A DNA stretch of 34,547 nucleotides from Sphingobacteriales bacterium (GTDB lineage: Bacteria > Bacteroidota > Bacteroidia > Sphingobacteriales > Sphingobacteriaceae): the NCBI GenBank assembly GCA_004294495.1, contig REAS01000047.1, positions 4,921 to 39,467 of the forward strand. The letters run 5' to 3'. Position numbers and translations under genes: made by a program. Positions 1 to 34,547 of the stretch are shown here, piece after piece (position 1 is the first letter of the stretch; each line of letters begins with the position of its first letter). The notes below the pieces were generated by a model. That model saw only the letters and a list, made by a program, of their open reading frames with translations, did not search any database and was not told where the DNA came from.

Positions 1-222
1 CCTATCCAAATAATAGCTAGGCCGTCCCCAAACGCACACCTGTTTAATGGTAATAAATTTATTATTAAAAATCTATCCACAGTTTTTGGCGAAGTGCCAC
101 AACTTTTAAGCATTTCCATATATGTTTTTAACTTTAAAAAACGTTTAATTTAATAGCATTGGTATTTAAACAAAACAAGCTTTACCTAATTTTTTGTTGA
201 CAAACAACGAAAGCAAATTTTA
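1..222. other. AT-rich non-coding edge
   Basis: No convincing gene is visible. The stretch is AT-rich, with a slightly more GC-rich first 45 bases that may be the tail of something outside the window. One near-match to a DnaA box (CTATCCACA, 73-81) stands alone and is not taken as functional. Confidence 0.5.
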
Positions 223-429
223 ATGAACATTTTTAAAAAAAATTTAACGTTCGTACTATTATGTGCTGGTTGTTTAATAATTGTTGGTTTAATATTTATG
301 TCAACAAATTATGTTGAAGGCATGCAAATTATTTTTATCTTAATTTTATACTTTTGGAGTGTAAGTTTCAAAAATTCTAAAAAAAATTGTGAAAGTATAT
401 CTACAAACCCTCTTTCCAAATTTGGCTAA
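223..429 (+). CDS. Small hypothetical membrane protein (doubtful)
   Basis: A 68-residue ORF starting with ATG. The visible product has a basic N-terminus (MNIFKKN), a hydrophobic helix at about residues 8-27, a short turn, and a second hydrophobic helix at about 33-49, followed by a polar tail. This fits a two-helix inner-membrane protein. I recognise no family. It is convergent with the LutB-like gene and overlaps its last 29 bases, which is unusual but possible. AT-rich DNA readily gives hydrophobic ORFs of this size, so it may be spurious. No clear -7 element precedes it. Confidence 0.35.
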   Translation: MNIFKKNLTFVLLCAGCLIIVGLIFMSTNYVEGMQIIFILILYFWSVSFKNSKKNCESISTNPLSKFG

Positions 430-1774
430 ACGATTTTGGAGCAACATTAGGTAAATCTCTATTTTTGCCCCAAGTGTTTTTAAACAATAATTTAATAAAG
501 AAATTTTTAGTTTTACCGCTAAAAAAATCCATCATTTTACGGCTATTTAAAGCTTTAGATGCAAAAAGCCAACCTGTTTTTTCCACTTGACTGGTAAAAT
601 TGTGCTTAACCGCATCTCGACGGTTTAGTAACAGCATTTTGTGAATATCAATTTTTACTGGGCAAACCTCGCTACATTTTCCGCATAAACTTGATGCATA
701 GCTTAGGTGCTTAAAATCTTCCATCCCTTTTAAATGAGGCGTAATTATTGAGCCAATTGGGCCGCTGTAAGTGGTGTCGTAACTATGGCCACCAATATTT
801 TTGTAAATTGGGCAAGCGTTAAGGCAAGCGCCGCAACGTATGCAGTATAATCCTTGGCGTTGGTCTTTTTGTGCCAGCAAATCGGTACGGCCGTTATCTA
901 ATAAAATAACGTACATTTCTTCGGGACCATCGGTTTCGTTGTTTTGTTTAGGTCCGTTTAAAATTGTATTGTAAACCGTTAAATTTTGCCCTGTACCGTG
1001 GGTTGATAGCATTGGCCAAAACAAATCCAAATCTGCAGTTGTTGGTATAATTTTTTCTATACCTACAATTGCAATATGTATTTTAGGAAAAGTAGTGGTT
1101 AAACGGGCATTTCCTTCGTTTTCGGTAATGCAAACACCGCCTGTATCTGCTATTAAAAAATTGGCACCTGTAATTCCAACATCGGCAGCTAAGTATTTAT
1201 CTCTTAATAATTCGCGAGCTTTTAATGTGATTTGTTGCGGAGTTGCATCTATTGGGGTTCCAAACTTTTCGTTAAAAAGCTTAGCAATATCCTCTTTACT
1301 TAAATGCATTGCTGGTGTAACAATATGATAAGGCTTTTGCCCTAATAATTGTACAATGTATTCGCCTAAATCCGATTCTAGAGATTCTATATTATGGCTT
1401 TCTAAAAACTCATTTAAATGAATTTCTTCGGTAACCATTGATTTTGATTTGATTACCGTTTTAGCCTTCGCTTTTTTGATTATTTCTAGTATTTCTCGGT
1501 TAGCTTCCTCGGCAGTGTTAGCCCAAATAACCTTACCGCCACGTTTTTGAAAATTGGCTTCAAACTCAGGTAATAGTTTGTCTAAATTTTCCATCACCTT
1601 CCACTTAATAACGTGGGCTTTCTTTTTTAGGTGTTCCAAATTTTCAATCCTACTTAAACCTCGCTTAACCGCAATATCGTATTTACCAATATTGTTGTTA
1701 ATAATTTTACGATGATCTAAATCAAAAGCTTTAGCCCCTGTAACCTCTAAAAAATCTTCGGCTAAATTATTCAT
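401..1774 (-). CDS. lutB: LutB-type iron-sulfur protein (lactate utilisation)
   Basis: The product matches the LutB/YkgF family, the iron-sulfur subunit of the LutABC L-lactate oxidation complex. An N-terminal LUD domain (about residues 60-290) is followed by two ferredoxin-like clusters, CIRCGACLNACP near residue 315 and CGKCSEVCP near 365, which would bind 4Fe-4S clusters. The length (457 residues) is normal for the family. I chose the ATG at 1772-1774; a longer reading would need a TTG two codons upstream. The LutA and LutC partners are not in the window, since the gene upstream is rpiB and downstream is the window edge, so the role in lactate use is inferred from family alone. LUD proteins also occur outside lactate operons. 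Confidence 0.88.
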   Translation of the reverse strand: MNNLAEDFLEVTGAKAFDLDHRKIINNNIGKYDIAVKRGLSRIENLEHLKKKAHVIKWKVMENLDKLLPEFEANFQKRGGKVIWANTAEEANREILEIIKKAKAKTVIKSKSMVTEEIHLNEFLESHNIESLESDLGEYIVQLLGQKPYHIVTPAMHLSKEDIAKLFNEKFGTPIDATPQQITLKARELLRDKYLAADVGITGANFLIADTGGVCITENEGNARLTTTFPKIHIAIVGIEKIIPTTADLDLFWPMLSTHGTGQNLTVYNTILNGPKQNNETDGPEEMYVILLDNGRTDLLAQKDQRQGLYCIRCGACLNACPIYKNIGGHSYDTTYSGPIGSIITPHLKGMEDFKHLSYASSLCGKCSEVCPVKIDIHKMLLLNRRDAVKHNFTSQVEKTGWLFASKALNSRKMMDFFSGKTKNFFIKLLFKNTWGKNRDLPNVAPKSFSQIWKEGL

Positions 1775-1804
1775 CCACAAAAATAATTAAAAAAAGGTTG
1801 TTTG

Positions 1805-2248
1805 TTAACAACTCATTTTGTTTACCCGGGTTGCATGTCGGCCACCTTCAAAAGGGGTTGTTAAAAATATTTCTACTATGGCTTTCGCCGATTCTATGGT
1901 TATAAACCGCTCGGGAATACAAACAATATTGGCATTGTTATGCAACCTAGCCATAGATGCTAACTCCAAATCCCAACAAATAGCAGCCCTAATTCCTTGA
2001 TGTTTATTGGCTGTTATGGCAACACCGTTTGCACTACCACAAACTAAAATGCCAAAATCAAATTCCTTGTTTTCTACGGCCGTTGCCACGGGATGCGCAA
2101 AATCTGGATAATCAACCGAAGCTGGCGAGTAAGTTCCAAAATCTTTCAACTTTTTACAATCGCTTAAAAATTTTATTAACTCTTCTTTGTAAGTAAAGCC
2201 AGCATGATCGGCACCTATTGCAATTTTTAAATCGGATATTAAAACCAT
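1805..2248 (-). CDS. rpiB: Ribose 5-phosphate isomerase B
   Basis: RpiB interconverts ribose 5-phosphate and ribulose 5-phosphate in the cytosolic pentose phosphate pathway. The RpiB/LacAB fold is recognisable from IAIGADHAGF near the N-terminus, the conserved YPDFAHPVA segment, and GILVCGSANGVAI around residue 70, which carries the active-site cysteine. The length of 147 residues is typical. A few extra residues (MVLISDL) precede the usual family start, so translation might begin slightly later. It lies 11 bases after tatC and is probably co-transcribed with it. No substrate distinction (ribose versus allose) can be made from the sequence. Confidence 0.93.
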   Translation of the reverse strand: MVLISDLKIAIGADHAGFTYKEELIKFLSDCKKLKDFGTYSPASVDYPDFAHPVATAVENKEFDFGILVCGSANGVAITANKHQGIRAAICWDLELASMARLHNNANIVCIPERFITIESAKAIVEIFLTTPFEGGRHATRVNKMSC

Positions 2249-2259
2249 AAAAAATAATT

Positions 2260-3120
2260 CTATTTAGCGTAAAATGCTTTTTCGGCAACTTGTTTCTGTT
2301 TAAACACAATACCCGATACCCATATACTTACTTCGTACAATAAAAATAAAGGTAAACTTACAGTAAGCATAGTCAATAAATCGGGTGTTGGCGTAACAAT
2401 TGCTGCAATTACCAAAATTATTACCACAGCATATCTTCTTTGTGCTCTCATAAACTTGGGTGTCATAATACCCAATTTAGATAATACAAATATTACAATT
2501 GGTAACTCAAAAACTATGCCTGTACCTAAAGTTAAGGTTGCAACCGATGACAGATAAGAATCTACCGTAATGGTATTTTCTATAATTTCGCTTATTTTAT
2601 AGTTGGTTAAGAAATTTACCGATAGTGGTGCTATTAAGTAATAGCCAAATAAAATACCTAATACAAACAATAAACTTGCAAAAAACACAAAGCCACTGGC
2701 CGATTTTCGCTCGGCTTCTAATAATGCGGGTTTAATAAAACGCCAAACTTCCCAAAGTAAATATGGGAAACCTAAAACAATACCCACCAATAACGATGAG
2801 TTTATTTGCAACGTAAATTGCCCACCCAATTGGGTATTTATAATTTTACCAGGGATTGAGGTAATGCAAAAATCGGGGCCTAACTTAAAATAATCGCCAA
2901 TACGGCACATCATTCTATAAGTAAAAAAATCGGGGCGCTTAGGCCCCATAATTATTACATCAAACAAAAAATCGTAATAAAAAAAACACAAACAAGTTAG
3001 CAATAAAATAACAATTGCCGAGCGTATTAAATGCCCTCTCAATACATCCAAATGATCGAAGAAAGACATTTCGGCTTCAATACTTTTGCCTTTGCTTTTT
3101 ATAGATTTTAACAAATCCAT
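2260..3120 (-). CDS. tatC: Twin-arginine translocase subunit TatC
   Basis: TatC is the signal-peptide-binding core of the Tat pathway, which exports folded proteins across the inner membrane. The N-terminus carries the family hallmark MSFFDHLDVLRGHLIRS, followed by six hydrophobic segments. A long first periplasmic loop (about residues 55-105) is usual in Bacteroidota. The PTPDLLTM segment before the last helices is also conserved. The length of 286 residues is normal. No tatA/tatB gene is nearby. It sits between accC and rpiB; the 63-base gap from accC shows no clear promoter. Confidence 0.95.
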   Translation of the reverse strand: MDLLKSIKSKGKSIEAEMSFFDHLDVLRGHLIRSAIVILLLTCLCFFYYDFLFDVIIMGPKRPDFFTYRMMCRIGDYFKLGPDFCITSIPGKIINTQLGGQFTLQINSSLLVGIVLGFPYLLWEVWRFIKPALLEAERKSASGFVFFASLLFVLGILFGYYLIAPLSVNFLTNYKISEIIENTITVDSYLSSVATLTLGTGIVFELPIVIFVLSKLGIMTPKFMRAQRRYAVVIILVIAAIVTPTPDLLTMLTVSLPLFLLYEVSIWVSGIVFKQKQVAEKAFYAK

Positions 3121-3183
3121 TTTTTGTTAATTTTTAGGTGTACCTAATTTACGCTAAAATTGCGTTATGGGTTTTCTATAGTT

Positions 3184-4527
3184 TTATTCGGGTGTCATAT
3201 CAAAAGTTTCCATAAATTTAGTTGTAAAATTACCTGCTCTAAAGTTAGGGTCTTTCATTAACAGTAAATGGAATGGTATAGTGGTTTTTACACCTTCAAT
3301 CACAAATTCGCTTAAACTCCGTTCCATTGTACAAATAGCCTCCTCGCGGGTTTGCGCAACACATATTAGTTTAGCAATCATCGAATCGTAATTTGATGGA
3401 ATTTGGTAACCTGCATATACGTGAGTATCAACCCTCACACCATGCCCACCTGGTGAGTGAAAATGAGTTATTTTTCCTGGACAAGGTCTAAAATTGTTAA
3501 AAGGGTCTTCGGCATTTATGCGGCACTCTATGGCATGCATTTTTGGCAAATAATTTTTCCCAGATATGGGTATACCAGCCGCTACTTTAATTTGTTCTTT
3601 TATTAAATCGAAATTTATAACCTCTTCGGTTACTGGGTGTTCTACTTGTATACGGGTATTCATTTCCATAAAGTAAAAGTTGCGGTGTTTATCAACCAAA
3701 AATTCTACCGTACCCGCACCTTCGTAATTTACTGCCTGGCCACCAATAATAGCAGCTTCACCCATTTTTTCTCTTAGTTCGTCGGTCATAAATGGCGAAG
3801 GAGATTCTTCAACCAATTTTTGGTGACGGCGCTGTATCGAGCAATCTCGTTCTGATAAGTGACAAACTTTACCAAATTTATCGCCTATTATTTGTATTTC
3901 AATGTGGCGTGGGTCTTCAATATATTTTTCTAAGTACAAACCATCGTTACCAAATGCAGCTGCCGATTCTTGCCTTGCACTATCCCAAGCGCTTTCAAAA
4001 TCTTCATCTTTCCAAACTTGGCGCATACCACGGCCTCCACCGCCAGCAGTTGCTTTTAGTATTACAGGGTAACCAATTTCGTTTGCTAATTTAATACCTT
4101 GTTTAACATCGGTTAATAAACCATCTGAGCCCGGAATAGTAGGAACGCCTGCAGCTTTCATTGTATTTTTTGCCGATGCTTTATCGCCCATACCGTTTAT
4201 TTGATCGGCACTAGCGCCAATAAATTTTATACCATATTCTTCGCAAATAGAAGAAAATTTTGCGTTTTCGGACAGGAAACCATAGCCAGGATGTATTGCA
4301 TCGGCATTGGTAACTTCGGCAGCCGAAATAATATTTGGAATACTTAGATACGAATCTTTACTTGCAGGCGGACCAATGCAAACAGCTTCATCGGCAAAAC
4401 GTACGTGTAAACTATCTCTATCGGCGGTTGAATAAACGGCAACTGTTTTTATGCCCATTTCTTTGCATGTACGTATAATACGCAATGCAATTTCGCCACG
4501 GTTAGCAATTAATATTTTTTTGAACAT
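3184..4527 (-). CDS. accC: Acetyl-CoA carboxylase, biotin carboxylase subunit
   Basis: AccC uses ATP and bicarbonate to carboxylate the biotin on AccB, the first half-reaction of malonyl-CoA synthesis. Conserved features are the N-terminal [17 protein letters not shown] near residue 80, the ATP-grasp glycine-rich loop GGGGRGMR near residue 162, the [15 protein letters not shown] catalytic segment, and a C-terminal biotin carboxylase domain with RINAEDP. At 447 residues it is a stand-alone subunit, not a fused propionyl-CoA-type carboxylase. It follows accB by 66 bases, the usual accBC pairing, downstream of fabH and plsX. Confidence 0.96.
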
Positions 4528-4593
4528 TTTTTATTTTATCGAATTTATTGAAACCCATAAACACATAAGTATGCTTATTAAAATCAATAATTG

Positions 4594-5064
4594 TTAAATT
4601 GCTTCTATTAAAAATAAGGGTTGATCGTATTCAACAGGAGACGAATTATCGACCATTATTTTAACTACACGACCAGCAACTTCCGATTCTATTTCGTTAA
4701 AAAGTTTCATTGCTTCTATTACGCAAACCACTTGACCAATAGATATTTCGTCGCCAACGCTTACAAAAGGAGGTTTATCTGGGTTTGCCGAACGGTAAAA
4801 AGTGCCAATCATTGGTGATTTTACAGCAATATTTTTGCTATTGTCGGTTGCTACGGCTAAAGCTATTGGTGCCGATACTAATACGGGTTGTGGTGCTTGC
4901 GCCTGTGGTAAAACTTGTTGAGGAACAGTGGCATTTACAATAGTTGGTTCTTGGTTGGTTTTTATTGTGATTTTAAAATCTGTTTCTTCTATCGAGACTT
5001 CATTCACGCCTGATTTTGCTACAAAAGTTATCAGACTTTGAATTTGTTTAATATCCATTCCCAT
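4594..5064 (-). CDS. accB: Biotin carboxyl carrier protein of acetyl-CoA carboxylase
   Basis: AccB carries the biotin that shuttles the carboxyl group between biotin carboxylase and carboxyltransferase. The N-terminal helix region (MDIKQIQSLITFVAKSG) is followed by a Pro/Ala/Gln-rich linker (about residues 40-75) and a C-terminal biotinyl domain with the canonical EAMKL motif, whose lysine is biotinylated. The length of 156 residues is typical. Translation may start at the first ATG or at the ATG two codons later. A terminator-like hairpin lies between fabH and this gene, so accBC may have its own promoter in the 80-base gap; a TATATTCG sequence there is one base off the usual -7 element. Confidence 0.95.
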   Translation of the reverse strand: MGMDIKQIQSLITFVAKSGVNEVSIEETDFKITIKTNQEPTIVNATVPQQVLPQAQAPQPVLVSAPIALAVATDNSKNIAVKSPMIGTFYRSANPDKPPFVSVGDEISIGQVVCVIEAMKLFNEIESEVAGRVVKIMVDNSSPVEYDQPLFLIEAI

Positions 5065-5130
5065 TTTTATATTTTTATTAAATGTGGTTAGTTTGCAAGT
5101 TTATTTTAAAGCGAATATAATAATTTATTC

Positions 5131-5155
5131 AAAAAAAAACGGGCTTAATATGCCC
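5131..5155 (-). terminator. Rho-independent terminator overlapping the fabH stop
   Basis: On the minus strand a short GC stem (GGGC at 5155-5152 pairing with GCCC at 5144-5141, loop ATATTAA) is followed directly by nine T residues (5139-5131). The stem includes the last codons and the stop codon of fabH. The stem is short, so termination may be partial and could set the ratio between fabH and accBC. Confidence 0.6.
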
Positions 5156-6134
5156 ATTTTAAATAAATAGAACCCCAAGTAAATCCTCCGCCAAAAGCTG
5201 CTAAAATTAAATTATCTCCTTTTTTTAGCTTTCCCTCTAGTTCCCATAAACATAAGGGTATGGTACCGTTGGTAGTGTTACCAAATTTTTCTATGTTTAT
5301 CATCACCTTATCGGCACTTATGCCACAACGATTTGCGGTAGCATCAATAATTCGTTTATTGGCCTGGTGTGGTACTAACCAAGCAATATCATCGGCAGTT
5401 AAATTATTTTTATCCATAACTTCGGCAGCAACATTTGCCATATTAGTTACCGCAAATTTAAAAACAGCCTGCCCTTCTTGGTGTAAATAATGCTCTTGGT
5501 TATCAATGGTTTGGTGTGTGGGCGGGTGTAATGAACCACCTGCTTTTTGGTATAAATGTGCTCCGCCCGAGCCATCTGATTTTAAAATAGAATCTATAAT
5601 TCCAAAACCTTCGGTATTTGGCTCAAGTAATGCTGCACCACAACCGTCGCCAAAAATTATGCAAGTGGTGCGGTCGTTATAATTAATGATAGACGACATT
5701 TTATCGCCACCAACAACTAATACTTTTTTATGCCTTCCCGATTCTATAAACTGAGCCCCAGTTTGTAACCCAAACAGAAAGCCCGAACATGCTGCATTTA
5801 AATCGTATCCCCAAGCGTTTACAGCACCAATTTTATTGGCTAATACTACGGCTGTAGCCGGAAAAAACATATCGGGAGTGGTTGTACAAAAAATAATTAA
5901 ATCTATTTCATCGGCACTTATTCCACGTTTTTTTAATAAGCCTTCCACAGCCGGTACGGCTAAATCCGATGTTGCTAAGCCTTCCCCTTTTTGTATTCTG
6001 CGTTCTTTAATACCGGTACGAGACAAAATCCATTCGTCATTGGTATCAACCATTGTTTCTAACTCTTGGTTGGTAAGCACATAATCGGGTACATAACCAT
6101 TAACTGCTGTAATTGCAGCATAAATTTTACTCAT
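5145..6134 (-). CDS. fabH: 3-oxoacyl-ACP synthase III
   Basis: FabH condenses acetyl-CoA with malonyl-ACP to start type II fatty acid synthesis; in branched-chain producers it uses branched primers. The Cys-His-Asn triad is visible: the cysteine in [10 protein letters not shown] near residue 113, the histidine in VPHQANKRI near 255, and the asparagine in GNTTNGTIP near 286. The length of 329 residues is normal. It lies 11 bases after plsX and is almost certainly translated from the same message. Acyl primer preference cannot be read from the sequence, although Bacteroidota commonly make iso-branched acids. Confidence 0.96.
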
Positions 6135-6145
6135 ATTTTTAGCTA

Positions 6146-7090
6146 TTATTTATCGCTAAACGCGATTTTAAATTGGTCTATCAATTTGGTTTTTACCATC
6201 TTTATTGATGATAAGAGCATGTTTTTCACGGCTTCGGGGGTAGAAATACCGTGGCCAATAATTACAGGTGCATTTACACCTAATATTGGGCTTCCTCCAT
6301 ATTGTTCGTAATTAAAGCGGTCAAAAAATTCGTCTTTCATTCCCTTTTTAAGGGTTAATACATAAAACGATTCGGCTAATTTTAATACTACATTTCCAGT
6401 AAAACCATCACAAACAATCACATCGGCTTTATCATTAAACAAATCTCGGCCTTCTAGGTTGCCAAAAAAATCAATCTGTTCCGATGCTTTCATTAGGGTA
6501 AAAGCAGCTTGCGATAACATATTTCCTTTTTCTTCTTCCTCGCCAATATTCATCAAACCTACGTTAGGTTTTTCAACATTAAACATCTGATTTGCGTAAA
6601 TGCTTCCTAAAACACCAAACTGTAATAACATTTCGGGTCTGCAATCGGCATTTGCACCAACATCTAACAAAATGCCAAAACCACCTTTAAGTTTGGGAAT
6701 TATTGATGCAATTGCTGGGCGTATAACACCAGGAATTGCTTTTACGCTAAACATTGCCCCTACAAGCATTGCGCCCGTATTTCCGGCAGATGCAAACGAA
6801 TCTATTTTACCTTCTTTAAGTAATTGAAAACCTACCGAAATGCTTGAGTTTGGCTTTTGTAAAATTGCCTTGGCGGGATGCTCACCCATACCTATAACTT
6901 CGGTAGTTTGCACATACTCGAACAAGTTAGGGTTAAAATTATTTGCAGCTAAAATTGGTAAAGCAATTTGTTTATCGCCAATTAAAACTATGTTTTGGTT
7001 GGCATCAAGTTGTTTGTACGCTTCTATTGCACCTAAAATAGTTGCTTGGGGTGCATAATCGCCACCCATAATATCTAAGCCAATTTTCAT
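6146..7090 (-). CDS. plsX: Phosphate acyltransferase PlsX
   Basis: PlsX makes acyl-phosphate from acyl-ACP, the acyl donor for PlsY in phosphatidic acid synthesis at the membrane. Family features are the N-terminal [12 protein letters not shown], the [10 protein letters not shown] segment, SAGNTGAML near residue 100, and [12 protein letters not shown] near residue 225. The length of 314 residues is typical. It sits between rpmF and fabH, a widely conserved order that links ribosome production to lipid synthesis. Confidence 0.96.
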
Positions 7091-7184
7091 TTAAAAGATT
7101 CGCTTTTTATAAGGCATAAAAAAAATTTGTACATTTTTTCTTTATTGATTTTGTGTACAAATTATTCATTTTTAAAAAAATAAC

Positions 7185-7376
7185 CTAAGCTATTTTAGTG
7201 TTTTCGATAATTAATTTACCTTTAAAGTACAAATTACCATCTACATTGTAAGCTCTGTGAGGTAAATGTACTGCGCCTGTTTCTTTACAAGTCCATAACG
7301 ATGGCGCAACTGCTTTGTAATGCGTTCTTCTTTTATCTCTTCGCGATTTGGATATTTTTCTCTTCGGGTGTGCCAT
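7185..7376 (-). CDS. rpmF: 50S ribosomal protein L32 (zinc-free type)
   Basis: A 63-residue bL32 protein of the large ribosomal subunit with the conserved N-terminus [20 protein letters not shown]. The C-terminal half has a single cysteine (in WTCKETG) where zinc-binding L32 proteins carry two CxxC pairs; the second pair is replaced by a YNVDGN-type segment. It is therefore the non-zinc form. It lies 12 bases after the yceD gene and 94 bases before plsX. Some genomes keep separate zinc and non-zinc paralogues, but only this copy is visible here. Confidence 0.96.
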
Positions 7377-7388
7377 AATTTTTAATTA

Positions 7389-7922
7389 TTAGTTGTTTTT
7401 AATATTTTTTAACATCTCCCACGGAGAGTTTACTGTTTCGTTAACCGGTTGTATATTTGCCGATAACGCTTCTATCTTATTTAAAATCTCAATATCACAA
7501 GTATTTAACTTACCTGGGTTTTCGCAAACACTAACGTATGGTATAGCTAAATTAATTATCTCATAAATAAACGACGATACATCTATCTCGCTTTCATTTT
7601 TACTTAAAACCACTACTTCATCTGTGCTTTTACCTAAATCTTCGTGAGAAAATTTAGCAATTAATCTGTCTTTAACATTAATGGCTTGCGAATAGCTTCC
7701 TAAGCATTTGTCGCAATTTAAAAACACATTTCCGGTTATAATAAAATCAAGAATTAACAATGTTTCTTGTTTTTCTAACTCTAATACCACATTACAATTA
7801 CCAGTTTTTACCAACGAATACTCGAAAGCGTTAAAAAAGGCATCATCAATTTGGTATTCAAATAAGTGTTTACCAAGTTTTAAACCTGTAAAGGGCAATA
7901 AAAACAAATTTAAGGGTTTCAT
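7389..7922 (-). CDS. YceD-family (DUF177) protein
   Basis: The position directly upstream of rpmF and the pattern of a CDKCLG motif (near residue 75) followed by an acidic region with SEIDVSSFIYEIINLAIPY mark it as the YceD/DUF177 family. Bacterial YceD and its plant relatives are tied to 23S rRNA maturation, so a role in large-subunit assembly together with L32 is likely but inferred. The family cysteines are partly present (CDKC, then VCENPGKLNTC). The length of 177 residues is typical. A TAATTTTG -7 element lies just upstream, so this is probably the first gene of the yceD-rpmF-plsX-fabH operon. Confidence 0.88.
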   Translation of the reverse strand: MKPLNLFLLPFTGLKLGKHLFEYQIDDAFFNAFEYSLVKTGNCNVVLELEKQETLLILDFIITGNVFLNCDKCLGSYSQAINVKDRLIAKFSHEDLGKSTDEVVVLSKNESEIDVSSFIYEIINLAIPYVSVCENPGKLNTCDIEILNKIEALSANIQPVNETVNSPWEMLKNIKNN

Positions 7923-8360
7923 TACCTATAATTAAGCCTGCAAAATTACAAAAAAATATGAGCTGTAAAAGGTTTTTTTTAAATCAATTTTTTAGGCACA
8001 TATTTTTAATGTCTAGATTTTTAATATTTATTGCTCAAAATTGGTTAAAACAATTGTTTTATTTCATTAAAAGTAAATGGCACAGCAATTGTTAAAACTA
8101 GGTTGGGGATAATTATAAATTCTATTTTATTAAAAATCAACTGTTTTACTAAAACAGCAATTGTAATTAACATTTAATTAACACAAAATTTAAACACAAT
8201 ATTTGGTAATTGATTAAAAAATGGTTTTAATTGTAAAAAATTAGAATAACATTTTTTAATCTTATTCGTTTTTAATATAAAATTTTACCTTTATCAAGTT
8301 GTTACAAACAATTAAAATTAATTTAGAATACACTAATAACTAAAATTTAAACAAAAAACA
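7923..8360. promoter_or_regulatory. Divergent promoter region, yceD / exbB
   Basis: This 438-base AT-rich gap separates two divergent operons. On the minus strand a TAnnTTTG element (7941-7948) lies close before yceD. On the plus strand a weaker TACCTTTA sequence near 8287-8294 lies about 65 bases before exbB. Between them are a perfect 14-base palindrome centred on CAATTG (8047-8060), two copies of ACAGCAATTGT (8082-8092 and 8154-8164), and a hairpin CTGTTTT-ACT-AAAACAG (8141-8157). No gene is seen in it. Confidence 0.5.
7941..7948 (-). promoter_or_regulatory. Candidate -7 promoter element for the yceD operon
   Basis: The minus strand reads TAATTTTG, matching the Bacteroidota TAnnTTTG -7 consensus, 18 bases before the yceD ATG. 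No clear -33 TTG was found at the expected distance. Confidence 0.5.
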
Positions 8361-9188
8361 ATGGCAAACGCAACAAAACCAACAGCTAACAAAGAAGAAT
8401 CAAAAGGTTCAGGAATATTTGCCGGATTGGCAATAGTAGTATGTATTGCAGTAGGATGGATACTATACTTATTTGTAATGGGTAATGGATCTAATTTCGA
8501 AGGTGGATCTAATCTTAATCACCCACTACCGGGTAACTATTTTGGTATGGTTTACAAAGGTGGGGTAATTGTACCTATGCTTATGGGTATGTTATTAATG
8601 GTAATTGTTTTTTCTATCGAAAGATTTTTAGTAATTAACAAAGCTGCTGGTACTGCAAATGTTGATGCTTTTGTTAAAAAAGTACAATCTTTATTATCAG
8701 CTGGTAACGTTGATGCTGCTATCAGCGAATGCGATAAACAAAAAGGATCGGTTGCTGCGGTTATAAAATCGGGTTTACAGAAATACAAAGCAGTAGAAAC
8801 TGATAACAGTATGGATACCGAACAAAAATGTTTAGCTATACAAAAAGACATTGAAGAAGCTACATCGTTAGAAATGCCAATGTTAGAGCAAAACTTAACT
8901 ATTATTGCAACACTAGTTTCGGTCGGTACTTTAGGCGGTTTATTAGGAACAGTTACAGGTATGATTAAAGCCTTTGGTGGTTTAGCAACATCTGGTGCGC
9001 CCGATCAAGCTCAATTAGCAAACGGTATTTCTGAGGCATTAATTAACACCGCAACAGGTATTGCAACATCGTTGGTAGCCGTTATTTCATATAACTTTTT
9101 TACTTCTAAAATTGATAGCCTAACTTATTCTATTGACGAAGCAGGTTTTTCAATTGTACAAACTTACGCGGCAACGCATAGCAAGTAA
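8361..9188 (+). CDS. exbB: ExbB/TolQ/MotA-type proton channel protein
   Basis: A 275-residue inner-membrane protein of the ExbB/TolQ/MotA family, which forms the proton-conducting pentamer that energises TonB. There is a cytosolic N-terminus of about 20 residues, a hydrophobic helix at about 21-42, a second at about 70-95, and the conserved MotA_ExbB block with LVSVGTLGGLLGTVTGMIKAF near residue 190 and a GISEALINTATGIATSLVAV helix near 225. A Gly/Asn-rich extracytoplasmic loop lies between the first two helices. It is the first gene of a cluster with two ExbD genes and TonB. A hairpin-rich gap separates it from exbD. Confidence 0.93.
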   Translation: MANATKPTANKEESKGSGIFAGLAIVVCIAVGWILYLFVMGNGSNFEGGSNLNHPLPGNYFGMVYKGGVIVPMLMGMLLMVIVFSIERFLVINKAAGTANVDAFVKKVQSLLSAGNVDAAISECDKQKGSVAAVIKSGLQKYKAVETDNSMDTEQKCLAIQKDIEEATSLEMPMLEQNLTIIATLVSVGTLGGLLGTVTGMIKAFGGLATSGAPDQAQLANGISEALINTATGIATSLVAVISYNFFTSKIDSLTYSIDEAGFSIVQTYAATHSK

Positions 9189-9257
9189 TAGTGATTTTAT
9201 CACACCTTAATATTTTTTAGGGTGCGATATTATTTTTAACACAATTAATCACTATTA
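9186..9257 (+). terminator. Nested inverted repeat between exbB and exbD
   Basis: Two stems are nested. The outer stem is a perfect 11-base inverted repeat, TAATAGTGATT (9186-9196) with AATCACTATTA (9247-9257), beginning on the exbB stop codon. The inner stem is about 13 base pairs with two G-U pairs (9198-9210 with 9217-9229), followed by a U-rich stretch. The inner hairpin looks like a rho-independent terminator or 3'-end stabiliser; the outer arms could compete with it or hold the whole gap as one RNA fold. The result would be more exbB than exbD message. Confidence 0.6.
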
Positions 9258-9269
9258 AATTTAAAAGCG

Positions 9270-9878
9270 ATGCCAAAAGTAAAAATTAAAAGAAAAAGTA
9301 CCTCGACGGATATGACCGCCATGTGCGATGTAGCTTTCTTGTTACTTACTTTCTTTATATTAACGGCAACTGCCCGCCAACCCGAAGCCTTAGCCGTTGA
9401 TACACCATCATCAACCGTAAAAACAAAGGTGCCCGATGCCGACATTTCTATGTTAACCATTGGGCAAGGTAAAGTGTTTTTTGGGGTAGTTGGCCAAGAT
9501 GTAAGAATTAAAACTTTGCAAAAAATGGGCGAACAATATAAAATTGTTTTTACTCCCGAAGAAACTAAAAGGTTTGCCCTTATAGAATCGTTTGGTGTAC
9601 CCATTGCAAATTTAAAGCAATACATAGCTTTAGATAATGCCGATAGGATGAAATTACAACAACCTGGCATACCAACCGATAGTTTAGATAACCAGCTTAA
9701 CGCGTGGATTTTACAAGCCCGTTACGCTACTAAAGAACTTCACGGTAACGAGTTAAGGTTTACCTTAAAAGGCGATTCTAAAGAAGAATACCCAACCATT
9801 AAAAAAGTAATTAATGTTTTGCAAGAGCAAAAAATCAATAAATTTAGTCTAATTACTTCGTTAGAAGGCGATAATTAA
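9270..9878 (+). CDS. exbD: ExbD/TolR-type biopolymer transport protein (first copy)
   Basis: ExbD is the single-helix partner inside the ExbB pore. The basic cytosolic N-terminus (MPKVKIKRKS) is followed by a transmembrane helix at about residues 18-36, TAMCDVAFLLLTFFILT, where Asp20 matches the essential membrane aspartate of ExbD/TolR. The rest is periplasmic. At 202 residues it is longer than E. coli ExbD (about 140), with an inserted region of about residues 80-150. It lies 11 bases before a second exbD, a pairing common in Bacteroidota, where the two copies may form heteromers (inference). Confidence 0.92.
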   Translation: MPKVKIKRKSTSTDMTAMCDVAFLLLTFFILTATARQPEALAVDTPSSTVKTKVPDADISMLTIGQGKVFFGVVGQDVRIKTLQKMGEQYKIVFTPEETKRFALIESFGVPIANLKQYIALDNADRMKLQQPGIPTDSLDNQLNAWILQARYATKELHGNELRFTLKGDSKEEYPTIKKVINVLQEQKINKFSLITSLEGDN

Positions 9879-9889
9879 AATATAAGAAA

Positions 9890-10435
9890 ATGGCAGAATT
9901 AGATACCTCCGGCGGGGGTGGTAAAGGCAAAAAAACCAGAAGTAAAAAAATGTCGACTAAAGTTGATTTAACAGCAATGGTTGATTTAGCTTTCCTTTTG
10001 ATTACTTTTTTTATGCTAACTACCACGCTTGCCAAACCTCAGGCTATGGATATGTTTATGCCTGATAAACCAAAGGACGAAGAAAAACAATTAGATGTTA
10101 AAGCATCACGCACAATGACGGTTTTATTGGCTTCGGATAATAAGATAGTTTGGTATATGGGCGTAGCGGGCGATAATCCACCTACCGTTGATAATTACGG
10201 CAAAAGCGGCATACGAGGTGCTTTTATTGATAATAATAAAAAAGTAATTGCTGGAACTGGCGACCCTAAAAAGGGTTTAATGGTTATTATTAAACCTACC
10301 GACAAATCGAACTATAAAAACTTTGTGGATATTTTAGACGAAGTTAAAATTGCTGGTGTACCTTCTTATGGTATTGTAAATAAGATTGAGAACGCCGAAA
10401 TTAATTTGTTGAAAGACCAAGGAGTATATAAATAA
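9890..10435 (+). CDS. exbD: ExbD/TolR-type biopolymer transport protein (second copy)
   Basis: A second ExbD-family protein of 181 residues. It has a Gly/Lys-rich N-terminal tail, then the helix TAMVDLAFLLITFFMLTTT at about residues 28-46 with Asp32 as the proton-carrying residue. The periplasmic part is shorter than in the first copy and differs well outside the helix, so this is an old paralogue rather than a recent duplication. It is followed 45 bases later by tonB. Co-transcription with the first exbD is very likely. Confidence 0.92.
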   Translation: MAELDTSGGGGKGKKTRSKKMSTKVDLTAMVDLAFLLITFFMLTTTLAKPQAMDMFMPDKPKDEEKQLDVKASRTMTVLLASDNKIVWYMGVAGDNPPTVDNYGKSGIRGAFIDNNKKVIAGTGDPKKGLMVIIKPTDKSNYKNFVDILDEVKIAGVPSYGIVNKIENAEINLLKDQGVYK

Positions 10436-10480
10436 TAGAAGCGAGAGTTTTTCGTTTTACAATTAAAAAATAAAAGCATT

Positions 10481-11290
10481 ATGTCAAAATTGGATATATT
10501 AAACCAAAACTGGATAGACATAGTTTTTAATGGCCGAAATAAAGAATACGGAGCTTACCAATTACGTCAGGATAATAACAAAAATACCAATAAAGCAGTT
10601 ATAGCTGGTGTTTTGTTGTTTTCGCTTGCAATTGGCAGCCCACTAATTATTAGCTTAATTAAAGGCAGTTTAGAAGATAGCAAAGATAAATTTAAAGAAA
10701 CAGAGGTTGTTTTAACACCACCACCATCGTTAGATAAAGCTCCACCGCCACCGCCACCGGTAGAGCCACCACCACCAAAGGTTGATCAAATTAAGTTTCC
10801 GCCTCCAGTTGTAAAACCTGATAATGAGGTAACTGAGGAAGAACCACCAACTATTGAGGATATTAAAAAAGCTGACCCCGGAGAAAAAACGGTTAAAGGT
10901 GATGCTAATGCAGATATTGTTATCAACGAACCTGTAGGCGAGGGCCCAATTAATCAGGATAAAACAGAAGATACTAACGAGATTTACACAAGCGTTGAAG
11001 TATTGCCTACTTTTAATGGTGATTATGGTAAGTTTTTAGGTAAAAACTTACGTTACCCACCTATTGCAAGAGAAAATAATATACAAGGTAGGGTAATTGT
11101 AAACTTTGTAGTAGAAAAAGACGGTTCGCTAACTGATATTAAAGTAGTAAGAGGAATTGGCGGCGGTTGCGATGAAGAAGCTATACGCGTAATTAAAAGT
11201 TCGCCTAAGTGGAATCCCGGAGTGCAAAACGGTAGAAATGTTAGGGTTAACTACACTATTCCAATTTTCTTCCAATTGCAGGCAGAATAA
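10481..11290 (+). CDS. tonB: TonB energy transducer
   Basis: TonB passes energy from the ExbBD motor to outer-membrane receptors. The 269-residue product has a cytosolic N-terminus with KEYGAYQLR, which is usual for Bacteroidota TonB, one helix at about residues 38-60, a Pro-rich span with PPPPPPVEPPPPK near 85-100, an acidic linker, and a C-terminal TonB domain (about 175-269) with YPPIARENNIQGRVIVNFVV and a final IPIFFQ strand. It follows the two exbD genes and precedes a small membrane protein gene by 9 bases. Its receptor partners (TonB-dependent or SusC-type) are not in the window. Confidence 0.95.
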   Translation: MSKLDILNQNWIDIVFNGRNKEYGAYQLRQDNNKNTNKAVIAGVLLFSLAIGSPLIISLIKGSLEDSKDKFKETEVVLTPPPSLDKAPPPPPPVEPPPPKVDQIKFPPPVVKPDNEVTEEEPPTIEDIKKADPGEKTVKGDANADIVINEPVGEGPINQDKTEDTNEIYTSVEVLPTFNGDYGKFLGKNLRYPPIARENNIQGRVIVNFVVEKDGSLTDIKVVRGIGGGCDEEAIRVIKSSPKWNPGVQNGRNVRVNYTIPIFFQLQAE

Positions 11291-11299
11291 TTTAAAAGA

Positions 11300-11539
11300 A
11301 TGTATAAAAAATTTGAAGATAGACAAAAATCGCCCGCAAGGCGATTTTTGCTCATTATAGGCATTGTGATGTTTGCCCTTTATTTTGTAATGGGCGCAAT
11401 GATAATTTTTTGGCCAAGCTTTCCATTAATGCAAGGAGTAGACATAAAATGGAAAATTGCTTTTGGCGTACTATTAATTGTGTATTCGTTTTTTAGATTT
11501 ATCCGCTTAATAAAGCAACCTCAATATGGTGAAGAGTAA
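11300..11539 (+). CDS. Small two-helix membrane protein of the exb-tonB cluster
   Basis: A 79-residue protein with a basic N-terminus (MYKKFEDRQKSPARR), a hydrophobic helix at about residues 16-37, a short loop with WPSFPLMQG, and a second helix at about 50-68, followed by a basic-then-acidic tail. I know of no named family. Similar small proteins follow tonB in related Bacteroidota, as far as I recall, so it may be an accessory of the ExbBD-TonB complex; that is inference. Its ATG is 9 bases after the tonB stop. Its end lies just before the REP-like element in front of the PstS-like gene. Confidence 0.75.
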   Translation: MYKKFEDRQKSPARRFLLIIGIVMFALYFVMGAMIIFWPSFPLMQGVDIKWKIAFGVLLIVYSFFRFIRLIKQPQYGEE

Positions 11540-11561
11540 AATCCCACAAGCCATAACCCCA

Positions 11562-11701
11562 ATCCCCCTAACCCCCGAAGGGGGGGTATGTGGCGTTATT
11601 TGCCAGAAGGCAGCAAAGGCTATTTATTCATTAAATAAAAATATACTACCATATATTCATTCAAAATGTTCGGCCATTCCCCCTTTGGGGGTTAGGGGGA
11701 T
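11562..11701. repeat. REP-like inverted-repeat element
   Basis: Two GC-rich 23-base arms (11562-11584 and 11679-11701) are inverted copies of each other with one mismatch. Each contains a run pattern C5-TAA-C5-(GAA or AAA)-G5 and can fold alone into a small hairpin, C5 with G5 around a three-base loop. The spacer is 94 bases of ordinary AT-rich DNA. Such arms contrast sharply with the surrounding composition and resemble REP/BIME-type elements scattered in Bacteroidota genomes (recalled, not searched). No target-site duplication was found. The right arm ends on the first two bases of the likely start codon of the next gene. Confidence 0.75.
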
Positions 11702-12563
11702 GGCATTTTCTCTACTTTTAATAGGGTTATCCGCTTGCAATCAATCCCCAACAAACCAAACCGAGGGAATTATATCAGGGAAAACTACCATTTTGGCAGA
11801 TGAATCTGTATTTACCATTGTTGATGATCAAGCCGAAATATTTGCATTGAACTATAAACAAGCGCAAATAAAATTTAATTACCAACCAGAGCAAAAACTC
11901 ATTAAACTTTTCCTTTCGGATAGTATCAAAACAGCTATAATGGCTAGAGATTTAACAGCACAAGAAAAGCAACATTTTTTAGATCAAAAAATAGTTATTC
12001 GGACAAACCGGTTTGCTATTGATGGCATCGCTTTAATAGCAAACAAACAATCCACCGATAGTGTGCTAACTATACAACAATTAAAAGCTGCCCTTTTGGG
12101 TAAATATAAAAACGATAAAGCTTGGGTTTTTGATAATGCACAATCAAGCACTTTGGCATACTTAATGCAGTTTGCTGGCGTTAAAATTTTTGCAAAAAAC
12201 GTTTACGCCTTACAAACCAATAAAGAAGTAATAAAATATGTAAGTAAACACCCGCAAGCAATTGGTATAATTAGCCTAAGCTGCTTGGTAAGGCCTACAC
12301 CCGATTTGGAAACAGATATTAAAAGTGTAAAATTAATGTCTTTAGGTAAAGATAACAATAAGCACTATAAACCAACCCAAAGCACTTTAAAAACAGGAAA
12401 ATACCCATTAACTCGCAACCTTTATATACACAATTGCCAAGGCAGTGCGGGTTTAGGCACAGGGTTTGCATCGTTTTTAGCAGGCGAGTTAGGGCAGCGT
12501 ATAATTTTGAAAGCTGGCTTAGCCCCAGATAGTTTACCATCACGACAGTTAAATTTTAAATAA
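11700..12563 (+). CDS. PstS-like phosphate-binding lipoprotein
   Basis: The open frame runs from an ATG at 11526, but its first 58 codons cross the REP-like element and overlap the previous gene. The ATG at 11700 gives a proper lipoprotein signal, MAFSLLLIGLSAC, with lipobox LSAC, so I take it as the start (287 residues). The mature part resembles PstS-type periplasmic binding proteins: an N-terminal ADESVFTIVDDQAEIF segment, a hinge region with KIVIRTNRFAIDGIALIANK, and NAQSSTLAYLMQF at the ligand loop near residue 155. There is no PstC, PstA or PstB nearby, so classical ABC uptake is not implied by context. Its place between tonB and a TPR protein suggests a role at the TonB system; phosphate or another anion as ligand is inferred. 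Confidence 0.82.
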   Translation: MAFSLLLIGLSACNQSPTNQTEGIISGKTTILADESVFTIVDDQAEIFALNYKQAQIKFNYQPEQKLIKLFLSDSIKTAIMARDLTAQEKQHFLDQKIVIRTNRFAIDGIALIANKQSTDSVLTIQQLKAALLGKYKNDKAWVFDNAQSSTLAYLMQFAGVKIFAKNVYALQTNKEVIKYVSKHPQAIGIISLSCLVRPTPDLETDIKSVKLMSLGKDNNKHYKPTQSTLKTGKYPLTRNLYIHNCQGSAGLGTGFASFLAGELGQRIILKAGLAPDSLPSRQLNFK

Positions 12564-12581
12564 GAATAATAATTTTATAAT

Positions 12582-14258
12582 ATGAAAATCAGAAATAATA
12601 TAGCAATAGCAACTTTAGGTTTATCTATGATAAGCTTTATGGTATCAGCGCAAAGTTTAGAGGATGCAAAAAAGGCAGTGTATGCCGAGCAGTTTGTGAA
12701 AGCAAAAACAATGTTTAAAAGCTTAACCGCTACACAGCCTACCAACGCCGAAAATTATTTTTACTATGGCGATTTGTACCTAAACGTTAACCAACCCGAT
12801 TCGGCTAAAATTGCTTTCGAAAAAGGTATTGCCATAGACCCTAAATTTACCCTAAATTATGTAGGCTTGGGTGCGGTTAATTTATTCGAGAAAAATGCAC
12901 CTGCTGCACAAGCAAATTTTGCTTTGGCTACTGCTGCAATGCGTAAAAAAGACTACAAAGAATTTATTTATGTAGGTAAAGCCTATACTTACGAAGCATC
13001 GAGAGATTTGCCTAAAGCATTTTCTTGGTTTGAGAAAGCTAAAGAAATGGGAGATAAAGATTTAGAGCTTCATATTGCTTTGGGTAACGCTTACAAAGCC
13101 GATAAGAAAAATAGTGAAGCGGTTGGTGCTTATCAACGAGCTATGAATATACAAAGCAACTTGCCTCGAGTAGAAGTAAATATTGGTGAAATTTGGACCC
13201 AAGCCTACAATTTTGATTTAGCCGAAAGTACCTTAAAAGGCGTTATTGCAAAAGACCCAAGCTTTGGCCCAGCTTACAGGGCTTTGGCCGAAAACTATTA
13301 CCGCTGGGGTTCTCAGTTTATTAACAAACGAGCCGATTTATTGCCTAAAGCACAGGTAAATTATTCTAAATATTTAGATTTAACAGATAGGTCGGCCGAG
13401 TCGAGATACCGTTATTTAATATTTTTATTAAACGCTGGCGATTATGCAACTTTAGAAAAAGAAGCAAGTGCTTTTACACAACAATATGGGACAACAAAGC
13501 CAGAATATGCATTAGCACAACGGTTTTTGGGTTATGCTTATATAGAAAACGGTAAAGCTTTAGAAGGTGCAAAATACCTAAATAGTTTTATGACTGGTGT
13601 AGATGCCAAACGTGTAATTGCCGATGATTACTTGTATTTAGGTAAATCGTATCAAACACAAAAGCAAGATTCGTTGGCCATTAACAACTTCGTGAAAGGT
13701 TACGAATTAGATACTGCAAACACGCAGGTGCTAACCAGCATAGCAAAGTCGTACTTCTCGAGCAAAAAATTTGGTAAAGCTGCCGAATACTACCGCAAAT
13801 TAGCCAATTTACCTAAAGCTGGCTATGCAGATAAGTTTTATTTAGGCTACGCCGATTATTTTTATTACGCTACGGAATTAGCAAACAAAAGTCCTAAAAA
13901 CCAAGCATTAATTACTCAAACCTTATTAGAGGCAGATAGTGTATTTACATTTGTAGGAGAAAAAGCAAAAAATGGCGATGCATATTTATATTTAGCCCGA
14001 GTTGAGTATTATTTAGAACCAACAGATGCGCTAAAAAAATCGGCAAATGCATACGATAAATTTATTGAATACACACTATTAAAAACAGCACAAACCGCGG
14101 CCGATAAAAAGAATTTAATTGAAGCGTATTCTTATTTAGGTGCGGCATATATTAAAACTGATAAAGCAAAAGCTAAAGATTATTTTGAGAAAGCACTAGT
14201 TTTAAGCCCAACAGATGCTAAAATCAAAGAAGCGTTGAAAGCGATAGCTGGGAAGTAG
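12582..14258 (+). CDS. Secreted tetratricopeptide-repeat protein
   Basis: A 558-residue protein with an N-terminal signal peptide (about residues 1-23, hydrophobic IAIATLGLSMISFMVSA). Tetratricopeptide repeats fill most of the rest: repeated helix pairs with A-x-x-x-F/Y and late proline, for example NYFYYGDLYLNVNQPDSAKIAF near residue 55, AYQRAMNIQSNLPRVEVNIGE near 180, and a last unit near 520-550. TPR proteins are protein-binding scaffolds, so a periplasmic scaffold for the TonB/PstS partners is the likely role (inference). It starts 18 bases after the PstS-like gene and ends the cluster. No catalytic motif is seen. Confidence 0.9.
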   Translation: MKIRNNIAIATLGLSMISFMVSAQSLEDAKKAVYAEQFVKAKTMFKSLTATQPTNAENYFYYGDLYLNVNQPDSAKIAFEKGIAIDPKFTLNYVGLGAVNLFEKNAPAAQANFALATAAMRKKDYKEFIYVGKAYTYEASRDLPKAFSWFEKAKEMGDKDLELHIALGNAYKADKKNSEAVGAYQRAMNIQSNLPRVEVNIGEIWTQAYNFDLAESTLKGVIAKDPSFGPAYRALAENYYRWGSQFINKRADLLPKAQVNYSKYLDLTDRSAESRYRYLIFLLNAGDYATLEKEASAFTQQYGTTKPEYALAQRFLGYAYIENGKALEGAKYLNSFMTGVDAKRVIADDYLYLGKSYQTQKQDSLAINNFVKGYELDTANTQVLTSIAKSYFSSKKFGKAAEYYRKLANLPKAGYADKFYLGYADYFYYATELANKSPKNQALITQTLLEADSVFTFVGEKAKNGDAYLYLARVEYYLEPTDALKKSANAYDKFIEYTLLKTAQTAADKKNLIEAYSYLGAAYIKTDKAKAKDYFEKALVLSPTDAKIKEALKAIAGK

Positions 14259-14263
14259 ATTTT

Positions 14264-14296
14264 AAGGCCCGGGCTTTCGGGCGGCGGGCTTAGGGC
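14264..14296. repeat. GC-rich palindromic element after the TPR gene
   Basis: Starting 6 bases after the TPR stop codon, about 33 bases are nearly all G and C in an AT-rich gap. It contains the palindrome GCCCGGGC (14267-14274), a hairpin GCCCG with CGGGC (14267-14271 and 14278-14282), and a further CGGGCTT that can pair with the start of the element. There is no T tract after it, so it is not a typical terminator. It resembles REP-type debris. Confidence 0.5.
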
Positions 14297-14369
14297 AACT
14301 TTGCATTATGCTTAATAATTGCTATAAATTTCAAACCATATTTGCCTTTCCATTTTAAATGGGGAGGCT

Positions 14370-15640
14370 ACTAGGTTTTGCCGAAAAACTCATACATTAA
14401 CACAAGCCTATATTGATTTCTGTTGTAAGCTAAGCTTTACACAATGCTAATCAATCTTTTATCGTTTCAGTAATTTCAAGCTAATTGAATTTCTTTTCCC
14501 CAGTCCTCCTTATTCTTTCTCTACCGCCGATGGTTTCCCGATTGGTTTTGCAAAAGCTTGATGTCCAACTCTTTTAACGTGTTTCTATTTACTCTTGTAC
14601 AATTTATTTGATCAACTAAAAGCTCCATTGGGAATACCCAAAGCATTTTTTGTAGTTTTGTACATAACTAATCATATGAAACCCCTCATTAAAGGCATCG
14701 CAACTCAACCTGTCTAAAAAAGCATAACCATCTTCCAGCGAAACGTGTATTTTTGAACCGAACTCTACCTTTGCCGTAATCTTTCCCCTTAGAATTGGCC
14801 GTACGTGTGGCTGGTGAATTCCCACTAATCTATGGTTTGCCAAATGTGTTTTGGCCTCATACATTTTTAGCTGTTACTGATAATGTGTGTGCAAAACAAT
14901 TAGGTATTTTGGTTGCTTGGGCTTTAGTGGGAAGGTATCGTATTTATCCAAAAGGTTAACTATACTTTTTAGGTTACGGTTCAAAAAAACCAGTTGTTTA
15001 CGTTTCGCTTTTCTAATTTCCCCCTTGCCTTTTTGCTTCTTTTGCGCAATGTTTTAGTAGGCTTTACTGGCTATCTTTCTGTACGTTCGAGGCTTTTTTG
15101 GTGCAAACTTGGGTTGTAAATAATATCTATCAAAACTTCTGTTTTTTCTCAAGCGTCCGAAAATTGGTCGATATTTGTTAAGTATGCTATATCTTGTGGA
15201 CAAGCGGTGGCATCAAACAATACACGACCTTTGTGGCTAACAGGTGCATCTTTCTTTGTTTTATCTAATTCTATAACTTCGCTTTGGGTATCGTTATGCT
15301 TATTATCATCGTCCTTTACGCTGGGTGGCGTATCTTTTTTGATTATCATGTTTTGATGAAGAGACAGAATTTTATCATTTATCTCAATATCAACTCTTTG
15401 CCCATTCTGTTTCTAAATTCAACAGATAAGGAAGCATCAAAAAGGGGGGTCGCTACTAAAACTGGTATAGCCCAAAAAGTATTGCATATACATATTTTCG
15501 GTAATCTGGGCTACCGTTTCTATATCATCAAGGTTGCAAATATGTTTGATAATTATTGAACCAATGACTCCTCTTGGGCTTATAGCTAGTCTTCCTGTGC
15601 TACGTATCCCTATTAGTTTATTTAGTTTTTACACAATTGG
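14370..15640 (-). pseudogene. Decayed IS1182/IS5-type transposase
   Basis: Minus-strand fragments in several frames read in order as one DDE transposase. From high to low coordinates: RSTGRLAISPRGVIGSIIIK (15550-15609), a segment with TENMYMQYFLGYTSF, then SLHQNM, then KGRVLFDATACPQDIAYLT near 15175-15235 (the first catalytic Asp region), then VGIHQPHVRPILRGKITAKV near 14765-14825, LEDGYAFLDRLSCDAFNEG near 14680-14735, and remnants of PGERN and the C-terminus. The reading is broken by frameshifts (one in a C6T5 run near 15441-15451) and by in-frame stops. The ends are approximate and no terminal inverted repeats were identified. The family assignment rests on recalled motifs. Confidence 0.8.
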
Positions 15641-15899
15641 GCATTGCCTAAAATTACACAACGGTTGCCTGCACTTAAATTTGTGAAAATGGGGTCTCCA
15701 ACCTGATATTACAAGTTACTTAGGGCAAACATAATTTGGGTGTGGATGCATGCCTTTTATGTGGCTTATTCATATTTCTTTGCACTTTATACTGCTAATA
15801 TAGCTGTATCTAACTTATTGCCAAATGATATAGAATTAAACAGCAGACCCTATTTAATAAATTTAAACATTTTTAACGCTTGCTGCTAAAAAAAAATAG
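15641..15899. other. Non-coding stretch beside the pseudogene
   Basis: No ORF or RNA gene could be supported. It may hold the lost N-terminal part of the transposase and its IS end, but no recognisable fragment remains. Confidence 0.5.
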
Positions 15900-16787
15900 C
15901 TACAACGGCATGTAAGCATCCATAATTATATACCATTTCATATTAGGTTGTATCTGCCAAATACGTATATAACTAAATGTTTGAGGCTTTTTTTTAATGG
16001 TTAATGTTGCTTTGCCATAAGTATAAGCCAAATCGCCACTATACGCTCTATTGGTATTGGTTGGAGAAGATTGTATGGTAATTTTTTGAGAAGCTATAAA
16101 TGGTAACACCTCATCTATATCTTTTAAAGGTTGGTAGCCTGCTAAGTATAAGGCTACATTTGCGCTATAAAATTCGGTTAAGCTTTTATTGCCGCTTATT
16201 TTTAAAGCTTTACCCAAAAGTTCGTCGGTACTAAAAACAATATCTTCACGCATTTTTATTTTTTTTGGACCCAATAATCGCGAGTATTTGCTATCAAATG
16301 GCTCTACCATTTTAGCTTGTTTAACTAAATTTAATTTTGGGCAAGGTATGCTGGCATGTAAAATAAGTTGCCATTTATCATTTATATTACTACGCCAAAC
16401 AGTTATATAGTTACCATAAAATAAGTCGGCAGTTTCTTTATTTGATATTACATAAGGCCCTGTAGTAATGCCAAAATCGCCACTTTTAGCAATTGTTGCA
16501 GTTGCAATTTGCCAACTAAACAAGTTATAGTTGTTTTCTGTATTTTGGTAGAATGATGATAAATTTACTGGGCCGGGTTTAAAATCAATTGCCAATGCCT
16601 CGCTTAATTCAACAAAACCTTGGTTAATGCCTTTTTTTGCTATTAAGGTTTGTAAATAATTATCCGCATTTATTAATGAAGTTATAGTATGATTGTTTTT
16701 TTGCGCTTTAGCCGATAACACAAAACAGAAACACCATATTTTAAAAAATAATACTTTATTTAGCGTTGCAAAATTTATGTGTTTCAT
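15900..16787 (-). CDS. Secreted tandem NTF2-like (SnoaL-type) protein
   Basis: A 295-residue protein with a signal peptide (about residues 1-28, ending SAKA). It seems to contain two similar halves. Each has an early acidic helix region, a GDFGITTG or GDLAYTYG strand (near 107 and 252), and a final strand pair with WRSNINDKWQLILHASIP or IRIWQIQPNMKWYIIMDAYMP. This is the pattern of NTF2-like/SnoaL domains, which hold small ligands or have no enzymatic activity. No catalytic residues can be assigned. It follows cysS by 12 bases and is probably read through from it. Function unknown. Confidence 0.75.
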   Translation of the reverse strand: MKHINFATLNKVLFFKIWCFCFVLSAKAQKNNHTITSLINADNYLQTLIAKKGINQGFVELSEALAIDFKPGPVNLSSFYQNTENNYNLFSWQIATATIAKSGDFGITTGPYVISNKETADLFYGNYITVWRSNINDKWQLILHASIPCPKLNLVKQAKMVEPFDSKYSRLLGPKKIKMREDIVFSTDELLGKALKISGNKSLTEFYSANVALYLAGYQPLKDIDEVLPFIASQKITIQSSPTNTNRAYSGDLAYTYGKATLTIKKKPQTFSYIRIWQIQPNMKWYIIMDAYMPL

Positions 16788-16799
16788 TGATACATTAAC

Positions 16800-18260
16800 T
16801 TATTTTTTAGCCCAAACTGCGCCATCTTTACCGTCTTTAATCTCGAAACCTAATTGTTGTAAACCGTATCTAATTTTATCGGATGTGGCAAAATTTTTAT
16901 TTTGCTTGGCATCGTTTCTAAGGTCAACAATAAAATCCATTAACTGAGCGGTATTATTATCTCCTTCAAAATCCACATCAATACCTAAAACTTGTTCTAT
17001 AAAAAGTTGTAATGTTTGTTTTAATAATTGTAAGTTTTGGATATCAATACTTAAGGTGCCATCGTTTACTGAGTTTATAATACGTACGGCATCAAACAAT
17101 TCGGCAATTAAAATGGGTGAGTTAAAATCGTCGTTCATTGCAGCGTAGCACTTGCTTTGCCAATCCTCAACATCAACTTGGTTAACTTCCGAAGTATTTA
17201 ATTTAGATAATAGTGAATAGGCTGCCATTAACTTTTTAAATCCTTTTTCGCTGGCGTTTAATGCATCGTTGCTAAAATCTAAAGTGCTGCGGTAATGCGC
17301 TTGGTACATAAAAAATTTTACAACCATGGGCGAATATCCTTTATCTAACAATGGGTGTTCGCCGCTAAAAAGCTCTTGCGGTAAAAAACTATTGCCTAAC
17401 GATTTCGACATTTTTTGCCCGTTAACCGTAAGCATATTAGTGTGTACCCAATAATTTGCAGGGCTTTTACCACATACAGCTACGTTTTGAGCAATTTCGT
17501 TAGTGTGATGTGTTGCCGATAAATCCATTCCACCACCGTGTATATCAAACTGTTGACCTAAATATTTATTACTCATTGCCGAACACTCGAGATGCCAACC
17601 CGGAAAACCCATACCCCAAGGCGATGGCCACTGCATTAAATGTTGTGGTTTTGCGTTTATCCAAAGCGCAAAATCAAGTTTCCCCCTTTTTTCGTTTTGT
17701 CCGCCCAAATCGCGAGTATTTGTTAACATATCCTCTAACTTACGGTTGTTTAATATGCCGTAATTTTGGGTTAGGGTATATTTATCAACATCAAAATAAA
17801 CCGAGCCATTAACAATATATGCTAAGTTATTTTCTAATATAGTTTTTACCAGTTCAATTTGCTCTATAATATGGCCTGTTGCGGTAGGCTCTATACTAGG
17901 TGGTAAGGCGTTAAATTGTTGCATAATGTTATGGAAACCGTTGCTGTAAGTTTGCACAATTTCCATAGGTTCTACTTTTGCAAGTAGGGCTTTCTTCGAT
18001 ATTTTATCTTCACCTTCATCGCCGTCTCCTTCTAAATGGCCGGCATCGGTAATGTTACGTACATACCTAACTTTATAACCCAAAACTTGTAAGTAGCGGT
18101 ATATTAAATCGAATGCCAAAAATGTGCGACAGTTGCCTAAATGCACATCGCTGTAAACAGTTGGCCCGCAAACATACATTCCTACAAAAGGTGGGTTTAT
18201 GGCTTCAAATAACTCTTTCTTTCGGCTTAGTGTGTTATATATAAATAGATTATGTTGCAT
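16800..18260 (-). CDS. cysS: Cysteinyl-tRNA synthetase
   Basis: A class I aminoacyl-tRNA synthetase charging tRNA-Cys in the cytosol. The zinc ligand Cys31 is in YVCGPTVY, the HIGH-type motif is HLGN at residues 40-43, further zinc ligands are in GWHLECSAMS and THHTNEIAQ, and the KMSKS loop is intact (QKMSKSLGNSF). The C-terminal anticodon-binding part ends with the family's DGAVW. At 486 residues it is close to the usual length. It lies 9 bases after the EEP-family gene. Confidence 0.97.
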   Translation of the reverse strand: MQHNLFIYNTLSRKKELFEAINPPFVGMYVCGPTVYSDVHLGNCRTFLAFDLIYRYLQVLGYKVRYVRNITDAGHLEGDGDEGEDKISKKALLAKVEPMEIVQTYSNGFHNIMQQFNALPPSIEPTATGHIIEQIELVKTILENNLAYIVNGSVYFDVDKYTLTQNYGILNNRKLEDMLTNTRDLGGQNEKRGKLDFALWINAKPQHLMQWPSPWGMGFPGWHLECSAMSNKYLGQQFDIHGGGMDLSATHHTNEIAQNVAVCGKSPANYWVHTNMLTVNGQKMSKSLGNSFLPQELFSGEHPLLDKGYSPMVVKFFMYQAHYRSTLDFSNDALNASEKGFKKLMAAYSLLSKLNTSEVNQVDVEDWQSKCYAAMNDDFNSPILIAELFDAVRIINSVNDGTLSIDIQNLQLLKQTLQLFIEQVLGIDVDFEGDNNTAQLMDFIVDLRNDAKQNKNFATSDKIRYGLQQLGFEIKDGKDGAVWAKK

Positions 18261-18269
18261 TTATTGGGA

Positions 18270-19394
18270 TTAATCGGTTGTTTTACTAAGGGTTACATTG
18301 CACCTTACGGGGTAATGATCTGAGTAATTTTTTTTAATAATTTTGTATGCGTTGAAGTTAAATTGGTTCGATGCTAAAATATAATCGATTTGAAAATTTG
18401 GGAAATCGCCGTTGTAGGTAACTGCTAAACCGCTACCTTTTTCTGCGAAACCATTTTTTATTCCGTCGGTCATTTGCGCTAATGTGTAACTACAAGGTGT
18501 ATCATTAAAATCGCCCATTATAATGTATGGTATTTTACACTCTGCAATATGTTTCTTTATTTCTACAACTTGTATACTGCGCTTTAAAAATGCTATTTTT
18601 AAACGTTTAATAATCCTTTTAGTAGATAAAACATCACTTTTTGTATCTAAATCTTTTTGCACCTCGTCTATAAATTCATAATCTTCGGGCTGAAACTTTA
18701 TTGATGCCAAATGTACAGCATAAACCCTAAATAGGCTGCTATCTTTTTTTACATCAACCCATTCGCAACGATTACCACTTTGGGCATCTTCAAAAATTAT
18801 GGTGCCTTTATGTACAATAGGAAATTTGCTAAAAATGGCAATACCATACGATTCGTATCCATTATTTTGCAATGGATTGTATGAATAGTACTTGGTATTT
18901 AACGAATTTAGAATGGAGTCTTTAGTATCAAAAACACCTTTGGTACGTGTATAATATTCTTGTATTGCTAAAATATCGGGCTGTTGGGCTTTAATTAAAC
19001 TTAAAATTTGTGATTTTACAACCTCGCGTTCAATTTTTTTACGACTTTGAAAACCGCCAACATTATAAGTCATTAATTTTATGGTAGTGCTATCGCTTTT
19101 AAACCCCTTTTCATCTTCAAATCTAAAACTTATAGTGCGGATTAAAGGAGCGTATCCAATTAACACAGCAATAACTGAAATTAAAAAATACCAACGTTTT
19201 CTAAAAAGCCATATCACACTAAATATTAGGTTTACGCCAATTATAAAAGGGTAGGCTAATCCAAAATAAGAGATATACCAAAAAAATGCAGGATTTATTA
19301 CTGTTGCGCTAATGCATAAAAAAAGTACTATTACTGCAAGAGTGTTTAACGTTAAAAGTAGTCGGGTAAAGTGGCTATTTTTAGTTTTCTTCAT
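18270..19394 (-). CDS. Membrane-anchored endonuclease/exonuclease/phosphatase-family protein
   Basis: The 374-residue product has three hydrophobic helices in its first ~95 residues and then an EEP domain. EEP signatures are TYNVGGFQ near residue 107, the metal-binding Glu in AIQEYY near 142, GDFNDTP near 295, and the final SDHYPV near 362. The family covers nucleases and phosphodiesterases such as sphingomyelinase-type enzymes, so the substrate cannot be named. The domain probably faces the periplasm, given three membrane helices (inference). Its first 14 bases overlap the end of the upstream rhomboid gene, showing translational coupling. Confidence 0.87.
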   Translation of the reverse strand: MKKTKNSHFTRLLLTLNTLAVIVLFLCISATVINPAFFWYISYFGLAYPFIIGVNLIFSVIWLFRKRWYFLISVIAVLIGYAPLIRTISFRFEDEKGFKSDSTTIKLMTYNVGGFQSRKKIEREVVKSQILSLIKAQQPDILAIQEYYTRTKGVFDTKDSILNSLNTKYYSYNPLQNNGYESYGIAIFSKFPIVHKGTIIFEDAQSGNRCEWVDVKKDSSLFRVYAVHLASIKFQPEDYEFIDEVQKDLDTKSDVLSTKRIIKRLKIAFLKRSIQVVEIKKHIAECKIPYIIMGDFNDTPCSYTLAQMTDGIKNGFAEKGSGLAVTYNGDFPNFQIDYILASNQFNFNAYKIIKKNYSDHYPVRCNVTLSKTTD

Positions 19395-20253
19395 TTGTAC
19401 TGCTGGCGCTAAAAAGTATCTCTTTTTCTTGGTTTGATAATTTATCGTAACCTGTTTGTGAAATTTTATCTAAAATAGCATCAATTTCTAACTGGTTGGG
19501 CTTATTTTGCTTCTTACTTTCGTGATTTTGGTTATTTACAACCACTTTTAACCGCGGTTTTGGTTTAAAAAATGTTTCGAAGGGTTTGCTCCAATCGTTG
19601 CCATTTTGCAAAGATTTTATAAACAAATAACCAAAAATTGCACCACCCAAGTGCGCTAAATGGCCACCTGCATTTGGCCCTACAATGCTTATAAAATCAA
19701 AAACAGCGTAAAATACTGCAATCCATTTTAATTTTACTGGCCCTAAAAAAAGCAACGAAATGGTATAATTTGGCACTAAAGTAGCCGTAGCCACCACAAT
19801 TGCCATAACCGATGCCGATGCGCCTACCGCTTTAGATGTTAAAGTATAATCGGCGAAAGCTGGAAATAAATTATAGCTTAAAATATATAAACTTGCACCA
19901 GCCAAACCGCCAGTTATATACAAAAAGGTTAGTTTTTTTCCGTTTAAATATTCTTGAAAAATATTGCCCAACCAATACAAACACAACATGTTAAATAGCA
20001 AATGAAAAAAGCCATCATGCATAAACATATAGGTAAAAATGCTCCAAGGTTGCTTTATCAAAGTGGGTAAATGTGCCGGTACGGCTAATTGGCTGTTAAT
20101 TAAATCAGAAAATATACTTTGTTTAACAAACAAAAATTGTAAAACATAAGCCACACTTAAAACCAAAAAAACAATAACGTTTATGGCTATAAATACGTTT
20201 ACCCTACTGCCCGAGTTAAATGCTTTAAGTTTTAATTCGTTAAACAAATTCAT
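19381..20253 (-). CDS. Rhomboid-family intramembrane protease with C-terminal tail
   Basis: A 290-residue polytopic membrane protein with the rhomboid core. HDGFFHLLFNMLCLYWLG (near residue 80) is the conserved H-x(3)-H-x(3)-N helix region, the catalytic serine is in VGASASVMA (near 147), and the histidine in GGHLAHLGGAIFGYLF (near 200). The C-terminal ~70 residues are cytosolic and end with LDKISQTGYDKLSNQEKEIL, a segment I recall at the end of many Bacteroidota rhomboids. It lies between another rhomboid gene and the EEP gene. Substrates are unknown. Confidence 0.9.
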   Translation of the reverse strand: MNLFNELKLKAFNSGSRVNVFIAINVIVFLVLSVAYVLQFLFVKQSIFSDLINSQLAVPAHLPTLIKQPWSIFTYMFMHDGFFHLLFNMLCLYWLGNIFQEYLNGKKLTFLYITGGLAGASLYILSYNLFPAFADYTLTSKAVGASASVMAIVVATATLVPNYTISLLFLGPVKLKWIAVFYAVFDFISIVGPNAGGHLAHLGGAIFGYLFIKSLQNGNDWSKPFETFFKPKPRLKVVVNNQNHESKKQNKPNQLEIDAILDKISQTGYDKLSNQEKEILFSASSTNEEN

Positions 20254-20278
20254 ATTGGCTAATTTACAAATGATTTTA

Positions 20279-21106
20279 TTAAAAATAATTATCGGGGCGT
20301 TTAATTTTCCAAATTTTTAACAATATAAAGCCAATTAGCATACCGCCTAGGTGGGCAAAGTGTGCAACGTTGTCGCCAGGGTTGTTTGCAAAGCCGTTGT
20401 AAAGCTCGAAAACGCCGTACAGCATTACAAAATATTTTGCCTTTATAGGGAAGAAAAAGTAAACGTATATCATCACGTTTGGAAACAACAAACCAAACGC
20501 TAACAATATGCCAAAAACCGCACCCGATGCCCCAATAGTTGGTGTGTTTAAATCGGCTTGGTATAATTGCTGGGCATAAGCTACCGAGTTATTTTTAATT
20601 TCGATGCTTTGTGGGTTTGCTTCCCAGGTTAGCAAAAGTTTTTCAAATTCAGGTTGGTAACGCTCTGCTACATTATCGGTTATATAATCTCTAAAATGTG
20701 AAACCGAGGGCGAGCTTACATAAGTTTCTAACTTATTGGCGGTGTGATTAAGCTCTACCGTTCTAACTCCTAAATGAAATATTGCGGCACCAATACCCGT
20801 GAGTATGTAATAATTTAAAAAACGTTTGCTACCCCAAAGGTTTTCTAGCGCTGCACCAAACATCCATAAAGCCAGCATATTGCCGAAAATATGGCTTATG
20901 TCGCCATGCATAAAAAGATGGGTAATTAGTTGCCAAATTCTAAAGTCGGGCGAGTTAAAGCTGTATAGTGCCAAGTGCTGGCTTATATCTATACCTAAAC
21001 TATTGCCAAAAACATAGGTTGCTAAAAATAAAATACCATTAATTATGAGCAAGTTTTTTACTACCGGCGGAAAAATTGAGTTTGATAAGGGACTAAAATT
21101 GCTCAT
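20279..21106 (-). CDS. Rhomboid-family intramembrane protease
   Basis: A 275-residue rhomboid protease. Its core has LITHLFMHGDISHIFGNMLALWMFG (cut here for length as LITHLFMHGDISHIFGN near residue 60), the serine in TIGASGAVFGILLAFG near 195, and the histidine in NVAHFAHLGGMLIG near 253. Between the early helices and the serine is a soluble insert of about 60 residues (about 115-175), rich in charged residues, probably periplasmic. I chose the ATG at 21104-21106; a TTG seven codons upstream would overlap mutL. With this start the gap to mutL is 10 bases. It and the next gene form a pair of distinct rhomboids, not a recent duplicate. Confidence 0.9.
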   Translation of the reverse strand: MSNFSPLSNSIFPPVVKNLLIINGILFLATYVFGNSLGIDISQHLALYSFNSPDFRIWQLITHLFMHGDISHIFGNMLALWMFGAALENLWGSKRFLNYYILTGIGAAIFHLGVRTVELNHTANKLETYVSSPSVSHFRDYITDNVAERYQPEFEKLLLTWEANPQSIEIKNNSVAYAQQLYQADLNTPTIGASGAVFGILLAFGLLFPNVMIYVYFFFPIKAKYFVMLYGVFELYNGFANNPGDNVAHFAHLGGMLIGFILLKIWKIKRPDNYF

Positions 21107-21116
21107 TTTAAAATTT

Positions 21117-22979
21117 TTATTTGCCAAATTTTTCGGCTAGCTCGTTTAAGGTAAAAGTAATTACAATTTGCTTACCATTTATGGCTGAATTGGGCATATT
21201 GCATGCAAAAAGTTGGTCAATCATATTATTCATTTCTTGGCAGCTTAGTTTATTTCCTGCTTTTATTGCCGCATTTTTTGCCAAGGTACGAGCCATGTTA
21301 TCACGTTTATTAAGTTTTAATTGGCTTACATTGTTTTTAAAATCTTCTAAAAGTTGTTCTAAAATAGTTTCTAAGTTGTTATGTTCGGCAATATCGGCGG
21401 GTACGCCTTCAACAATTAGGGTGTTTTTGCCAAAGTTACGAATTTGAAATCCTAGAGATAAAAAATCGGGAAGCAAATCGGTTAGTAAAGCATAATCGGC
21501 TGCATTTAAAGTTAGCGTTTGCGGAAAAAGGGTTTGCTGACTTAAGCCTTTATGGTTTTCTAGCTGGGTTAAAAAACGTTCGTATAAAATACGTTCGTGT
21601 GCCGCTTGCTGGTCTATCAACATAAAACCCGATTTTATTTGCGAAACCATGTAGCGGTTATGCAACTGAAATACTTGCCTATCGGTTAAAGTATCCGCTA
21701 AAGCGGGATTATCGAAGTTATTTGTTAAAGGTGGTTGTAAATCAAAATTGCCTTGTAGGTTTACTTCCTCGTTATTAATTTTATATAGTGTTTCCCAATT
21801 GGTTGGAATACCTTTTTTGGTATCTAAATTTCTAAGAAAGGGAATTTCTTTTTCTGATTTTTTATCGGAGTTAAAGGGGTTAAAACTGCTGTTCACACTT
21901 ATAGTTGGTGCTATAATTTCGGTTACAGGTTGGCGGCTTAACATTCTATCAAATGCGGCATCTTGCTCAAAATCTAACGATGGTGTAATGTTATACAACC
22001 CTAACGACCTTTTTACAGCTGCCCGTATTACGGCATAAATTGTTTTTTCGTCTTGGTATTTAATTTCGGTTTTTGTGGGGTGTACGTTAATATCTATTTT
22101 GGCGGGGTCTATCTCAATAAATAACACATAAAGCGGAAAAGTATCGGGCGGTAATAAACCTTGGTAAGCCATTAAAACAGCGTGGTTTAGGTAACCATCT
22201 TTTATGAAGCGGTTGTTTACAAAAAAAAACTGGTCGCCACGGGTACGTTTGGCAAAACTGGGTTTACCAATAAAACCGTTAACTTTTATAACGTTGGTTT
22301 CTTCAACCATTGGCACTAATTTTTCGTTATAATTATTGCCCAAAAGGTGTAAAATACGTTGTTTTAATTGGGTTGCCGGTAAATGAAAAACCTCTTGCCC
22401 ATCGTGGTGTAATGTAAAATGTATGCTGGGATGCGCTAGGGCAACACGAGTAAATTCGTCGATTATATGACGCATTTCTACCGGGTTGCTTTTTAAAAAA
22501 TTACGCCTTGCGGGAATGTTGTAGAACAAGTTTTTTACACTAATACTTGTACCGGCAGCGCAAGTACAAGGTTGCTGGCTTAAAACCACCGATGCTTCTA
22601 CAATTAATTGACTGCCCAATTCATCATCAAACTTGCGAGTTTTAATTTCCATTTGCGCAATAGCCGCAATCGAAGCCATTGCTTCGCCCCTAAAACCCAT
22701 TGTGCGTATGCTAAACAAGTCTTCGGCTTTTTGTATTTTAGATGTTGCGTGGCGCTCTAAACTCATACGGGCATCGGTTGGGCTCATACCAAAACCATTA
22801 TCAATAACCTGTATCAATGCTTTTCCGGCTTCTTTTATAATAAGCTGTATTTTATCGGCACCGGCATCAATTGCGTTTTCTACCAGTTCTTTAACTGCAG
22901 ATGCTGGTCTTTGTACTACCTCACCAGCAGCAATTTGGTTGGCAACGGCATCGGGCAAAAGTTTTATTATATCGGGCAA
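21117..22979 (-). CDS. mutL: DNA mismatch repair protein MutL (TTG start)
   Basis: MutL links mismatch recognition by MutS to strand removal. The N-terminal GHKL ATPase is intact: NAIDAGA near residue 36, DNGFGM near 60, and GFRGEAMASI near 95. The C-terminal dimerisation domain carries DQQAAHERILYE near residue 455, close to the endonuclease motif DQHA(x)2E(x)4E but with Gln for His. The zinc motif CPHGRP expected near the end is not recognisable; the region reads FACNMPNSAINGKQI. A stop codon lies three codons upstream of the only plausible start, a TTG at 22977-22979 (ATT is the alternative). A TAAATTTG -7 element lies about 58 bases upstream, so it probably heads the operon with the rhomboid genes. 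Confidence 0.95.
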   Translation of the reverse strand: MPDIIKLLPDAVANQIAAGEVVQRPASAVKELVENAIDAGADKIQLIIKEAGKALIQVIDNGFGMSPTDARMSLERHATSKIQKAEDLFSIRTMGFRGEAMASIAAIAQMEIKTRKFDDELGSQLIVEASVVLSQQPCTCAAGTSISVKNLFYNIPARRNFLKSNPVEMRHIIDEFTRVALAHPSIHFTLHHDGQEVFHLPATQLKQRILHLLGNNYNEKLVPMVEETNVIKVNGFIGKPSFAKRTRGDQFFFVNNRFIKDGYLNHAVLMAYQGLLPPDTFPLYVLFIEIDPAKIDINVHPTKTEIKYQDEKTIYAVIRAAVKRSLGLYNITPSLDFEQDAAFDRMLSRQPVTEIIAPTISVNSSFNPFNSDKKSEKEIPFLRNLDTKKGIPTNWETLYKINNEEVNLQGNFDLQPPLTNNFDNPALADTLTDRQVFQLHNRYMVSQIKSGFMLIDQQAAHERILYERFLTQLENHKGLSQQTLFPQTLTLNAADYALLTDLLPDFLSLGFQIRNFGKNTLIVEGVPADIAEHNNLETILEQLLEDFKNNVSQLKLNKRDNMARTLAKNAAIKAGNKLSCQEMNNMIDQLFACNMPNSAINGKQIVITFTLNELAEKFGK

Positions 22980-23289
22980 AATGAGTTATAAATTTTAAAA
23001 TGAGCGATGAATTGGGTACTATTTTGCAAATTTAATTTATAAAAATTGATAATTGTATTTTGTTGGTAAAGATTTATAAAGAGTTATTTTTTTGCTGTGG
23101 GGATGGCTTGGTTTTTAACAATGCAACCTAAGTGTGGTTTGGTATAAACCTTTATTTAAATAACAATGATACTTTAACCATTTGATAATGGTTATATAAC
23201 CATGTACTTTTTAAACCCGAACACTTCAAATTGTTAACCCAGGGTATTTTAAATAGGATTAATTAGAGCCAAAAAAGGGGTTAAAAATA
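22980..23289. other. Gap between the nadR-like gene end and mutL start
   Basis: This 310-base stretch holds the mutL promoter candidate (23037-23044) and a set of inverted half-sites. TAACCA at 23175-23180, TGGTTA at 23189-23194 and TAACCA at 23197-23202 include a perfect 16-base palindrome (23188-23203). A weaker inverted repeat GGTTT/AAACC lies at 23136-23150. No gene was seen. Confidence 0.5.
23037..23044 (-). promoter_or_regulatory. Candidate -7 promoter element for mutL
   Basis: The minus strand reads TAAATTTG, matching TAnnTTTG, 57 bases before the TTG start. No -33 TTG at the usual distance was found. Confidence 0.4.
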
Positions 23290-23820
23290 CTAAGTAGTAT
23301 CTAAATAATCATCAATTGCCGCTATTGCGTTTTTAAGCCTATCTTCTTTACCGCCCACAACTTTGTAGTTAGCATTTAAAGCCTGTAATTCTTGGTGCCA
23401 AACTTGCATAAAGTGTTCGCTAAGGTTTTCAAAATCCCGTAAAGGATCGGGTTCCCAAGGTAAATCAATATCCATTAATAAATAAAAATTGTATGGGTGG
23501 GTTTTTAAAGTGTCTAAAACAATTTGCGGGGTTTGGCCGAGTTGGTAATCGCTCCAAATTTTTACGGTAATAAAAGTAGTATCGCATATTAAAATATTAT
23601 TTTTTGCAACTGTTTCCATTGCTGCCTCCAGGGCTAATTGTCCAAAAAACATATTTTCCTCATCCTGTAAAGTACAAGGGGTTTTTAGGGCGGCGCAATA
23701 GTACCTCGCATATTCGGGAACCCAAACTGTTTGGTAATGTTGTGCCAATTGTTTAGATAGGGTACTTTTACCAGTACTCTCGGGCCCTACAATGGCAATT
23801 TTTATTATGGGCTTATTCAT
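23290..23820 (-). CDS. NadR-type ATP-dependent kinase (ribosylnicotinamide kinase-like)
   Basis: A 176-residue P-loop protein with GPESTGKST at residues 12-20, followed by VPEYARYY near 35 and CDTTFITVKIWSDYQLG near 105, which are the hallmarks of the NadR C-terminal kinase domain (AAA_28 type). That domain phosphorylates nicotinamide riboside to NMN. There is no adenylyltransferase or DNA-binding domain. It overlaps the end of pnuC by 8 bases, so uptake through PnuC and trapping by phosphorylation is the natural reading (family knowledge plus context). A thiamine-related role is the main alternative. Confidence 0.85.
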   Translation of the reverse strand: MNKPIIKIAIVGPESTGKSTLSKQLAQHYQTVWVPEYARYYCAALKTPCTLQDEENMFFGQLALEAAMETVAKNNILICDTTFITVKIWSDYQLGQTPQIVLDTLKTHPYNFYLLMDIDLPWEPDPLRDFENLSEHFMQVWHQELQALNANYKVVGGKEDRLKNAIAAIDDYLDTT

Positions 23821-24427
23821 AAATAGGTTTTAAATTCTTTTTCCAATCTAAATATCCTTTTATAGCAATAAACAAAAATAAGAAATACAGTAATGCCGTG
23901 GCATAAAGCCCTTTATGTATATATAGTGGAATGTAGATTAAATCAACAAATATCCAAATTAGCCAATTTTCTAATTTCTTTCGAGTTAATAAAAACTGAG
24001 CAATAAAACTTAAAATGGTACAAAAAGCATCGTAATATGGCACATCGGTATCGGTATATTTATCTAATAAATACCCAGTAAATGCACTTAAAATTACCAG
24101 TAAAATAGTAATACTAATCCATTCGGTTTGTGTTACTTTTACAATTGCCCGGTTTGATTTTAGTGATTTATTTTCTCCGTTACGCCAATAATACCATCCG
24201 TAAATGGCAGTAAATAAGAAATAAACTTGTAAAATGGTATCGCCATACAATTTAGCATTGTAAAAAATGTATATGTAGGTTAATACACTTAAAATAGATA
24301 TTGGCCAGTTTAAAATGTTTTGTTTAACGGCTAAATAAACACATAATGCGCCTGTAATAACCCCAAACCACTCTAAATAGCTAATGGTAAAAAATTGTTC
24401 CCAAATTTGTGTAGTAAGTGCGCCCAA
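23813..24427 (-). CDS. pnuC: PnuC-family transporter (TTG start)
   Basis: A 204-residue membrane protein with about seven hydrophobic helices and PnuC signatures: LEWFGVITGALCVYLAV near residue 18, the aromatic FTAIYGWYYWRNG near 73, and WLIWIFVDLIYIPLYI near 155. PnuC proteins move nicotinamide riboside (or, in PnuT, thiamine) by facilitated diffusion. The kinase gene overlapping its end supports the nicotinamide role, and no THI-box sequence was seen upstream. The only start is the TTG at 24425-24427, since an in-frame stop lies two codons before it. A 20-base palindrome ends 33 bases before the start. Confidence 0.88.
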   Translation of the reverse strand: MGALTTQIWEQFFTISYLEWFGVITGALCVYLAVKQNILNWPISILSVLTYIYIFYNAKLYGDTILQVYFLFTAIYGWYYWRNGENKSLKSNRAIVKVTQTEWISITILLVILSAFTGYLLDKYTDTDVPYYDAFCTILSFIAQFLLTRKKLENWLIWIFVDLIYIPLYIHKGLYATALLYFLFLFIAIKGYLDWKKNLKPIYE

Positions 24428-24460
24428 AACTTAAACTTGCTAAAAAGAAAATAGGGAAAA

Positions 24461-24480
24461 TGTTTATTTTAAAATAAACA
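24461..24480. promoter_or_regulatory. Perfect 20-base palindrome upstream of pnuC
   Basis: The sequence TGTTTATTTTAAAATAAACA is a perfect palindrome between infB and pnuC. It could be an operator, or an RNA hairpin with little GC content. Followed on the minus strand by ATTTTCCC, it is a poor terminator. Confidence 0.45.
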
Positions 24481-24494
24481 GTAGTATTAGATAA

Positions 24495-24525
24495 TAAATT
24501 AAGAAAAAGCTATTTAAAGCTTTCT
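24495..24525 (-). terminator. Weak terminator at the end of infB
   Basis: On the minus strand AAAGCT, a short loop TTAAAT and AGCTTT are followed by TTTC and an AT-rich run. The stem includes the last infB codons. The stem is short, so readthrough into pnuC is possible. Confidence 0.4.
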
Positions 24526-27500
24526 CTTAATTTCTACTTGTTCGTAAGCTTCAACAATATCGTTTACTTTAATATCGTTAAAGTTTTTAATATTTAAACC
24601 ACATTCGTAGCCAGTTAATACTTCTTTAACATCGTCTTTAAAGCGTTTTAATGAATCTAATTCACCGGTGTAAACCACAACGCCTTCACGTATAATTCTT
24701 ATTTTGCTATTTCGGTTTATCTTACCATCTAACACCATACAACCTGCAATAGTACCCACTTTGGTAATTTTAAATACATCACGTATTTCAACATTGGCCA
24801 CAATTTTCTCTTCAAATTCTGGAGCTAACATACCTTCCATTGCGGCTTTAATCTCGTCAATAGCTTTGTAAATAATTGAGTATAAACGAACGTCAATTTC
24901 TTCGGCTTCGGCTAATTTACGAGCACCCGCCGATGGTCGAACTTGGAAACCAATAATAATGGCATCGGATGCGGTTGCTAACAATACATCTGATTCAGAA
25001 ATTGGTCCAACGGCTTTGTGTACAATTTTAACGGCAATTTTCTCGGTAGAAAGTTTTTGTAACGAATCTGATAAAGCTTCAACCGAACCATCCACATCAC
25101 CTTTAATAATAATGTTAAGTTCTTTAAAATTACCAATTGCTAAACGACGACCAATTTCGTCAAGTGTAATATGTTTTTGGGTTCTTAATCCTTGTTCTCT
25201 TTGTAATTGTAAACGTTTATTAGCAATTTCTCGGGCTTCAGTTTCGCTTTCTACACCATTGAATCTATCGCCAGCTTGTGGCGCACCTTGAAAACCTAAA
25301 ACTTGTACAGGAACAGATGGGCCAGCTTCGGTTACTCTAGCACCATTCTCGTTATATAACGCCTTTACACGGCCGCTGTACGAACCTGCAAGTATTGGGT
25401 CGCCTACACGTAATGTGCCGGCTTCTATTAAAACAGTGGCTACGTAACCTCTACCTTTATCAAGTTGAGCTTCAATCACAGTACCTACCGCTCGTTTATT
25501 AGGGTTGGCTTTAAGCTCTAACAACTCGGCTTCAAGTAGTACTTTTTCTAATAATTTTTCGATATTTAAACCTGTTTTGGCCGATATTTCTTGGGTTTGA
25601 TATTTACCACCCCACTCTTCAACCAAAATATTCATTTGTGATAATTGCTCACGAATTTTTTCGGGGTTAGCCCCTGGCTTATCAATTTTATTAAATGCAA
25701 ACACAATAGGCAGGTTTGCTGCCATTGCGTGGTTAATAGCTTCGGTAGTTTGTGGCATCACCGTATCATCTGCCGCTATTACAATAATTGCAACATCAGT
25801 TACCTTTGCACCTCTAGCCCTCATTGCGGTAAACGCTTCGTGACCAGGTGTATCTAAGAAAGTAATTTTTTTATCGCCTTCAACAACAACTTCGTAAGCA
25901 CCAATATGTTGGGTAATACCACCGGCTTCGCCCGATATTACGTTGGCTTTACGCACAAAATCTAATAACGATGTTTTACCGTGATCTACGTGTCCCATAA
26001 CGGTTACTATTGGCGATCTTGCAATTATATCACCCTCGTTATCAATTTGTTCAAGGTTTACTTCTTCTTCTTCGGCACTAACAAATTGTACCTCGTAACC
26101 AAACTCATCGGCTACTATGGTTAATGTTTCGGCATCTAAACGTTGGTTAATAGATACAAACATACCAATGCTCATACAGGTTGATATAATTTCGGTAACC
26201 GAAACATCCATCATTGTTGCCAACTCGTTGGCGGTTACAAACTCGGTTACTTTTAAAACCTTGGCTTGCATTTCTTGATCCATTGCCGCTTCTTCTACCG
26301 ATGCCGCATTTCTATCTCTTTTTTGGCCACGCAATTTGCTACGTTGTGCAAATTTACTGGATTTACCTGCACCACTTAAACGGGCAAGGGTTGCTTTAAT
26401 CTGATCCTGAATTTCTTTTTCGGTTGGCTCGGCTTTTGGCAAGCTAGCTGGCAATGGCATACCACGTTTGTGTGGCACACGCCCTCCTGGTGCAGGTGCT
26501 GGCGAATTGTTTGTTCTATTACCACCGCCTTGGCCAGCCACGTGTGGTGGCCTACCGCCTTGGTTATTTCCTTGGTATGGTGTGCCCGTACCCGGTGTAC
26601 CTGCAGGCCTAGGAGTATTATTATTTGCTCCTGGCGTACCGCCCGGTGCTGGTTTACGTTTACGTTTTTTACGACTATCGGCAGCGTTAGGGTTTGATGA
26701 TGAAGCTACCGGTTGGTCTTTTTTCTTAAATACTGGTAATTCTATTTTACCAATAATTTTAGGACCGCTAAGTTGTTTTGCTTTTGCTCTAATTACCTCA
26801 TCGTCCTCTGGTTCTGCGGCAGCTTGTGGTGTTTCAATAACAGCCGGTGGCACAACAGCAACTGGGGCTGGTGCGCTTGGTGGCGTTTCTATTGGAGCAA
26901 CAACTTTTATATCTTCTGTTTTTGCTTGTTCAACAATAACAGCAGGAGCAATTGGTGTTGAAACAACAATTGGTTCGGTAGGTTTTACTGGCTCTTCCTT
27001 TACAGGGATTTGGGCAGGAATTACAGGTGCAATAACTTCAACCACTTTGGGTTCTGTTTTTGCAACAGGCGCAACAACTTCTTTAGCTGCTTCTGCCTGT
27101 CTTTCTTCTTTTGTTTTTTTATCAGGTCGGGTTTTAGAGTTTAGGCTGTCTAAATCTATTTTACCCACAATTTTAACGCCCGATGTTTGCTGAGGTTCAA
27201 TAACAACAGCTTCAACAATTTTTTCAATTGCTTTTTCAACAACAGGAGGGGCAACAATGTCAACAGGTTTTTGCTCAACCACTGCTTCTCTAACAAATGT
27301 TGGATTGCTACTTCCTGTATTTTTAATTAAAATTTCTTCGGGTTCAAAATCAGGATGTACAGGTCTAATCGCTTCGGGTTTATCAATAGTATGGTTAGCA
27401 TCATCTCTACGAATTTTGCCAATCATTATATTTTTAGCCTCTTCCCTAAGGTTTTTATCGCCTTGGTACTCTTTTAAAAGCGCATCGTACATATCGTCGG

Positions 27501-27627
27501 ACAGTTTTGTAGTTGGGCGGGCTTCAATTTTAAAACCCTTTCCATTCAAAAAATCCGCAATAGTACTTATGCCTATATTCAGCTCTTTGGCCGCTTTTAT
27601 AATTTTTATGTTCCTGTCTTCTGACAT
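24514..27627 (-). CDS. infB: Translation initiation factor IF-2
   Basis: IF-2 is the GTPase that places initiator tRNA on the ribosome. The 1037-residue product starts with a short IF2N-like helix domain ([20 protein letters not shown]). A long low-complexity Pro/Ala/Val/Glu region (about 85-330) and a Gly/Asn/Pro stretch (about 330-400) follow. A second IF2N domain lies near 455-510, then the G domain with [12 protein letters not shown] near 543, DTPGHEAF near 590 and NKIDKPGAN near 645, then domains II to IV. The long N-terminal region is usual for Bacteroidota. The gene lies 64 bases after nusA with a TACTTTTG -7 element in the gap, so it may have its own promoter. Confidence 0.97.
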
Positions 27628-27658
27628 TAATTTTATTCCCTTTTAAGCTAAATTTCTA

Positions 27659-27666
27659 CAAAAGTA
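27659..27666 (-). promoter_or_regulatory. Candidate -7 promoter element for infB
   Basis: The minus strand reads TACTTTTG, matching TAnnTTTG, 31 bases before the infB ATG, in the nusA-infB gap. It suggests an internal promoter in the rimP-nusA-infB operon. Confidence 0.45.
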
Positions 27667-27691
27667 CGTTTATCTTAACGCAATTTAAAAA

Positions 27692-28927
27692 TTATTCGAA
27701 TTCTGATCGTAATATACTTAAAACCTCTTCAGCGGTTTCTTGTTCTAAATCAGTTCTTTTTACAATTTCGTTGGCTGTTAACGCTAAAACACTTTTAGCG
27801 GTATCTAAACCTATTTTCTTTAATTCATCAATAACCCAGCTTTCAATCTCATCGCTAAATTCTTCTAAATCAACATCTTCCTCCTCTTCGTTCGACTCGC
27901 GATACACATCAATCTCGTAACCAGTTAACTTACCAGCCAGTTTAATATTATGGCCTCCACGGCCAATTGCTAGCGATACTTGATCGGGTTTTAAGTAAAC
28001 AGATGCCCTCATAGTATCGTCATCTAACTTAATAGAAGACACCTTTGCTGGCGAAAGTGCCCGTTGTATATATAATGAAATATTGTTGGTAAAGTTAATT
28101 ACGTCAATATTTTCGTTACGCAACTCACGCACAATACCGTGAATACGAGAACCTTTCATACCTACACAAGCACCAACTGGGTCAATCCTATCATCGTACG
28201 ACTCCACAGCAACTTTAGCTCTTTCGCCTGGTTCACGAACAATTTTTTTGATAGTAATTAAGCCATCAAAAATTTCGGGTACTTCAAGCTCAAATAAACG
28301 TTTTAAAAAGTCGGGAGCGGTTCTCGATATAATAATACGAGGGTTACTATTTAACATCTCCACCATTAAAACTACGGCCCTAACGGTATCGCCTTTTTTG
28401 AAATAATCTGCTGGTATTTGCTCAGTTTTTGGTAAAATAAGTTCGTTACCATCATCATCTAAAATAAGCGTCTCTTTTTTCCAAACTTGGTAAACCTCCC
28501 CGGTTACAATTTCGCCAACCCTATCTTTATAGTTTTTAAAAATCTCGTCTTTTTCTAATTCTAAAATTTTAGAAACCAAGGTTTGTCTTGCTGCCAAAAT
28601 CGCCCTACGGCCAAAACTTTCTAAAGTAATTTGTTCAATAAAATCTTCGCCAACTTCTAGCTCTGGGTCTATTTTTTGTACATCGGCCAATTCAATTTCT
28701 AAATCGTCATCTTCCGAAAAACCATCTTCCATTACGGTACGAGTTCTCCAAATCTCTAAATCGCCGTTATCGGGGTTAACAATAACGTCGCAATTTTCGT
28801 CGGTGTTAAAACGTTTACGCAGCATACTGCGAAACACTTCTTCTAAAACGCTTATAATTGTTGGCCTATCAATGTTTTTAAAGTCCTTAAACTCCTGAAA
28901 CGAGTCAATTAAATTAATACTTTCCAT
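27692..28927 (-). CDS. nusA: Transcription termination/antitermination factor NusA
   Basis: NusA binds RNA polymerase and modulates pausing, termination and antitermination. The 411-residue product has the N-terminal domain (1-130), an S1 domain (about 135-200, with VGEIVTGEVYQVWKKET), and KH domains with DPVGACVGMKGSRIHGIVREL near 250 and VSLAIGRGGHNIKLAGKLTG near 315. A short acidic tail ends in a single helix-hairpin-helix-like region (IGLDTAKSVLALTANEIV). It lacks the paired AR repeats of E. coli NusA, as in most non-proteobacteria. It follows rimP by 24 bases. Confidence 0.96.
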   Translation of the reverse strand: MESINLIDSFQEFKDFKNIDRPTIISVLEEVFRSMLRKRFNTDENCDVIVNPDNGDLEIWRTRTVMEDGFSEDDDLEIELADVQKIDPELEVGEDFIEQITLESFGRRAILAARQTLVSKILELEKDEIFKNYKDRVGEIVTGEVYQVWKKETLILDDDGNELILPKTEQIPADYFKKGDTVRAVVLMVEMLNSNPRIIISRTAPDFLKRLFELEVPEIFDGLITIKKIVREPGERAKVAVESYDDRIDPVGACVGMKGSRIHGIVRELRNENIDVINFTNNISLYIQRALSPAKVSSIKLDDDTMRASVYLKPDQVSLAIGRGGHNIKLAGKLTGYEIDVYRESNEEEEDVDLEEFSDEIESWVIDELKKIGLDTAKSVLALTANEIVKRTDLEQETAEEVLSILRSEFE

Positions 28928-28951
28928 TATATGATTATGTTAAACTTATTT

Positions 28952-29416
28952 TTATTTGAACGATACTTGAACCAATGCTTCGGCGATATCGCTTTTGGCA
29001 ATAATTTTATCTTCGTTACGTAATTTTTTTCCTTTTTCTTTTATGCTTACGCTGATTGTAATGTTGTCATCGGCCGCAGCCAACAAAACACCCTCTAACT
29101 TATCGCCCGATTTTAGCTTTAAAGCTAAAGTTCTATTTATATTTTTTTGAAACTGTCGTCCTAAAATTAGTGGTGAACCTATGCCTGGCGAGCTCACTTC
29201 AAGCGTATAAGCGTCGGATATTGCATTTTCCTCTTCTAAATGAAACCCTACGTGGCGACTAACCATTGCACAATCGTGAATGCCAAGACCGTCATCACCA
29301 TCGAGCAATACCGTAACATTGGCATTGTTTATTATTTTAATGCTAACAATAAAAAGATCGGGTCTATCTGCTAATTTTTCATCAACTAGCTCCCTAACTC
29401 TTTTTTCTAAATTCAT
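28952..29416 (-). CDS. rimP: Ribosome maturation factor RimP
   Basis: RimP helps 30S subunit assembly. The 154-residue product fits the family: an N-terminal domain with an LDGDDGLGIHDCAMVSRHV segment near residue 40, a YTLEVSSPGIGSPL motif near 70, and a C-terminal SH3-like domain with GDKLEGVLLAA near 105. It heads the conserved rimP-nusA-infB operon. A TATATTTG -7 element and a leader hairpin precede it. Confidence 0.94.
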   Translation of the reverse strand: MNLEKRVRELVDEKLADRPDLFIVSIKIINNANVTVLLDGDDGLGIHDCAMVSRHVGFHLEEENAISDAYTLEVSSPGIGSPLILGRQFQKNINRTLALKLKSGDKLEGVLLAAADDNITISVSIKEKGKKLRNEDKIIAKSDIAEALVQVSFK

Positions 29417-29438
29417 CTTTTTTAATTTTTACAAAACA

Positions 29439-29465
29439 AAAGAGGGGACTAACCGCCCCCTCTTT
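29439..29465 (-). terminator. Leader hairpin (possible attenuator) before rimP
   Basis: A perfect 9-base-pair stem, AAAGAGGGG with CCCCTCTTT, with a 9-base loop (minus strand GCGGTTAGT). It is followed on the minus strand by TGTTTTGT, a U-rich run. It lies between the candidate -7 element (29477-29484) and the rimP start, so it would be in the first transcribed bases. It looks like an intrinsic terminator placed in a leader. It could instead end transcription arriving from rng. Confidence 0.7.
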
Positions 29466-29476
29466 CGAAATCGTTA

Positions 29477-29484
29477 CAAATATA
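29477..29484 (-). promoter_or_regulatory. Candidate -7 promoter element for rimP-nusA-infB
   Basis: The minus strand reads TATATTTG, a full match to TAnnTTTG, 60 bases before the rimP ATG. Predicted transcripts would start about 6 bases later and run straight into the leader hairpin. No good -33 TTG is at the expected distance. Confidence 0.55.
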
Positions 29485-29593
29485 GGAAATATTTTTTAAA
29501 GTAAATTTAAATTAACAAAAAAGCGATGGGTTTATTAAACCAATGGCCTTTCTATAAACATATTAGTAATAGCTATAATGTTAAATAGCGAAA

Positions 29594-31144
29594 TTACAGT
29601 TTAATAGCTTCATGTTTGGCATTCAAAAAATGATACTCTGTTAGCGCATAAGAAGCAACAGCATTAACTTTTACCCATTGCTTATATTTTAAAAACCATT
29701 TTACTTGTTTAGAGACCAAACCTCTTTTAATATAAGCCTCAATATATGGATGCACATTTAAAGTGATGCCTTTCTCTGCTTGTTCTTGCAGTATGTAATC
29801 CATATTGGTTTCAATATCATCTAACAAGATAATACTAGCGGTAATTTCGCCGGTTCCATTACAAGCTGGGCATTTTTCGTTGGTAATGATATTCATTTCC
29901 GGACGAACACGCTGCCTAGTAATTTGCACTAAACCAAATTTGCTTGGAGGCAAAATGGTGTGTTTTGCTCTATCTAAAAGCATTTCTGTTTTTAGCAAAT
30001 CAAAAAGTTCTTTTCTGTTTGGTGCTTTGTGTAAATCAATAAAATCAATTACCACAATACCGCCCATATCACGTAAACGTAATTGGCGAGCAATTTCTTT
30101 GGCTGCTTCTTTATTTACTTGTAAAGCATTTTGTTCTTGGTTTTCGGGTATTGCAGTACGGTTACCGCTATTTACATCAATTACGTGTAAAGCCTCGGTA
30201 TGTTCTACCACTAAATACGCACCTCCGGCTAAGTTAACTGTACGACCAAATGCAGCTTTAATTTGTTTATCGATACCGAAATTTTCGAATATTGGTTCTT
30301 TGCCTTTATAAATCTTTACAATTTTTTCTAAATCGGGAGAAATTTCGTGTATATAAGATTTTATCTCTTCAAAAATAGCCGCATCGTTTACATAAATATT
30401 GGTAAAATCATCATTTAAAATATCGCGTAAAATGGTAGATGCTCTACCCATTTCACCAAAAATACGTTTAGATGGTTCGGTAGTGGGAAGTTTATGCATA
30501 AACGTTTCCCATTTAGATATTAAATCTAAAATATCTTTCTGAATTTCGGCAACGCCCTTATGCTCAGATACGGTACGAATAATTACGCCAAAGTTTTTAG
30601 GTTTAATGCCTTCAACAATTTTGCGCAAACGAATTCTTTCGGTATTACTCCTAATTTTTTTAGAAATAGAAATCACATCAGAAAAAGGCACCAAAACCAC
30701 AAACCTTCCGGCAAAGGAAAGATCGGAGCTTAAGCGAGGCCCTTTAGTAGAAATAGGTTCTTTAGCAATTTGTACAGGTAATAATTGATTTTTTGTTAAA
30801 ATCGATGATATTTTACCTGCTTTATCTATATCAGCCTCTCTTTTAAAATCGTTTAAAAGGTTATCTGTAAAATTGCTACCACGGGCAGTTTTTGCCAATT
30901 TTAGCAAAGTTTGCACTTGTGGACCTAAATCTAAATAATGCAAAAAAGCATCTTTCTCGTAACCAACATCAACAAAAGCAGCATTTAGGCCAGGCATTAT
31001 TTTTTTAATGCGGCCTAAGTATATATCACCAACAGCGTAGTTGTTGTTAATTTGCTCTTTGTTAAGTTCTACAAGTTGCTTGTCTTGCAATAATGCAATA
31101 GTAACCCCATTAGGGGTCGAATTAATTATTAACTCTTTTACCAA
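29594..31144 (-). CDS. rng: Ribonuclease E/G family protein (TTG start)
   Basis: RNase E/G cleaves single-stranded RNA in rRNA processing and mRNA decay. The 516-residue product has an S1 domain split as in the family (YAVGDIYLGRIKKIMPGLNAAFVDVG near 36-60), the RNase E/G core with the catalytic Asp region VIDVNSGNRT near 323 and GGIVVIDFIDLHK near 366, and a zinc-link CPAC motif near 425. It lacks the long scaffold tail of E. coli RNase E, so it is an RNase G-type enzyme. The start is TTG at 31142-31144, because an in-frame stop lies two codons upstream. An AT-rich hairpin lies 16 bases before the start. Confidence 0.95.
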   Translation of the reverse strand: MVKELIINSTPNGVTIALLQDKQLVELNKEQINNNYAVGDIYLGRIKKIMPGLNAAFVDVGYEKDAFLHYLDLGPQVQTLLKLAKTARGSNFTDNLLNDFKREADIDKAGKISSILTKNQLLPVQIAKEPISTKGPRLSSDLSFAGRFVVLVPFSDVISISKKIRSNTERIRLRKIVEGIKPKNFGVIIRTVSEHKGVAEIQKDILDLISKWETFMHKLPTTEPSKRIFGEMGRASTILRDILNDDFTNIYVNDAAIFEEIKSYIHEISPDLEKIVKIYKGKEPIFENFGIDKQIKAAFGRTVNLAGGAYLVVEHTEALHVIDVNSGNRTAIPENQEQNALQVNKEAAKEIARQLRLRDMGGIVVIDFIDLHKAPNRKELFDLLKTEMLLDRAKHTILPPSKFGLVQITRQRVRPEMNIITNEKCPACNGTGEITASIILLDDIETNMDYILQEQAEKGITLNVHPYIEAYIKRGLVSKQVKWFLKYKQWVKVNAVASYALTEYHFLNAKHEAIKL

Positions 31145-31159
31145 CAGCTACTTATTTAG

Positions 31160-31181
31160 AAAGTTTAATTTAATAAACTTT
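31160..31181 (-). promoter_or_regulatory. AT-rich hairpin in the rng leader
   Basis: An 8-base-pair perfect inverted repeat (AAAGTTTA and TAAACTTT, six-base loop) lies just before the rng TTG start. E. coli RNase E binds its own leader to regulate itself. Whether this hairpin does anything similar is unknown, and AT-rich DNA gives such repeats by chance. Confidence 0.35.
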
Positions 31182-31217
31182 ACATTAACATAGATTTAAA
31201 AATAAATTAAAATAAGT

Positions 31218-31257
31218 GCGAAAAAGCATTGCTGTATTAACAGAAATGCTTTTTCGC
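31218..31257 (-). terminator. Strong terminator after the 29-residue basic protein gene
   Basis: A perfect 12-base-pair stem, GCGAAAAAGCAT with ATGCTTTTTCGC, is capped by a second small stem (CTGT with ACAG around a four-base loop). On the minus strand it starts 7 bases after the small gene's stop and is followed by an AT-rich run (ACTTATTTTAATTTATTTTT). It probably separates this operon from rng. Confidence 0.8.
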
Positions 31258-31264
31258 TAAATTC

Positions 31265-31354
31265 TTATTTTTTCTTGTGTCTATTTTTTCTTAAACGTTT
31301 TTTACGTTTATGGGTGGCCATTTTATGTCTTTTTCTTTTTTTACCGCTTGGCAT
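31265..31354 (-). CDS. 29-residue basic ribosomal protein (AURKAIP1/COX24 type)
   Basis: A very short gene of 29 codons. The product begins MPSGKKRKRHKMATHKRKKR and ends LRKNRHKKK, almost all Lys, Arg and His. It matches my memory of the AURKAIP1/COX24-type small proteins of Bacteroidota, related to mitochondrial mS38 and actinobacterial bS22, which sit on the small ribosomal subunit near the decoding region. That ribosomal role is by family relation, not shown here. It starts 22 bases after the TPR gene and ends 7 bases before a strong terminator. The ORF is too short for most gene callers. Confidence 0.85.
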   Translation of the reverse strand: MPSGKKRKRHKMATHKRKKRLRKNRHKKK

Positions 31355-31376
31355 AATTTATAGTTTTTAAATGTTT

Positions 31377-32216
31377 TTATTTGTTTAATTCTTTAATTTT
31401 TTGGTCAACAAATTTTGCTAAACCTGGGTCGGCAGCTAGTTCCTTACTTTTAGTGTAAGCAATAATTGCATCTTGTTTTGCACCTAAATTTTCGTAGGTA
31501 GTACCTAAATAAAAATATGCTTCGGGCGACTCTTTAACCTCTATAACAGTTTTAAAGCGATTAACAGCTTTATCAAACTGTCCCGATTTCATAGAAAACA
31601 AACCTAAATTCATGTTTGCGTTTAGGTTTTTTGGGTCGGTTTTAACAACGCTTAGTAACAACTGTATGCCTTGCATTGGGTTTTTTCCGTCAGTAACATA
31701 AGCAACGCCTAAACCACTTTTTGCATCTAAACTATTGCTATTACTTTCTAAAGCTTTACTAAACGCATTAATAGCTTTAGCCACTAAAGTTGGAATAACT
31801 GTAGAATCTTTGTGATTTGTGTAGGCTGTAGCAAAATGGTTTCCGGCCGAAAGCCAATTTTCATAATTGTTTTCGGTTAAAGCCACCTCTTCTAAAACAA
31901 AAGCTGCTGGTGCTGGTTGGTTTACATCGTCCCATTTTTGTGCTAATGATTTTAATAAACCTAACTTATTGGCGCTGCTAGCCAATTTAACCTCATCCTC
32001 TAATGTAGAAATTTGGTTAGCCAAATTTGCATTAAGCAGTTGTTTTGCACTTACAGAAATTGTACTGCCGTTAACGTTTGCTGGTGCTTGTTCGGTTGAC
32101 GATGCTAAGCCTCTATCACCTTTAGGTTTAACTAAACCCTTAATATCTAAACTATACAATACTACCACTAACACCGATACGGCTGCAATAGCAAAAATTT
32201 GTTTAGATTTTATCAC
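31377..32216 (-). CDS. Membrane-anchored TPR protein (GTG start)
   Basis: A 279-residue protein with an N-terminal hydrophobic anchor (about residues 7-24, IFAIAAVSVLVVVLYSLDI), then a Ser/Lys-rich linker and tetratricopeptide repeats. Clear units are SLDAKSGLGVAYVTDGKNPM near 160, NLNANMNLGLFSMKSGQFDKA near 195 and PEAYFYLGTTYENLGAKQDA near 232. It starts with GTG at 32214-32216, 13 bases after the HU gene. Bacteroidota often place such a TPR gene between HU and RNase G. Its role is unknown; a protein-binding scaffold facing the periplasm is likely from topology. Confidence 0.85.
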   Translation of the reverse strand: MIKSKQIFAIAAVSVLVVVLYSLDIKGLVKPKGDRGLASSTEQAPANVNGSTISVSAKQLLNANLANQISTLEDEVKLASSANKLGLLKSLAQKWDDVNQPAPAAFVLEEVALTENNYENWLSAGNHFATAYTNHKDSTVIPTLVAKAINAFSKALESNSNSLDAKSGLGVAYVTDGKNPMQGIQLLLSVVKTDPKNLNANMNLGLFSMKSGQFDKAVNRFKTVIEVKESPEAYFYLGTTYENLGAKQDAIIAYTKSKELAADPGLAKFVDQKIKELNK

Positions 32217-32229
32217 TTAGGTTTATGTA

Positions 32230-32514
32230 TTATTTGTTACCGGCTTTAACTTTTTCAACAAAAACTTTTGCTGGTTTAAAACTTGGTACAAAATGAGCTG
32301 GAATAATTATAGCCGTATTTTTCGAAATATTTCTAGCAGTTTTTTCGGCTCGTTTTTTTACTACAAAACTACCAAACCCTCTTACGTAAACATTCTCGCC
32401 GCCTACCATGGCTTTTCTAACTACCTGAAAAAAAGCTTCAACAGTTTCTGTTACATCCACTTTTTCAATTCCGGTTTTGGTTGCAATTTCTGCAATAATT
32501 TCTGCCTTTGTCAT
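32230..32514 (-). CDS. HU-family DNA-binding protein
   Basis: A 94-residue nucleoid protein. It has the N-terminal helices (MTKAEIIAEIATKTGIEKVDVTE, shortened here to MTKAEIIAEIATKTG), the GFGSFVVKKRAEKTARNI signature near residue 46-63, which forms the DNA-binding arms, and the final P-x-F-KP-x-K motif (PSFKPAKVFVEKV). It bends DNA as a dimer. It is the first gene of the HU-TPR-basic protein set and is divergent from mutY. Confidence 0.95.
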   Translation of the reverse strand: MTKAEIIAEIATKTGIEKVDVTETVEAFFQVVRKAMVGGENVYVRGFGSFVVKKRAEKTARNISKNTAIIIPAHFVPSFKPAKVFVEKVKAGNK

Positions 32515-32561
32515 ATTTAATTTTGTTCTTTATTGTAATTATTCCAATAGATTTGGAGTTG

Positions 32562-32569
32562 CAAAAGTA
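32562..32569 (-). promoter_or_regulatory. Candidate -7 promoter element for HU
   Basis: The minus strand reads TACTTTTG, matching TAnnTTTG, 47 bases before the HU ATG, in the 169-base HU/mutY divergent gap. On the plus strand a TTG (about 32612) and ACAATTTG (about 32631) may be the mutY promoter, but this is weaker. Confidence 0.45.
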
Positions 32570-32683
32570 TAGTTTTTAGTTGAATTTGAAAAATTAAATT
32601 TATATTTTTTTTTGCTAAATGCTTAGAATACAATTTGCAGGCATTAATACGGGTAAAAAATTGGTAATAAACAAGGTTAAAGA

Positions 32684-33745
32684 ATGGATTTTTCAACAGC
32701 GTTAATTAATTGGTATCAACAAAACAAAAGAGACCTGCCATGGCGAAATACCCAAAATGCGTACCATATTTGGTTATCAGAAATTATATTGCAACAAACC
32801 CGAGTAGCACAAGGTATGCCTTACTATTACAAGTTTGTAAACCGCTTTGCCAATATAAATAGTTTTGCGGAAGCCAGCGAAGACGAGATTTTAAATTTAT
32901 GGCAAGGCTTAGGCTATTACTCTAGAGGGCGTAATATGTTAAAAACTGCAATTGCAATTAAAAACAATTTTGGCGGTGTATTCCCCACCGCGTACAGCGA
33001 TTTAGTTAGTTTAATAGGCATTGGCGAGTACACGGCTGCGGCTATATCGTCATTTGCGACAAACGAAGTTAGGGCAGTGGTCGACGGTAATGTGTACCGC
33101 GTATTGGCTCGATTTTATGGTATTGATACCCCAATAAACTCAACAAATGGCAAAAAAGAGTTTCAAAACTTGGCTAATACATTAATAGTTATACAGCAGC
33201 CCGCATTATTTAACCAAGCCATAATGGAATTTGGGGCATTGGTTTGTAAACCAAAAAATCCTACCTGTAACCTTTGCCCTCTTAACATAAATTGTTGGGC
33301 TTACCAGCAAAATAAAATAAGCCAGTTGCCTGTTAAATTAAAAAAACTAAAAATAAAAGAACGCTACTTGTATTTTTTTGTGGTAAACAATGGTAGCCAT
33401 ATTATTATGAAACGGAGAGACAATACCGACATTTGGGCTGGGCTTTACGATTTTCCATCAATAGAAACACCCACACTACAAACCATTGGCGAAGTTTTTG
33501 CTAGCCAACAATTTAATTTATGGTTTAATGCAAATACTGAAATAAGTAAAATAAGTGGGCCTGTTAAACACCTGCTTACACACCAAAAAATTTACGCACA
33601 TTTTATAGAAGTATCCCAATTTAAAACCAATAGTATAAAAAACAATAATTGGATAAGCGTACCTATAAACCAGTTGGAAAATTTTGCACAACCAAAATTA
33701 ATTTTTGCATATCTAAAAAATTACCTAAATTCAATAAAATATTAA
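32684..33745 (+). CDS. mutY: A/G-specific adenine glycosylase MutY
   Basis: MutY removes adenine mispaired with 8-oxoguanine. The 353-residue product shows the catalytic Glu in SEIILQQTRV near residue 32, the helix-hairpin-helix LIGIGEYTAAAISSFA near 108, the catalytic Asp in VDGNVYRVLARF near 133, and the 4Fe-4S ligands spaced C-x6-C-x2-C-x5-C (residues about 189-206). A C-terminal NUDIX-like domain (about 225-350), which recognises 8-oxoguanine, follows. It is 4 bases from ssb, so the two are co-transcribed. Confidence 0.96.
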   Translation: MDFSTALINWYQQNKRDLPWRNTQNAYHIWLSEIILQQTRVAQGMPYYYKFVNRFANINSFAEASEDEILNLWQGLGYYSRGRNMLKTAIAIKNNFGGVFPTAYSDLVSLIGIGEYTAAAISSFATNEVRAVVDGNVYRVLARFYGIDTPINSTNGKKEFQNLANTLIVIQQPALFNQAIMEFGALVCKPKNPTCNLCPLNINCWAYQQNKISQLPVKLKKLKIKERYLYFFVVNNGSHIIMKRRDNTDIWAGLYDFPSIETPTLQTIGEVFASQQFNLWFNANTEISKISGPVKHLLTHQKIYAHFIEVSQFKTNSIKNNNWISVPINQLENFAQPKLIFAYLKNYLNSIKY

Positions 33746-33749
33746 GACT

Positions 33750-34175
33750 ATGGCAGGCATTAACAAAGTTATTTTAGTAGGGCATTTGGGTAAAAACCCC
33801 GAGGTTAGGCATTTAGAAGGTAATATTACGGTAGCCAGTTTCCCTTTGGCAACATCAGAAACGTATAATAAAGACGGTAAACGGGTAGAGCAAACCGAGT
33901 GGCATAACATTGTAATGTGGCGTGGCCTAGCCGATATTGCATCTAAATATTTAGTAAAAGGCAAGTTGGTTTATATAGAAGGCAAGTTGCGCACCCGATC
34001 GTTCGAGGATAAAGAAGGCAATAAAAAACACACCACCGAAGTGGTTGCCGAAAACTTTACTATGCTAGGCCGAAAAACCGATTTTGAAGATAACCCCAAC
34101 CCCAACTTTACCGAACACCCCGAAAACAACCACCCAACCGAAGGAATAAGCGATAAAGATAATTTGGCGTTTTAA
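33750..34175 (+). CDS. ssb: Single-stranded DNA-binding protein
   Basis: SSB coats single-stranded DNA in replication and repair. The 141-residue product has the OB fold (about 1-105), starting MAGINKVILVGHLGKNPEVR and including WHNIVMWRGLADIASKYL and YIEGKLRTRSFED. A short Asn/Pro-rich linker follows. The C-terminal tip is SDKDNLAF, where most SSB proteins end in DDDLPF or DDIPF; the penultimate proline is replaced by alanine. It is probably the main SSB. The usual Bacteroidota next gene, gldE, is not in the last 370 bases. Confidence 0.96.
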   Translation: MAGINKVILVGHLGKNPEVRHLEGNITVASFPLATSETYNKDGKRVEQTEWHNIVMWRGLADIASKYLVKGKLVYIEGKLRTRSFEDKEGNKKHTTEVVAENFTMLGRKTDFEDNPNPNFTEHPENNHPTEGISDKDNLAF

Positions 34176-34264
34176 TTAGCAAAATACGCTTACATTCTTT
34201 TTCTATAAACAGATTTAGACCACAAATATAATTTTGAGTTAGGGTGTTACTATTTGGGCGTTCC

Positions 34265-34280
34265 TGCCTGCCGGTAGGCA
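34265..34280. repeat. GC-rich palindrome (REP-like)
   Basis: TGCCTGCCGGTAGGCA is a 16-base palindrome with one mismatch, embedded in a slightly longer GC-rich block in AT-rich DNA. Similar CCTGCCGGYAGGCAGG units are, from memory, common in Bacteroidota intergenic DNA. Confidence 0.55.
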
Positions 34281-34313
34281 AGGTATACACGCTGTTAGCT
34301 GTATCTTTTTATA

Positions 34314-34343
34314 AATTGCGGTTGGCTTAACCCAACCGCAATT
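34314..34343. repeat. Perfect 12-base-pair inverted repeat
   Basis: AATTGCGGTTGG (34314-34325) and CCAACCGCAATT (34332-34343) pair perfectly around a six-base loop. Neither strand has a T tract after it, so it is not a standard intrinsic terminator; it might still end the mutY-ssb transcript. Confidence 0.6.
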
Positions 34344-34547
34344 GATAAAAAGGATGCCGCTGCCATCGTTAACGCAAATAATTTTCGTTAAAATTTACCA
34401 ACCATTTATCAAACTCCCTCAAACTAGCACTTATAATTAAATATTAACTAGTTCTACTTTTATACTTTAAAAAAGTGAGTTAAAATTTTGATAATCAATT
34501 AATTAAATGTATATTTAGGCATAATATGTACGAAGATAGTAATTGAC

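Follow-up and report, generated by a model that had tools for sequence, protein, structure and literature searches.

A conserved seven-gene operon, found in a 34,547-nucleotide stretch of Sphingobacteriales DNA (contig REAS01000047.1, positions 4,921 to 39,467; hereafter the window), on balance probably specifies an extended form of the TonB energy-transduction complex in Bacteroidota, equipped with dedicated accessory subunits that would include a repurposed PstS fold. Bacteroidota are known for nutrient uptake that is in large part driven by TonB, and its motor is usually described as consisting of three proteins. The conserved operon adds three membrane or periplasmic parts, which are named candidates for missing motor subunits.

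Gene content and layout of the cluster

The seven genes are all located on the + strand and span positions 8361–14258 of the window, in the order exbB, exbD1, exbD2, tonB, TM2, PstS-like lipoprotein gene and TPR gene. The identified features are as follows.

8361–9188, + strand: ExbB-type proton-channel subunit, 275 aa (Pfam PF01618 MotA_ExbB, 4.5e-30)
9270–9878, + strand: ExbD1, 202 aa (PF02472 ExbD, 3.1e-15)
9890–10435, + strand: ExbD2, a second, distinct ExbD, 181 aa (PF02472 ExbD, 6.7e-19)
10481–11290, + strand: TonB with TonB_C domain, 269 aa (PF03544 TonB_C, 1.7e-22)
11300–11539, + strand: TM2, small two-helix inner-membrane protein, 79 aa (79-codon open frame; same place in the order in 64/64 complete named loci)
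11526–12563, + strand: PstS-like periplasmic lipoprotein with a divergent ligand pocket (PF12849 PBP_like_2, 1.7e-29)
11564–11699, no strand assigned: palindromic repeat element with 21-base inverted arms (11564–11584 and 11679–11699)
12582–14258, + strand: secreted periplasmic TPR solenoid, 558 aa (11 Pfam families matched, nearly all TPR)

The gaps between consecutive genes, calculated from the coordinates, are 81, 11, 45, 9, −14 and 18 bases. A same-strand cluster of seven genes had been described in the earlier note, and the ORF coordinates, the Pfam matches and the 64 complete named loci (see below) confirmed it; the word “fused” in the title of that note is wrong, since the genes are separate. 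The upstream neighbor of exbB belongs to the YceD family and is encoded on the opposite strand. A scan for promoters and terminators yielded about as many sites as were found in shuffled sequence and was therefore not used to define an operon boundary.

The components expected of a TonB-ExbB-ExbD system were all identified: an ExbB/TolQ-type channel subunit (PF01618, far above the cut-off; matches to solved TolQ and ExbB chains), an ExbD with a membrane Asp in both copies, and the C-terminal domain of TonB (PF03544). The membrane residues D20 of ExbD1 and D32 of ExbD2, which we take to be the Asp of the ExbD proton path, are conserved in at least 95% of 87 and 88 sequences, respectively. In TonB, an N-terminal motif NxxYGAYxLR, placed ahead of the membrane helix, is conserved (86 sequences). 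No solved relative of ExbD1 was found at E 0.01. The proteins of the cluster gave no Pfam match to a TolB propeller or a Pal lipoprotein, and a Tol-Pal equivalent was rejected on these grounds.

The TM2 frame, which extends into the beginning of the PstS-like ORF, contains two hydrophobic stretches (by eye) and matched no Pfam family above the curated cut-off. This gene is absent from the ORF list, as it falls below the length cut of the list.

From its listed start (11526), the PstS-like ORF reads through the palindromic repeat element, which sits in frame between the first ATG and the lipobox. The latter (LSAC, Cys at 11736–11738) is located shortly 3′ of an internal ATG at 11700, and the mature part begins near this Cys. 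A hydrophobic N-terminus ending in a lipobox-type Cys was seen by eye in 28 of 29 PstS-like relatives (alignment A1), whose starts were chosen by a script searching for such a Cys; the exception is a relative (L014) with a start assigned too far downstream.

Inspected by eye, the TPR protein carries a signal peptide that appears to end at VSA-Q, and its AF2 monomer model (pLDDT 91.4) is all-helical. Comparison of the TPR family profile with PDB 3u4t gave one continuous match (residues 275–550, 194 bits); no match to this entry was obtained from the single TPR sequence at E 1e-6. The likeness covers only the C-terminal half of the protein, and the molecule name of the entry (“TPR repeat-containing protein”) carries no function; it is presumably a structural-genomics entry from Cytophaga hutchinsonii. 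The best 50 matches of a fold search were generic TPR proteins and related helical solenoids, none of them functionally informative. The putative role of the TPR protein as a scaffold, proposed in the earlier note, is a reasonable idea.

Conservation of the gene order across Bacteroidota

The earlier note proposed a survey of gene neighborhoods across Bacteroidota. The exbB-exbD1-exbD2-tonB-TM2-PstS-TPR order is kept in 64/64 named loci with enough flanking sequence, mostly from Sphingobacteriaceae and Flavobacteriaceae as judged from their titles, with a median TM2-PstS spacing of −4 bases (starts chosen mechanically). The remaining 16 of the 80 named loci are cut by a contig end and agree in order as far as they reach, except for L087, in which the TM2 label follows PstS at the very start of the contig. 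The first 20 loci and the later regions were hand-picked from match lists, not randomly drawn, and the counts refer to sequences rather than independent events. Since the seven-gene order is conserved, a chance neighborhood was rejected.

The phylum sample comprised the 79 genomes for which a place of ExbD1 was listed (16 of the 95 ExbD1-positive genomes have none and were left out). The PstS-like place lies no more than 4 kb from the ExbD1 place in at least 30 of these genomes, representing 12 families. In 45 genomes the nearest listed PstS-like match does not fall inside this 4-kb range around the motor, and 4 gave no PstS-like match in the phylum search; as some of the 45 matches may be canonical PstS and one of the four genomes (G039) contains the gene by profile, the number 30 is a lower bound. 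The PstS-like and TPR genes are thus conserved beside tonB in numerous relatives, whereas a lack of such conservation would, according to the earlier note, have refuted its proposal. This conservation upholds the link, suggested earlier, of the PstS-like protein with both the motor and the TPR gene.

It is improbable that these are merely conserved envelope genes co-transcribed from a common operon without forming a complex. In favor of this explanation, the motor and the PstS-TPR module come apart in several families: their separation is real in the loci read from families f2, f16, f15, f26 and f13. No PstS-like or TPR gene was found in the motor regions of f15, f26 and f13 (L169–L171, L173–L175), indicating that the module need not be present in the vicinity of the motor. 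Against it, the order and tight spacing are retained in all 64 loci and the adjacency recurs in the 12 families. Moreover, the PstS-TPR pair stays together away from the motor (L043, L044, L046, L049, L162), and the separated module often retains TM2 and twice a TonB, the pair following a second TonB in L164 and L168.

The PstS-like lipoprotein and the question of phosphate

The AF2 monomer model of the PstS-like protein (pLDDT 89.5) gave PstS folds as its best PDB matches, and the profile supports this fold too. The PstS-type periplasmic binding fold of a Pst importer is therefore present (Pfam, AF2 model, PDB matches), but the other parts of such an importer were not found. Only two BPD_transp_1 permeases, one of them with OppC_N, are encoded in the assembly, on separate contigs, and a PstC-grade permease was not detected (best TIGR02138 match 2.1e-4, far under the 196-bit cut-off); neither PstC nor PstA was identified. 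Since the assembly is 92% complete, the absence of a Pst permease is likely, not certain. A PiT-type phosphate transporter is encoded. The binding protein hence lacks an ABC partner, as the earlier note had supposed, and a remote pstCAB operon, which that note held would count against its proposal, was looked for and not found in the 92%-complete assembly. A role as the partner of such an operon was rejected. In this genome, the PstS-like protein does not belong to a Pst system, and its service to an ABC importer has probably been lost.

Manual reading of the 30 genomes with motor-PstS-like adjacency revealed PstC above the cut-off in 19, none in 10 and an unclear case in 1. In seven other genomes, the PstS-family match adjoining PstC is a different, canonical PstS.

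The ligand pocket was examined in 124 PstS-like rows (after merging of identical sequences and without the protein of the window), three of which, high-scoring and without ExbB or TonB in their stretch, remained outside all groups. The tested positions were S38, R135 and G140, which we take to be phosphate ligands in the numbering of E. coli PstS; the residues were checked on the E. coli MG1655 sequence. In the 80 motor-linked core members, the Arg135 position is occupied by Asp (80/80), the Ser38 position by Glu (74/80) and the Gly140 position by Ser (78/80), i.e. the phosphate-ligand residues of the Pst importer are not retained in this group. All eight PstC-adjacent PstS proteins keep Arg, Ser or Thr, and Gly at the R135, S38 and G140 positions, respectively. 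The T10, F11 and D56 positions are uninformative, because the PstC-adjacent PstS of Bacteroidota also differ there from the E. coli protein.

As judged from these residues, the lipoprotein has probably lost phosphate binding. The earlier note had suggested, as an example, sensing of phosphate or an anion; in this reading the lipoprotein would bind phosphate or another oxyanion and either send a signal to the TonB motor or gate it. The PstS fold, established by profile and model, would suit such a sensor, as would the S139-like Ser kept in 80/80 core members and the T141-like Thr in 60/80. However, three of the E. coli ligand positions are altered in almost every core member, the new residue being acidic at two of the three, and a site with local negative charge is ill suited to an oxyanion. 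These pocket substitutions weigh against phosphate or anion sensing, which we consider highly improbable.

A tree was built from 8 PstC-adjacent, 7 lone and 26 non-core PstS-like rows together with 20 randomly drawn core members. It places the PstS-like protein apart from the clade of PstC-adjacent PstS; its deepest split is not firm (19/24), and two motor-linked rows (L145 and L156) lie on the other side of this split.

Proposed mechanism and comparison with known systems

In the mechanism that we favor, ExbB and one copy each of the two ExbD paralogs would form the proton-driven motor, and TonB would carry the force to outer-membrane receptors. TM2, the PstS-like lipoprotein and the periplasmic TPR solenoid would be dedicated accessory subunits. 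The PstS-like protein may be a two-lobed module put to a new use: mounted on the TPR scaffold, it would dock or position TonB between the membranes. The physical assembly, the membrane location and the role in the force path are inferred. In a bolder version, which we hold to be doubtful, the operon would specify a trans-envelope machine of seven parts. Its PstS fold, withdrawn from ABC transport and with a ligand site changed from oxyanion-binding to acidic, would serve as a ligand- or peptide-gated clutch on the TPR scaffold, coupling the ExbB-ExbD1-ExbD2 motor via TonB to receptors across Bacteroidota.

Literature searches, covering few subscription papers and not bioRxiv, yielded, among the papers listed and in the accessible texts, no account of the seven-gene cluster, although such work may exist, and neither interaction nor mutant data for its PstS-like and TPR genes; the accessible parts of PMC9618737 and PMC9389320 contain nothing on either gene. 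One of the closest described systems is the TonB2 system of Riemerella anatipestifer, exbB2-exbD21-exbD22-tonB2 (PMC4446302). Judged from its description, this operon is apparently orthologous, and it is linked to iron and hemin uptake. The account, as far as accessible, covers these four genes only and leaves the PstS-like and TPR genes untouched, the gene downstream of tonB2 serving as a polarity control by RT-PCR. A hemin transporter of this bacterium worked in E. coli with the TonB1 complex and failed with the motor-only TonB2 complex (PMC4446302). The missing accessory parts could explain this failure; other possible causes are expression, the membrane and the receptor match. According to the accessible part of another study, an insertion in an ExbD1 gene (Riean_0932) almost abolished hemolytic activity (PMC7881567). 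The TPR gene Riean_0317 from that source was not accepted as the operon's TPR gene, given its distant locus tag number.

The link of the Riemerella operon to iron and hemin, together with that of F. psychrophilum exbD2 to growth under iron restriction (PMC9331221, in the text accessible), would fit a substrate relay, in which the lipoprotein takes another, probably positive ligand (a metal ion, polyamine or basic peptide) from a TonB-dependent receptor. The binding-protein fold, the conserved acidic residues D34, E64 and D145 at ligand-site positions and the retained R83 point the same way. We nevertheless regard a relay as unlikely, since the operon has no dedicated inner-membrane importer, a general TonB would not be expected to serve just one substrate, and the acidic set is not preserved in distant members, where the Arg135 position is Asp in 13/26 and otherwise Pro, Gly, Ser or Thr.

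The favored complex, with its accessory subunits, differs from several other known systems. The PstSCAB importer shares the PstS fold and Pfam PBP_like_2 with the PstS-like protein, whose gene, unlike pstS of that importer, has no adjoining PstC, PstA or PstB and whose ligand residues are altered. In the accessible text of another study, pstS is reported in 26/102 strains, and no PstSABC in plant-associated Bacteroidetes (PMC8115612). In the vWA force-transducer clusters (PMC12204202) a vWA protein, and not TonB, acts as the transducer; the main text of that paper nowhere contains the word “phosphate”.

The Vibrio TonB2 operon, as described in the accessible part of PMC6957404, has six named genes, including those for TtpB and TtpC, and no PstS-like lipoprotein is mentioned. 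TtpB and TtpC genes are absent ahead of exbB in the window, the YceD-family gene on the opposite strand being found instead. In V. vulnificus, the last gene, downstream of tonB2, encodes the TPR protein TtpD2, an essential factor in siderophore uptake through the TonB2 system (PMC6957404). As there, the TPR gene of the present cluster is located downstream of tonB (12582–14258; 64/64 complete named loci), a likeness based on gene position.

Conservation of the seven-gene cluster

The cluster exbB-exbD1-exbD2-tonB-TM2-PstS-TPR, whose final gene is that of the TPR protein, lies in the following setting:

8361-14258, + strand, seven-gene cluster (ORFs, Pfam; read frame for the two-helix membrane protein TM2)
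438 bases upstream of the cluster, divergent, YceD-family gene (neighbour ORF)
11564-11584 and 11679-11699, inverted repeat with 21-base arms, between the first ATG of the PstS-like ORF and the lipobox
next clearly intact gene beyond the TPR gene, opposite strand, DUF4440 match (Pfam)

Downstream of the TPR gene, broken frames on the minus strand (approximately 14300-15300) resemble a decayed transposase by eye; the single fragment tested gave no Pfam match.

The closest named relatives of the PstS-like gene occur in Sphingobacteriales metagenome genomes (81–85% identity). A close-alignment scan of named genome contigs yielded 451 relatives, the best 80 of which were retained; by title, these loci belong mostly to Sphingobacteriaceae and Flavobacteriaceae genera or unclassified Bacteroidetes, with one Flavihumibacter. 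The complete gene order was found in all 64 loci with enough flank (the other 16 are interrupted by contig ends and were excluded), a figure that covers those groups only, since the 80 loci were chosen by likeness to the PstS-like gene.

A search with the PstS-like protein gave matches in 85 of 148 phylum genomes, where true relatives are mixed with canonical PstS. The listed places of ExbD1 and of the PstS-like matches were compared in 79 genomes: they lie within 4 kb of each other in at least 30 (12 families), within 25 kb in three and apart in 42, while in four the ExbD1 place is accompanied by no PstS-like match in this search. The value of 30/79 is a lower bound, because “apart” is no evidence of separation where only canonical PstS matched. 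Profile searches identified full or near-full clusters of low identity at four loci (L150, L151, L153 and L172), and another, interrupted by a contig end, in one of the four genomes counted as lacking a match (L176 in G039). The seven-gene observation of the earlier note is sound, and conservation shows the link of the PstS-like and TPR genes to the TonB motor to be real.

The inverted repeat delimits an element (11564-11699) that is in frame at the start of the PstS-like ORF. Translation either runs through the repeat, which would add an N-terminal extension of 58 codons, or begins at the ATG at 11700. The arm motif (up to two mismatches) occurs 29 times in the assembly, compared to none for the reversed control, and the repeat-element strand folds much better than shuffled sequences (z −5.4). 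Among relatives, the element is present in L055, reduced in L056 and absent from L057. Further arm copies in the same genome lie inside open frames of approximately 580 to 980 codons (L180, L181, L193, L198, L200 and L201); these frames, taken from stop to stop and in some cases running off the end of the retrieved sequence, represent putative genes. In-gene palindromic elements occur in Rickettsia, and the in-frame repeat of the window resembles them.

A PstS fold outside the Pst transporter

In the source genome, the only match to PF12849 at E 0.001 is the cluster's own PstS-like protein. The PstC model reached no better than 2.1e-4 in the assembly, and the two BPD_transp_1 matches, one of which carries an OppC N-terminal domain, lie on different contigs. 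The Na/Pi cotransporter family PF02690 had no match in the assembly; a PiT-type PHO4 transporter was detected (5.4e-87). Among the 30 adjacency genomes, PstC exceeded the cut-off in 19 and not in 10 (match rows read by hand), G009, whose match row is unlisted, being assigned to neither side. In seven genomes whose second match was fetched, a canonical PstS distinct from the cluster protein lies directly beside the PstC place. The PstS-like protein, described earlier as lacking an ABC partner, is not a Pst subunit, the absence of Pst being that of this 92%-complete assembly (2.38 Mb, 192 contigs).

The model of the PstS-like protein (pLDDT 89.5) has PstS as its best structure matches, e.g. 4gd5 (TM-score 0.73 by query length). 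The matches include a recent entry, 9l8j (Sll0540 of Synechocystis, putative phosphate-binding protein), whose partly visible title refers to evolutionary “hots...” and which may help to judge pocket drift.

The ligand positions of E. coli PstS, which we take to be T10, F11, S38, D56, R135, S139, G140 and T141, all carry these residues in the MG1655 sequence. T10, F11 and D56 are uninformative, since canonical Bacteroidota PstS deviate from E. coli there too. R135, S139, G140 and T141 are retained in all eight PstS encoded beside a PstC gene, with Ser (seven) or Thr (one) at the S38 position. Alignment of the 80 close motor-linked proteins (core) with E. coli PstS revealed Asp at the R135 position in 80/80, Glu at S38 in 74/80 and Ser at G140 in 78/80; Ser is found at S139 in 80/80 and Thr at T141 in 60/80. 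More distant motor- or TPR-linked members carry Asp at the R135 position in 13 of 26 cases; the remaining ones have Pro, Gly, Ser or Thr there, and none has Arg. Because R135, S38 and G140 are altered in the core and retained in the PstC-adjacent proteins (S38 as Ser or Thr), loss of the phosphate site in the motor-linked proteins is well supported at the sequence level, and the phosphate sensing proposed in the earlier note is unlikely. A new, acidic site is suggested for the core only.

In a 61-row tree, PstC-adjacent PstS form one group (100/100), as do the lone PstS-like proteins, including those linked to GGDEF genes (92/93). The deepest split is poorly supported, and motor-linked L145 and L156 lie across it from the other motor-linked rows.

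Loci in which the modules separate

The PstS-TPR pair is intact in separated families (L043, L044, L046, L049 and L162). In two genomes of family f2 (L164:766-4694 and L168:14728-18503), it follows a second TonB, without exbBD, approximately 20 kb from the motor operon. Genes resembling a nuo operon by eye lie downstream of the TPR gene in L164, L046 and L049.

The motor regions of families f15, f26 and f13 (L169-L171, L173-L175) lack both PstS and TPR; the PstS-like gene is located elsewhere, with no adjoining TPR gene, in L146 and in loci of f15 (L147:5749-7939, L148, L149, L155), f26 (L152) and f13 (L053, whose upstream side is cut off). A membrane GGDEF diguanylate cyclase gene lies directly 3′ of the PstS-like gene in five f15/f26 loci and approximately 4 kb downstream in L053. 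It is followed by FtsX-like permease genes in L147 (Pfam) and in L149, L152 and L155 (by eye). The loci combining a lone PstS-like gene with GGDEF suggest a second use of the PstS fold outside ABC transport, perhaps in signalling.

The TPR protein and the proposed mechanism

The AF2 model of the TPR protein is a long all-helical solenoid (pLDDT 91.4), preceded by an apparent signal peptide. The matches listed by Foldseek are generic TPR and related solenoids. The TPR family profile aligned with 3u4t over the C-terminal half in one stretch (194 bits); the window's single sequence did not reach 3u4t at E 1e-6. The continuous single alignment, rather than the score, is the argument for 3u4t, since designed TPRs score higher through their repeats.

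According to the available text on V. vulnificus, TonB2-dependent uptake of siderophores requires the TPR protein TtpD2, whose gene is the final one of the tonB2 operon (PMC6957404). The available text on R. anatipestifer describes that tonB2 disruption, with an RT-PCR polarity check on the gene downstream, strongly reduced hemin uptake and lowered growth when the medium was depleted of iron; in E. coli, R. anatipestifer hemin transporters were energised by the TonB1 complex, whereas the TonB2 complex energised neither these nor heterologous ones (PMC4446302). This suggests that motor-only constructs may miss needed parts; the failure of the TonB2 complex in E. coli could instead result from expression or receptor mismatch. 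In F. psychrophilum, as far as the accessible text goes, iron restriction impairs an exbD2 mutant (work cited in PMC9331221), and the TonB-ExbBD genes belong to the 136 genes with high expression in every sample (PMC9723704). In view of these TonB-system results, it is plausible that such a motor includes a periplasmic TPR subunit.

We lean modestly towards a mechanism in which proton flow via ExbB and an ExbD1-ExbD2 pair (presumably one of each) would drive TonB, TM2 would remain in the inner membrane, and the TPR solenoid and PstS-like lipoprotein would form a periplasmic platform docking or positioning TonB near the outer membrane. The genes, their order, the predicted folds and the absence of Pst in the assembly are established; the assembly of the complex, the membrane side of the lipoprotein and the coupling role are inferred. 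Among known systems, TonB systems that carry accessory subunits come closest.
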